NCBI GenBank assembly: GCA_013335405.1 | Contig: JAAXVR010000016.1 | Location: forward strand, 1-60,108 | Source: Chlorobiaceae bacterium | GTDB lineage: Bacteria; Bacteroidota; Chlorobiia; Chlorobiales; Chlorobiaceae | Reading direction: 5' to 3' | Length of the DNA stretch: 60,108 nucleotides | Shown here: in pieces, positions 1 to 60,108 of the stretch | Layout of the letters: each line of letters begins with the position of its first letter | Position numbering within the stretch: position 1 is the stretch's first letter | Translations under genes and position numbers: made by a program | Notes under the pieces: model-generated | Database searches by the model: none | What the model was told of the DNA's origin: nothing | Seen by the model: the letters and a program-made list of their open reading frames with translations, nothing else

Positions 1-135
1 ATGCTTGAAAAGAAGGTTTTCGCCGGTTACGATCTTTCACCGCACGGCGAAAACGGGTTGCTCATAGCCGTTACCGAAAAGCGCACGAAAGAGGAGATGG
101 ACGCATTTGCATCATCCCTGGCCGCTCCGGTTTAA
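1..135 (+). CDS. gcvPA: Glycine dehydrogenase (decarboxylating) subunit 1, C-terminal fragment
   Basis: The first 44 codons are open to a TAA at 133-135 and are cut by the window edge; the ATG at position 1 is probably an internal methionine. The tail [20 protein letters not shown] followed by [13 protein letters not shown] matches the C-terminal end typical of the alpha (GcvPA) subunit of the two-subunit P-protein, the PLP enzyme that decarboxylates glycine in the glycine cleavage system. The family call rests on this short stretch only. The next gene, dapA, is convergent. Confidence 0.7.
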
Positions 136-186
136 GTTTTGGGGGTTGTTTTACCGGGCGATCCGATTCAAAGGGGGATATTCCTG

Positions 187-227
187 AAGCCCTCTCCAAG
201 GTGCACTATGCAGATTGGAGAGGGCTT
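187..227. terminator. Hairpin between gcvPA and dapA
   Basis: A perfect 13-bp inverted repeat, AAGCCCTCTCCAA at 187-199 and TTGGAGAGGGCTT at 215-227, with a 15-nt loop, lies between two convergent genes. Neither side has a long T tract, so it is read as a weak two-way terminator or mRNA-end stabiliser. Confidence 0.6.
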
Positions 228-235
228 TGCCGTTT

Positions 236-1126
236 TCAGACGAGGCCGAGGGCTTCGAGTTCGATGTCGAGCAGTGCCTTGTTTTCGGGCGAGAGGGGTA
301 CCAGGGGAAGACGGTAGATTTCCCTGATCATGCCCATGCGCGCAAGTGCATACTTGACGGGTCCGGGGTTGCTTTCGATAAAATTCAGTTTGAACAGTTT
401 CCTGAGGCTGCTGTTTATCGAGCGGGCGGCATCGAGGTTTCCTCTGCCGAGAGCGTCGACAAGCTGTTTGACTTGTGTCGGTACCTGGTTGGCCGCAACG
501 GAGATCACGCCGTCTCCACCCATGGCCATGAATGGAAGGATCAGCGAGTCCTCTCCTGTGAGCACCGAAAAATGCGCAGGCCGCTCTTCGAGAAGCTCCG
601 ATATCTGGCTGATATTCTCCGATGCCTCCTTGACGGCTCCGATGTTGCCGAAATCCCTTGCGAGCCGGAGGATGGTCGATGCCGCGACGTTGCAGCCGGT
701 CCTGCCCGGGACGTTGTAGATGATCACCGGTACCGATACGGCTTCGGCTATATGCCGGTAATGCTGGTAGATCCCTTCCTGCGAAGGCTTGTTGTAATAG
801 GGCGCTACGGAAAGGATTGCCGCTGCGCCGGCTTTTTCGGCGTTCACGGCAAGTTCGACAGCCTCACCGGTAGCGTTTGTGCCAGCACCCGCAGCGACCA
901 GTATTTTATCTCCGGCCTCTTCCCTGACGATTCGGATGATTTCCGTCTGTTCCCTGCCGGTGAGTGTCGGTGACTCTCCTGTTGTGCCGCACGGAATGAT
1001 AATATCGGTTCCGGCCCCGATATGGAAATGCACCAGCTTCCTCAATGCCTCAGTATCGACCGTGCGGTCCTCGTTGAAAGGGGTTACCAGCGCTACGGCC
1101 GATCCTGAAAGATATCGTGTGGACAT
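236..1126 (-). CDS. dapA: 4-hydroxy-tetrahydrodipicolinate synthase
   Basis: The 296-residue product is a class I aldolase of the DapA family. It condenses pyruvate with aspartate semialdehyde, the first committed step to diaminopimelate (cell wall) and lysine, in the cytoplasm. The N-terminal ALVTPFNED, the substrate loop CGTTGES near residue 47, the YYNKPSQEG segment near residue 109 and the Schiff-base lysine in GAVKEAS are all present, and the length is normal for the family. No clear Shine-Dalgarno precedes the ATG, but the family alignment supports this start. The gene is monocistronic here and convergent with gcvPA. Confidence 0.96.
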
Positions 1127-1637
1127 GGTTGCTGTCGCTATTTAATGGTATTTCCGGTTTGTTTACAGTTCAGACGGCTGCAGATCATGTTTTCAGCAGT
1201 GCCGCATACTTCTATTCGTGGTGCATGCCGGTATGGTTCACCTGTAAGCAAAAGTACTGAAACAGAGAGGATAAATAGTGAAAATGAAAAACAAAACGGA
1301 AAAATATTTTATCGGGATACGAGAAAATCGTTTCCGCTTATGCGGATGTGAAAAAGCAGCCGGGGAAGCGTCCCGATGTATTCGGTCAGTTCATCTTTGA
1401 CGGTTTCGTGAGGAGCCCCGCGAAGCGGTTCCTGATTGCTGAATGACCATTGTCCGAACCACGATGATCCTTTGTGCACGTTCATACAGAGACTCCCATT
1501 ATCCGACTCACCCGGGCGGGTTGCGCGGCAGGTATCGGCAACAGGAGAGAGGAAAACGGGCTCCGGGATTTCAGGAATCAGGCGGTACTCTCTTTTTTTT
1601 GTTGTTTTTCGGAATGTTCGATTTGCCCCTTTGCAGT
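1127..1637. other. 511-bp intergenic stretch without a supported gene
   Basis: The stretch lies between dapA and the four-PAS kinase, both on the minus strand. It contains no tRNA or known riboswitch that I can recognise. A ribosome-binding-like AGAGG precedes a GTG at 1278, and a second frame (1288-1446, no start codon) reads like a protein tail ending PAKRFLIAE; together these could be a decayed small gene (see findings). A short ACCCGGGCGGGT palindrome lies near 1519. Confidence 0.5.
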
Positions 1638-3953
1638 TTACTTGTTCGCTTGTATTGCATCGGCACGTGCTGTTTCGTGCAGGGGTCGTTTGTATGGCAG
1701 GGTGAATATGAACCGGCTTCCCCGTTTTTCATTGGATTCGACATGAATGTCGCCGCCAAGCAGTTCAACGAATCCCTTTACGATGCTGAGTCCGAGTCCT
1801 GCTCCTTCCTGATTTCGTGAAAGCGAATTGTCCGCCTGCATGAAGCGTTCGAAAATCCTATCTTTTATTTCGGAAGAAATGCCGATACCGGTATCGGCGA
1901 CATAGAACTCGAGATTTCCCTGCGTTTTTCTGTACCCGAAATCGATATATCCGTGGCTTGTGAATTTCAGGGCGTTCTGGACGAGGTTCGTTACGATCTG
2001 TTCGAGTTTCCTCGCATCGGTCAGGATAATGGATTCTTCATCCGCCAATCCTGCATACAGGTAAAGATCCAGCATTTTCATTCTCGCCTGGGGCAGGAAA
2101 AAGGCGTTGAGTTTTTGCAGAATCGCGTTGACGGATGTTTCTGCGATGTTGAGTGTCGTTTTTTTTGCATCGAGGAGAGAAATATCCAGAAGGTCATTGA
2201 TCAGTGCCATCATACGCTCTCCGCTCTGCTGGATGAGGTCGATATATTCCTGCTGCTCCGTTTCTGACAGATCGGGTTCTTTAAGCAGTTCAGTCAGCCC
2301 CATTATCCCGTTCATCGGTGTGCGGATTTCATGGCTCATGTTGGCGAGGAAAGCGGTTTTCAATTGATCGCTTTCTTCAGCCTTTTCCTTGGCGGCAACA
2401 AGTTCGGTCCAGAGTTTTTTCTTTTCGGTGATATCTTCCTTGACCGATACGAAATTTGTTATGGCGCCTATGTTATTCCGCAGGGGGGCAATGAAGGCAT
2501 TTTCCCAGTAGAGCTCGCCGTTTTTTTTCCTGTTCTGAAATTCACCATGCCATAAGGTGCCTGATCGAATTGTTTTCCAGAGTCTTTCGTACACTTCCTC
2601 CTGAGTCATTCCCGATTGCAGGATGCGCGGGTTTTTTCCCTCAACCTCTTCGAACGTATAGCCTGTGACCCTGGTGAACATCGGGTTGGTATACTCGATG
2701 TTCCCAGCAGGGTCGGTTATCATGACGACATTGGGCCCCTGTTCGATGGCGATGCTGAGCTTTTTCAGTTTTTCTTCGGCTAACAGGCGTTCCGTGATAT
2801 CGTAGAGGCTGAGATGCAGGAGTTCCAGTCCATCGATGTCCAGTATGTTGGTATGCACTTCCACATCCCTTGATGTTTTGTCGGCCGTGCGATGGCGGCA
2901 CCGGAAAACCTTTTTTTCACCGCTCCTGGCCTTATTGAATACCACACGTGATTCCTTTTCGGCAAGCAGGTTGATTTCGTTCATGCAGCTATTCCGGAGT
3001 TCGCCGATGGACCAGCCGTAGAAATCCGCGGCAGCCCTGTTCGCATCCATGATTTTTCCGGTCTCCGGATCGAGCAGGAGGTTGATCAGCGAGTTCTCGT
3101 CAAACAGTTTTCTGAAACGCTCTTCGCTTTTCCTCAGTGTTGTGATGTCGGCATTTTTCCTGTCATCGATATCGATTCCTATACCGATGATGAAGGGTAT
3201 TTCATCGATGATTATGCGTTTTCCCGATATCTGGAACCAGCGGAATCCGGGACCTCCATGGATCATAACCCGGGCCTCAAGAGTCTTTTCTCCTCCGTCT
3301 GCAAGAACAGTTGCCATCAGTTTTTCAACCAGGAGTCTGTCATCGGGATGGATGGTATCAATGGCAGCGCTGGATGGCATCTCGCTGTCCGGTTTACCGA
3401 CAACAACATCCCGTTCATAGTCATTCCAGATAACGAAAAGGCCCAGCGCATCGAACATATAGAAAGCTCCCGGGATTGCTTCTATCAGTGCATCGCTGAA
3501 GATTTTCCGGTTTTTTGCCGTTTTCTCGACCATCTTCAGCTCGTTTTCCGCCTTTTTCAGGTCGGTGATATCCTGTGCGACGATAAAGATGCAGTATACG
3601 TTTCCATCTTCCCCTGAGACCGGATAGACCGAATGCCGGAAATAACGCCCGAGATGCTCGTCTTCGAAAAACAGGCGTTCACCTGTAGTGAACACTTTTT
3701 CCGCATGGACTTTTCTCACTTCGCCCATTTCCGGCGGCATGATCTCATACATATTAACGTTCAGGGTTTCCTCCACTGTTCTGCCGAAGAGCGCGGCAAG
3801 CGATCTGTTGCATTCAAGGATTTTTCCGGAGCGCTCCATCACAAAAGAAGGGTCCCCAAAGTTCCGGAAAACCTTGAATATCATGTTCTCTGCCTGTACA
3901 CCGGGATTTCCGGATTTCAATGTCTTGTTTTCAGAGGTCATCATATCGGGCAT
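1638..3953 (-). CDS. Cytoplasmic four-PAS sensor histidine kinase
   Basis: The 771-residue protein has no signal peptide or membrane segment. Four PAS modules follow one another (about 27-135, 150-270, 275-395 and 400-515), ending in the usual DITDLKK, DIDDRKN, DITERLL and DITEKKK boundary motifs. They are followed by a HisKA domain with phospho-acceptor His541 in NMSHEIRTPMNG and a HATPase domain with N box (LVQNALKF), G1 (DTGIGI) and G2 (GAGLGLS). There is no receiver domain, so it must phosphorylate a separate regulator. The input signal is unknown; several PAS modules in a soluble kinase suggest redox, light or small-ligand sensing, which is inference. It is divergent from the hybrid kinase at 4949. 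Confidence 0.93.
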   Translation of the reverse strand: MPDMMTSENKTLKSGNPGVQAENMIFKVFRNFGDPSFVMERSGKILECNRSLAALFGRTVEETLNVNMYEIMPPEMGEVRKVHAEKVFTTGERLFFEDEHLGRYFRHSVYPVSGEDGNVYCIFIVAQDITDLKKAENELKMVEKTAKNRKIFSDALIEAIPGAFYMFDALGLFVIWNDYERDVVVGKPDSEMPSSAAIDTIHPDDRLLVEKLMATVLADGGEKTLEARVMIHGGPGFRWFQISGKRIIIDEIPFIIGIGIDIDDRKNADITTLRKSEERFRKLFDENSLINLLLDPETGKIMDANRAAADFYGWSIGELRNSCMNEINLLAEKESRVVFNKARSGEKKVFRCRHRTADKTSRDVEVHTNILDIDGLELLHLSLYDITERLLAEEKLKKLSIAIEQGPNVVMITDPAGNIEYTNPMFTRVTGYTFEEVEGKNPRILQSGMTQEEVYERLWKTIRSGTLWHGEFQNRKKNGELYWENAFIAPLRNNIGAITNFVSVKEDITEKKKLWTELVAAKEKAEESDQLKTAFLANMSHEIRTPMNGIMGLTELLKEPDLSETEQQEYIDLIQQSGERMMALINDLLDISLLDAKKTTLNIAETSVNAILQKLNAFFLPQARMKMLDLYLYAGLADEESIILTDARKLEQIVTNLVQNALKFTSHGYIDFGYRKTQGNLEFYVADTGIGISSEIKDRIFERFMQADNSLSRNQEGAGLGLSIVKGFVELLGGDIHVESNEKRGSRFIFTLPYKRPLHETARADAIQANK

Positions 3954-4110
3954 AAAATATATTGTACACCAAAACGCTTTTTATAATCTGTTGATTGATG
4001 CTGTAAGGGTAATTGGCGGGATGACAATCAAGCGATTGTAATGTTTTTTAATCTTGCGATGAATAAGGAAAAAAGCGGATCATGAAATGATCGATAGTGC
4101 GAATTGAAAA

Positions 4111-4178
4111 ATAAACAGAGCAGACTGGCACCTGCTCTGTTTATAAGAAGGTGGTACCCCCGTAGCCACCTTTTTTTT
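4111..4178 (+). ncRNA. Twin-hairpin terminator module, copy 1 (candidate small RNA)
   Basis: Two adjacent hairpins are visible. The first has a perfect 13-bp stem, ATAAACAGAGCAG at 4111-4123 and CTGCTCTGTTTAT at 4132-4144, with an 8-nt loop. The second pairs AAGGTGG (4148-4154) with CCACCTT (4166-4172) and runs into eight T residues (4171-4178), the form of an intrinsic terminator. The first stem recurs in copy 2 at 4260. On the opposite strand the first stem is also followed by TTTATTTTTC, so it may stop transcription both ways. No plus-strand gene lies upstream, so an independently transcribed RNA is possible. Confidence 0.45.
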
Positions 4179-4193
4179 AGCCGAGCGGCTAAA
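4175..4193. repeat. Short near-palindrome between hairpin modules
   Basis: TTTAGCCG, a 2-nt spacer and CGGCTAAA form an 8-bp inverted repeat directly after the T tract of hairpin copy 1. The spacing is tight for an RNA hairpin; a dimeric protein-binding site is an alternative. Confidence 0.35.
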
Positions 4194-4259
4194 TTTCTGC
4201 CGATCGGGCATGCAAAGTCGGATACGGTTTTCATCGTTGTAACATTATCCGTCATCAGC

Positions 4260-4328
4260 AAAAACAGAGCTGAGGGGGTAGCTCTGTTTTTGGCGCAGGC
4301 AGCCGCCCGTTGCTGCCTGTGTTTTTTT
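4260..4328 (+). ncRNA. Twin-hairpin terminator module, copy 2 (candidate small RNA)
   Basis: The arrangement repeats that of 4111-4178, 149 bp downstream. A perfect 12-bp stem, AAAAACAGAGCT at 4260-4271 and AGCTCTGTTTTT at 4280-4291, has an 8-nt loop. It is followed by CAGGCAGC (4296-4303) pairing with GCTGCCTG (4312-4319), again with an 8-nt loop, and then T7 at 4322-4328. The AAACAGAGC stem core is shared with copy 1 while the second stem is unrelated in sequence but alike in form. Function unknown. Confidence 0.45.
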
Positions 4329-4948
4329 GCTATGTTTTTCAGGGTGATTTCGTGAATCAGTATTACGTACTGAAAACATATGCCGGTATTCAAAAAAGGG
4401 GGTTGTCATCTGTTCACGAGTAATAATAAGATTGTTGTTTGGATTAAAAAAAATAATGAGTGAATATCATGGCTCATGCCGTTGGTTTGATATAAGTATT
4501 ATATATATACACGCTTTTGTATAGAGGTATTGTATAGGTCAGGATGAAGGTATTTATCCCTTTATTTCCTGTTTATATGCTGGAATATCAATAGCGGCTT
4601 AATCAGGGATGATGATCAATTGGCAGTATTTTCAATGATTGAAACCGGAAAGCGTTTTTTCTGCAAGTATTGTAAAGAGAATTCCTGAAAGGAATCTTTC
4701 ATAAGGATAGATCAAGCCATCACAATGGTCAATCTGCAAATACTTGTAAAGCGTTGCAGAGTATTGTGGGTCATGAACCGGTGCATGCTGCCGGATATTC
4801 ATGCGTGACATGATTTACTTATGTTGTTGCGGAGGGAATATGATTATCTGAATTTGCCATGTTTTTCGGAAGCATTGTACTGTTTTACAATGCTCATGAA
4901 TATGTTAACTTTTCCCGTATTGCTATTTAAGCTTATGAAGGGAATATT

Positions 4949-7900
4949 ATGGATGAACGAGATAAAGGTCTGATTGTTGAAAACTTCTCCTGCCCGGACC
5001 TTGAGATGAGCGCTCTGAAAGCGTCGCTGCAGGAAAAAGAGGCGAGACTCGATGCTTTGGAAAAACAGATGGAAAGCCTTGGGATGGTTGTTGACGGCAC
5101 CCGGGCAGGGTCCTGGGACTGGGACCTGCGGACCGGTCAGGTAGCTATCAACGACCGCTGGGCGGAAATGGCCGGTTATGCGAAAGAGGAGCTCGAACCG
5201 GTCACGATTGAAACATTGGCGAGCTTGTGCCACCCTGAGGATTTCAGGCAATCCGGCGAACTTCTTGAAAAGCATTTCAGGGGTGACTCGGATTTCTATG
5301 AAATCGAACTCAGGATTCGGCATAAAGACGGCCATTGGATTTGGGTGATTGACCGGGGAATGGTTTTCGAGCGTGACCGGGAGGGCAAGCCTGTCAGAAT
5401 GGTCGGTTCCCATCTCGATGTCACCAAGAGGAAACATGCCGAGGAAAGGCTTCGCAATGAACGCAACATATTCATGGGTGGTCCGGTTTCGGTTTTCCGG
5501 CTGAAAAACACTCCGGGCTGGCCTGTCCTCGATGTGTCACAGAATGTCGAAACACTGCTCGGATACAACCCTGCGGAGCTGACCGGCAATTTGGTCTGCT
5601 TTTCCGAACTTCTCCATCCTGACGACAGGCTGCGTGTCATGGGGGAAGCCGAAGCGTTCTCGGCAGACAGCCACCGGGAATCGTTCGAACTCGAGTACCG
5701 GCTGCTCGGCAAAGACGGCTCCGAAATCCAGGTCTATGATTTCAGGTTCATCCATCGCGATGAAAACGGCGTGGTCACCCACTACGACTCATTTATCCTC
5801 GACGCGGCTTCTCACAGCGGCAGTGAGCCATCCCTTTCCTACAACCGAAGGTTCGAGCGCCTGGTCACAACCCTTGCCAACCAGTTCATCAACATTCCTC
5901 TCAGCAGGATCGACGAGATGGTCAACGAAGCCCTCGAAACCATCGGGAGGCATGTAGAGGCAGACAGAAGCTATATTTTCCAGTATTACGACAACCAGCG
6001 CCTCATGGACAACACCCACGAGTGGTGTGCCGAAGGCGTCGAGCCGCAGAAAGAGATACTGCAAAACCTTCCGACCGATATGTTCTCCTGGTCGACCGCG
6101 AAAATCCATGAGAACGAGCTGATTATCGTACCGAGGGTATCGGAATTGCCGGACGAGGCTGCGGTTGAACGGGAAATCCTGCAGCAGCAGGATATCCAGT
6201 CTCTCATTCTCATCCCCCTTGCTTCGGGAAGCGTGCCGTTCGGCTATATCGGTTTCGATGCGGTGACAAAGGAGCGTCAGTGGCCCATCGAAACCGTATC
6301 GGTGCTGAAGCTTGCCGGCGGGATCATCGCCAACGCCCTCCAGCGCAAACATGTTGAGCGGCTTATCCAGTGCGAGCTCGATCTTGCGGTGAAACTCGGC
6401 ACATGCACCTCATTCGAAGAAACACTGAAAATCTGTCTGCAGAGCGCACTCGATATTTCAGGTATGGACTGTGGCGGGATCTACCTGGTGGACGAATCCG
6501 ACAGGAGCCTCAACCTTGCCTATGCAACAGGTCTTTCGGAATCATTTGTCAGGAGGAAAGCACATTACTGCAATGACAGCTGCCAGAGCCGTATCGTTTT
6601 AAAGGGAGCCCCCCTTTTCGCCAGTTATGCAGAAATCGAACGCAATGACCATGCCGCTGATCAGGAAGAAGGCCTGAAGGCGCTCGCAGTCGTTCCTGTG
6701 ATCAACAAGGGCAAGGTTGTCGCATGTCTGAACATTGCATCGCACTCGCTCGGTCAGGTCCCGGAATTTTCACGAAAGGCGCTTGAGACCGTGGCGTCGC
6801 AGATCGGAGCTGCCATCGTTCAGGCAAAACATGAGCAGAAAATATATGCGGCGAACAAAAACCTCGAAGCACTGTTCAACACGATAGATGACATGCTTTT
6901 CATTGTCGGAGCCGACGGGATGGTCAGGCAGACAAACTCATCCGTCCTTTCACATCTCGGTTATTCAGCAGAAGAAATGAACAGGATGCATGTCCTGGAT
7001 TTTCATCCTCCCGAACAGAGGGATGAAGCGAAGCGGAATGTCGAAGGAATGCTTGCAGGGACTGAAACTGTCTGCCTCGTTCCCCTGATGACGAAAACCG
7101 GGTCGCTGATTCCGGTGGAAACGATTGTCACCCATGGAACCTGGGACGGTCAGCCTGTGATATTCGGCATTTCGAGGGATATTTCCGAGCGGCTGAAACA
7201 CGAGTCCGCCATCAAGGAAAGCGAACGACGTTTCAGGGATCTGACGGAGTTTCTTCCTCTTCCGGCCATCGAAACCGACAGGCATGGAGTGATTACCTAC
7301 TGCAATATACAGACATCGGTTTTTTTTGGCTATAAAGCGAGTGAAATGCAGTGTATGTCGATATACAGGATGATCAATCCTTCAGATATGTCCCGGGTGA
7401 GGAATCTCTTGCAGTCCATATTTGAAGGGAACCGGGATAGCATCGAAATCACTGCTCTCAGGAAGGACGGCAGAGAATTCCAGGCGCTGGTTTATGTTGC
7501 CCCTGTTTTCGAGAACGGCCTTATCACCGGCGGGAGGGGTGTCGTGGTTGACCTGACGGAAATGAAGAAAACCGAGGCGGCTCTTGCTGCCTGCACATTG
7601 CAGACAAGACTCCGGGAAGAGCTGCGATCCATCATCGACAATATTCCCGGTGCTGTTTACAGGCTTTCCTCCGATGGGGTCATCAAGTTCATCAGCAGTT
7701 CGATCCGCTCGGGTTCCGGCGATCTCTTTCCGGACATGGCCGGAACCATGGATGAAGCGATGGCCTGCATCCATCCCGAAGACCGCAAAACGGTGGAGGA
7801 GACAAACAGGGAGCTCATGAGCAGAAAAAATTCCATGGTCATCGTCTACAGGATAATTACCGCGGACAATACCGTGAAATGGGTTGAAGACCGGAAAACA

Positions 7901-9148
7901 TCGACCTTTTCGGAAGACGGTACGTTTTCCTTTATTGACGGCATTCTTTTCGACATCACGGAAAGGGTCAATGTGCAGAACAGCCAGAAAGAACTTGAAA
8001 GCCGCCTGGGAAAAACACAGAGGCTTGAAACCATCGGGACGCTCGCCGGAGGGATAGCCCACGATTTCAACAATATCCTTACGCCGATTCTCGGGTATGC
8101 CGAAATGGGATTGCTGACCCTTTCGCAGGAAGATCCGCTGCATGAATATTTTTCCGAAATTGTCAGCGCGGCGGAGCGGGCACAGAACCTCGTTTCACAG
8201 ATCCTTACCTTCAGCAGGGCCCAGGAGAGCACCCCTGTGGTTGTTTCCGTCCAGTCAATCCTGACGGAAGCGCTTAAACTGCTCCGCCCGTCCATTCCTG
8301 CAACAATCGGTATCCGGCAGCATATTCAGCAGAACTGCAGGAATGTTCTCGCCGATCCTTCAAAAATTCACCAGGTCATCGTCAACCTCTGCACCAATGC
8401 TTTCCAGGCTATGGAGGAAACCGGGGGGGAACTGAGTATCGAACTGAATGAAATCATTCCTCAAGATCCTGAACTGAAAGAACTGACCGCGAAATGCAGC
8501 GGAACTCTTGTAAAGCTGACCGTTTCGGATAACGGTTGCGGTATGGATGAAGCGACCATTGAACGTATTTTCGAGCCGTTCTTCACGACGAAACCGGTCA
8601 ACAGGGGGACTGGGCTCGGCCTTTCGGTAGTTCACGGCATCATTGCAAGTTGCGGAGGTGAAATAACGGTGAAGAGCAGACCTGGTGAAGGGAGTTCGTT
8701 CAGTGTCTTCCTGCCGGTCATCGAAGAACAGCAGCATAAGGGTGAGCATACAGAAACACCTCGCAATGGCAGTTGCAGTCTGCTTTTTATTGATGATGAG
8801 GAAACCACCCTGAAAATGATCTCGACCATGCTGACGAAACTCGGTTTCAGGGTACAGGTCAGCAATTCTCCCCGAAAGGCTCTTGAGCTTTTTCGTCGGG
8901 ATCCCTTTTCATTCGACCTGGTTATCACCGATCTCACCATGCCGGAACAGAACGGTATCGAACTTGCCTCTTCGCTTCATGAAATTCGTGAAGACATTCC
9001 GGTTATTCTCATGACAGGTTACGGCAAGGATATCGAAAACAGTTTCGCCTTCGGCCGGTACGGTATCAGCAGGCTTCTCAGGAAACCGGTAAAGCTTGCC
9101 CATCTGACATCGGCGATCAATGAAGTTATTGCGGAACATAACGTGTAA
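4949..9148 (+). CDS. Soluble PAS/GAF hybrid histidine kinase with C-terminal receiver
   Basis: The 1399-residue protein lacks membrane segments. After a short N-terminal coiled coil come two PAS domains (about 45-170 and 175-300), two GAF domains (about 305-475, with a THEWC motif, and 480-635), three more PAS domains (about 645-760, 770-875 and 900-1020), an NtrB-like HisKA with His1038 in [13 protein letters not shown], a HATPase (DNGCGM, GTGLGLS) and a receiver with Asp1328 in [18 protein letters not shown] about 6 nt before the ATG supports this start. It probably passes phosphate internally and on to the receiver protein encoded 11 bp downstream. The signal is unknown; the stacked sensors suggest integration of several intracellular cues. 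Confidence 0.93.
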
Positions 9149-9159
9149 ACCGATTATTT

Positions 9160-9522
9160 ATGAAAATTCTTGTTATCGACGATGACGCCGCCGTAAGGAA
9201 GTTTATCGGCTTGACCCTTAAACAGGCAGGGTATGATGTCCTTGAAGGGGAAAATGGCAGGGAAGGCATGAAAACGCTGCAGGAGCACCGGGATATCTCA
9301 CTGATGATAACCGATATCATCATGCCGGAAAAAGAAGGGATCGAGACGATCATGGAAGTGAAAAAGCTCTATCCTTCTTTGAAAATCATCGCCATATCGG
9401 GAGGCGGAAAGGCCGGCCCACAGAGTTACCTTGTCCTTGCAGACGCTTTCGGGGTCAATGCAACACTCGCGAAACCATTCAGCGGCAAGGAACTGCTACT
9501 CTGCATGGAACAGATCAGGTAA
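9160..9522 (+). CDS. Stand-alone CheY-like receiver protein
   Basis: The 120 residues form one receiver domain: acidic pair in VIDDDAA, phospho-acceptor aspartate in ITDIIMPEKEG, Thr/Ser switch in AISGGG and the conserved lysine in LAKPFS. There is no output domain, so it acts by protein contact or as a phosphorelay intermediate. It starts 11 bp after the hybrid kinase and is almost certainly co-transcribed with it, making that kinase the likely partner. The last 8 bp overlap the end of the convergent HTH-PAS gene. Confidence 0.93.
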   Translation: MKILVIDDDAAVRKFIGLTLKQAGYDVLEGENGREGMKTLQEHRDISLMITDIIMPEKEGIETIMEVKKLYPSLKIIAISGGGKAGPQSYLVLADAFGVNATLAKPFSGKELLLCMEQIR

Positions 9523-10216
9523 GCTTTTCTTCACTGTTCCGTTTCCGGCAGATGACCGCGAACTCTATATTCTGCGACATCGGAACCTCGCCGGCAAACA
9601 GGCTCCATTCAATCCGGGCATATTTTCCGTCTGCCCGGAGCATGCGGTTATTGAAGCAGAAGACGTCTCCGGCCTGAGGGTTCCTGCGGATCTCTTTTTC
9701 GGTCTTCTCCCTGTCGGTATTGTGAAGAAGATCGAGGAAGTTACGGCCGGCGAGCCTGTTGCCGGGGTATCCCAGCAGTTTTTCAATCGAATGACCGAAC
9801 CGTTCTATTTTCAGTTCATGGTCGAGAATGGCATAGGCATCGATTTCGACCTGAACACCTTCGTTGAGCCTGTCGGTTATGTCCCTGGCTTTTCTCAGCA
9901 GGTTTTCAAGTTCGGTGCGGTAGTGCGAAATGCTCAGTTTCCTGGCGAAATCGGAGGTGCTTTCCCTGCTCTTTCCGTGCAGTATCCAGTCGATATCCGC
10001 ACCGTCCTCTTCGAGCCTCTTCAGCATTTTCCTGCCTGGTATGCTGGTGCCGTTCAGGTAAGGGGTCATCTGTGCCGGGTACCTGATGCCGACAGCCCTG
10101 CAGAAAGCGTTGACTGAACCATGTCTTGAAACAATGTACTCCCGGAGCCGGATATTGGCGCCGGTAAAAGCCGGGCTGCCGGGCAACCTGTTGGTTTTCA
10201 TGTTTGGGGTCATCAT
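9515..10216 (-). CDS. CI-repressor-type HTH fused to a PAS domain
   Basis: The 233-residue protein begins with a helix-turn-helix of the bacteriophage CI repressor type (about residues 20-82: LREYIVSRHGSVNAFCRAVG, the ligand-like TPYLNGTSIPG and the closing ADIDWILHG). Residues 83-120 look like a helical linker, and 125-225 resemble a PAS domain (YAILDHELKIERFGHSIEKL, then ADGKYARIEWSLF). The S24 peptidase of true CI repressors is absent. It is probably a one-component DNA-binding sensor. Its 3' end overlaps that of the receiver gene by 8 bp, which links it in position to the kinase cluster. The ATG at 10201 (MKTNRLPG) is an alternative start. The PAS call is from pattern, not a search. Confidence 0.72.
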   Translation of the reverse strand: MMTPNMKTNRLPGSPAFTGANIRLREYIVSRHGSVNAFCRAVGIRYPAQMTPYLNGTSIPGRKMLKRLEEDGADIDWILHGKSRESTSDFARKLSISHYRTELENLLRKARDITDRLNEGVQVEIDAYAILDHELKIERFGHSIEKLLGYPGNRLAGRNFLDLLHNTDREKTEKEIRRNPQAGDVFCFNNRMLRADGKYARIEWSLFAGEVPMSQNIEFAVICRKRNSEEKLT

Positions 10217-10275
10217 GCAGGGGGATTATCAGGTCCGTAACGAGCTATAATACAAATTTTCTGTCATTATTTTAT

Positions 10276-11982
10276 TCAGGATTGCCCGGCTCTTTCAAGC
10301 AGTTCCCGCGCCAGGGTGATCGATGCCGGAGTTATGTTCCTGCCGCTGATAAGGCCCGCGATGGCCTGCAGCCTGCTTTCCCGGTCGAGGACGGTCACTT
10401 CCGTCTCCGTCCTCTCATCTTTTACGGATTTCCACACCGAAAGGTGCAGGTCGCCCATTGCGGCGATCTGAGGCAGATGGGTGATGGCGATGATCTGGTG
10501 GAGTTTTGACAGGTTCCTGAGGCATTTGCCAACGGCATCCGCGATACGGCCGCTGATGCCGGTGTCGATTTCATCGAAAATCAGGATGGGCAGTCGTGCC
10601 GATGCGGCCAGGGCGTTTTTCATGGCGAGCATGACTCTTGAAATCTCACCACCTGAAGCGATTTTTGCAAGCGGTTTGGGCTTTTCGCCGGGGTTTGCCG
10701 AAATCAGGAATTCGATCCGGTCGTAACCGGTATCGAAAGATGCGTAGTCTTTTCCACCGATGCAGATTTCCCCGTCCGGCCGTTCTTCATTGGTGATGCT
10801 GACGATGAACGATGCCCGTGGTATGCCGAGTTCTGACAGATGGCGCAATATCTCCCGTTCAAGCCCTGCAGCCGCTTTCCGGCGTTTGAGGGAGAGCTCC
10901 CCGGCGAGCCGGGAGAGCATTGCTTTCCGGTGCGCTATCTGTTCTTCGAGCCGGGATATTTTTTCCTCAAGATTTCCTTCGATGTCGAGTTTCTCTTCGA
11001 GTTCTTTTCTCAGTCCGATCAGGCCTGTCAGCGAAAGAGCGTATTTTTTGCAGGTGCGCTGCAGCAGAAGCATGCGTTCGCGGAGTTCGTCGAGCCTCGA
11101 AGGGTTGAAATCGATATCCGAAACATACCTGCGGTTGAATCGGTGGAGTTCGTCGACGTTGCTTTTTGCGTTCCTGATTTCCTCGATGAACGGCTCGAAG
11201 CGTTTATCGATGGCGGCAAGTTTTTCCAGGGTTTGGAGTGCGGAAGAGAGGGTCTGGTAGATGGAGGTATCGCCCTCGTAGAGCTGTTCGCCGAGGGCGG
11301 AGCCCAGGCTGAAGAGAGTCTCGGCATTTTCGAGCAGGGTGATCTCTTCACCCAGGGCGACGTCTTCATCCTCTCCGGGATCGAGAGCCGAAAGCTCTTC
11401 AAACTGGTACTCGAGCATTCCTTTTCTTTCGCGGACTTCAAGTGATTCTTTCTCGAGCGCCTTCAGCTGCTGCCGGAGTATGCCCAGTCCGCTGCGGGCG
11501 TTCCGGTATGCCGCGGCATCCCCGGTGGTGCCGGCATAATCATCCAGCATGCTCTCGTGCGTACCCTGGTGAAGGAGCTGCTGGTGCTCGTGCTGGCCGT
11601 GCAGGTCGATAAGCTGTTCGCCAAGCTGTTTGAGCAGGGCTGCCGTGCAGGGTGTGTCGTTGACGAAACAGCGGGATTGCCCGGATGAGGAAATTTCTCT
11701 TCGGATAATCAGTTCCGGAGCGGTTTCGATTTCAGCTGAACCGAGGATCGGACCGATTCTTTCCGCGTCAATATTCCTGAGCACGGCTTCGATAACAGCT
11801 TTGCCGGATTCGGAACGGACCAGTTCGCTGCTTGCACGCTCTCCAAGGATCAACCCCAGCGCTCCCAGCAGGATCGACTTTCCGGCGCCGGTCTCTCCCG
11901 TAATGATCGTGAGGCCGGGTTTGAATTCCAGCGAAAGTTCACGGATCAGCGCGAAATTTCTGATGTAGAGGCTGAAAAGCAT
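10276..11982 (-). CDS. recN: DNA repair protein RecN
   Basis: The 568-residue protein is an SMC-like ATPase used in double-strand break repair. Walker A is GETGAGKS near residue 30, the coiled coil fills the middle (about 150-370) and the ABC signature SGGEISRVMLA and Walker B LPILIFDEIDTGISGR lie in the C-terminal third. The N-terminal MLFSLYIRNFALIREL is typical and the length normal. The gene lies 137 bp downstream of tatA on the same strand. Confidence 0.96.
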   Translation of the reverse strand: MLFSLYIRNFALIRELSLEFKPGLTIITGETGAGKSILLGALGLILGERASSELVRSESGKAVIEAVLRNIDAERIGPILGSAEIETAPELIIRREISSSGQSRCFVNDTPCTAALLKQLGEQLIDLHGQHEHQQLLHQGTHESMLDDYAGTTGDAAAYRNARSGLGILRQQLKALEKESLEVRERKGMLEYQFEELSALDPGEDEDVALGEEITLLENAETLFSLGSALGEQLYEGDTSIYQTLSSALQTLEKLAAIDKRFEPFIEEIRNAKSNVDELHRFNRRYVSDIDFNPSRLDELRERMLLLQRTCKKYALSLTGLIGLRKELEEKLDIEGNLEEKISRLEEQIAHRKAMLSRLAGELSLKRRKAAAGLEREILRHLSELGIPRASFIVSITNEERPDGEICIGGKDYASFDTGYDRIEFLISANPGEKPKPLAKIASGGEISRVMLAMKNALAASARLPILIFDEIDTGISGRIADAVGKCLRNLSKLHQIIAITHLPQIAAMGDLHLSVWKSVKDERTETEVTVLDRESRLQAIAGLISGRNITPASITLARELLERAGQS

Positions 11983-12119
11983 TGGCGCCTGTGCTTGAAT
12001 GCGCTTTTTTCAGAATAAAGCAACGCGTCTTTGCCTGAAATTCCGCGCGTTGTTCGTTACCGGCAGGGAGGAGCCGAAAAAACGGACTCCTGCTGTGTGA
12101 AAGAGGCCTTTCCTGGAGA

Positions 12120-12311
12120 TCAGGACTTTTCCTTTTTCGAGGTTTCATCGGAGGGTTTCCTGAACTCTTCCTCCATTTCGTTCTGGGCTTTTTTGAACTC
12201 TTTCATGCCTTTTCCAAGGCCCTTTGCAAGCTCGGGCAGCTTGTTCGCCCCGAAAAGCAGTACAATTATCAGGAGAATGAGCAGCAGTTCCTGTCCACCT
12301 AAACCGAACAT
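12120..12311 (-). CDS. tatA: Sec-independent protein translocase TatA
   Basis: A 63-residue protein with the TatA plan: one membrane helix (about residues 6-22, [20 protein letters not shown]), the FG motif and hinge, an amphipathic helix ([14 protein letters not shown]) and a charged, disordered tail. It would form the pore-lining part of the twin-arginine translocase in the inner membrane. No tatB or tatC lies in the window. TatA/E type is more likely than TatB from the short length and the absence of TatB-specific features. Confidence 0.92.
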
Positions 12312-12428
12312 CGATATTCCTCCGGGAATTTGAAATGATGAAACAACTCTCTGGAATTATTACTCTATATAAACAATATGCAATGCTAAACCAATACTTC
12401 CGGGAAAAATCGGGACCACCCGGGATGT

Positions 12429-13070
12429 TCAGAACCGTGCAAGGAGCGTCTCTCCAGCTCTGGTTTTCTGGCCTTCCCGGACCATCACGGATGCCTCCGG
12501 CGGCATGATGACGTCAACCCTCGAACCGAACCTGATCATGCCGAACCTGGTGCCCGCTTTCACCCTCACCCCTTCTTCGAGCGTGCAGACGATCCTTCTG
12601 GCAAGGAATCCGGATACCTGGGAAAAAAGAAGGCGTGCAGTACCGGTGTCGATACCGATTTCCATACTTTCGTTGCTTTCCAGGCTGCGTATGTCGAAAG
12701 CCATCAGGAACTTTCCGGGACGGTACCGAAGAAGGGTGACCCTGCCGCTGACCGGTATCCGGTTGACATGGACGTCGAACGGGGACATGAAGATACTTAC
12801 GAGTGTCGATCCGTTTCCCGTATAGCTGTTGTCGCACTTCCTGACAAGGATGATCCTTCCGTCCGCCGGAGACAGGAGTGCCTTGCCGTCTTCGGGAACT
12901 GTCCTTTCAGGATCCCTGAAAAACCAGAAGGTGACCCCGAGCAGAATGGTGCTCATGAGCAACAGCACCATTTTCTGGCCATCCGGGAAAAACATCGAAA
13001 CTGCATCGATCAGCAGGCATGCGAGAAAAATTTTGCGGATGCTGCCGTAACCATAGGGTGTGATCATGTC
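12429..13070 (-). CDS. psd: Phosphatidylserine decarboxylase proenzyme, short (archaeal-type) form
   Basis: The product decarboxylates phosphatidylserine to phosphatidylethanolamine at the inner membrane. Two hydrophobic segments near the N terminus (about residues 10-50) are followed by FFRDPER, LSPADGRI, FMSPFDVHVNR and the self-cleavage site RFGSRVD, where the serine becomes the pyruvoyl cofactor. The frame is open to 13130, but the ATG at 13070 (MITPYGYGS) gives the 213-residue length usual for this short form, so I prefer it. The gene is divergent from tilS. Confidence 0.9.
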   Translation of the reverse strand, partial: DMITPYGYGSIRKIFLACLLIDAVSMFFPDGQKMVLLLMSTILLGVTFWFFRDPERTVPEDGKALLSPADGRIILVRKCDNSYTGNGSTLVSIFMSPFDVHVNRIPVSGRVTLLRYRPGKFLMAFDIRSLESNESMEIGIDTGTARLLFSQVSGFLARRIVCTLEEGVRVKAGTRFGMIRFGSRVDVIMPPEASVMVREGQKTRAGETLLARF

Positions 13071-13183
13071 GTTGTGCGGGGCTGGTTTTTTATGAGAAGC
13101 GCCATAATGATAAATATTTATCTTGTACATGAAAAACAGAGTCCGCCTTTTTTATCGATGCCGCAGCGTATCTTCAGGTGCTC

Positions 13184-14167
13184 ATGATGAACCGGTTTGA
13201 AAAAAAATTTCTCGGCCAGATCAGGCGAAGAGGGCTTGTCACAAGGGGAGACAAGGTTCTTGCCGCCGTATCCGGCGGACCGGATTCCCTTGCCATGCTC
13301 CTTCTCCTCCATTCGGTGCGGCAGGTATTGCATTGCGATCTTGCAGCCGCACACTGCAATTTCAGTCTTCGCGGTGACGAAAGCGATGCCGACGAGCGTT
13401 TTGTAGCGGAATTCTGCAGCAGGCTCGGACTCGAATGTTTTACCATACAGTTCGACACCCGGCTTGCGGCATCGGAATTGAAAAAATCGATTGAAGAGTC
13501 GGCAAGGCACCTGCGTTACGGTTTTTTTGCAACCCTTGCCGAAGAAAGAGGGTTTACGAGGATCGCAACCGGTCACCATGTCAACGACAACGCCGAAACG
13601 ATGCTTTTCAACCTCTTCAGGGGTGTTTCCCTTCCGGGTCTCGCGGGCATCCGGGAGCGTAACGGCATGATCATCAGGCCGATGCTCCTTTTCCGGAGGG
13701 AAGAGATCGAGGGTTATCTGCAAGAAAAAGGGGTCACCGCCCGCCTGGACAGCAGCAATTACCTTGACGAGTACGACCGGAATTTCATCCGGAATCGCGT
13801 GATTCCGCTTATCGAGGAGCGCTTCGCGCACAAGCTCCTTCCATCACTCCGGCGGTTGTCGGAGCAGGCCGGCGAACTGGAGGAGTTCCTGGTACTCTAT
13901 TTCGAGGAGCTGGTATCGAGGGAACCCGGTCTGGTCCTTCACCAGGGGGAACTGGATGTTCCCGCGCTGAAGAGGCTCTCTGTTTTCGAACAGAAAGAGG
14001 TTTTCAAGCGGGCGTTGAAGGATTTCGGCGCACCGGTCGATGCGGAAACTCTCCGGAAGCTGGCCGAACTGCTGCGTTCCAGGCCCGGAAAAACCGTTCA
14101 GGCCGCCGGAAAAATTTCGGTGCGATGGCAGGGGAGCAGGCTTCGTTTCACGACAGATTATTCCTGA
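13184..14167 (+). CDS. tilS: tRNA(Ile)-lysidine synthase
   Basis: The enzyme joins lysine to C34 of the CAU-anticodon tRNA(Ile), using ATP, so that it reads AUA. The PP-loop motif AAVSGGPDSLAMLLLLHSV lies near residue 25, followed by AAHCNFSLRG, GHHVNDNAETML and the LSLPGLAGIRER-like region, all characteristic. Translation could start at GTG 13178, ATG 13184 or ATG 13187; ATG 13184 has CAGG five bases upstream. About 327 residues, which is short to normal, so the C-terminal tRNA-binding part is reduced. The gene is convergent with the unknown gene at 14187. Confidence 0.94.
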   Translation: MMNRFEKKFLGQIRRRGLVTRGDKVLAAVSGGPDSLAMLLLLHSVRQVLHCDLAAAHCNFSLRGDESDADERFVAEFCSRLGLECFTIQFDTRLAASELKKSIEESARHLRYGFFATLAEERGFTRIATGHHVNDNAETMLFNLFRGVSLPGLAGIRERNGMIIRPMLLFRREEIEGYLQEKGVTARLDSSNYLDEYDRNFIRNRVIPLIEERFAHKLLPSLRRLSEQAGELEEFLVLYFEELVSREPGLVLHQGELDVPALKRLSVFEQKEVFKRALKDFGAPVDAETLRKLAELLRSRPGKTVQAAGKISVRWQGSRLRFTTDYS

Positions 14168-14186
14168 AAAGAGCAAGACCCGATGA

Positions 14187-15239
14187 TTACTTCCCGTTCG
14201 ACATGCCCGGGGCCGCATGACGGAAGAGATCGATGGGAATATCCGCAGTTATGACGACCGACTCGAGGTTCTGCCGGACCCTGATTTTTCCGAGCAGCTG
14301 TTTAATTTCCGGGCTGGTCCTCGTGCCGGAGATTTCCGAAAGCTGTAAGGCTCCCCAGAGAAAACTCGAAGCGAAAAATGCCGCCCGGCGGGTCGGGTAG
14401 ATCCATTCGCTTTCAGCTTCGATACCGTCGTTCAACTTCAGGGAAAGAGCAAGGTGTTCGATGCTGTTGACGTTTCCGACTGTTTTCACATCACTGTTTG
14501 CCGATGTCAGGCTCTGAAGGGCTCCCTCGGTCCAGACGGCGGAAGGAAGGGCGAACCAGAGGTGCGATTTGTAGACGGCTTTGTCAATCAGTGCCGTCGT
14601 GAGGGAGTCCCGCCGGTAAAAGCTGCCGGAAGGCAGAAGAAAACCTTCGAGCATTTTCCTGCTGCTGGAAAATGCAATTTTCCGGGGCCCGACAGAAGCA
14701 AGCCAGAGATTCCTGCCGAGCTCGAAACATTCCGAACCCCCGATTGTTTCCACGCTTCTGCTGTTTTTGATCAGAAATGGCCGTGAGAGTTTATTCCGGA
14801 ATGGGCCCCAGGCCAGGCAGATGAAGTTCTGTTCCTTGTAGCCGGTTCTCCTGAAGCTGAGAAGCAGGGTGTCGAGATCTTCGGAAGGGTTGATCGCGGC
14901 GGCTTTCATGAGTGTGTCGAGTCGGCCCTGCGCCCTGAAAAGCGGGGCTTTTTTCAGCGAGTCGGGGATTACCTCCTTCCACAGCCGGCTTTCCCTGATA
15001 TCCTTGAGCCCGATGTAAATAAGCGCATCCGATTTTCCCGGAAGATTGCCGATGACGGTTTTCAGTTCAGGGCTCAGCGGTTCCGCATGTATTTTCGGTT
15101 TTGACCAGTTAACCCACAGAACGATGCCGAGGAAACAGAGAAACCCGATGATGCTTATTGCGATGAGCAGCCCGGGGCCTTTCCTGAAGGAACGTTTTCG
15201 CTGTACTGCCTCCTGTTCGGTTCTGCTCTCCATTTCCAT
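14187..15239 (-). CDS. Single-pass membrane protein of unknown function
   Basis: I do not recognise this 350-residue protein. A basic N terminus (KRKRSFRKG-like) is followed by one strong membrane helix at about 25-43 (LLIAISIIGFLCFLGIVLWV), so most of the chain should face the periplasm. The rest is a globular alpha/beta sequence with no cysteine motif or known catalytic signature; segments such as PGKSDALIYIGLKD recall lipoprotein-like domains of unknown function (DUF3352-type), but this is only an impression. It lies 6 bp downstream of rnhA on the same strand and is probably co-transcribed. Confidence 0.75.
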   Translation of the reverse strand: MEMESRTEQEAVQRKRSFRKGPGLLIAISIIGFLCFLGIVLWVNWSKPKIHAEPLSPELKTVIGNLPGKSDALIYIGLKDIRESRLWKEVIPDSLKKAPLFRAQGRLDTLMKAAAINPSEDLDTLLLSFRRTGYKEQNFICLAWGPFRNKLSRPFLIKNSRSVETIGGSECFELGRNLWLASVGPRKIAFSSSRKMLEGFLLPSGSFYRRDSLTTALIDKAVYKSHLWFALPSAVWTEGALQSLTSANSDVKTVGNVNSIEHLALSLKLNDGIEAESEWIYPTRRAAFFASSFLWGALQLSEISGTRTSPEIKQLLGKIRVRQNLESVVITADIPIDLFRHAAPGMSNGK

Positions 15240-15245
15240 GGTCCG

Positions 15246-15689
15246 TTATGAATTTTTTTTGATGGCTTCCCTGGCAAGGGCGTCACAGCGGTTGTTGTAA
15301 GGGTTGTCGCTATGGCCTTTCACTTTGTGGAAAGTTACATCATGGAGCGTTATCAACTTCAGAATATTTTTCCAGAGATCGATATTTTCCACGTTTTTCT
15401 TTGCCGCCGTTTTCCAGTTGTTTGCGGTCCAGCGCTTCAGCCATCCCTCGTTCATTGCATTGACAAGGTAGCTCGAATCGCTGTAGAGCTTTACCCTGCA
15501 GGGTTCCTTCAGAGCCTCGAGCGCTTCGATGGCTGCACTGAGCTCCATGCGGTTGTTGGTGGTGGCAGGGGAGTAACCCGACAGTTCCCTTGTCGAATTG
15601 CCGTACATCAGGAGCGCTCCCCAGCCCCCTTTTCCGGGATTGCCGCTGCAGGCGCCGTCGGTATAGATGATGATGTTTTTCTTTTCCAT
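15246..15689 (-). CDS. rnhA: Ribonuclease HI
   Basis: The 147-residue enzyme cuts RNA in RNA-DNA hybrids (R-loops, Okazaki primers). The acidic active site is present: the aspartate in IYTDGACSGNPGKGGWG, the glutamate in NRMELSAAIEAL, the aspartate in LYSDSSYLVNA, and the histidine/asparagine region VKGHSDNPYNNRCDALAR. The ATG at 15689 (MEKKN) gives the family length but has no Shine-Dalgarno because the bases before it are the U tract of the rpmB terminator. An ATG at 15710 in the same frame has AAAGG 9 nt upstream and would add seven residues. Confidence 0.94.
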   Translation of the reverse strand: MEKKNIIIYTDGACSGNPGKGGWGALLMYGNSTRELSGYSPATTNNRMELSAAIEALEALKEPCRVKLYSDSSYLVNAMNEGWLKRWTANNWKTAAKKNVENIDLWKNILKLITLHDVTFHKVKGHSDNPYNNRCDALAREAIKKNS

Positions 15690-15691
15690 CG

Positions 15692-15724
15692 AAAAAAAAG
15701 GCCCAACCATATGATTGAGCCTTT
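15692..15724 (-). terminator. Intrinsic terminator after rpmB
   Basis: Read on the minus strand, AAAGGCTCAATCA (from 15724) pairs with TGGTTGGGCCTTT in a 13-bp stem that includes two G-U pairs, followed by an eight-T run at 15699-15692. It separates rpmB from rnhA and overlaps the translation-start region of rnhA. Confidence 0.8.
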
Positions 15725-15766
15725 ATGCCGGATATTGAATCGGTTGCGGTTTGCTTTCGGCAGGGA

Positions 15767-15985
15767 TTACCTGGCGAGCTTCGCCAGTTTGGCTGTGCCG
15801 GTCTTGGCGATAATTTTCATGGCTTTCGCTGAAAGCTTCACTTTCACGAACCTTTTTTCCTCCTCGATCCAGATTCTCTTGGTGTGGAGGTTCGGCTCGA
15901 AACGGGTCCTTACATGGTTGTTCGCATGGGATACCGTATTGCCGTACTTTGGCCTTTTGCCGGTCAGTACACAAACTTTGGACAT
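15767..15985 (-). CDS. rpmB: 50S ribosomal protein L28
   Basis: The 72-residue basic protein starts [20 protein letters not shown], the typical L28 N terminus, and contains RRFEPNLH-like [14 protein letters not shown] and a lysine/alanine-rich C terminus. It binds 23S rRNA in the large subunit. The zinc CxxC pairs seen in some L28 proteins are absent, leaving the zinc-free form. It is followed by a strong intrinsic terminator and lies 72 bp downstream of the bchG stop on the same strand. Confidence 0.96.
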
Positions 15986-16057
15986 GGTGCAATCAATTGG
16001 TGTTGAAAAAACGAAACGGAATATAACAATAGTTTTGTAATCCGGAAACGTATTGTT

Positions 16058-17053
16058 TCATGGACGAATGCCGACGGCGCATACCATCATGGAGAGCACG
16101 TAGAGCAGGGTGCCGAAAGAGTTGTACCAGACAGCCTTTTCCTTGGGGTCGGCAATAAGGATTTTCTGCATGGGAAGTTGCGCCAGGAGGAGAAGCAGGG
16201 CCAGGCCGATAGTGATGGCCGAGGCTCCTTTCAGCAGCAGGATGACGATGGCCGCAATCTGGGCGAGGTCCATGATGACTGATGCGAGGAGAGCGGCTTT
16301 TTTCTCTCCGAGTTTAACCGGTATCGAAGCCACCTGCCTGATATGGTCCCCGACGATCGACTTGAAATCGTTGAGCGTCATGATGCCGTGTGCGCCGAGG
16401 GAGAAAATAACGGCAAGGGCTATCGTTTCCCCGGACGGAATGCCCTGGGTTATCGAAAAACTTCCGGTCAGCCAGGCGACGCCTTCATAGGCAAGGCCGA
16501 CGATAAGATTGCCGAACCAGCCGTTTCTCTTTGCCCTGATCGGCGGTCCGGAATAGGCATGCGACATGAGCACCCCGACAAAAGCGATCACCACGACGTA
16601 GGGGTGGATGGAAAGCGCGACGAGGAAGCCGCTCAGAATGAGGCCGAAGGTTATGAGCCAGCTTGCCGATTTGGATATTTTTCCGGCGGGAATCGGGCGA
16701 TCGGGCTCGTTGATGGCATCGACCTCGCGATCGAAATAATCGTTCATGGTCTGCGACATGGCGCACATGAGCGGTCCGGCGAGGAGTATGCCCCTGAGAA
16801 GCACCGACCAGTTCTCCGCGACGTTTTCGCCTGTCGAAACCACACCGCAGGCGAATGCCCACATGGGCGGGAACCAGGTCACCGGTTTCATGAGGGGCAC
16901 GATCGCGGAAGGTTCGATCCTGAAGCCGGGCTTGTTGACGTTTTCAAGGGCCTGGTGTATCGCTTTCTGCCTGGCATCGCTCATCCCCGTCTGGCGGATC
17001 TTTTCACTGATGCTCTGCTGTAACTCAGGATTGAGCGAATTGCTTCCGTTCAT
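16058..17053 (-). CDS. bchG: (Bacterio)chlorophyll synthase, UbiA-type prenyltransferase
   Basis: A 331-residue inner-membrane prenyltransferase with about eight or nine hydrophobic segments. It esterifies (bacterio)chlorophyllide with a C20 alcohol diphosphate in the last step of pigment synthesis. The diphosphate/Mg-binding motif NDYFDREVDAINEPDRPIPA (about residues 105-124) and the second aspartate motif NDFKSIVGD are the chlorophyll-synthase forms. The frame is open to 17410, but ATG 17053 (MNGSNSL) has AGGAA upstream and fits the family. Green sulfur bacteria have three paralogues (BchG, ChlG, BchK); BchG is preferred from the trpD-rpmB neighbourhood as I remember it in Chlorobaculum, so the paralogue assignment is less sure than the family. 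Confidence 0.85.
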   Translation of the reverse strand: MNGSNSLNPELQQSISEKIRQTGMSDARQKAIHQALENVNKPGFRIEPSAIVPLMKPVTWFPPMWAFACGVVSTGENVAENWSVLLRGILLAGPLMCAMSQTMNDYFDREVDAINEPDRPIPAGKISKSASWLITFGLILSGFLVALSIHPYVVVIAFVGVLMSHAYSGPPIRAKRNGWFGNLIVGLAYEGVAWLTGSFSITQGIPSGETIALAVIFSLGAHGIMTLNDFKSIVGDHIRQVASIPVKLGEKKAALLASVIMDLAQIAAIVILLLKGASAITIGLALLLLLAQLPMQKILIADPKEKAVWYNSFGTLLYVLSMMVCAVGIRP

Positions 17054-17129
17054 TGGTGTAATAAGTTCCTGCGTCGGCTGAAAAACAAGAAAAACAGTAT
17101 ACAGGTTTTTTCTGGTATTTAGCAAGAAA

Positions 17130-18185
17130 TTAGTTGACTGCGGGTTTGTACTTGCTGGCAATATCGGCGTTTGCCTGCAGGATTTCGTTGAATTTTCTCT
17201 GTGCGCTGCCGCTTTCGAGTGCCTCCATCGACATGGTGAACCCGTCATCGACGCATCCCACCCTTCCCGATATATAACAGGCCATGGCCGAGGTGTAGAG
17301 AGCGGCATCGATGTATGCCCGGGAAGCGCTTCCGTCGAGGATTTTCCGGATAATAACCGCGTTTTCGTGTTTGTCCCCGCCCTGGATTTCGGAGAGCGCA
17401 TGCCGTTCAAGACCGAAATTTTCGGGGTATACCGTATGGCGCACGGCGGTACCGCCGAAGAGTTCGATGATATGGGTAGGTCCGTTGGGGCTCGGCTCGT
17501 CGAGGGGGGCGCCTTCTTCGGTCATGGAGTGAACGATCATGGCATGACGGACGCCGGTTTCGAGCAGTACTTCGGCATAGAGCTCCATGAGGTCCATGTT
17601 GAATACCCCGACGAGCTGACGTTTCGAGCGGGCCGGATTGATCAGTGGCCCCAGAATGTTGAAGATGGTTCTGATGCCGAGCTCCTTGCGAATCGGTGCC
17701 ACCCGTTTCATTGAAGGATGGTAGAGAGGGGCGAAAAGGAACGCGAACCCGGTGCGGTCGAACAGTTCTTTCGTGGCCTGCATGGGCAGATCGATCGTGA
17801 ATCCGAGAGCTTCGAGAACGTCCGCGCTTCCGCAACTGCTCGTTATCGAACGGTTTCCGTGCTTGGCGACCGGCACTCCGGCTCCGTTGGCGATGATCGA
17901 TGCCGTCGTGGAGATGTTGAAGGTACCCGCATGGTCGCCGCCGGTACCGCAGGTATCGATGACGTTGGGATGGAGATCGATGATCGAGGCCCTTTCCATC
18001 AGACTGCGGCATGCCCCGACTGCCTCGCTTGCGGTTATGCCGTTTTTCTGCTGCAGGGAGAGCAGCGCGGCGATGAATACGTCGGAGAATACACCGTCCA
18101 TGATCCTGTTCATGCAGAGCGCCATCTCTTCATGAGTGAAATGTCCGCCATCGAGCAGTTTCTGCAGCAAATCCTTCTGGGGCAT
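17130..18185 (-). CDS. trpD: Anthranilate phosphoribosyltransferase
   Basis: The 351-residue enzyme transfers phosphoribose from PRPP to anthranilate in tryptophan synthesis. The glycine-rich PRPP loop [38 protein letters not shown] and the catalytic region [20 protein letters not shown] are intact. The start ATG 18185 (MPQKDLLQ) fits the family; the frame is open to 18251 but the added residues look unrelated. No strong Shine-Dalgarno is visible. No other trp gene is adjacent. It is divergent from the M24 peptidase gene and lies 76 bp upstream of bchG. Confidence 0.95.
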
Positions 18186-18258
18186 AAAAAAATGGTTCGC
18201 AAATGAAGAGGAATATTTGTAAATGTAAATGATAAGAAGAAATGGTCGCATTTCAAGA

Positions 18259-18286
18259 GCCCCTGCCCAGTCGGGGCATCTTTTTT
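18259..18286 (+). terminator. Intrinsic terminator or attenuator ahead of the M24 peptidase gene
   Basis: GCCCC (18259-18263) pairs with GGGGC (18273-18277) and is followed, after ATC, by six T residues (18281-18286) on the plus strand. The only upstream gene is divergent trpD, so a transcript ended here would have to begin within the preceding 70 bp, as in a leader attenuator. Confidence 0.5.
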
Positions 18287-18305
18287 GTCACGCGAAGAGC
18301 TGCAC

Positions 18306-19400
18306 ATGCGGATGGATGAAGGGAAAACCCTCAGGGAAGAGTCGCGGCGGATGGTCCTGGGAAAAATGATGAGCATGTCGCTGGATGCCCTTGTCGTCAC
18401 GGACCTCCCTGTTATCCGCTGGCTGACAGGCTTCAGCGGTTCCAGCGCCCGTCTGCTCGTGACCAGACGGAAAAGCTGGCTTTTCACCGATTTCAGGTAC
18501 ATGGAACAAGCCGCAGGCGAGGTCGATGCTGCGGAAGTGGTCATTACCGCACGCGGGTTCATGGCCGAGATCGATTCGGGGCTTTATCCGCTCGGTGAAA
18601 CCGTAGCGCTGCAGGCTGACAGCGTCACGTGGCATGAAGCCGCCAGGCTGGTAGCCCTGCTCGACGGAAAGCAGCGCGTTATTCCGGTCGATACCTTTTT
18701 CGAAGAATTCAGGATGCTCAAGAACCGCATCGAGCTTCAGAAGATGCGCCGTGCAGCCGAAATCAGCGAGAAGGTGCTTGAAGAAGTCCTTCCCCTGATC
18801 TCTCCCTCCGTCACGGAACTCGATATCGCTGCGGAGATATCCTACCTGCACAGGAAGTTCGGCGCAGAGAAGGACTCGTTCGACCCCATCGTTGCGGGCG
18901 GCCTGCGATCGTCCATGCCGCACGCAAAGCCCACCAGGGAAAAGATCGTTGCCGGTTCATTCGTCATTCTCGATTTCGGATGCATTGTCGACGGGTACGC
19001 TTCGGACCAGACCAGGACGATAGCGCTGGGTCGGGTCCCGGATGAAGCCCGTCAGGTCTACCGTATCGTCCAGGAAGCGCAGTCGCTTGGTATCCGTTCG
19101 GTCCGTTGCGGCATGAGCGGTTCCGAGCTCGACGCCGTCGTCAGGGGATTCATCGCGGACAGAGGTTTCGGAGCCGGGTTCGGCCACGGGCTCGGGCATG
19201 GTGTCGGCCTCGATGTGCATGAAGCACCGAGAATCAGCCAGACAGGCACGCATCTGTTGAGGGAAAACATGGTATTCACCATCGAACCCGGTGTTTACCT
19301 TCCCGGCAGATTCGGGGTGCGCATCGAGGACACGGTACTGCTCGGACCGGAAGGAGCCGTACCGTTCCAGCGTTTTTCGAAAGAGCTCCTGGAGTTGTAG
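18306..19400 (+). CDS. M24-family aminopeptidase (Xaa-Pro type)
   Basis: The roughly 364-residue cytosolic metallopeptidase has a creatinase-like N-terminal domain (about 1-125, with TDLPVIRWLTGFSGSS) and a pita-bread catalytic domain. The five metal ligands are visible: the aspartates in ILDFGCIVDG and ASDQTRT, the histidine in GHGLGHGVGLDVHE, and the glutamates in FTIEPGVY and RIEDTVL. This pattern belongs to proline-specific PepP/PepQ peptidases. ATG 18306 has GAAGAG upstream; TTG 18285 and ATG 18312 are alternatives. It is followed 23 bp later by cutA. Confidence 0.9.
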   Translation: MRMDEGKTLREESRRMVLGKMMSMSLDALVVTDLPVIRWLTGFSGSSARLLVTRRKSWLFTDFRYMEQAAGEVDAAEVVITARGFMAEIDSGLYPLGETVALQADSVTWHEAARLVALLDGKQRVIPVDTFFEEFRMLKNRIELQKMRRAAEISEKVLEEVLPLISPSVTELDIAAEISYLHRKFGAEKDSFDPIVAGGLRSSMPHAKPTREKIVAGSFVILDFGCIVDGYASDQTRTIALGRVPDEARQVYRIVQEAQSLGIRSVRCGMSGSELDAVVRGFIADRGFGAGFGHGLGHGVGLDVHEAPRISQTGTHLLRENMVFTIEPGVYLPGRFGVRIEDTVLLGPEGAVPFQRFSKELLEL

Positions 19401-19423
19401 TATCTTTAAAAAAAGAGATCCTG

Positions 19424-19753
19424 ATGGGCAGTTATTGCATGGTGATCACAACGCTTCCCACGAGAGGGGAGGCTGAAAGCCTGGCGGAGGGAATCCTTGA
19501 AAACCGTCTTGCCGCTTGTGTTCAGATGATGGAGATCAGAAGCTTTTTCCTCTGGGACGGTACGCTGCAGCGGGAGGAGGAGGTCGCCCTGCATATCAAG
19601 ACGACCGATGCGAGTTACGGCGGGCTGGAATCCTACATTCTCGAATACCATCCGTACGATGTCCCGGAAATCATCAGGCTGCCGATAAGCGGAGGCCTTT
19701 CCGGTTACCTGGGGTGGCTCGATACGTCGACAGCCTTGCCCGGACCGGGTTAG
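19424..19753 (+). CDS. cutA: CutA1-family divalent-cation tolerance protein
   Basis: The 109-residue protein has the ferredoxin-like CutA1 fold signature: MVITTLPTRGEAESLAEGIL, NRLAACVQMM and YHPYDVPEIIRLPI. CutA1 proteins form stable trimers and are linked to copper tolerance in E. coli, though the biochemical role is unsettled. The C-terminal tail is shorter and more proline/glycine-rich than usual. It probably shares a transcript with the peptidase gene 23 bp upstream. Confidence 0.93.
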   Translation: MGSYCMVITTLPTRGEAESLAEGILENRLAACVQMMEIRSFFLWDGTLQREEEVALHIKTTDASYGGLESYILEYHPYDVPEIIRLPISGGLSGYLGWLDTSTALPGPG

Positions 19754-19816
19754 GCGGTACACTGCAGTGTTGTTTCAGGCAGTTTTCTCTCCCCTGGAAG
19801 TTTTCATGGAGCGAGT

Positions 19817-20986
19817 TCATGCCCGCCGGAAAAGCGGACTGATTTCGGAAGTGAAGGAACTCATGACAAGCAGGGGATTGGCATTGCGCTCGAGTGACCG
19901 TATCGCTTCTTCAGCGATGGTGGAGATACGGAAGAAATCGGGAGGTGCGAAGTTTTTTGCGAAACGGTCGATCGCATCGGCGATGTCCGGGTTGTTCAGG
20001 AGCCGGAACTGAGGATCGATCCGCCGGTGGTTGACATCCTGGAAGAAGAGCAGCAGAGAAGCGAGGTAAAGCGTGAGTTCGCTGCGGTTGAGAGTTTTCG
20101 CGTTCTGTTCGCACATGGCGAGTGCTTCGTGGAACTTGCCCGGCGTAAGGAGACGTCGAAGGTAGTCGAGTGCCTGATTGCGGATTGCGATGGTACGGGT
20201 TTCTTCCCCCAGGGTGCTGCGGCTGTTGATGAGCTCCCATGCGAGCCTGAGGTTGCCGCGCGAAAAGTTCACGATGAAGCTCAGTTCGGGTTCGAGGATA
20301 TCGGGGCGGTTTATTTCGAGCCAGGAGCGGAGGTCGCCCGGAGAAACTCGTGAAAACCAGAGCGCCTGGCAGCGTGAACGGATGGTCGGCAGCAGGGCTT
20401 CGGGCCTTGACGACACAAGGATGAAGACGATATGGGACGGAGCCTCTTCAAGAAGCTTCAGGAGCTTGTTTGCTGCCGATGGATGGAGCCTTTCCGCCTG
20501 TGAGATGATGAAGATCTTCCTGTCACCCGATTTCGGCATGAACGTGGCCTTGTGCTGCAGTGAGAGAACCTGTTCGGTCAGGATACCCATGGAGCGCTCC
20601 ATCGCCGGAGAGAAATAAGGGTTCAGTTTTTTCTCCTCGAGCAGTGCCTCGTAACGTTCTCTCGCTTCTGCGAACCGTTTGTTTTCCCTGCCGCCGGTTT
20701 CTCCGGTCTCCAGAAGGGCAGATTCCACGGGGAAAACATATTCGACGTTTTCGTGCATGAACTCCCTGACCTTGCGGCAGTCGGGGCATGTTCCGCACGC
20801 GCCTTTTTCAGGGAGGGTTTCCCTGTTGCGGCAGTTGAAGATGGATGCGATTTCGAAGGCAAGCGACTCCTTGCCGGAGCCTTCCGGTCCGGCAAAGAGG
20901 TATGCATGAGCGAAACGACCGGTTTCGAGGGCTTTTTTAAGTACCCTCTGCTGCTGCTTCTGCCCGATGATGTCGTTCCAGCTCAT
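19817..20986 (-). CDS. holB: DNA polymerase III delta prime-like clamp-loader subunit
   Basis: The 389-residue AAA+ protein starts SWNDIIGQKQQQRVLKKALE, with a near-canonical P loop GPEGSGKES at about residue 34, a zinc module (NC, then CGTCPDCRK), the sensor region HIVFILVSSRPEALLPTIRSRC with the SRC arginine-finger motif, and a helical C-terminal domain. It would help load the sliding clamp at the replisome. An insertion of about 60 residues between the zinc module and the rest (about 80-135) makes it longer than the 330 residues usual for HolB. It lies 16 bp downstream of ilvE on the same strand. Confidence 0.87.
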   Translation of the reverse strand: MSWNDIIGQKQQQRVLKKALETGRFAHAYLFAGPEGSGKESLAFEIASIFNCRNRETLPEKGACGTCPDCRKVREFMHENVEYVFPVESALLETGETGGRENKRFAEARERYEALLEEKKLNPYFSPAMERSMGILTEQVLSLQHKATFMPKSGDRKIFIISQAERLHPSAANKLLKLLEEAPSHIVFILVSSRPEALLPTIRSRCQALWFSRVSPGDLRSWLEINRPDILEPELSFIVNFSRGNLRLAWELINSRSTLGEETRTIAIRNQALDYLRRLLTPGKFHEALAMCEQNAKTLNRSELTLYLASLLLFFQDVNHRRIDPQFRLLNNPDIADAIDRFAKNFAPPDFFRISTIAEEAIRSLERNANPLLVMSSFTSEISPLFRRA

Positions 20987-21002
20987 GCCCTTTCCGCATG
21001 GT

Positions 21003-21914
21003 TCATATGAAGGTCAGCCAATTGTAGGGGTCTTCTCCGGTCTGTACAATTTTCAGGTAGTGGTGCTGCAGGGCTTCGGTAATCGGACCGCGTTTTTCGC
21101 TGCCGACCGGATATTTGTCGATGCTTCTGACCGGCGTGATTTCCGCTGCGGTGCCGGTAAGGAAAACCTCGTCGGCAAGGTAGAGCGCTTCGCGCGGGAT
21201 CATCGTTTCCTGGACCTCGTAGCCGAGTTCCTTTGCGATATACATCACCGCTTTGCGGGTGATGCCGGGAAGGATCGACTGGGCAGGGGTCGGTGTATAG
21301 ATGATGCCGTCGCGGATCACGAAAATGTTTTCTCCGCTGCCTTCGGCGACATAGCCATTGATGTCGAGAGCGATGCCTTCGGCGTAACCGTCGGAGAGCG
21401 CCTCCATCTTGATGAGCTGTGAGTTCAGGTAGTTCCCGCCGGCTTTCGCCCAGGACGGCATGGTGTTCGGTGCGGGCCGGTACCACGAGGAGACCCGGAC
21501 ATCGACGCCGGTTTCAAGAACGTCTTCACCAAGGTAGGTGCCCCACTCCCAGGTTGCGATGGCTGTCTCGATTGATGCCCGGTGAGGGTTCACTCCGAAA
21601 GCCCCCAGACCGCGGAATACGATGGGGCGGACATAGCACGACTTGTGGCTGTTGGCATGTATGGTGCTGATGACCGCGTCTTTCAGCTCTTTTTCGGAAA
21701 AAGGGATTTCGATACGGTAGATTTTCGACGAATCCCTGAGGCGCCTGATGTGTTCGTCGAGGAACAGCAGGGCGGAGCCTTTCAGGGTTTCATAACAGCG
21801 GATTCCTTCGAAAGTGGTTGAGCCGTAATGGACAGCGTGTGACATGACGTGGATTTTCGCGTCGATCCAGTCGACGAGCTCACCGTTCATCCAGATTTTG
21901 GCGGACTTGTTCAT
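21003..21914 (-). CDS. ilvE: Branched-chain amino acid aminotransferase
   Basis: This 303-residue class IV PLP aminotransferase performs the last step of leucine, isoleucine and valine synthesis. SAKIWMNGELVDW at the N terminus, GSTTFEGIRCYET, RPIVFRG, the lysine region WAKAGGNYLNSQLIKMEAL, EGIALDINGYVAEGSGENIF and VFLTGTAAEITPV are all conserved. It is encoded downstream of the PPi-phosphofructokinase gene on the same strand after a 225-bp gap containing a strong hairpin, so it probably has its own promoter. Confidence 0.95.
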   Translation of the reverse strand: MNKSAKIWMNGELVDWIDAKIHVMSHAVHYGSTTFEGIRCYETLKGSALLFLDEHIRRLRDSSKIYRIEIPFSEKELKDAVISTIHANSHKSCYVRPIVFRGLGAFGVNPHRASIETAIATWEWGTYLGEDVLETGVDVRVSSWYRPAPNTMPSWAKAGGNYLNSQLIKMEALSDGYAEGIALDINGYVAEGSGENIFVIRDGIIYTPTPAQSILPGITRKAVMYIAKELGYEVQETMIPREALYLADEVFLTGTAAEITPVRSIDKYPVGSEKRGPITEALQHHYLKIVQTGEDPYNWLTFI

Positions 21915-22090
21915 GGTGTTGGATATTGTTGCATTACAGGTATAGACTTACAAGATATATTGTTTTGGATTTTTTAAAAGGAGATCGTGGAGATTTTCTC
22001 GGCTCTGTGCGCGGGTGCCGCTTTTCTGCCGGGGTACAATCGGGGGGAATCCGTGCGGGATAAAAAACGTTTTGCGGCTTTCCGTCTGGA

Positions 22091-22126
22091 GGCGGCCCGT
22101 CCGGCAGTTCGGAAAGGGCCGCCTTT
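22091..22126 (+). terminator. Strong GC hairpin with T tract on the plus strand
   Basis: GGCGGCCC (22091-22098) pairs with GGGCCGCC (22116-22123), with an inner CCG/CGG pairing, and is followed by TTTTT. The adjacent genes both read on the minus strand, where no T tract follows; it may still mark the 3' end of the pfk message, or end a short plus-strand transcript. Confidence 0.55.
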
Positions 22127-22139
22127 TTGGCGGGAAGTC

Positions 22140-23345
22140 TCAGTAGATCCTTTCGTATACGCCGTCCACTTCGCGGAGGATAGGTTCGTAAGGCACCGAA
22201 GCACGGCCGAAGCAGATACCCATCGATTCGTATATCGCAGCGTGATCGAGGTCTACGTAACGCTGGGCTATCGCCTTGCCTGATTCGATGAACTCGATTT
22301 TGCGTCCCTTCACTTTGGAGACGGTCACACCGGTCTTGCCGTCGAGCAGCAGGAGAACCGCAGCGCCGCCGGCCTCGAATCCGAAATTGATGTCGTAAGC
22401 AGATGAGTTGCCGGCACGGACAAGGTGTCCGGGATGGATTTCACGGACTTCCGGAATTTCATAGATACCTTCGACGAACATGCCCGTTTCTTTCATGAAC
22501 TGCGGCATGGACGGGTCAGCCTTCAGCCTTTTCTGAATCTGCTGGCAGGTGTATTTTCCTGCACCTGCGAGTTTTTTGTGCCCGAATGCGTCGATACCTG
22601 CAGATTCGTCGACGATATCGCTTCCGTCGGCATTTTTCAGGCCTTCGGCGACAACGACGGTATAGGTGCCGCTGTTGACGTCGCTTTCCCTGATCCGGCG
22701 GGTGAAGCGCTCTTTAAGGTGTTCATAGACAACATCCCAGTCTGCCGGTATTTCCGGGATCAGAATGCAGTCGGCTTCAGCCGCGATGCCGCTTCGGAAT
22801 GCGGTATGCCCGGCATAACGCCCGAATACTTCGGTGACCAGGATTCTGTTATGGGTCTTGCCCGTCGTTTTCAGGTCATGGACGAACTGGGCGATACGGT
22901 TGATGGTCGAGTCTCCGCCGACGGAGTATGTCTGCAGGTCGAGATCCATGGTTTTCGGGCAGTGGATGCACTGGATACCGTTCTGGTTGAGGTCGACCAT
23001 GACGCTTCCCGAATCGTCCCCGCCGCTGATGATAAGGGCGTCGAGCTCGAATTTTTTCATACCGGCCTTGATGCGGCTGTATTTTTCAGGGTTGCTGATG
23101 GCTTTGATCTTGACCCTCGAATGTCCTGCTTCGGAACCCGCGAAACTGGCGTCGAAACGATCGAGTCTGGCCGGGTCGAGCCTGACGATTTGCTCCTGGT
23201 CGAGCAGGTTGTACAGCCCGGCGTAGCCGTTCGGGATGATATAGAGTTCAAGGTCTCTGGAAAGAGCCATCAAAGCGGCTCCTTTAAGTACGGCGTTCAG
23301 TCCGCCGCAGTCTCCGCCGCTGGTGAGGATCCCTATTTTTTTCAC
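22140..23345 (-). CDS. 6-phosphofructokinase, pyrophosphate-dependent type by signature
   Basis: The 401-residue protein is of the PfkA fold, starting VKKIGILTSGGDCGGLNAVL. Two positions that separate donors are of the PPi type: Asp111 in GGDDS (glycine in ATP enzymes) and Lys131 in PKTMD (glycine in ATP enzymes). It should phosphorylate fructose 6-phosphate reversibly with PPi, usable in both glycolysis and gluconeogenesis. The GTG start at 23345 has AAGGAG 9 nt upstream; the frame is open further but that part is not conserved. The C-terminal EFIESGKAIAQRYVDLDHAA region is typical of this subgroup. The donor is inferred from signature only. Confidence 0.88.
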   Translation of the reverse strand: MKKIGILTSGGDCGGLNAVLKGAALMALSRDLELYIIPNGYAGLYNLLDQEQIVRLDPARLDRFDASFAGSEAGHSRVKIKAISNPEKYSRIKAGMKKFELDALIISGGDDSGSVMVDLNQNGIQCIHCPKTMDLDLQTYSVGGDSTINRIAQFVHDLKTTGKTHNRILVTEVFGRYAGHTAFRSGIAAEADCILIPEIPADWDVVYEHLKERFTRRIRESDVNSGTYTVVVAEGLKNADGSDIVDESAGIDAFGHKKLAGAGKYTCQQIQKRLKADPSMPQFMKETGMFVEGIYEIPEVREIHPGHLVRAGNSSAYDINFGFEAGGAAVLLLLDGKTGVTVSKVKGRKIEFIESGKAIAQRYVDLDHAAIYESMGICFGRASVPYEPILREVDGVYERIY

Positions 23346-23529
23346 GATAACGCTCTCCTTCGATGCACTGGTTAGTTTTTGATGGCCGAATTTGTTTATT
23401 TGCAGAAAAATAAAAGTTTTCCGCTTTACGGGAGTCAAGATAGAGTATTTGTGTGATTTTTCATCGGCAGCCTGTAAAAAAAAATAGGGATCCGTGTATT
23501 TCTATAATTTCTGAACTTCTTTTATTTCA

Positions 23530-24804
23530 ATGAATTACATGGATGAGGCAAGGTTTGCCTTTGTTCATCTCCGCGAAAGAAAACGCCAGGTTTTCCTGAC
23601 GGCGCTCGGCGTGGCTGTAGGGTCCGCCATGCTCGTGACAACTATTTCCGTAGCGAAGGGTTCTTCGGCAAATGTTGTCTCGAAAGTTATCGATACGTCG
23701 CCTCACGTTCTCGTGAAGGCCGAACGGGTTGTCCCTGCGGTTCCCGACAACCTCGTCGAAACAAACGGGGGCAGGATCGCCATGGTCACGAAAAACGTAA
23801 CGCCCGAGAAGAAGGACGTCATCAAGAACTATGCGGAGGTTGTCGAAAGCATCCGCCAGATACAGGAACTGCAGAGCATCTCGCCTTTCGTGCTCAGCAA
23901 GGTTATCGCCCGCAACAGGACGCGTTCCTCTCCCTGCCTTGTCAGGGGTGTCATGCCTGCGCTCGAGGCGAACATTGCAGGCCTCAGGAAGAACCTTGTC
24001 GAAAAAAATGCTCTCGATGAGCTTGCCTACACATCGAACGGCATCGTTCTCGGTGATCTGCTCGCCAAAAAACTCAATGCCGGATATCGTGACCAGATCG
24101 TTCTCGTGACCAAGAAAAGCGAAGAGTTTCCCGTGACCGTCGTTGGAAGATTCAGCAGCGGGTTCAATGCCAAAGACGAACGAGAGGCCTTCGTGAATCT
24201 TGCGCTTGCCCAGAAAATGGAGGATGTCGTTTCCAACTCGGTGAGCGGTATCGGGATGAGGACGGAGCATGTCGAGCGTGCTCGCGAAACCGCCGCAAAG
24301 GTGCAGGAACGGAGCGGATACATCAGTGAAAGCTGGGATGAAACCAACCGCAACGTCATCGAATTCTATAACAGAAATGCCGTCATCACGCTTGTTCTGG
24401 TAGGGTTCGTCTTTATTGTCGCAGGTCTCGGCGTTTCGTCGGTCATGACCACTGTCGTGCTCCAGAAGGTCAAGGATATCGCGATCCTCAGGTCCATGGG
24501 TGTTCAGCGGGGAAGCATCACCAGGATATTCATGCTCGAAGGGTTCATGATAGGGGTGATCGGCGTGCTTTTCGGAAGTCCTGTGGGACACGTGATCTGC
24601 CATTTCGTTTCGTCGATCCGGTTCGTGGCCAGTACGGCAGGCGTGCTGAAAAGCGACAGGATCAATCTTGTCGAAACGCCTGGCGTTCACCTCATCGTGA
24701 TAGGATTCGGCATACTCATTTCTGTCATCTCGTCACTGAACCCTGCAAGGAAGGCGACGCGCTATCTGCCCGTCAGGATACTGCGGGGCGAAGTCGGCGG
24801 TTAA
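23530..24804 (+). CDS. LolC/FtsX-like ABC transporter permease
   Basis: The 424-residue membrane protein has the MacB/FtsX permease plan: one N-terminal membrane helix (about 20-42) after the cytosolic [14 protein letters not shown] motif, a large periplasmic domain (about 45-275), then three C-terminal helices (about 285-310, 335-360 and 390-415) ending [18 protein letters not shown]. Such permeases pair with an LolD-like ATPase for lipoprotein release or envelope export. No ATPase gene is adjacent, so the partner must be elsewhere. The last four bases overlap the end of convergent ispF. ATG 23542 is another possible start. Confidence 0.87.
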
Positions 24805-25274
24805 GTTTTCCGGATGATGCAGACAGCGTGCGCAGCCGCGCCTTCTTCCCTGCCGATGTACCCCAGTTTTTCGTTGGTTGTCGCCTTGACGGAGACCTCT
24901 TCGATTTCGATGCCGAGGCAACGCGCGATGTTTTTGCGCATTTCGGTGATGTACGGCGCTATTTTCGGTGCTTCGAGCAGAAGCATGGCATCGACGTTGA
25001 CCGTCGCATAGCCGTGTTTTTCGAGCAGCCTGCCGACCTGTTTGAGGAGGATCATGCTGTCGATGTCCTTGTATGCGGCGCTCGTATTCGGGAAATGGAG
25101 GCCGATGTCTCCGAGTGCGGCGGCCCCGAGGAGCGCGTCACTTACGGCATGCAGGAGGACATCGGCGTCGCTGTGGCCGTCGAGTCCCTTGCCGCCGGGA
25201 ATCTGAACGCCTCCGATGACCAGTTTCCTTCCTTCGGCAAAAGGGTGTACGTCGATACCGATTCCAATGCGCAT
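24801..25274 (-). CDS. ispF: 2-C-methyl-D-erythritol 2,4-cyclodiphosphate synthase
   Basis: The 157-residue enzyme of the MEP isoprenoid pathway forms a homotrimer with an active-site zinc. [13 protein letters not shown] with the Asp/His ligands, [34 protein letters not shown], and [19 protein letters not shown] are all conserved, and the length is normal. Its isoprenoid products feed quinones and the phytyl/farnesyl tails of the pigments made by BchG-type enzymes. The gene ends in a four-base overlap with the permease gene. Confidence 0.97.
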
Positions 25275-25431
25275 GTTCAGTTCAGTTTATGTTGTGTTTC
25301 ATTGCTGCAAGGCCGAAAGATAGCAACAATCGGCCAAAATCGGAACCCTGCCTGGCAAGTGCGGGACAAAAACAGTTTTCCTCCGGTTCGGTGAAGCGCC
25401 GGGGAAGCGCCGGCTTTTCGGGAAGGGGTAT

Positions 25432-26376
25432 TCAGACAACGGCGAGGCTTCCGCAGTATTCCGCCATGGTTGGCGTTCCGGGAAGGGAGAAGTGCTCCTC
25501 CAGGGCGATGGCGACTTTTTCGCCGATCTCCGGGTAGACGAAGTTCATGGTGCCGATCTGGACCGCACTGGCCCCGACGAGCAGGAATTCCATCGCATCC
25601 TCGAAGCCGGCGATGCCGCCCATACCGACGATGGGGATTTTCACGCTGTTGTAAACTTCCCAGACTTTTGCGAGCGCGATGGGCTTGATGGCCGGGCCGG
25701 ACAGGCCGCCCGTCACGTTTTTCAGGAGCGGTCTGCGGGTTTTCCAGTTCACAGCCATTCCCACTACCGTGTTGATGAGCGAAAGGGAGTCGGCACCGGC
25801 TTCTTCGGCCGCCCGGGCGATAGCCGCGATGGATGTGACGTTCGGAGTAAGCTTGATCATGAGGTGGCGCCGTGTGACTGCGCGCAGTTTCGAGACGATT
25901 TCGGAGGTCGCGTCGCTGCTGACGCCCATGATCATGCACTCTCCCTTGACGTTCGGGCAGGAAAGGTTTATTTCGTAGGCGTCGATTCCTTCCTCGCCGT
26001 CAAGAACCGAGACCACTTCGCAGTAATCGTCGATAGAGCGTCCTGCAATATTGACGATCACCGAAGTATCGAGGTTGCGGAGAAACGGCATTTTGTCGGA
26101 TACGAACCGCTCGAGTCCCACGTTGGCGAGCCCTATGGCGTTGATCATCCCCGACGGGGTTTCGGCGATGCGCCGGGGAGGATTGCCTGGCCTCGGTTCT
26201 ACCGAGATGGCCTTGGTGACGATTCCGCCCAGCCTGGAGAGGTCGCACAGGGTGTCAAGCTCCTCGCCGTAGGAAACTGTTCCCGAAGCGAGGAGGACTG
26301 GTGATTTCAGTTCGAGCCCCCTGCCGAGAGAGACCGATGTGCAGGCCCGTGATCCTGTTTTTGCCGGCTGGTTCAT
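25432..26376 (-). CDS. pyrD: Dihydroorotate dehydrogenase, class 1B catalytic subunit
   Basis: The 314-residue FMN enzyme oxidises dihydroorotate to orotate in pyrimidine synthesis. SLGRGLELKSPVLLASGT, the catalytic cysteine in INLSCPNVKG, MIKLTPNV, LSLINTVVGM, GGLSGPAIKP and MGGIAGFEDAMEF are the class 1B pattern. This class normally needs a PyrK electron-transfer subunit (FAD, 2Fe-2S), which is not in the window. It is 18 bp downstream of glgP on the same strand and probably co-transcribed. Confidence 0.95.
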   Translation of the reverse strand: MNQPAKTGSRACTSVSLGRGLELKSPVLLASGTVSYGEELDTLCDLSRLGGIVTKAISVEPRPGNPPRRIAETPSGMINAIGLANVGLERFVSDKMPFLRNLDTSVIVNIAGRSIDDYCEVVSVLDGEEGIDAYEINLSCPNVKGECMIMGVSSDATSEIVSKLRAVTRRHLMIKLTPNVTSIAAIARAAEEAGADSLSLINTVVGMAVNWKTRRPLLKNVTGGLSGPAIKPIALAKVWEVYNSVKIPIVGMGGIAGFEDAMEFLLVGASAVQIGTMNFVYPEIGEKVAIALEEHFSLPGTPTMAEYCGSLAVV

Positions 26377-26394
26377 TTCGAAGCGGGCTTCTCT

Positions 26395-28515
26395 TCAGTT
26401 TTCCTTGTTCTGCAGATAATAAAGCGTCGCGTAATCGCGAACCATCCTGTGCGTATTGTATTCAGGCGCGATGGTTGCGATGGCGTTCCTGATTTTTCTG
26501 ATCCACTTGGTGGGTATGTTGAATTCGTTGCGATCGTAAAATGTCGGGATGATCTGGTTTTCAAGCACGGTATAGAGGTTTTCCGCATCGAAGCGGTCCT
26601 GCGCCTGATGGTTTTCCAGCACTTCTCCGTGACTGATCGACCAGCCGTTGTCGCCGTTGTACGCTTCAGGCCACCATCCGTCGAGCACGCTGAAGTTCAG
26701 GCCTCCGTGCAGCACGGTTTTTTCTCCAGACGTACCGCTTGCCTCCATGGGGCGTACCGGGGTGTTAAGCCAGACATCGACCCCGGATACCATGCGTTTG
26801 GCGACACCGAGGTTGTAGTTCTCGAGGAAGATGATTTTCCCGTTGAACTGCGGCCTGCGGGAAAATTCGACGATCTGGCGGATGTAGTCTTTTCCGGCAT
26901 CGTCATGCGGATGGGCTTTTCCGGCAAAAATGATCTGCACCGGTCTTTTCGGGTTGTTGATGATCCTGTTCAGGCGGTCGAGGTCACTGAAGATCAGCGG
27001 AGCACGCTTGTAGGTTGCAAACCGCCGGGCGAAGCCGATCGTGAGGATATCAGGCGAAAGCGTGTTCTTTTCGGAACGCATCATGTCGTACTCGCTGGAG
27101 AGCGGATGGGCATGCTGGTGATAAAGCTGGTTTGCGAGGTAGCGGTAGATGAAGTCTATGAGGTTGCGTTTCAGGCTGTAGCGCAGTGACCAGATCTCTT
27201 CGTCGGAGACTTTCGCGAGCACGGCTTCCGCAGCTTCCCGCGACGAAGTCATTTCATCGATGCTGCCGGTGTAGTTTCTCCAGAAGGTGTCGGTGTAACC
27301 GCATGCCCAGCTGCTTGCATGCACGCCGTTGGTTATATGGCCGATCGGGACTTCCGAAACCGGAACGTCGGGGTAGAGGTGCTGCCACATCGCCCTGGAA
27401 ACATCCCCGTGGAGCTTGGATACGCCGTTTGCCGACCGTGAAAGCTTCAGCGCGAGCACGGTCATGGTGAAAAGACCGTTGTGATTCGCAGGGTCCTCGG
27501 AACCGAGCTTCATGAGATCGTCGAGGCTTATACCGATCAGGGAGAGGTACTTGCCGAACGAGTAGTTCATCATGTCTCGCGAGAATCGGTCGTGGCCCGC
27601 AGGCACAGGGGTGTGCGTGGTGAAGACGCAGCGCGAACGGACCTTTGCCATCGCTTCCACCTCGGGAATCCCTTTCGAGAGCTCTTTCGAAAGCAGTTCG
27701 AGCGTCAGGAATGCGGAATGTCCTTCGTTCATGTGGTAGACAGCCGGTTCGATACCGAGTTTTTCGAGCAGCTTGACACCACCGATGCCGAGGAGTATTT
27801 CCTGGTTGATGCGCATGTTCTGGTCGCCGCCGTATACCCGGCAGCAGATGTCGCGGTAGTGCGATTCGTTTGCCGGTATGTTGGTGTCGAGCAGGTAGAG
27901 CGTGGCCCTTCCTACCTTGAGGCTCCAGGCCTGGGCAAGGACTTCGCTCTGTGCGATATTGACCGATATGATCAGGTCTTTTCCGTCGGGGCCGGTGACT
28001 TTTTCGATAGGCAGGCTTTCAGGGTACTGCAACGGGTAGTCTTCCATCTGCCAGCCATCGTGGTTGAGGTACTGGCGGAAGTACCCTTCCTTGTAGAACA
28101 GGGTGATGCCTACGAAGTTGATGCCCAGATCGCTTGCCGATTTGAGATGGTCGCCGGCGAGCACGCCGAGACCACCGGAGTAGATCCTCACGCTTTCATG
28201 GATGCCGAACTCCGCGCTGAAATAGGCGACCGGGTTTTTCACGAGTTCCGGAGCGTTTTTGGCGGCCCAGGTTTCTTTCTCATTGATGTAGGAGGTGAAC
28301 CGGCTGTATACCTGGTCAATTTTACCGCGGTATTTGCAATGGCAGCGTGCCGCCAGCTCGTCGTTCGAAATGTGACGCAGGAGTTCGACCGGATTGTGGT
28401 TGTTTCTTTCCCACAGAAGGGGGGAGAGTTCCTCGAAAATCTGTTTCGCTTCGGTATCCCAGGACCACCACAGATTTTTCGTGAGTTCTTTAAGGGAAAT
28501 TATTTTTTTTTGCAT
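26395..28515 (-). CDS. glgP: Alpha-glucan (glycogen) phosphorylase, GT35 family
   Basis: The 706-residue enzyme releases glucose 1-phosphate from glycogen or maltodextrin. It is the shorter bacterial/archaeal form, with DUF3417-like N terminus (ELTKNLWWSWDTEAKQIF), AYFSAEFGIHES, SGGLGVLAGDHLKSASDLG, YHMNEGHSAFL and the PLP site EASGTSGEKTVLHGGLNFSV (lysine near residue 597). Green sulfur bacteria store polyglucose, so this gene fits carbon mobilisation in the dark. The ATG lies 119 bp from the divergent metallophosphoesterase start, leaving room for two promoters. Confidence 0.95.
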   Translation of the reverse strand: MQKKIISLKELTKNLWWSWDTEAKQIFEELSPLLWERNNHNPVELLRHISNDELAARCHCKYRGKIDQVYSRFTSYINEKETWAAKNAPELVKNPVAYFSAEFGIHESVRIYSGGLGVLAGDHLKSASDLGINFVGITLFYKEGYFRQYLNHDGWQMEDYPLQYPESLPIEKVTGPDGKDLIISVNIAQSEVLAQAWSLKVGRATLYLLDTNIPANESHYRDICCRVYGGDQNMRINQEILLGIGGVKLLEKLGIEPAVYHMNEGHSAFLTLELLSKELSKGIPEVEAMAKVRSRCVFTTHTPVPAGHDRFSRDMMNYSFGKYLSLIGISLDDLMKLGSEDPANHNGLFTMTVLALKLSRSANGVSKLHGDVSRAMWQHLYPDVPVSEVPIGHITNGVHASSWACGYTDTFWRNYTGSIDEMTSSREAAEAVLAKVSDEEIWSLRYSLKRNLIDFIYRYLANQLYHQHAHPLSSEYDMMRSEKNTLSPDILTIGFARRFATYKRAPLIFSDLDRLNRIINNPKRPVQIIFAGKAHPHDDAGKDYIRQIVEFSRRPQFNGKIIFLENYNLGVAKRMVSGVDVWLNTPVRPMEASGTSGEKTVLHGGLNFSVLDGWWPEAYNGDNGWSISHGEVLENHQAQDRFDAENLYTVLENQIIPTFYDRNEFNIPTKWIRKIRNAIATIAPEYNTHRMVRDYATLYYLQNKEN

Positions 28516-28634
28516 AATTCGATGGAATGGTGAATGCTTCAGTGCATAAAATTGAAAAAATGCCGTAGTTAATGGCTATTCCGGCAATACAGTGAAAAGA
28601 CGGAACAAAAAGAATGGCTTAATTTACTCTTTTA

Positions 28635-29558
28635 GTGACAAAAACCGCAAAACTTGAAAATTTGAACCCGGTCGCCGTCAAAATAGCGCATATTTCGGAC
28701 CTCCATCTTTCAGGATGGCTGGACCGGCGCCAGATATCGGCCTTCGACCGCCTCCTTGAACATTTCACCATCGAGGGATTCGACCATATCGTCATTTCCG
28801 GCGACCTGAGCAACGGGGCCAGCACCGCTGACTGGAAGATCGTGAAGGATGCACTCGCAAGACACGGGCTCTATCACTGGGAAAAAGCAACCGTGGTCGC
28901 TGGAAACCATGACCTGACAAATCTCGAGGAGGAGATGCGTTTCTATAACGCACTCAATCCGTTTCCGGCGTTCAGGATGACGACTTTCCGGAAAAAGCTC
29001 GCTGAATTCTGCAGTTTCTTCAGCGAGCTCATCACAGGGAATGGCAGTCCGTCCTTTCCCTTCATCAAGGTTCTGAATTACCCTCCCCTCTCCCTGGCGA
29101 TCGTTGCCGTCAACTCGGTTCATCCCTGGTTTCCGGCAGACAATCCTCTCGGTGCCAGGGGGGAAATCTCCTCCGGGCAGCTGCGCGCGCTGGTCCAGCC
29201 GGATGTGCTTGATTCCCTGAAAGAGCGTTTCGTCATCGGGCTCTGTCATCATGCGTACAGGGTTTACGGTACGGACGCCCTTATCGACCAGGCGTTCGAC
29301 TGGACCATGGAACTGAAGAACCGCGACGAGTTTCTGAATACGATGAAGCTCATCTCCGCACAGTTGGTGCTGCATGGTCATTTCCACCGGTTCCAGACAT
29401 ACATGGCAGACGGGATACCCTTCGTAAACGGCGGAAGCTTCCGTTACGATGTCAGAAGGTACTGCAGGCTCGATATTGAGGGGAAGGGAAACTTTTCACA
29501 GAAGTTCGCGTTCCTGCCGGAAAAAGAAAAAGGCGGGAGGTCCCGGCTTACAGCCTGA
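28635..29558 (+). CDS. Calcineurin-like metallophosphoesterase
   Basis: The 307-residue cytosolic protein has the full dinuclear-metal motif set: HISDLHLSG near residue 18, ISGDLSNG, AGNHDLTN, CHHAYR and LHGHFHRFQ. This is the cyclic-nucleotide phosphodiesterase/Icc-like branch by general resemblance; the substrate cannot be told from the sequence. The GTG at 28635 is the apparent start, without a good Shine-Dalgarno; TTG 28653 is possible. Its stop codon lies in the loop of the terminator of the convergent ferritin gene. Confidence 0.88.
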   Translation: MTKTAKLENLNPVAVKIAHISDLHLSGWLDRRQISAFDRLLEHFTIEGFDHIVISGDLSNGASTADWKIVKDALARHGLYHWEKATVVAGNHDLTNLEEEMRFYNALNPFPAFRMTTFRKKLAEFCSFFSELITGNGSPSFPFIKVLNYPPLSLAIVAVNSVHPWFPADNPLGARGEISSGQLRALVQPDVLDSLKERFVIGLCHHAYRVYGTDALIDQAFDWTMELKNRDEFLNTMKLISAQLVLHGHFHRFQTYMADGIPFVNGGSFRYDVRRYCRLDIEGKGNFSQKFAFLPEKEKGGRSRLTA

Positions 29559-29571
29559 AGACCTCCCGCCT
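29531..29571 (-). terminator. Intrinsic terminator of the ferritin gene, nested in the end of the phosphoesterase gene
   Basis: AGGCGGGAGGTC (29531-29542) and GACCTCCCGCCT (29560-29571) form a perfect 12-bp stem. On the minus strand it is followed by TTTTTCTTTTT, as expected for a terminator of the gene at 29597. The TGA of the plus-strand gene (29556-29558) sits in the loop. Confidence 0.8.
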
Positions 29572-29596
29572 GCAGCTTCAGCATGTTGCCAGCCGT

Positions 29597-30091
29597 TCAG
29601 TTCTGGCCTCTGCGGGCGAGCTGGCGGTCCATCATGATCAGTGCATGTCCTTTTTCACCGGCCATTTTCAGCGTTTCGAGTATCTCTGATGCTGCAGCCT
29701 CTTCCTCTACCTGTTCCTGGATGAACCAGTGCAGAACCACCTGGGAGGCGTAATCCCTCTCATCAAGTGCCGCCTCGTAAAGTTTGTTGATGAAAGCTGT
29801 TATCTTTCTCTCGTGCTTCAGCACCTCTTCGAAGAGGGCTATGGGGGAGCTGAATTCAACGGGTGGCTGTTCCAGAGCCTGCAGTTCAATTCTGCCGCCC
29901 CTCTCTGCGACATAGTTATAGAGTTTCATCGCGTGGCCTTTCTCTTCTGCAGTCTGCATTTTCAGCCAGTGCGCAAAGCCGGGAAGGTTCTGAGACAAGG
30001 CGTAAGCCGCCATTGAAAGATACAGGTAGGACGATGAAAATTCGTGGTTGATCTGGTCGTTGAACGCTTTCTGCAATTTTTTACTCAACAT
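29597..30091 (-). CDS. ftn: Ferritin
   Basis: The 164-residue four-helix protein stores iron as a 24-mer. The ferroxidase ligands are in place: the glutamate in [17 protein letters not shown], the [10 protein letters not shown] motif (Glu-x-x-His near residue 50), the glutamate in LKHERKIT, and [14 protein letters not shown] good AAAGGAG lies 9-10 nt before the ATG. It belongs to the bacterial FtnA type, without heme-ligand evidence for bacterioferritin. It lies 87 bp downstream of another ferritin-like gene and ends in its own terminator. Confidence 0.95.
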
Positions 30092-30178
30092 GTGAAATTC
30101 TCCTTTCTGATGCCGTATTATTTGTCTTACTTCATTGAACTGTAAGTACTTATCAAAAGATTGAACGCCCGCACCATC

Positions 30179-30661
30179 CTATTCGTTTCCGTTGCGGATA
30201 TTATTTTCCTTCATATAGCTGCGTATTCTCCGGGCATGATCGCGGTCTTCCTGGTTCAGCTGCTTGAAGAGGTTTGACGAGTAGGAGCTGTCAGGGCTGT
30301 CGAGAAACTCCTGGTAATGTGCTTCTCCCGCCGAGAGTTCGAGTTCGAGGGCGGTATTGAAAGCAGCAAACCTCGAAGGTGTTTTTTCCGAGAATACCGC
30401 GATAAGGTCCGTAACTTTCGCATTCGCATCCTGAAGGAGTCCGAGGTCGCGGGCAAGCAGATTTTCAGGGAAGAACTGCATTGGCTGCGGCTGTTTTTTT
30501 TCCTGCTGAAGCAGGGAGGCGTGTCCCCGTTCTTCCATGGCGAGCTGCCACCAGAAGTCTTCATCTTCGGGGAAGCTGTCGTTAAAGATGGTATAGAGAG
30601 AGGCAAGGTTCAGTTCGAGCCTTATCGATTCCTCGAGATGCTGCTGGAGTGTGGCGGACAT
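30179..30661 (-). CDS. Ferritin-like (rubrerythrin-type) diiron protein
   Basis: This 160-residue helical protein has the paired ExxH pattern of ferritin-like diiron carboxylates: ESIRLELNLASLY, AMEERGHASLL, LELELSAGEAHYQEF and EDRDHARRIRSY. It has no C-terminal rubredoxin CxxC domain. A rubrerythrin-like or encapsulated-ferritin-like role in peroxide or iron handling is likely, but the exact family is unclear. The ATG 30661 has AAAGGT about 12 nt upstream; ATG 30697 in frame would add 12 residues. It is upstream of ftn on the same strand. Confidence 0.78.
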   Translation of the reverse strand: MSATLQQHLEESIRLELNLASLYTIFNDSFPEDEDFWWQLAMEERGHASLLQQEKKQPQPMQFFPENLLARDLGLLQDANAKVTDLIAVFSEKTPSRFAAFNTALELELSAGEAHYQEFLDSPDSSYSSNLFKQLNQEDRDHARRIRSYMKENNIRNGNE

Positions 30662-30867
30662 GATCGTGTACCTTTTGTTGTATTTTTCCTTGTCCATGGC
30701 CGTCCGTCCTGTGACGGGGTCATCGACCAGGTTGAATATATAACCGTCCGGGCATTTTCCATCAGTCTCTGCCGTTCTCCGCTGTTTTTCTCAATCTTGC
30801 TTTCATGCTTTGCAATGGAATGCTGCGACGATACCATTTCATCGGCTGATTTTTCCGGGACGCCAAC

Positions 30868-31338
30868 ATGCTGAAAAAAATCATTTCCGGCGGGCAGAGC
30901 GGAGTCGATCGCGCGGCGCTCGATGCCGCGATATCTGCCGGTCTGGAACATGGCGGCTGGTGTCCACGGGGGCGACGGGCGGAGGACGGGCCAATACCGG
31001 AGCGTTACATGCTCACGGAAACTCCGAGGAAAGAATATCGCCAGAGAACGGCCTGGAATGTGAGGGATTCGGACGGGACACTGCTTCTTGTCCGGAAATG
31101 CATCCGGGGAGGAACGCGCTATACGCTCCAGTGCGCCGACGACGCAGGGCGTCCCTCGCTGGTCGTCAATCCCGACGATTCAGCAGCAGCAGCCGTTGCG
31201 CAGCGATGGCTGGAAAGCAATTCGATCGTGGTGCTGAATATAGCGGGTCCGAGAGCAAGCTCGGACCCGGGTGTGTATCTTTCGGCGGGGAAGTTTCTTG
31301 GACTCCTTTTTGATTCCCTGTTCCGGCGGGAGCGATGA
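30868..31338 (+). CDS. Putative molybdenum-carrier-like SLOG-fold protein (cpYpsA family)
   Basis: The 156-residue protein starts LKKIISGGQSGVDRAALDAA, followed by GWCPRGRRAEDGPIPERY, RTAWNVRDSDGTLLL, GGTRYTLQCA and LNIAGPRAS. This matches the circularly permuted YpsA group of the SLOG superfamily, annotated as putative molybdenum carrier in Pfam. SLOG proteins bind nucleotides or nucleotide-derived signals, so the metal-carrier name may mislead. No nearby gene gives a function. It is divergent from the ferritin-like gene and convergent with carB. Confidence 0.75.
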   Translation: MLKKIISGGQSGVDRAALDAAISAGLEHGGWCPRGRRAEDGPIPERYMLTETPRKEYRQRTAWNVRDSDGTLLLVRKCIRGGTRYTLQCADDAGRPSLVVNPDDSAAAAVAQRWLESNSIVVLNIAGPRASSDPGVYLSAGKFLGLLFDSLFRRER

Positions 31339-31359
31339 AGCCCGGTGGAGCGGGACTCT

Positions 31360-33216
31360 TCAGTTGCCGCGGTATGCGGCATACTCCTGCAGGCTTTTCA
31401 CCCCGAACTCCTGGTGACGGATGCAGTCGATTGCCTGGACCGAGGCTTCCGCAGCCTCGATGGTGGTTACGAATGGCACGTTGCTCAGCACCGAAGCGGC
31501 GCCGATGGCTTCTTCGTCGTGCAGGGCTTTTTCGCCCCTCGGCGTATTGATGACAAAGTCGATCTTGCCGTGCTTGATGATGTCGAAGATGTTTGGTCTG
31601 CCTTCTTCGCCGACCTTGTAGACCTTTTTGCACTCGATGCCGTTTTCCGTGAGGAACCGGTGGGTTCCCGCCGTGGCTGTGAGGTCGAAATCCATGCGGT
31701 AGAGTGCCCTGGCTATGGCGATGATGCGCTGGTTCTTGTCCTGGTCGTTCACGCTGATGAAGACGGAGCCGGAAAGAGGCAGCTCCATGTTGGCGGCCTG
31801 GTAGGCTTTTGCAAAAGCTTCGGGAAATTCGTTGGCGAGACTCATCGCTTCGCCGGTCGAGCGCATTTCCGGTCCCAGGTAGACTCCGGATTTGATGAAT
31901 TTCGAGAAGGGGAAGACCGGTTCCTTGATCGCCATGTGTTTCATGCCGAGCTCGTCGCAGTCTTTGAGGTCGAATTCCCTGCGCAGCATGCTCAGTTTTT
32001 CACCAAGCATGACGCGGGTGGCTATTTTCACAACGGGAATTGCGGTCGCCTTGCCCACGAAAGGAACGGTCCGGCTTGCCCTCGGGTTCACCTCGATGAC
32101 GTAGACCGTTTCATTCTGGACGGCATACTGAACATTCATCAGTCCCACGACCTCGATGCTCGCTGCGAGTTTCCGGGTATACTCCTTCATGGAGGCGATC
32201 GCCTTCGGGCTGATGTTGTGGTAGGGCAGGATCGATGTCGAATCGCCGCTGTGGATGCCTGCCGCCTCGACATGCTGCATGATGCCGCTGATGACGCAGT
32301 CTGTCCCGTCAGCGATAGCGTCGATATCGAATTCGACGGCCGTTTCGAGGAAGCGGTCAATCAGGAGCGGATACTTTTCCGAAATGAAGAGTGCCTGGTC
32401 GACATACTCCCTGAGGGAATCGTCGTTGTAGATGATTTTCATCGCCCGGCCACCGAGAACGTAGCTCGGCCTTACGAGGGCCGGATAGCCGATCCGGCGG
32501 GTTATGACCTGAGCCTCTTCGAAACTGATGGCCGTGCCGTAGTCGGGGTGCGGAATTTCGAGTTTTTCGAGAAGAGCGCCGAATTTTTTCCGGTCTTCGG
32601 CAAGGTCAATGCCTTTCGAGGAGGTGCCGAGGATGGTGACGCCCGCATCGTGAAGTTTCGTGGAAAGTTTGAGCGGTGTCTGACCGCCGAAGCTCACGAT
32701 GACACCGAGGGGTTTCTCGTGCTCGATGATGCGCAGGGTGTCTTCAATGGTGAGCGGTTCGAAGTAGAGCTTGTCGGCGATATCGTAGTCGGTCGAAACG
32801 GTTTCGGGATTGCAGTTGACCATGATGGTTTCATAGCCGGCTTCCTTCAGTGCGAAGACAGCCTGCACACAGCAGTAGTCGAACTCGATTCCCTGGCCGA
32901 TACGGTTCGGGCCTCCGCCGAGGATGATGACTTTTTTGCGATCGCTTGAGACCGATTCGTTTTCCTCGCCATACGTGGAGTAATGGTAGGGTGTTCTGGC
33001 GTCGAATTCGGCGGCGCAGGTATCGACGGTCTTGAAGACGGATTCGACGCCGTAGTGCGTTCTGAGGGCGCGTATGACCGGTTCCGTGGTTTTGAAGATG
33101 TTGGCGAGCTGAAAATCGGAAAAGCCGAATTGTTTCGCTTTGAGCAGCTTATCTTTCGGAAATGCCAGGGAAAGGTCGTTAACCTCCTGTGAAAGGTCGG
33201 AAGCTTTTGTGGTCAT
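31360..33216 (-). CDS. carB: Carbamoyl-phosphate synthase large subunit, C-terminal half
   Basis: The 618-residue protein corresponds to about residues 455-1073 of E. coli CarB. It starts in the oligomerisation domain (FGFSDFQLANIFKTTE, VDTCAAEF), then has the second ATP-grasp unit ([59 protein letters not shown]) and the MGS-like allosteric domain (ATAGTHRFL, VINTPRGEKA). The first carboxyphosphate ATP-grasp half is absent and must be encoded elsewhere, so this is a natural split gene rather than a truncation: ATG and stop are clean. It feeds arginine and pyrimidine synthesis. The leader (33217-33403) has repeats and possible attenuator structure. Confidence 0.93.
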   Translation of the reverse strand: MTTKASDLSQEVNDLSLAFPKDKLLKAKQFGFSDFQLANIFKTTEPVIRALRTHYGVESVFKTVDTCAAEFDARTPYHYSTYGEENESVSSDRKKVIILGGGPNRIGQGIEFDYCCVQAVFALKEAGYETIMVNCNPETVSTDYDIADKLYFEPLTIEDTLRIIEHEKPLGVIVSFGGQTPLKLSTKLHDAGVTILGTSSKGIDLAEDRKKFGALLEKLEIPHPDYGTAISFEEAQVITRRIGYPALVRPSYVLGGRAMKIIYNDDSLREYVDQALFISEKYPLLIDRFLETAVEFDIDAIADGTDCVISGIMQHVEAAGIHSGDSTSILPYHNISPKAIASMKEYTRKLAASIEVVGLMNVQYAVQNETVYVIEVNPRASRTVPFVGKATAIPVVKIATRVMLGEKLSMLRREFDLKDCDELGMKHMAIKEPVFPFSKFIKSGVYLGPEMRSTGEAMSLANEFPEAFAKAYQAANMELPLSGSVFISVNDQDKNQRIIAIARALYRMDFDLTATAGTHRFLTENGIECKKVYKVGEEGRPNIFDIIKHGKIDFVINTPRGEKALHDEEAIGAASVLSNVPFVTTIEAAEASVQAIDCIRHQEFGVKSLQEYAAYRGN

Positions 33217-33301
33217 GCAGTCGCGATAGAGTTAGAAAACGTCAGGATACAGACTCGTGTTAAAGGTAATAATTCACCCGGTCATATAAAACCGGTGCAT
33301 A

Positions 33302-33314
33302 ATACAAAAAAGCA
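33302..33314. repeat. 13-bp direct repeat, copy 1
   Basis: ATACAAAAAAGCA is identical to the copy 89 bp further on. Read on the minus strand it gives a TGC plus six-T tract directly after a small hairpin (GGCTGCTT/AAGCACC), as in an intrinsic terminator in the carB leader. Confidence 0.7.
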
Positions 33315-33390
33315 GGTGCTTCTCAAAGCAGCCGGGCTTCCCCTCTGGTCATCTCTTCCGGACATCCGCGCTCTTTTCCAGCCGCACCTG

Positions 33391-33403
33391 ATACAAAAAA
33401 GCA
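33391..33403. repeat. 13-bp direct repeat, copy 2
   Basis: A second exact ATACAAAAAAGCA, immediately outside GCACCTG. The two repeats bracket a 76-bp segment with inverted ends. Confidence 0.7.
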
Positions 33404-33525
33404 CGACGCTGAAAATTATGGCAGGAGCTTCTCCGGCCAAGGGGAAAAGCATGGGTATTTTTTCTTACATTTGATTACATTTTTCTCGGGTACTATCGGG
33501 TTACAGACAAACAGGCGCAGTGGAT

Positions 33526-34800
33526 ATGGACAAAAAGCTTTTCGACAGTATAGAATCCGCTCTCGACGATATACGAGCGGGCAGGCTGGTGATCGTTATC
33601 GATGACGAGGATCGTGAGGACGAGGGTGATTTCATCACCGCAGCGGAGATGGTGACAACCGAAATGGTGAACTTCATAACGAAAGAGGCCCGTGGCCTGC
33701 TCTGCGTGGCTGTCACCATGGACCGTGCGAAGGTGCTCCAGCTCGATCCGATGGTACAGCGGAACACTTCACAGCATGAAACCAATTTCACGGTTTCGGT
33801 CGATGCCATAGCAGATGGCGTCACGACAGGCATTTCCGTTTACGACCGGACCATGACCATAAAGATGCTCGGTGATCCGGCAACGAATGCCGACGATTTT
33901 TCACGCCCCGGTCACATTTTCCCGCTGCGGGCGATGGACGGAGGGGTGCTCAGGCGCGTGGGGCACACCGAAGCAGCAGTCGATCTTGCCAGGCTTGCGG
34001 GCTTCACTCCTGTCGGCCTTCTCTGCGAGATCCTCCATGACGACGGGAGCATGGCAAGGCTTCCCGACCTGGTAAAGCTCAAGGAAAAATTCGGTCTGAA
34101 GCTCATTACCATCAAATCCCTCGTAGCCTACCAGATGCAGCGCAGCAAGCTCGTGCAGCGGGCTGTCGAATCGAGGCTGCCGACCGTTTACGGCGAATTC
34201 AGGCTTATCGCCTACGAGTCGTTTACCGACCACCAGAACCATATCGCTTTTGTCAAGGGGGAAGTCGATACCGGAGAACCTGTCCTGGTCAGGGTGCACT
34301 CCCAGTGCGCAACCGGCGACACCTTTGCCTCCCTTCGATGCGATTGCGGCAACCAGCTCGCTTCGGCGCTCTCCATGATCGAAAAGGAAGGAAGGGGTGT
34401 CCTGGTTTACCTCATGCAGGAAGGAAGGGGCATAGGCCTTATCAACAAGCTCAAGGCATACAACCTCCAGGATGAGGGGCTCGATACGGTCGAGGCCAAC
34501 GAAAAGCTCGGTTTCAAGGCCGATCTCAGGGATTACGGCATCGGAGCGCAGATTTTGGAGGACCTCGGCGTGAGGAAGATGAAGCTTTTGACGAACAACC
34601 CGAAAAAAGTGGTAGGTCTGGAAGGATACGGCCTCGAAATTGTGGAAAGGATCGGACTGGAGATCACTCCAAACCCGATGAACCAGGGTTATCTCGACAC
34701 GAAACGCGACAAACTCGGCCATATGATCGGCCACGCATGCGGCAACGAAAGCCATTATTTCGAAACGCTCGCAGAAAAACAGTTGAAGAAAAAAACGTAA
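33526..34800 (+). CDS. ribBA: Bifunctional DHBP synthase / GTP cyclohydrolase II
   Basis: The roughly 424-residue enzyme supplies both precursors of riboflavin. The N-terminal RibB half (about 1-200) has [16 protein letters not shown] and FTVSVDA plus [10 protein letters not shown]; the C-terminal RibA half (about 205-405) has the zinc site [15 protein letters not shown] and the GTP loop [21 protein letters not shown] 33526 or GTG 33520 may start it; neither has a strong Shine-Dalgarno. The gene is followed by glyA after 37 bp and is likely co-transcribed with it. Confidence 0.96.
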
Positions 34801-34837
34801 CAACCCGTAAACTTCCGAAAGGAAAAGGACAGTGAAA

Positions 34838-36157
34838 ATGGACACCGACATCCTCAAGCTGCAGGATAAAGAGGTTTTTGATTCGATTGCCAACGAGGCG
34901 AAGAGGCAGAACGAGACGCTGGAGCTGATCGCATCCGAAAATTTCACGAGCCTTGCCGTCATGCAGGCCTGCGGTTCCGTCATGACCAACAAGTATGCGG
35001 AAGGGTATCCTGGCAAGCGATATTACGGCGGCTGCGAATATGTCGATGTGGCTGAGAATCTTGCCCGTGAGCGCGCGAAGAAACTTTTCAACTGCGATTA
35101 TGTCAATGTGCAGCCTCACTCGGGATCGAGCGCTAACATGGCTGTCCTGTTCTCGGTGCTGAAACCGGGCGACCCGATCATGGGCCTCGATCTTTCGCAC
35201 GGAGGCCACCTTACCCACGGCAGTCCCGTGAATTTTTCCGGGCAGCTTTTCAATGCCCACTCCTACGGTGTCGATCGCGAAACCGGCTGCATCGACATGA
35301 ACAAGGTCGAGGAGATGGCCATCCAGGTCAGGCCGAAGCTCATGATCACCGGAGCGAGCGCCTATTCCCAGGGGTTCGACCTGAAAGCCTTCAGGGCTGT
35401 CGCCGACAAGGTTGGCGCCCTCCTGATGGCTGACATCGCCCATCCTGCCGGACTTATCGCCGCAGGCCTGCTGGGCGATCCCATGCCGCACTGCCATTTT
35501 GTCACCACCACGACCCACAAGACCCTTCGCGGTCCGAGAGGCGGCATGATCATGATGGGCAAGGATTTCGAAAATCCCCTCGGGCTGACCATCAAGACCA
35601 AAACCGGTTCCCGGGTGAAGATGATGTCGGAAGTGATGGACGCGGAAGTGATGCCCGGCATCCAGGGCGGCCCGCTCATGCACATCATCGCCGCCAAGGC
35701 GGTCGCTTTCGGTGAGGCACTGCAACCGGAATTCAGGGAGTATGCAATCCGGATCCGGAAGAACGCCGCAAAGATGTGTGAAAAGTTCCTGGAACTGGGT
35801 TACGATATCGTGAGCGGTGGAACGAAAAACCACCTCATGCTGCTCGACCTGCGCAACAAGAACGTGACAGGAAAGGTTGCCGAAAACCTTCTGCATCAGG
35901 CAGGCATCACCGTGAACAAGAATATGGTACCGTTCGACGACAAGTCGCCATTTGTGACCAGCGGCATCCGTATCGGCACTCCCGCCATGACGACGAGGGG
36001 AATGAACGAGGACGACAGCGTTCTTGTGGCGGAACTGATCGACAGGGTTATTTCATCTGCCGAAAAACCGGAAATTGAAGCGGTCTGCAGGAACACGAGG
36101 GAGGAAGTCAGGGCGCTCTGCCTGCGTTATCCCCTTGACGGCTATGCTGCAGTCTGA
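34838..36157 (+). CDS. glyA: Serine hydroxymethyltransferase
   Basis: The 439-residue PLP enzyme interconverts serine and glycine, charging tetrahydrofolate with a one-carbon unit. [47 protein letters not shown] and the PLP site [13 protein letters not shown] (Lys228) are conserved. The ATG at 34838 has GGAC at a 7-nt spacing, better than the GTG six bases earlier. With the gcvPA fragment at the window start it belongs to glycine/one-carbon metabolism. A hairpin follows the stop. Confidence 0.97.
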
Positions 36158-36196
36158 GATGCAGATATGCAGGATTTTCCGTTTCCGCTCTCCTTC

Positions 36197-36233
36197 TGAA
36201 ACCTCCCTCCGGCTTTTCCGGGGGGAGGTTTCA
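36197..36233. terminator. Hairpin between glyA and dnaG
   Basis: TGAAACCTCCC (36197-36207) and GGGAGGTTTCA (36223-36233) form an 11-bp stem, extended by an inner CCGG pairing. It lies between convergent genes. A clear T tract is absent on either side. Confidence 0.65.
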
Positions 36234-36290
36234 GGTCTGGCTGCTGCACCAGATGCTGAGGGTAACTGAAACACCGCTCCGGAAGCCTTG

Positions 36291-38183
36291 TCAGTTCCGG
36301 CTGAGGATCTGCCCGATCATCTGCTGAAGATCTTTTGTCGTTTTTTTTATTCTTTCGTCAAGCCGTTTTTTTTCCCGCATCAATTCCATTTCACGGTTCG
36401 TATCGCTTTCCCGCCGGATATTTTCCCTGATGGAGTTCTCTTCACGGACAAGAGGTTCGAGGATGAGGTTCCTGAACGCATCGAGAAACATGGTGAGGCA
36501 TATTCTCGCTTTTTCGGCGTCGGCATTCCTTTTTTCCAGCCATCGTTCGCTTACCGGCTGCTCCATGAGCAGACCGGTGGCAAGGTTCCCGGCCGCCTGG
36601 CTGCCGAAGTGCGACAGTTCGGTCGAGATGTCGATGCGTTCGTCGGGATCGGCCGCCATGTCATGATATCTGCGGATCAGGTGGCTGAAAATTTCCTGTG
36701 CATCGCTGTTCGGCAGTGTCAGCATCTCTTCGTGCGAAGCGGCGAATTCAAGTACCGTGTTGCCGTAACGGGTGCTTTCGAGCAACGCCTTGAGGAAGGT
36801 TTTTTCAAGCACGGATATTTCTTCCTGCCGTGCCGGTGCAAATGATGTATCGCGGCGGTTTTCGTCAGGTGCTTTTTTCTTCTTCAGCTGGTTATTTTCG
36901 ATATCGAGGATCTCCTGGAGCGCCTGGATTCCGATGGAAAGTTTTTCGGAAAGCTCCTGCAGGTAGAGTTCCTGCGCAATGCGGTCGGGTATGAGCGACA
37001 GAGAGCGGACAATTCTTCTCACCGCTTTCGATTTGTCTTCCGTACGGTCAAGAAAACCGGTTTGCCTTAAAATGCCTATCTGGAAATCGAGAAAAGCAGT
37101 GCGGTGCTCCGAAGTGTACTGCAGAAAATTTTCCCTGCCTTCCCGGCTGACGAAGCTGTCAGGGTCGTCCCCTTCGGGGAGCGTTACCACGAAAGGGGTA
37201 ATCCCGTGGGCAAGCAGGATATCGATGCCGGTCATCATTGACTTCTGGCCGGCAGGGTCGGCATCGTAGATAAACAGCACTTTTCCGGCGTAGCGGTGCA
37301 GGATTTTCGCCTGGTGATGCGTCAGGGACGTGCCGCATGATGCGATCGCACTGGTGATGCCCGCCTGATGCAGCGCCAGGACGTCCATGTAGCCTTCGAC
37401 AAGGATCGCCGTTTCCTCGCGGCGGATTTCGCTTTTTGCGGCATGCAGGCCGTAGAGCAGTTTCGATTTTTCGAAAATTCTGCTTTCGGGCGAGTTGAGG
37501 TATTTCGGTGTCTCGGGATCATTCCGAAGGGTTCTGCCACCGAATCCGACCACCTGGCCTCCGACGGAGAATATCGGGAAGATCACACGGTTCCGGAACG
37601 TATCGTACCAGGAGTTCCGCTGTTTGTTGTGGCTCAGGAGCCCGAGATCACAAAGTTGCTGTTTCTGGATGCCGGCTTTCCGGGCGGCGTCGAGGAGGTG
37701 TTCCCATCCTTCAGGGGCGTAGCCGAGCCCGAAACTCTTTATGGTCTTCTCGGTGAGGCCGCGTTTTTCTTTCAGGTATGATGCCCCCTTTTTCCCTTCG
37801 TTTTCCAGGAGGATGCCGTGGTAGAATCTGGCCGTCCATCGGAGCGTTTCAGTCCAGCTCTCTTCATGCCGCCCTTTTTCCTTTTTTTCCGTGAACCTGC
37901 TTATGTCGATGCCTGTCCTTTTTGCGACGAGCTCGACTGCCTCGGGAAACGATACCTTTTCCATTTCCATCACGAAAGAAAAGACGTTTCCGCCCTTGCC
38001 TGTGGAAAAGCATTTGTAGATCTGCTTGTCGGGAGAAACGACGAACGAAGGCGTCTTTTCCTTCGTGAAAGGGGAGAGGGCCTTGTAATTGCGTCCTGCA
38101 GGCTGCAGTGCCAGATAGTCTGAAATGATATCGACGATGTCCGCTGCCTGGCGGATGTCGTCGATGACGGAATGAGGGATCAT
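36291..38183 (-). CDS. dnaG: DNA primase with degenerate zinc-binding site
   Basis: The 630-residue protein makes RNA primers at the replication fork. The N-terminal zinc domain (about 1-100) keeps the fold motifs SPFTKEKTPSFVVSP and YKCFSTGKGGN, but the four zinc ligands (normally CxxH...CxxC) read Ser37, Thr40, Cys58 and Thr61, so only one is left. The Toprim core is complete: LVEGYMDVLALHQAG and the acidic FIYDADPAGQKS near residue 300. The C-terminal part (about 430-630) is the helicase-interaction region. The gene is convergent with glyA. Confidence 0.95.
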   Translation of the reverse strand: MIPHSVIDDIRQAADIVDIISDYLALQPAGRNYKALSPFTKEKTPSFVVSPDKQIYKCFSTGKGGNVFSFVMEMEKVSFPEAVELVAKRTGIDISRFTEKKEKGRHEESWTETLRWTARFYHGILLENEGKKGASYLKEKRGLTEKTIKSFGLGYAPEGWEHLLDAARKAGIQKQQLCDLGLLSHNKQRNSWYDTFRNRVIFPIFSVGGQVVGFGGRTLRNDPETPKYLNSPESRIFEKSKLLYGLHAAKSEIRREETAILVEGYMDVLALHQAGITSAIASCGTSLTHHQAKILHRYAGKVLFIYDADPAGQKSMMTGIDILLAHGITPFVVTLPEGDDPDSFVSREGRENFLQYTSEHRTAFLDFQIGILRQTGFLDRTEDKSKAVRRIVRSLSLIPDRIAQELYLQELSEKLSIGIQALQEILDIENNQLKKKKAPDENRRDTSFAPARQEEISVLEKTFLKALLESTRYGNTVLEFAASHEEMLTLPNSDAQEIFSHLIRRYHDMAADPDERIDISTELSHFGSQAAGNLATGLLMEQPVSERWLEKRNADAEKARICLTMFLDAFRNLILEPLVREENSIRENIRRESDTNREMELMREKKRLDERIKKTTKDLQQMIGQILSRN

Positions 38184-38501
38184 TGAAGCGGTTTATAACG
38201 AGCCATTGAATAATTCTTGATACGTAATTTTAATACGTACAATTTCGCACAAAGTGTGATTAGTCTTGAAAAATCACATCCATATTTACTAAATTGGCCC
38301 CTGACAGTTTCGTTCTTTTCTTCTCTTGTCGTATTGCAATCAACTGTTCCGAGAGGAATTTATTTCTGTTGTTCATGATAATTCCTTGAATTTCTCGAAG
38401 GTTACCTGTTATTGTAAAAAATGTAAAGCAGTCTGGCAATTTTATGGAACGGGGGGTGACAATCAGATGCTCTCCGGGACAGTCTAAACCATTTATCGTC
38501 T
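38184..38501. other. Divergent promoter region between dnaG and exbB
   Basis: The 318-bp AT-rich gap holds two TACGTA palindromes (38221-38226 and 38234-38239) and an inverted repeat TGTGATT...AATCACA (38255-38278). No Fur consensus could be read with confidence. No gene seen. Confidence 0.45.
38255..38278. promoter_or_regulatory. Inverted repeat, possible operator
   Basis: TGTGATT (38255-38261) and AATCACA (38272-38278) are exact inverted copies with a 10-bp gap. The half sites recall CRP/FNR sites, but the centre-to-centre spacing is wrong for CRP (14 bp between TGTGA and TCACA instead of 6). Confidence 0.3.
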
Positions 38502-39251
38502 ATGAAACAGGGCTTTTTTACCGGTCTTCTCATTGTGGTCACCTATGCGATTTCTTTCGCATTCTATCTCTGGATGGGCACCACACCTCCCGATTCAATG
38601 TTTCATGCCGTCTGGAAAGGCGGACCGGTCGTTTCGGTGCTGATAGCGCTGATCCTCATGGTGATCGCCTACATCGTCGAGCGTATTATCGCCCTGAACA
38701 AGGCTTCCGGAAAAGGGAATATTCCCGGCTTTGTCCGTTCGGTCAAGGAAGATATCGATAACGGCTATATCGACCAGGCCATCGAAAAATGCGACGACCA
38801 CCAGAGCTCTCTGGCAGCAGTGATCCGCACCGTGCTTGAACGGTACAAGAAATGCTCCCACCTCAATATCACCGACCGGGAGAAAAAGGTCAGCGAAATG
38901 GAGAAAGCCGTCGAGGAGGCAACCATCATGGAGATGCCTCTGCTCGAGAAAAACCTTACCGCCATATCCACCATCGCATCTATATCCACCATGGTCGGAC
39001 TTCTCGGAACAACACTCGGCATGATCCGTGCATTCGCCGCCATGGCGACAAGCGGAGCTCCGGATGCGGTTCAGCTCTCACTCGGCATTTCGGAAGCGCT
39101 CTTCAACACTGCGCTCGGTATCGTCGGCGGTATCATGGGTATCGTCACCTACAATATTTTTACAAGCCGGGTCGATCATTTCAGTTACATGATCGACGAA
39201 GCTGCGTTCTATATCATCCAGACCCTCGGAACAGGTAAAACAGGTAACTGA
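38502..39251 (+). CDS. exbB: ExbB/TolQ-type proton-channel subunit
   Basis: The 249-residue inner-membrane protein has an N-terminal helix (about 5-25), a second helix near 45-65, a long cytosolic stretch with EMEKAVEEATIMEMPLLEKNL, and two C-terminal helices (about 150-175 and 195-220) with the conserved TVGLLGTTLGMIRAF-type motif. It forms the pentameric channel that, with ExbD, uses the proton gradient to drive TonB. The stop overlaps the next gene by one base (TGATG), indicating translational coupling. Confidence 0.93.
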   Translation: MKQGFFTGLLIVVTYAISFAFYLWMGTTPPDSMFHAVWKGGPVVSVLIALILMVIAYIVERIIALNKASGKGNIPGFVRSVKEDIDNGYIDQAIEKCDDHQSSLAAVIRTVLERYKKCSHLNITDREKKVSEMEKAVEEATIMEMPLLEKNLTAISTIASISTMVGLLGTTLGMIRAFAAMATSGAPDAVQLSLGISEALFNTALGIVGGIMGIVTYNIFTSRVDHFSYMIDEAAFYIIQTLGTGKTGN

Positions 39252-39784
39252 TGTCGAGAATCAAGGCCAAAAGGGTCGGATTCAGGATCGACATGACACC
39301 TATGGTTGACGTGGCGTTCCTGCTTCTGACCTTCTTCATGCTGACAACGAAATTCCGTCCGCCTGAAATCGTGAGGATCGATCTGCCTTCCTCACATTCC
39401 GAACGGAAGCTTCCCGAGTCGGACGTCCTTACGGTATCGGTAAGCAGCAACAACGATCTGTTCATGGGCGTATCGTCGCAGCCTTCGAGGGAGAAAATCT
39501 TCAATTCCGTTGTCAAACCGAAACTCAGGGCAGCCGGAATGTCCGACGGAGCGATTGCGGACTCCCTGAAACATTTCAGGCTTGCGGACAATTTTCCGGT
39601 CAACCGCGACGAACTCGACAAGTTTGTCGTGATGGCGCGTTTCGCCAACCAGAGACTCCGTCCGGTCATCAAGGCTGACGCGAATGCCGAGTTCGAAGCC
39701 GTAAACCATGTCATCAAGGTGTACAAGAAAGCGAACCTGCTGACCTTCAACCTCATTACCGTTCTTAAAAAGGAGGTCCGCTGA
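39251..39784 (+). CDS. exbD: ExbD/TolR-type protein, first copy
   Basis: The 177-residue protein has one membrane helix near the N terminus with the essential aspartate (Asp20 in [17 protein letters not shown]), then a periplasmic domain of about 130 residues ending in the [18 protein letters not shown] segment typical of ExbD. It overlaps exbB and the next exbD-like gene by one base each. Confidence 0.93.
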
Positions 39785-40308
39785 TGGGCATCGTTGATTC
39801 ACCGAACGGAAATCACAGCAGGAAAAAGGGGAAGAAGGGCTCGAAACGGATCGGGTTCCACCTCGATATGACCCCGATGGTCGATGTGGCTTTCCTTCTT
39901 CTGACGTTTTTCATGCTGACCACGACCTTTTCAAAGGCGAATACCATGGAAATCAACCTTCCTCCGGAAATGACCGAGGTCAAGGTTGCGGAAAACAACG
40001 TTCTGACGCTCAGGATTTCCGACAACGAATCGGTTTACTGTTCTCTGGGCAGTGAGGCGCCGAGTAGAATACCACTGTACGATTCCCGGGATACCAGGCA
40101 GCTCTCGCTGAGCGGACCGCTCCGCAGTCTTCTCAAGCAGCAGACCACACAGAACAGCAAGCTGGTCATCGTGGTGAAAATCAGTGACAAAGCGCGCTAC
40201 AAGCATCTTGTCGATATCATCGACGAACTGAACCTCATGAAAATCGACCGCTTCAGCCTTGATGATTTCACCGATCAGGATATGGCGGAAATTCAACGGG
40301 CCGTCTGA
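39784..40308 (+). CDS. exbD: ExbD/TolR-type protein, second copy
   Basis: The 174-residue protein repeats the ExbD plan, with a more basic N terminus (KKGKKGSKR), the aspartate Asp34 in [17 protein letters not shown] and a periplasmic domain ending [18 protein letters not shown]. The helix is nearly identical to that of the first copy, but the periplasmic parts differ, so a hetero-oligomer with division of labour is plausible. Tandem exbD genes are known in Bacteroidetes and Chlorobi TonB loci. Confidence 0.92.
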
Positions 40309-40337
40309 GGTTCCAATCCGGAAAGGAGCGATTGAAA

Positions 40338-41141
40338 GTGTCAAAGAATATTGAGAAACTGCACGAGGATACCTTTCGGGAAAAAGCGGCCACCGCCTGG
40401 TCGTTCAGGGAGGAGTTCCTCGATACGGACAGGCTTCGGAAGCTCACGTACGGCAACCTTGTTCTTCGCCGCCAGGCCCATCTCTTCCTGAGCCATGGCG
40501 TGATACTCGCATCGGTCCTGCTTGGCGTATTCTGGATCGTATCCGCGAACTGGCAGACTATCGGGTCCCTGTTCGGACTGCTGGAAAAGGACGACCACCC
40601 GATGGTGCAGTGTTACGAAGTTGTCACCAGCGTTACCCAGCTTCCTCCTCCTCCGCCTCTCGACATTCCCGAACCTGCCCCGGTAACGCCTTCGGCAGCG
40701 CCTCCGGCTCCGAATGTCGGCAAGATCAAGCAGGTAAGCAAGGATGAAGCCCCGGTAGAACAGACGATAGCTACCCAGAAGGAGCTCAAGCAGGCGATTC
40801 AGACCCAGGGTACCGGCGCCGGAAGCGGGGTGGTCAGCGACGATGTGCCGATGTTCATCCCTTGCGAGAAAATGCCCGGGTTCCTCGATCAGAAGAAACC
40901 GCTTTATCCTGAAATGGCGCGCATAGCCGGTATCACCGGTAAAGTTTTCGTGGCCGTGCTGATAGGTGAGGACGGAAGACCGATCAAGGCAAAGGTCATG
41001 AAGCGTGTACCGGGCGACTGCGATGTATTCGATGCCTGCGCGATCAAATCGGTCATGGATTCACGGTATTACCCCGGCATGCAGAACGGCTCGCCGATCA
41101 AGGTTTGGTTCACCGTTCCCATCCGTTTTCAGCTCGACTGA
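40338..41141 (+). CDS. tonB: TonB energy-transducing protein
   Basis: The 267-residue protein has an unusually long cytosolic N terminus (about 50 residues), one membrane helix ([20 protein letters not shown]), a short proline-rich stretch ([20 protein letters not shown]) and a C-terminal TonB domain ([42 protein letters not shown]). Two cysteines in that domain, five residues apart, could form a disulfide. It couples the ExbB/ExbD motor to outer-membrane receptors, none of which lies in the window. GTG 40338 is chosen (preceded by GGAG); TTG 40332 is possible. Confidence 0.92.
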
Positions 41142-41395
41142 TTCTGCCCTTTTTTTGATGCTGACGGACGGTAGAGCAGCGCAAAAATTATCCAGGCATA
41201 TGAGCCGAGCAGGGTGAACGGGCTTATGAAAAGCGCGAAAATCCCGTCGACCTCTTTTTCGAGGTACATTGCTCCGTAGCTTGTCGCGATAACCGCTGCC
41301 CCAAGGATGATCATGAGATAATTGATTTTTCCGAGGGGCATTTCCGGTTTCTGCTCAGCCTGCTTTTTCGCCTGTTTCTTCGGTGAAGATTTCAT
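41129..41395 (-). CDS. Small two-helix membrane protein (DUF3098-like)
   Basis: The 88-residue protein has a lysine-rich N terminus ([11 protein letters not shown]) and two membrane helices (about 25-45 and 52-75). The arrangement resembles DUF3098 proteins of Bacteroidetes/Chlorobi, a tentative match. Its start overlaps the end of argD by 41 bp on the same strand, and its end overlaps convergent tonB by 13 bp. Confidence 0.65.
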
Positions 41396-42566
41396 CGAGT
41401 GCTTCGATACAGAGTTGAGCTTCCTCCCGGCTGATGTTCAGGGGCGGAAGAAGCCTGATGACGTTCTGGCTGGTGGCGTTGACCACGACATGTTTGCCGA
41501 GAGCCTTTTCCACATAGTATTTCGCTTCCTTGTGCACGGTAATGCCGATCATGAGGCCGCACTGACGGATTTCAATGATCTGGGAGTGTCTGGAGGCGAT
41601 TTTCCGGAGCTCTTCCGCAAGGAATTTTCCCATCGAGTCGGCATGCTCCATGAGGTTGTCGTTTTCGATCGCCTCGATCAGGGCGAGTCCTGCCGCGCAA
41701 GCTACAGGGTTTCCCCCGAACGTTGTGCCGTGGTTTCCGAAGGAGAGGACATCGGCGACTTTTTCACTGCCGAGGACTGCCGAGAGCGGCAGTCCCCCTC
41801 CCAGCGGTTTGGCGAGACAGACCAGATCCGGATCGGCATCGACGTGCATGTAGCTGAAAAATTTGCCGGTTCTGCCGCATCCTGCCTGGATTTCATCGGC
41901 AACGATGAGGAAACCGTATTGCTCCCTCAGTTCCCTGAGCTTCACAATGAATTCCTGCGATATCAGGTGAATGCCTCCCTCTCCCTGAACCGCTTCGATG
42001 AAGACAGCGGCTGTATTCCGGGATACCTGCTTTTCGAGGTCCTTGATGTCGTTGAAGGAAATCATCCCTGTCGCCGGCAGCAGCGGTTCGAACCCGTCGA
42101 CATATTTCGCCTTGGCGGTCAGCGACATGGCCCCGTAGGTTCTGCCATGAAAACAGTTGCTGAGAGAAAGCACCTCTTTTTTATCAGGGTTTCCGGAGAG
42201 TGCGGCCCATTTCCGGGCGATCTTGATCGATGCCTCGATCGCTTCGGCCCCGCTGTTCGCGAAAAAAACTTTCGAAAGGCCGCTCAGTGAAAGCAGCTTT
42301 TCGGCGAGCTCGAACTGCGGCCGAATCATGAAGAGGTTCGATGCATGGATGAGCTTGGCGGCCTGAAGGCTTATAGCCCGGACCAGCCGTTCGTCACCGT
42401 ATCCCAGGGCATTGACCCCGATGCCCGAAATCATGTCGAGATAACGGGTGCCGTCATTACTGTAGAGCCAGACGCCTTCGCCGTGTGAAACGGCAATGGG
42501 AAGCCTCGCGTAATTATGGAAAAAAAGCTGCTGCTCGGTTTCCGGTGTGACGGCTGTTTGTTTCAT
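41355..42566 (-). CDS. argD: Acetylornithine aminotransferase-type class III transaminase
   Basis: The 403-residue PLP enzyme has the ornithine/acetylornithine aminotransferase pattern: [60 protein letters not shown] and the PLP lysine in [16 protein letters not shown]. It would produce N-acetylornithine for arginine (and could serve succinyl-DAP in lysine synthesis). The frame is open to 42647, but ATG 42566 ([11 protein letters not shown]) matches the family. 5' neighbours are a small membrane protein and ndh. Confidence 0.92.
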
Positions 42567-42643
42567 GTTTTCCGGTGCTTCAGTCTGTGGTAGAGAGTAC
42601 GGTCTGGTCAAGACGATGATTATAACGATGAAAGGACTTCTCT

Positions 42644-42856
42644 TCAAATATTATTTTTCCGCTCTTTCCATTGCAGGAAGACCCTGATTGAACGCCATAT
42701 TCCATACGACCCTGCAAGGGCGGCATAGAGCGTGAGGTCATCTTTCGAGGAAGCCGGAAAGCTTTCCCTGAACAGCAGGATGTAGAGCGATATGCCGATG
42801 AAGGCTGCCGACAGCAGCATGCCGGTTATGATCGTGACAAGGGCGGCTTTCATCAT
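42644..42856 (-). CDS. Small membrane protein, unknown function
   Basis: A 70-residue protein with two predicted membrane helices (about 5-28 and 40-60) and a basic end (KERKNN). The ATG overlaps the stop of ndh in an ATGA, so it is probably translated with ndh. I do not recognise a family. Confidence 0.65.
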
Positions 42857-44160
42857 TCGCGGTCATCGGCCGGCCCCCTGTTGCGGCAGGGGTCCGGATC
42901 GGGATAGAAACGCCACTCACGGTTTACGATAAGTCTCGCACCGTAGCTGAACGTGAAATAGGACCATGCCCACTGGAGCATGACGAAAACCCTGTGGCGG
43001 AAGCTGGTGAGGAAATAGATATGTACCAGAAGCCAGGTGAACCAGGCTACGATACCGTCGAATTTGAGTCTGCCGACTTCGACGATAGCCTTGTTCTTTC
43101 CGATGGTGGCCATCTGTCCCTTGTCCCGGTAAACGAACGGTCTGCGTTCCTTTCCTTTCAGGTCCAGCTTGATATTCCTCGCTATGGCCCTGCCCTGCTG
43201 CTGCGCGACAGGTGCAAGTCCCGGCAGTGTCCTGCCGTTTTCATCCTCGAAATGGGCGAGGTCTCCCCCTACGAATATTTCCGGATGGCCCGGAATGCTC
43301 ATGTCTTTCTCGACGACAATTCTCCCGATCTGGTCGGTTTCGACACCCATGTTCCTGCCTATGCCGATGGCCGTGACGCCTGCAGCCCAGAGGACCGTCG
43401 ATGCCTCGATTCGTTCGTTGCCTATCTGGACACCTTCGGGATCGACATTGCTGACCATGCTGCTGGTCCAGACCTGAACGCCGAGCTTTTCGAGCGAGCG
43501 GGTCGCCTTGCTCGCAAGTTCGGGAGAGAAGGACCCAAGAATGCGGGGAGCAGCTTCGACAATGAAAATACGGGTGAGTTTCGGGTCGATGTTCCGGTAA
43601 AATTTCGAGAGCGTGTAGCGGCTCATTTCCCCGATCGATCCTGCAAGTTCAACACCGGTCGGTCCTCCTCCAACAATGACGAAGGTCAGGAGCTTTTTGC
43701 GTTCTACGGGATCGTTTGTTCGTTCAGCACGTTCGTATGCTTCCATGACCCTGCGGCGGATCTCCTTCGCCTGAGCCAGTGTTTTCAGGCCGGGAGCGTA
43801 CTCTTCCCATTCATTGTGTCCGAAATAGTGATGCTGCACTCCGCAGGCGAGGACAAGATAATCGTAGGGGATGGTTTTGAAATCGGTGATGACCTCTTTG
43901 TTTCCGATATCGATTTTCTCGACGATACCTTTGAAGACCGTGATATTATGCAGGTTGGCAAGCATGTTTCTCAAGGGCGCCGCAATATCCCCTTCCCCGA
44001 GGGCAGCCATTGCCACCTGGTAGAGGAGCGGCTGGAAAAGGTGGTAATTTTTCCGGTCGATGAGCGTTATTTCCAGATCCAGGTGATTGCCCAGTGTCCT
44101 GGCGGCCTTCAGTCCTGTAAAGCCGCCACCGACAATGACAACCCTTTTTTTCTGTTCCAT
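42853..44160 (-). CDS. ndh: Type II NADH dehydrogenase (NDH-2)
   Basis: The 435-residue flavoprotein oxidises NADH and reduces quinone at the inner membrane without pumping protons. It has the FAD-binding VVIVGGGFTGLKAARTL at the N terminus, the second dinucleotide fold FVIVGGGPTGVELAGSI near residue 155, the FVGGDLAHFEDENGRTLPGLAPVA flavin motif (partly) and a hydrophobic C-terminal region (about 370-410) that anchors it in the membrane. In phototrophic anaerobes it may work in redox balance rather than respiration. The next gene overlaps its stop. Confidence 0.92.
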   Translation of the reverse strand: MEQKKRVVIVGGGFTGLKAARTLGNHLDLEITLIDRKNYHLFQPLLYQVAMAALGEGDIAAPLRNMLANLHNITVFKGIVEKIDIGNKEVITDFKTIPYDYLVLACGVQHHYFGHNEWEEYAPGLKTLAQAKEIRRRVMEAYERAERTNDPVERKKLLTFVIVGGGPTGVELAGSIGEMSRYTLSKFYRNIDPKLTRIFIVEAAPRILGSFSPELASKATRSLEKLGVQVWTSSMVSNVDPEGVQIGNERIEASTVLWAAGVTAIGIGRNMGVETDQIGRIVVEKDMSIPGHPEIFVGGDLAHFEDENGRTLPGLAPVAQQQGRAIARNIKLDLKGKERRPFVYRDKGQMATIGKNKAIVEVGRLKFDGIVAWFTWLLVHIYFLTSFRHRVFVMLQWAWSYFTFSYGARLIVNREWRFYPDPDPCRNRGPADDRE

Positions 44161-44406
44161 TTGAATCGTTCTCGTGTCTCTCAGGTAATCTGCGTTTCTT
44201 GATCCGGCAGCAAGGCCGAAGAGAGCGGTTTATTTTATCAGGTTCAGTTCATTCGATTTCTATGCAGCAATGACCGAAAACGTTTCAAGGTAAAAATAAA
44301 GAAAGAATTTCCTTCGGTTTATCAGGATTTTTCCGTAACCGGAGAGTGACGGCATGGATGTTCTGCGTGGCCTGTCGGTTTTGTCTGCAGATGAGGGCTT
44401 CGACGC

Positions 44407-44907
44407 TCAGGTGAGCAGTTCGATAATGCGTCGATGTTCCGGGAATTTTTCAAGCATCGGCTCCCTGCAGGCAAAGAAGAGATCGCGGAACTCGAACCCG
44501 GGCGCAACAACGCAACTGACGAGTGAATACCCCTCCCTGTCGGGATATTCAGGCAGCGCACCGAACCAGCTTCCCGCCGGAACGGTTTCCTGGAGCACCT
44601 CACCGTTGTCTGTCGCGAGGCCAAGGGTAAAGCTTGACGGTCTGCTGTTTTCCGGAAACAGATGAACTGTCAGCGGGTTGCCGGCATGGTAGAACCATAG
44701 TTCATCGGAAGGTATCCGGTGAAGCCGGGAGCGTTCCGTGTTTTTCAGCAGATAGAAGATCGATGTCGCCCAGGCGCGCTCTATGTTCGATTCCCCGTCA
44801 CCGGGAAAGGTGTATGACCCGCAGCTCCTGTAGGTTTCCCGGTAATACCCTCCCTCGGGATGGCTGGTCAGTTTCAGGTTCTCTATCCAGAAGTCAGCTT
44901 TTTGCAT
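44407..44907 (-). CDS. Cupin-5 (DUF985) family protein
   Basis: The 166-residue protein matches the DUF985 cupin family: [53 protein letters not shown] and [17 protein letters not shown]-like. The fold is a beta barrel, often binding a metal or sugar-like ligand, with no settled enzymatic role. The ATG 44907 overlaps the end of purE by 14 bp, so the two are translated from one transcript. Confidence 0.88.
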
Positions 44908-45421
44908 GAAGCTTTTCGCGGATTTTTCCTGTTTTCTGGCGTGATGCATCGGCAAGTTTTTTCCTGAAGTCGATGAGAGAAGCCATGAGGCCATCATCAG
45001 CGATTGACAGGATCTGGACGGCAAGAAGCGCGGCATTGCGTGCATTGTCGATACCGACGGTCGCAACCGGGATTCCTGCCGGCATCTGGACAATGGAATA
45101 GAGAGCGTCCTGACCTCCGAGCTTGCTGCTGAAGATTGGCACTCCGATGACCGGAAGCACCGTCATGGCCGCAGTCACTCCCGGAAGGTGCGCAGCACCT
45201 CCGGCCCCGGCGATGATGACTTTCAGGCCGCGTTCCCTTGCGGACGAAGCATACTGTTCGAGGTCCTGCGGGGTCCTGTGCGCGGAAATGACCGAAATTT
45301 CACTGGAAATGCCGAACTCTTCGAGCACGAGCGCGGCCTCTTTCATGATATCGAAATCGGAATCGGAGCCCATGAGGATACCGACGAGAGGTGCGGCATC
45401 TCCAGATGTTGTTCTTGCCAT
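44894..45421 (-). CDS. purE: 5-(carboxyamino)imidazole ribonucleotide mutase
   Basis: The 175-residue class I PurE moves the carboxyl group of N5-CAIR to C4 in purine synthesis. [17 protein letters not shown] at the N terminus, [29 protein letters not shown] and the [27 protein letters not shown] region are intact. No purK is adjacent. The 3' end overlaps the cupin gene. Confidence 0.96.
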
Positions 45422-45549
45422 AAAAAAGGTGGAGTGGCCCGGGTGTTCTGAACCCGGAAGTTATAAGGGTGACGATTTATGAAATTGCCCGGTTTTGTTT
45501 ATTTTCCCAGATGAATTTAAAAAAATAATACTTGTTGAGGAACAGAGCA

Positions 45550-46971
45550 ATGGCAACAAATCTCGCAGTGAAGTACAGCAATCCCGGCCCGCGTTACACC
45601 AGCTACCCGACCATCCCTTCCTGGAGCACTGACGGCGTCACCCAGGCACAATGGAAAGAGGCTCTGCTGAAAGGCTACAACGACAGTAACGAGACCACCG
45701 GCATCAGCTTGTACATTCATATTCCCTACTGCGAAAACTACTGTTATTTCTGTGGCTGCAACGCCAACCGCACCAAGGATCATTCGGTTGAAAAGCCCTA
45801 CCTTGACGCGCTTCTCCGCGAGTGGCAGATGTATGTCGATGTGCTGCCCGGGAACCTCAACGTCAAGGAAATGCATATCGGAGGCGGCACGCCCACCTTT
45901 TTCAGCCCTGAAAACCTTATAGCGCTGATCGATGGCATTTTCAGGAACGCCAACCGGATGGAAAACCATATCTTCAGTTTCGAAACGAACCCCCGCTCCA
46001 CCACGAAAGAGCATCTCGAAGCGCTTTTCAGCGTCGGGTTCCGCCGCATGAGTTTCGGCATCCAGGATTTCGACCCGACAGTTCAGCAGGAGATCAACCG
46101 CATCCAGTCCTTCGAGCTGGTGAAGGAAAAAATAGATCTTGCCCGCAAGATCGGTTTCACCTCCATCAATTTCGACCTTGTCTACGGTCTTCCGAAACAG
46201 AGCCTCGCCACCATCACCGATACCATCCAGAAAGTCATGGAGCTCAGACCGGACCGGCTCGCTTTCTATGCATACGGGCACAACCCGCATATGTACGAGG
46301 GACAGCGGAAGTTCAGGGAAGAGGACCTGCCTGTCGGTGATGTCAAGCAGGAACTGTACGACAAGGGGCGTGAAATGCTCGAATCCATCGGCTACCACGA
46401 GGTCGGCATGGACCATTTCGCCATCGAGGGCGATGCACTCTATCTTGCCGCAAAAGACGGATCCCTGCACCGCAACTTCATGGGTTATACGGAAAACACC
46501 ACACAGATGATGCTTGCGCTCGGCTCCTCCTCCATCAGCGATACCTGGTATGCATTCGCCCAGAACGAACGGGAGGACGTCCCCTACATGAAGGCGGTTA
46601 ACGAGGAAAAACGCTTTCCCCTGCACCGCGGACACCTGCTTACCGACGAGGATCTTGTGCTCCGCCGCCACATTCTCAACCTGATGTGCAGGCAGCAGAC
46701 CTCCTGGGAAGACCCGAAGCTCTACACTGACGAACTCGATATCTCAATTCTGCGCCTCGAGGATATGGAAAACGACGGGATGGTGGTTCTCGGAGAAAAA
46801 AGTGTGCGTGTCACCGAAATCGGGATTCCCTTCCTCAGGAACATCTGCATGGCTTTCGATGCCAGACTCTGGCGTTCGGACAGCCTTTCGAAAGCCTACA
46901 ATGTCTCAAGGGATATCCAGAAGACCTACATCGAGAGGGCCCGTCTCGCAAAGGCACAGAAGATCGGCTGA
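45550..46971 (+). CDS. hemN: Oxygen-independent coproporphyrinogen III oxidase
   Basis: The 473-residue radical-SAM enzyme makes protoporphyrinogen IX under anaerobic conditions, for heme and bacteriochlorophyll synthesis. The 4Fe-4S/SAM motif [13 protein letters not shown] (CxxxCxxC with the extra CxC cysteine), GGGTPTFF and [17 protein letters not shown] are diagnostic of true HemN rather than HemW. GAGGAA lies 8 nt before ATG 45550; the frame is open to 45532. It is followed by an intrinsic terminator. Confidence 0.96.
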
Positions 46972-46998
46972 ACAAGACGCCGGATTTCGGAATAGCGA

Positions 46999-47023
46999 GG
47001 GTGATTTCGGTCACCCTTTTTTT
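46999..47023 (+). terminator. Intrinsic terminator after hemN
   Basis: GGGTGA, a TTTCGG loop and TCACCC are followed by seven T residues. Only 12 bp separate it from the next start codon, so the downstream gene is reached by read-through or by a promoter inside this short region. Confidence 0.85.
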
Positions 47024-47035
47024 ATGTTCTGTTTT

Positions 47036-48169
47036 ATGAAAAAGAAAATAAAAATTGGTTTTCTTGGCAGCGGCTGGGCAAGGATCGCCCAGGCCCCCGC
47101 TTTTTCACTCATGGATGATGCCGTCCTTGCTGCGGTGGCGAGCCCTACCGAGCCCCACCGCAGGAAATTCATGCAGATGTTCGGCATCGGCGAAGGGTTT
47201 GCGGACTGGCGCCGGATGCTCGACTGCGGGCTCGATCTGGTGTGTGTGACCACCCCTCCCTATCTGCATGCCGATATGGTCGAAGGTGTGCTTGCAGAAG
47301 GCATCAGCGTGCTTTGTGAAAAGCCTTTTGCCCTGAATGTCAACGAAGCGAGATCGATGCTCCATGCCGCCGGCAGGGCGGACTGCCTTGCGCTTGTCGA
47401 CCATCAACTGAGATTTCATCCCGCAATGCGCACCATGAAGCAGATGATCGACGGCGGCGAGATAGGAAGGGTTTACGAGACGAGGGCGGTAGTGAATCTG
47501 GGCAGCAGGACAAGGCCCGACCTGCCCTGGTCATGGTGGTGCGATGCTTCCAGGGGCGGGGGGGCGCTTGGCGCGCTCGGTTCGCACCTTGTCGATATGA
47601 ACCGTTTTCTCATCGGTGAAATAGCCGAAGTTTCATGCGATCTTTCCACAAGCATCCCTTTCCGGCCGGACAGCAGCGGCAAGCCCTGCGCGGTCACCTC
47701 TGACGACCATTTCGCGATGATGATGAAGTTCGGTCCTTCGTCGGTCGCTCTCGGCAGTTCTGCACTTCTGCATGTCACTACGGTAGGGGCCTATACCTGG
47801 TTTTCCTTCGAGGTTGTCGGCAGCCTGAGGACAATCAGGCTTGACGGGGCAGGCAGGCTCTGGGAAGTGCTGAACAACGAAGCGAAAGGGGGGAGAAGCC
47901 TCACCGATGCGCCCCGCTGGAAACAGGTCGTGCCCATGCTGCCCTGGGACGAACTGGTTCTGCAGGAAAAAATCCGGCATTCCTCTCTGGCCGTTCATGG
48001 AATTTTTGCCGTCGGCTTCGTTTTTCTTGCCCACAGGATTGTCAAGGCCCTGCAGAACGGCGAAAAAACCGTTCACGATGCGGCTGATTTCAGCGACGGC
48101 GTGATGATACAGAAAGTAATCGATGCAGGTGCCGAATCGAGCAGGCTTCGCCGGTGGGTAAAGATATGA
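47036..48169 (+). CDS. Gfo/Idh/MocA-family oxidoreductase
   Basis: The 377-residue NAD(P)-dependent enzyme starts [20 protein letters not shown] with a Rossmann fold, then has [18 protein letters not shown], the EKPFALN motif with the catalytic-site lysine, and a C-terminal beta-sheet domain ([17 protein letters not shown]). The substrate is unknown; family members act on sugars, inositol or polyols, or reduce pyrrole pigments such as biliverdin. ATG 47024, four codons earlier, is also in frame. It follows the hemN terminator immediately. Confidence 0.88.
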
Positions 48170-48223
48170 CGGGGGCCGTAACACGCATTGTTTTCATTTG
48201 TTGAAATAAAAGTGGTAATTTAA

Positions 48224-48407
48224 CAGGACAATAATCCCCCGAAACTCACACGTCCGGTGTGCGGGCAACCCGGTAACCCGGGAGCATGGAGCGCAGCTGA
48301 CAGATGCGGTGTTTCAAAGGCCTCGACAACCGCTGAAGGATATCTGCAGGCGAAGGATGTTCTGCTGGAGTAAAAGAAAGATTTTACCGGTGTAGGTAAC
48401 TGTCCTG
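48224..48407 (+). promoter_or_regulatory. Candidate structured leader of the membrane hybrid kinase
   Basis: The leader is dense in possible helices: CACAC/GTGTG (48247-48261), CCCGG/CCGGG (48269-48282), GCAT/ATGC (48284-48307), GTAAAA/TTTTAC (48370-48387) and a 7-bp outer pairing CAGGACA (48224-48230) with TGTCCTG (48401-48407), which ends 10 nt before the start codon. A near-repeat GAAGGATATCTGC / GAAGGATGTTCTGC lies at 48335-48365. It fits no riboswitch consensus I know; a single 7-bp pairing of this kind can arise by chance. Confidence 0.3.
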
Positions 48408-48417
48408 GAATCTGGTT

Positions 48418-52605
<4,188 letters not shown>

Positions 52606-52664
52606 GGTATCCGGGATTGTTACGGGAGTCCTTTGGTTTTTTCCGGCAATGAATGTGGGTGGGA

Positions 52665-54623
52665 TCATGAGGAGTGACGTTCCCACTCTTCGAACAGGGA
52701 ATCAAGTTCCATGCAGGCCGTATGGTAGGATTCGAGTGTCCCTGATGTCTCTTCGCTGCTTTTTCTGTAAAAATCTTCCTCTGCCATGAGCGTCTCCAGG
52801 GACTCTTTCTTTTTTTCCAGCAGATTGATTTTCTTTTCGATTTCCTCGATTTTCTTTTTATTGCCGACCGATGGGACGGTTTTTTTTGTGACGGTTTTCG
52901 CCTGGCCGGGGGATGAAGGGGGAGCCTGTCTTTTCTTCTGTTCTTCCTGCAGTTTCCGTTGTTCCTCTTCGATAAGCCGTTCGGATTTTTCGAGATATTC
53001 GGCGTAGGTTCCGAGGTAGAGCTTCAGCATTCCGCCCTTTATCTCGATCACCTTGTTGACGAGGCTGTCAAGGAAATATCGGTCGTGACTGACGATAAGC
53101 AGGGTGCCGTCGTAGTTTTCCAGCGAATCGATCAGCATCTCTTTTGAGCGCATGTCGAGGTGGTTGGTGGGTTCATCCATGATCAGCAGGTTCGATGCCT
53201 GCAGGAGAATCCTGGCAAGGGCGACCCTCGATTTCTCGCCGCCCGAGAGCACCTTGATTTTTTTATTGACGGCATCCCCGCTGAACAGGAAGCAACCGAG
53301 GATATCCCGGACATTTTTCTGGGCTTCCGATGTCGGAGCGGCATCCATCATTTCCTCGTAGATGCTTTTTTCCGCAGAGAGGTTTTCCGTCTGGTGCTGT
53401 GCGAAATAGTTCAGGGATACGTTGTGTCCCATCGCGAGTTCACCCTCGAAATCGAGCTGTCCTGCAAGGATTTTGCAGAACGTTGTTTTTCCGGCTCCGT
53501 TCGAACCGACGATAGCGATCCTGTCGCCCCTCATCACTTCGAGGTCGATGCCGTTCAGCACCTGTTTTTTTGTGCCGTCAGGAAGGATATAGGATTTTCG
53601 GACCCCTTCGAGGCGCATGACTTCTCTGCCTGACGGGGCCGCTTTGGGAAAACGGAACGATATATGCGACAGGTCTTCCTCCGGACACTCGAGGTTCTGT
53701 TCGAGTTTTTCCATCTGCCTCAGCCTGCTCTGGGCCTGGCGGGCTTTCGTGGCTTTGTACCTGAAGCGGTCGACAAAGGCTTTCAGCTCCTCCATTTTCT
53801 TCAGGTCGTTTTCATATTTGCCCATCATCAGTTCGTAGCGTTCGGCTTTTTCCTTTTCGTAATAAGAATAATTGCCTTTGTATTCGTTGATGCGCCTGAA
53901 CGCGATTTCCAGGGTTTTGTCGGTGAGCTTGTCGAGGAAAAACCTGTCGTGCGAAACGATAATGTAGCTGTGTTCGTAATTGGCGAGGTAGTTTTCGAGC
54001 CATCGCAGCGAATCGATGTCGAGATGGTTTGTCGGTTCGTCGAGCAGCAGGAGCGTGGGGTTCTGCAGCAGCAGCCTCGTCAGGTGGAGGCGCATCTGCC
54101 AGCCTCCTGAAAAAGCCTTCACCTTCTTGTGGAAATCGATCTCGCTGAACCCGAGTCCCGCAAGGACTTTTTCGGCATTCGACTGCATGGTGTAACCCCC
54201 GAGATGGTCGAACTCGTGCATCGCCTCTGAAAAACGTTCGATCAGTTCATGGTATGCCCGGCTTTCGTAATCCTGGTCGGGCAGGGCAAGCTCGTGCTCC
54301 AGCCGGGATATCTTTCCCGAAAGCTCGAAAAGGCGGCTGTTTGCCTGGAGAGCATACTGCAGGGCGGTTTTTTCGAGATCCTGGTCGAAGGAGATTTCCT
54401 GGGGAAGGTATCCGATGGTGGTATCGGACGATTTCATGAACTGCCCGGTCGTTATGAGTGCGCTGTTGCCGGCCGGTCCGCTTATAAGACGCAGAAGGGT
54501 GGTTTTTCCGGTCCCGTTCAGTCCGACCAGGGCGACATGGTCCCTGTCGCCGATCCGGAAAGAGGTGTCGGAGAGGAGTTCTTTCGTTCCGACGCTGAGC
54601 GACAGGCTGCGGGCTTCGAACAT
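52665..54623 (-). CDS. ABC-F family ATPase (Uup/EttA/YdiF-like)
   Basis: The 652-residue soluble protein has two ABC domains (about 1-250 and 335-540) with Walker [10 protein letters not shown] and [10 protein letters not shown], signatures [15 protein letters not shown] and [15 protein letters not shown], and Walker [13 protein letters not shown] and [12 protein letters not shown]. The P-site linker (about 250-320) is charged and helical, and a coiled coil (about 560-640, [17 protein letters not shown]) closes the protein. ABC-F proteins act on the ribosome, not as transporters. The subfamily is not determined; C-terminal coiled coil favours a Uup/YdiF type. Confidence 0.93.
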
Positions 54624-54876
54624 AAAGGAAAAATCTGTTTTTCAGTCGTTATGGTTATTGCCGGTATTCATCGGCATGATGGTGAAGATACGATATTTCA
54701 TGTATCGGCCATGCTTTTCGAACAAGGGGGGAAAAAAGCCGTCAGGTGTCACCGTAAACGTGAACATGGCAGGGTTTTGATCGGTCTGTGTTATATTCAT
54801 GATGTGGTTACAGGTGGCGATTTATTTTCGTATTTTCTGGGACCAGCCGTATGTTTCCAAGGGAAAGAGGACATTT

Positions 54877-55242
54877 ATGACAAGGCCATCCGAACTGCTT
54901 GTTATTGCCGCATACAGCTTGTTTTTAGCCGGTTCAGCCCGTTCATTCAGAACAGGAGGAGCCCTCGCTTCACGTCTGGTCATGTCCGTTGCCGTGTTGC
55001 TCGACATGCTGGCGGCGCTTCTTCCTTCGATCGGCTTGCAGGCTCCGCTGCCGATCCCTGATGAACGGAAGCCGCTCATCAGCGCAGCTGTACTCGCTGG
55101 TGTTTTTGTATGGATACTTTTCGGAACAGCCCTTGCCGTTTACTCAGCGAAGCGTCCTGGCCGGTATCATGCGCTTGTTCTTGTGATTGAAATCGTCTGG
55201 TTTCTCGATCTCATAATGTTCCTGTACGGGGCCTACGGTTAG
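54877..55242 (+). CDS. Small four-helix membrane protein, unknown function
   Basis: A 121-residue hydrophobic protein with about four membrane helices (about 5-22, 32-55, 68-90 and 100-118). ATG 54877 follows AAAGAGG at a good spacing, so it is preferred over upstream in-frame ATGs. No motif is recognised; the neighbours (ABC-F gene divergent, tolC operon downstream) give no clear function. Confidence 0.65.
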   Translation: MTRPSELLVIAAYSLFLAGSARSFRTGGALASRLVMSVAVLLDMLAALLPSIGLQAPLPIPDERKPLISAAVLAGVFVWILFGTALAVYSAKRPGRYHALVLVIEIVWFLDLIMFLYGAYG

Positions 55243-55426
55243 CGTGTGTCCGTGATGCTTTCCGGGGGGATGAAAGAAGCCGGTCGTGATCCCTGTTCTT
55301 GGCATTCAGTCTGCAACTGCGTTTGTTTTTTCAGTGGGGGGATACGTGAGTGCAAGAATTTCAATGAGTTGCCGTCATACGATGAAAAGCCTCCGGAGGC
55401 AACCGGTTGGCGAAATATGGATTGTT

Positions 55427-56713
55427 ATGGATAAAATCTTTCTTGCTGTCCGGGTCAGCATCATTTCTCTTTCGGCACTGTTTTTTTTCCACGTTCCGGA
55501 GTCACTGCGAGCGGAAGAGACGCTGACATGGCAGCAGTGCGTCGAGGAAACGAAACAGGCACATCCCGATCTCTATTCGGCGCTTGCAGCCATTCAGCAG
55601 GCTGAAGCCGATAAAAACATAACCGGAGGAGCGCGCCTTCCCAGGGTGACCTCCAGCGTCAGCGTGCAGAGGGACGGAACGACAGAAAAAGGCGGCATGG
55701 CCTCCTCAAGCTACTCCTACGGCGTTACCGCACAGCAGCTCATTTTCGACGGAAGCAAAACGTCAAGTCTTGTTTCGGGCACCGAAGAAACCATCAAGGC
55801 TTCCCGGTACAGTTATCATACGGTTTCCTCGCGTGTGCGCTATGCCCTGCGGTCGTCTTTTATCCAGCTGCTCAAGGCGCAGGACCTTGTTGGTCTTACC
55901 AGGGAGATCGCCGAAAGGCGACGTACCAATGTCAGGCTTATCGGGCTTCGCTATCAGGGCGGGCGCGAGCATTCGGGTTCCCTCGCACAGGCGCAGGCCG
56001 ATCTCGCTCAGGCGGAGTACGAAGTTGCCGAAGCGGGCCGTTCCCTTGTGTTGGCCCAGTCGAAACTCGCATCGGCCCTTGGCCGTGAAGCCCGGGCTTC
56101 ACTGAGGGCCAGGGGCAGTTATACGACATCGTTTCTTGCCGAAGGCACTCCTGATTTCACGTTTCTCGCCGGGAACAACCCCGCTTTTCTCGAGCTCGAA
56201 GCGAAAAGGAAAGCCGCCCGTTTCGAGCTGGATGCGGCAAGGCATGCGTTTTCGCCTGAACTCTATCTTAGCGGAAGCGTGGGACGCAATACCGTTGACA
56301 GCGACCCGTTCGATGCTTTCGACTGGAATGCCGGCCTGAGTTTCACCCTTCCGATTTACGAGGGCGGTATCGGTCGTGCGAAAGTATCGAGGGCAATGGC
56401 TGTAGTGAGCCAGCAGAACGCCGAGGTAAAAAGCGGCTATCTCCAGCTTCTCGATACGCTCGAGGAGAGCTGGAAGCTTTATCAGGATGCCGTACAGGCC
56501 GTTACCGTCAGGAAAAAGTACCTTGCCGCCGCGATCGAACGTTCAACCATCGCGAACGCTCAATATTCGAACGGTCTGCTCTCCTTCAACGAGTGGGTGA
56601 TCATCGAAAACAATCTTGTCAGTGCAAAAAAGGAATTTCTCAATGCCGAAGCGGAACTGCTGACCGCCGAGGCGCAATGGATCCAGGCTAAAGGAGGAGG
56701 ACTCGATGGGTAA
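55427..56713 (+). CDS. tolC: TolC-family outer-membrane efflux protein
   Basis: The 428-residue protein has a signal peptide (MDKIFLAVRVSIISLSALFFF, predicted cleavage near ESLRA/EE) and the TolC repeat architecture of two long helix pairs: TWQQCVEETKQAHPDLYSAL at the N terminus, ALRSSFIQLLKAQDLVGLTR, GREHSGSLAQAQADLAQAEYEVAEA, and later FTLPIYEGGIGRAKVSRAMA and the final NNLVSAKKEFLNAEAELLTAEAQW. It should form the outer-membrane channel for the MacA/MacB pair downstream. ATG 55427 gives the signal peptide; the frame is open to 55286. The last 8 bp overlap the adaptor gene. Confidence 0.92.
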   Translation: MDKIFLAVRVSIISLSALFFFHVPESLRAEETLTWQQCVEETKQAHPDLYSALAAIQQAEADKNITGGARLPRVTSSVSVQRDGTTEKGGMASSSYSYGVTAQQLIFDGSKTSSLVSGTEETIKASRYSYHTVSSRVRYALRSSFIQLLKAQDLVGLTREIAERRRTNVRLIGLRYQGGREHSGSLAQAQADLAQAEYEVAEAGRSLVLAQSKLASALGREARASLRARGSYTTSFLAEGTPDFTFLAGNNPAFLELEAKRKAARFELDAARHAFSPELYLSGSVGRNTVDSDPFDAFDWNAGLSFTLPIYEGGIGRAKVSRAMAVVSQQNAEVKSGYLQLLDTLEESWKLYQDAVQAVTVRKKYLAAAIERSTIANAQYSNGLLSFNEWVIIENNLVSAKKEFLNAEAELLTAEAQWIQAKGGGLDG

Positions 56714-57677
56714 CAGGAAGAAGCTGGTGTGGATTGGCACACTCGCGTTCTGTGTGATCGGTGCCGCGGTATTCTTTTTTTTCAGGGGAAAAGGCACGGA
56801 AGAAAAGCGGTATGAAGAAGTGCGTCCCCGGCGGGGTACGATACGTTCGGCGGTATCGACGACAGGAGCGGTTGAACCGCAGAACCGCCTGAAAATCCAG
56901 TCTTCGGTAGGGGGACGGATCGAAGAGATCCTTGTCGAAGAAGGAAAGTATGTTAACAAGGGCGAAGTGCTTGCCATGCTGAGTTCGACTGAACGGGCTG
57001 CCCTCCTCGATGCGGCAAAACTGCAGGGCAAATCCGAGCAGGGATACTGGCAGAAGGTCTACAAGGAGACCGCAGTGATAGCCCCCATGACCGGCCAGGT
57101 CATTGTCCGGAGCGTCGATCCCGGTCAGACCGTCACCACCAGCGATTCTCTGTTCGTCATTTCCGACCGGCTCATCGTGAAGGCTTATGTGGATGAAACC
57201 GATATCGGTAAGGTGAAGATAGGGCAGAAAGCTGAAATCGGGCTCGATGCCTATCCGGACATCAGGGTGAACGGTGTCGTGGGCCATATCTACTATGAAT
57301 CGCACCTGCAGAACAACGTGAACATCTACTATGTCGATATCATTCCCGAGAGCGTTCCCGACGTTTTCCGGTCCGGCATGAGCGCCAACATCGATATCAT
57401 GATCGAACGCAGGGAAAATGTTCTGCTTCTGCCCGTCGGGGCAGTGCAGGGCAGGAACGGCGGCAGCGTCGTGATGCTGAAAGGAATGAGGTCGGATCAG
57501 CCGCCCGTGTTCAGGAAGGTGACTACCGGCATGCAGGATGACCGCAATATCGAGATTCTCGAAGGGATTGCGGAAAGCGCCGTGGTGCTGATGCCGGATA
57601 CGTCGTTCGTGCTCCCTTCAAAAAATGGAGGCTCGAATCCTTTCATGCCAAAAAGACCTCCAGCACAGCGAAGATGA
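56706..57677 (+). CDS. macA: MacA/HlyD-type periplasmic adaptor with a very short hairpin
   Basis: The 323-residue protein has one N-terminal membrane anchor (about 8-26), a split lipoyl domain ([19 protein letters not shown] and [20 protein letters not shown]), a beta-barrel domain (about 155-240) and a membrane-proximal domain. Between the lipoyl halves there is only about 28 residues (94-122) where canonical MacA has a coiled coil of some 80. It would bridge MacB and TolC. It overlaps tolC by 8 bp and macB by 4 bp (ATGA). Confidence 0.88.
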
Positions 57678-59647
57678 AGCCTGTTCTTGAACTCAGGGAT
57701 GTCCACCGCACCTACCGGATAGGGGAAAGCACGGTCAATGCGCTGCGGGGGGTTACGCTCACGATCGATCCGGGAGAGTTCATCGCCATCATGGGTCCGT
57801 CCGGTTCGGGAAAATCTTCGCTGCTGCAGATCCTCGGACTGCTCGACAACCCTGACCAGGGGGAGTTCCTCATACTCGGCCATGATATCAATTCGTTTTC
57901 GGAAGACGAGCAGGCGGGACTGCGCAACAACCTTGCCGGGTTCGTCTTCCAGCAGTTCCACCTGCTCAAGCGCATGAGCATTGTTGACAATGTCCGTCTT
58001 CCCCACATCTACAGCGGCCTTAAGGGGAATTTCCGGGAGGAGGCCCGTCAGCGTCTTGCCCTCGTAGGACTTGAAAACAGAATAGGCCATACACCGAACC
58101 AGCTCTCCGGCGGGGAGCAGCAGCGCGTCGCCATTGCAAGGGCGCTGATAAGGGATCCGCTCATCATCTTTGCCGACGAACCGACAGGGAACCTCGATAC
58201 GAAGAATTCCCTTGAGATCATGAAAATCCTCAAAGATCTCAATGAAAAGGGAAAAACCGTCATCATGGTGACCCATGAACCCGATATCGCCGCCTTCGCA
58301 AACAGGGTGATCACCATGCGCGACGGCCTGATCGTTTCGGACGAACGCAGGGAACGGGTGTCCGTCGCCGCTGCGGAACTGAGAGAAAGCGATTTTTCCT
58401 TCATGACAGGAGCGAGATCTTCCCGGTTGAAGGATGGCCGTTTCATCGGGTTCATGGCCCAGGCTTTCCAGTCCATCCTTGCCAACAAGATGCGTTCCTT
58501 TCTTTCCATGCTCGGCATCCTTGTCGGCGTGGCTTCGGTCATTGCCATGCTTGCGCTTGGTGAAGGCGCAAAGGCGGCAATGCAGGAACAGTTCAAATCC
58601 ATGGGATCGAACATGCTTTCCGTCAGGGGCGGGTCTGCCATGTTGCACGGGGCGGCCCAGGGCTCCGGGGCCGTTGCGCGCTTCACCTTCAGGGATGCAG
58701 AGGATATCGCCGGGCTTCGCCCGCTCGTGAAGGCTGCCGACGGTACTATCAGCGGCAATGTGCGTGCGGTTTATGAGAACAGTAACTGGAGTACGAGCCT
58801 GAACGGGGTGGGTTATGACTACGGAACCATGCGCGCAGCTGTTCCCGCGATAGGCCGGTGGTTCACGAGGGAAGAGATACAGGCGAGGGCGAAGGTTGCC
58901 ATTGTCGGAGTGACGGTTGCCAGAGAGCTTTTCGGCAGCACCAATCCAGTCGGCAGAACCATCAAGATCAACCGGATAAATTTCAAGATCATCGGCATCG
59001 CTCCGGCCAAAGGCTTCTCGGGGCCCAGGGACGAGGATGACGTCGTGATGATTCCGGTTACTACAGCCATGTACCGTGTGCTCGGCAAGGATTACCTCAG
59101 CGGTATTTTCGTCGAGGTTTCGAGCCCGGCGATGATGCAGCAGGCAAAGCACTCCATTGATGACCTGCTCCGCAAAAACCACCACCTTTCGCAGGATGAC
59201 GATTCGTTCAATATCAGGGATATGACCGAAATCCAGCAGATGCTCACCAGCACGACCCAGACCATGAGTCTGCTGCTTGGTTCCATAGCGGCAATTTCTC
59301 TCGTTGTGGGAGGTATCGGCATTATGAACATCATGCTTGTATCGGTTACGGAACGGACGAGGGAGATCGGTTTGCGCAAGTCCATAGGGGCGAGAAAAAA
59401 CGACATCATGCTTCAGTTTCTTGTCGAATCGGTCGGCATGACCCTGAGCGGCGGCGTCATCGGCATCCTGATAGGGATAGGAACGTCGTTTCTTCTCTCC
59501 TTCTTTGCCGGCTGGGCGGTGAAAACCTCGGTTTTCTCCATTCTTCTCGCAAGTGTCTTTTCGGTCATGACCGGTCTTTTCTTCGGGCTCTGGCCGGCAC
59601 GGAAAGCAGCGGAGCTCAAACCGGTCGAAGCGCTGAGGTATGAATAG
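57674..59647 (+). CDS. macB: MacB-type ABC transporter, fused ATPase and permease
   Basis: The 657-residue protein combines an N-terminal ABC ATPase (Walker [13 protein letters not shown], signature [15 protein letters not shown], Walker [14 protein letters not shown]) with a MacB permease: one helix near 275-295 (after [20 protein letters not shown]), a periplasmic domain (about 300-520) and three C-terminal helices ending [19 protein letters not shown]. It pumps macrolides, toxins or lipoproteins as a mechanotransmission pump with MacA and TolC. It is the last gene of tolC-macA-macB. Confidence 0.95.
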
Positions 59648-59917
59648 CTTCGAGCGGTCGTTACTCATGCTTTCCTCAAGTTATTTTTCAGGAAATGGGG
59701 GAAAAAGAAAAAAAGATTTTTTTTTGTGCAAGCTTTCGTGAGGAAGGTCGTCATATAGAGTGAACGCCTCGATCTGGTTGGTTGTGTGTGTGATCATAAA
59801 AGAGACAGGCAGTTTCAACAGCGGACCGGTTCATTATGTATTGCATATGATAGTTGACAACGCTTGAGACGATGATTGATGCATGAGAACTTGAGTACCG
59901 GAGTTGTTGTTGATTTG

Positions 59918-59959
59918 GACAGTCGGGCGGCGTGGTTCCGTTCGGCTGTCTTTTTTTTT
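59918..59959 (+). terminator. Intrinsic terminator
   Basis: GACAGTCG (59918-59925) pairs with CGGCTGTC (59943-59950), with one G-U pair, followed by nine T residues. It is 270 bp beyond macB, too far to be that gene's only terminator, so it may end a small transcript. Confidence 0.75.
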
Positions 59960-59980
59960 CAAAAAAAGAGGGGGACGCAA

Positions 59981-60018
59981 GTAAAAGAGGTAAAAAAAAG
60001 AAACGTTACCTCTTTTAC
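59981..60018. repeat. Perfect 13-bp hairpin before the transposase
   Basis: GTAAAAGAGGTAA (59981-59993) and TTACCTCTTTTAC (60006-60018) are exact inverted copies with a 12-nt loop. Hairpins at the ends of IS200/IS605 elements or REP-like sequences are recognised by Y1 transposases; this may be one. Confidence 0.6.
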
Positions 60019-60064
60019 CGATAAAGAGCGGTCATTGGCCAGGGATGTTAAAAGGAGAAGCGCT

Positions 60065-60108
60065 ATGCCGAGAGGAGCGAGGCTGGATGCCCCGGGAGCG
60101 TTGCATCA
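60065..60108 (+). mobile_element. Y1 (IS200-like/RAYT) transposase, N-terminal fragment
   Basis: The first 14 codons, MPRGARLDAPGALH, match the usual start (MPRxARLDAPGxLHH) of the REP-associated or IS200-like transposase family (formerly DUF1568). AAAGGAG lies 7 nt before the ATG. The rest is beyond the window, so whether the gene is complete, and which family it belongs to, cannot be seen. Confidence 0.75.

Follow-up and report, generated by a model that had tools for sequence, protein, structure and literature searches.

The window analyzed here is 60,108 nucleotides long and forms contig C33 in the 62-contig, 2.47-Mb genome of a green sulfur bacterium. It raises the question of what is encoded in the gap (3954–4948) between two divergent kinase genes, kinase-1 on the minus strand and kinase-2 on the plus strand. 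No gene ends into this gap from either side. The original prediction placed in it a duplicated module of two hairpins followed by a T-run, and proposed that the module could be related to the Chlorobi-1 small RNAs or be new. The twin hairpins, the T-runs, a palindrome and a CGGATA/TATCCG pairing are all present as first described, with units spaced by 149 bp when measured from start to start, and it is also correct that no plus-strand gene precedes the units, the left neighbor being on the minus strand and the right one on the plus strand. The claim of duplication was half right: the hairpin-1 stems of the two units share AAACAGAGC, but the loop motifs lie on opposite strands, and units 1 and 2 are therefore not simple duplicates.

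Each hairpin 1 comprises 13 pairs (all perfect in unit 1) and an 8-nt loop. Hairpin 2 of unit 1 has a loop of 11 nt, or of 4 nt if a bulge is allowed, and is followed by T8 on the plus strand. The region folds more stably than shuffled sequences, with z-scores of −6.8 for the whole region and −7.0 and −5.2 for the two units. Stems containing GC pairs and followed by a T-run, as in intrinsic terminators, are found in both directions (T8 and T7 on the plus strand, T5 on the minus strand). Nine modules consisting of twin hairpins and a T-run were counted in 390 kb of this genome, about one per 43 kb; one such module is thus ordinary here, and two within 150 bp are unusual.

Features of the kinase gap and its surroundings (G071, genome of a related species; hpA and hpB, hairpins A and B of Chlorobi-1)
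Feature	Position	Strand	Description
Kinase-1	1638–3953	minus	PAS/HisKA/HATPase histidine kinase; always associated with unit 1
Conserved block: unit 1 and palindrome	4101–4193		89% nucleotide identity with G071 over 94 nt
U-tract after hairpin 1	4107–4111	minus	U5 in the window; U6 in G071
Unit 1 hairpin 1	4111–4144		minus reading: 13–15 bp stem, GCCA tip (GGU-GCCA-GUC), then UUUUU
Unit 1 hairpin 2	4148–4172		minus reading: loop CUACGGGGGUA, hpB-like
Palindrome TTTAGCCGAGCGGCTAAA	4176–4193	minus	would be the 5′ hairpin if an RNA were transcribed leftward
Unit 2 hairpin 1	4259–4292	plus	loop GAGGGGGU, hpB-like; G071 counterpart AUGGGGGG
Unit 2 hairpin 2	about 4293–4322	plus	loop C-GCCC-G, 8 nt; hpA-like, terminator-like
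T7 after unit 2 hairpin 2	4322–4328	plus	
Second conserved block	4396–4430	plus	GGGGGTTGTCATCTGTTCACGAGTAATAATAAG; similar to the 3′ half of hpB in this genome's Chlorobi-1, CATCTGTTCACGA
Kinase-2	4949–9148	plus	PAS/GAF hybrid kinase with a receiver domain

When 41 genomes were searched with the region by BLASTN, all matches outside its own genome were chance ones, and the exact hairpin pattern, sought in 61 genomes, was found at this locus only; it was a search with kinase-1 that led to relatives carrying unit 1. A covariance model of unit 1 has matches in three of the 65 genomes of the genus (E = 5e-19, 9e-19 and 9e-13) and none in the other 62, and it matches nothing strongly in another 33 genomes of the order; weaker matches in other genomes, all short and uninspected, were judged to be chance. 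Besides the window, unit 1 is found in G071 (L093/L171) and, as two diverged copies, in G008 (L034/L173). Against the 89% identity of unit 1 and the palindrome with G071, the kinase-1 codons reach only 76%, with 57% identity at third positions, and flanking intergenic DNA in the gap aligns poorly. Loss of the stems in close relatives would have spoken against the original prediction; they are instead kept, with compensatory changes, in the two other species. The two stems of three sequences contain five compensatory double changes (shuffled mean 1.7) and 98% of their cells are paired (shuffled mean 92%), and hairpin 1 of four sequences contains four compensatory double changes. The structure is thus conserved with compensatory changes, as in small RNAs, the signal being of modest strength given the few sequences. 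A coding reading of unit 1 was discarded because its indels relative to G071 disrupt every frame. The palindrome stem is kept in G071 as well as in G008, where the second copy of the unit is placed inside the palindrome (L173 490–665), whose arms now form a near-perfect 17-bp stem (TTTAACAGTGCAGCTAA / TTAGCTGCACCGTTAAA) around it.

Unit 1 lies about 145–158 nt upstream of the kinase-1 start in all three species. In G071, a 7TMR-DISM kinase, a response regulator and an usher-like cluster stand between the kinase-2 and kinase-1 orthologs, so that kinase-1 is the constant neighbor of unit 1. The region concerned (G071:C4:6346-16780, L171), about 11.5 kb that are missing from the window, contains three small secreted-protein-like ORFs and a chaperone/usher-like pair in addition to the 7TMR-DISM kinase and response regulator. 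In G082, whose dapA is close (89%), recN adjoins dapA and both kinases and units are absent there, indicating that the element travels with the signaling cassette. Kinase-1 has its closest named match on a contig of an uncultured member of the Chlorobiaceae. A conserved stretch, AGCGTTTTG, adjoins the kinase-1 start together with an upstream AT-rich element, which suggests that kinase-1 may be transcribed from a separate promoter located below unit 1.

Is the locus related to Chlorobi-1? This conserved small RNA (RF01696) has been known since 2010, has no assigned function and is typed as 'Gene; sRNA' in Rfam (PMC2864571); the literature searched yielded no functional study of it. The proposed link held in part. 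Neither Chlorobi-1 nor any other Rfam family matches the window at its gathering score (50 bits for Chlorobi-1), and at E-values up to 10 no family, Chlorobi-1 included, is listed for the 1-kb region 3950–4950; the locus is therefore not a member of the family. Both units nevertheless carry its two loops, in swapped order. The genome of the window contains two true copies of Chlorobi-1 (G000:C38; 84.7 and 71.8 bits), which display (i) a hairpin with a GCCA/GCCC tip, (ii) a hairpin with an (AAU)GGGGG loop (AAUGGGGG), (iii) an A-run and (iv) a GCGGC terminator. Read leftward, unit 1 displays the palindrome, an A-run, the GGGGG-loop hairpin (CUACGGGGGUA), the GCCA-tip hairpin and a U-tract; read rightward, unit 2 displays the GGGGG-loop hairpin (GAGGGGGU), the C-GCCC-G hairpin and U7. 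The G-rich hairpin thus precedes the GCC hairpin in both units. On the minus strand, hairpin 1 of unit 1 is both hpA-like and terminator-like. The tips are GCCA and GCCCG in G071, whose unit 2 also retains AUGGGGGG, and GCCA and ACCA in G008; the AAUGGGGG of Chlorobi-1 is found unchanged in one G008 copy, and the other copy, the one with ACCA, has lost the GGGGG (CGGAGAGA).

Among 186 adjacent strong hairpin pairs drawn from 0.66 Mb (some loci overlapping), a GGGGG loop beside a GCC[AC] loop is found only in these units, in the G071 copy and in Chlorobi-1, and random re-pairing of the loops gives this combination in 0.28% of pairs. A Chlorobi-1 covariance model with swapped hairpins scores 11.3 bits on the minus strand of unit 1, and a different, plus-strand match scores higher (13.4 bits). 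Since both scores are low, homology to Chlorobi-1 is not demonstrated and the link rests on the loop motifs: the locus resembles Chlorobi-1 in its loops only, and works like it at most. Other similarities are the presence of two adjacent hairpins and a terminator, the short length (about 70 nt), the tandem copies and the occurrence in the same genomes. In contrast to Chlorobi-1, which has a third, GCGGC hairpin and in this genome stands in a tandem array, the locus has a terminal hairpin that doubles as terminator, is made of two units on opposite strands, sits beside kinase genes and occurs in only three species.

The second conserved block is common to the window and G071 (L171, about 17060–17095) and reads GGGG(G)..TGTCATCTGTTCACGA[GC]TAATAATAA. 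It has 13 nt in common with the 3′ arm of hairpin B in the Chlorobi-1 of the window's own genome, and a 15-mer from it, searched with at most one mismatch, has two matches only in the genome of the window: the block itself and the Chlorobi-1 hairpin B arm.

The strand signals are mixed. As a minus-strand RNA, hairpin 1 forms a 15-pair stem (G-U pairs included) with a four-nucleotide tip in all four copies, 93% of it being paired, compared to 86% as a plus-strand RNA. On the same strand, the U-tract beside it is U5 in the window, U6 in G071 and U4 in the G008 copy that would be 3′-terminal, and is lacking in the inner G008 copy. The palindrome, which is kept in all three species, would be located inside a minus-strand RNA but beyond the terminator of a plus-strand one. 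Altogether, hairpin-1 pairing, U-tracts and palindrome position favor the minus strand for unit 1, although not decisively. The T-run that follows hairpin 2 on the plus strand is T8 in the window, T6 in G071 and T4 in each G008 copy, and in the window this hairpin and its T8 could form a rightward terminator. For unit 2, hairpin 2 pairs better on the plus strand (two extra pairs), which together with T7 would favor the plus strand; unit 2 of G071 has no U-tract.

Taken together, these features make the locus look like an undescribed relative, mimic or binding partner of Chlorobi-1 rather than plain terminators. In the reading that we prefer, and to which we give an even chance, one or two short structured RNAs would be transcribed back to back between the divergent kinases, and would present the Chlorobi-1 loops to the same partner as Chlorobi-1 itself. 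The unit 1 RNA would run leftward from the palindrome hairpin to the U-tract and the unit 2 RNA rightward from the GGGGG-loop hairpin to U7, with the elements in the order given above; the GCC hairpin, last in each RNA, would double as its terminator. Because the two loops of Chlorobi-1 recur in swapped order on variable stems, the partner, be it a protein or a target RNA, is probably common to both, and we infer that the RNAs would act on it or be bound by it. They would then be a mimic or specialized relative of Chlorobi-1 carried by the signaling cassette, with one RNA directed toward each kinase. A canonical-order Chlorobi-1-like RNA located between two divergent kinases in G001 (see below) also speaks for this reading. 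Against it speak the low scores of the swapped-hairpin model, the mixed strand signals, the G008 copy with ACCA and no GGGGG, the missing U-tract of unit 2 in G071, and the lack of both a sigma-54 promoter like that of Chlorobi-1 and a convincing sigma-70 one. If the two loops recur in a second type of RNA, on other stems and in the other order, this would indicate that the loops are the working parts, and the fixed place of that RNA beside a kinase would tie Chlorobi-1-type RNAs to two-component signaling.

Several alternatives have to be weighed against this reading. The units may simply be back-to-back intrinsic terminators that insulate two divergent signaling genes, as suggested by the T-runs at the end of both units, in one or both directions, by the ordinary frequency of such modules in this genome and by the features shared with bidirectional Rho-independent terminators (GC-containing stems, an A-tract before and a T-tract after). 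Such terminators, however, do not need conserved loops, yet conservation of the loops and the palindrome exceeds that of the neighboring codons; the second hairpin is likewise conserved beyond the needs of termination, the loops match those of Chlorobi-1 and there is no gene that ends into the gap to be terminated. Sequence and loop conservation thus argues against plain terminators, which we regard as improbable. A cis-acting leader of kinase-1, in which transcripts coming from the right would stop at hairpin 1 and U5 unless a signal favors readthrough, is rather unlikely: it agrees with the constant association with kinase-1 at a near-constant distance in three species and with the terminator-like hairpin on the minus strand, but an alternative, antiterminating structure is not conserved (uncompensated changes in G071 weaken the pairing of AAACAGAGC across the units), and the putative promoter suggested by the AGCGTTTTG stretch would be located below unit 1. 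The same weakening led us to reject the idea that the stem is shared mainly because it serves as a cross-unit antiterminator. As for a dispersed palindromic repeat (REP- or MITE-like) or a mobile-element remnant, palindromic units, tandem copies and a signaling cassette whose position varies among species are what it would leave; it would also be expected in many dispersed copies per genome, but each genome has a single locus, 98 genomes of the order yielded no other, and neither viral contigs (searched for the exact motif) nor plasmids contain one, so that we strongly disfavor this origin.

The remaining alternative reads unit 1 on the plus strand, as an RNA (hairpin ACUGGCAC, hairpin UACCCCCGUA, U8) that would be an antagonist or partner of Chlorobi-1. 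ACUGGC complements GCCAGU and CCCCC complements GGGGG, in the same order as in Chlorobi-1, so that pairing by two kissing loops is possible; the sequence CCCCCAUU of a G008 copy complements AAUGGGGG over 8 nt; hairpin 2 is followed by good terminators in the window (T8) and G071 (T6); and Chlorobi-1 is present in the same genome. On the other hand, hairpin 1 pairs less well on this strand, the U-tract after hairpin 2 is only U4 in both G008 copies, and the terminated strand of unit 2 bears same-sense loops rather than complementary ones. Moreover, the energy of duplexes between the Chlorobi-1 of this genome and the gap is within the range obtained with random genome pieces, so that this comparison does not support block 4396–4430 as a target site. 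We therefore consider a plus-strand antagonist to be unlikely, and its elaborate version, in which a dedicated unit 1 antagonist engages both Chlorobi-1 loops in a double kissing complex and unit 2 acts as a same-sense mimic, i.e. the kinase cassette's own sponge/mimic pair, quite unlikely.

Examination of Chlorobi-1 itself revealed how it may be expressed. All of the 24 copies checked in the genus (including L197–L206, L230, L231 and G000:C38:39919-40316 in the genome of the window) have a −24/−12 sigma-54 consensus, with 10–11 of 11 positions matched, at most 60 nt upstream; the pattern, TGGCAY-N5-TTGCW, is found 26–38 nt upstream of the Rfam start. As a control, only eight of 5,000 random 60-mers reach at least 10 of 11 positions. 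Chlorobi-1 thus looks sigma-54-dependent from its upstream sequences, which makes the conditions of its expression directly testable. In the copies inspected by eye from outside the genus, no such promoter was seen. The kinase gap differs from Chlorobi-1 in having no sigma-54 promoter, its best site scoring 7.5 bits versus 21–29 bits for Chlorobi-1 promoters. The Qrr RNAs of Vibrio are sigma-54-driven small RNAs, present in tandem and tied to signaling. The locus would resemble them as tandem small RNAs tied to signaling, which is true of Chlorobi-1 in part, but differs in that neither a sigma-54 promoter nor a known target is found here.

Note that other Chlorobi-1-like RNAs were encountered below the Rfam cut-off. 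One, with the canonical order of hairpins (G001:C33:53285-53349, L208 4286–4350; 33 bits), sits in the gap between two divergent kinases, one of which is a kinase-2 homolog; another, divergent one is found in G004 (G004:C70:601-666, L219; 23 bits). The divergent Chlorobi-1-like RNAs of G001 and G004 are both near a heavy-metal ATPase gene. Finally, G008 contains a match to the Acido-Lenti-1 RNA (RF01687; G008:C27, L213 1854–1900, minus strand; 37.2 bits versus a 37-bit cut-off) about 460 nt from a Chlorobi-1 copy.
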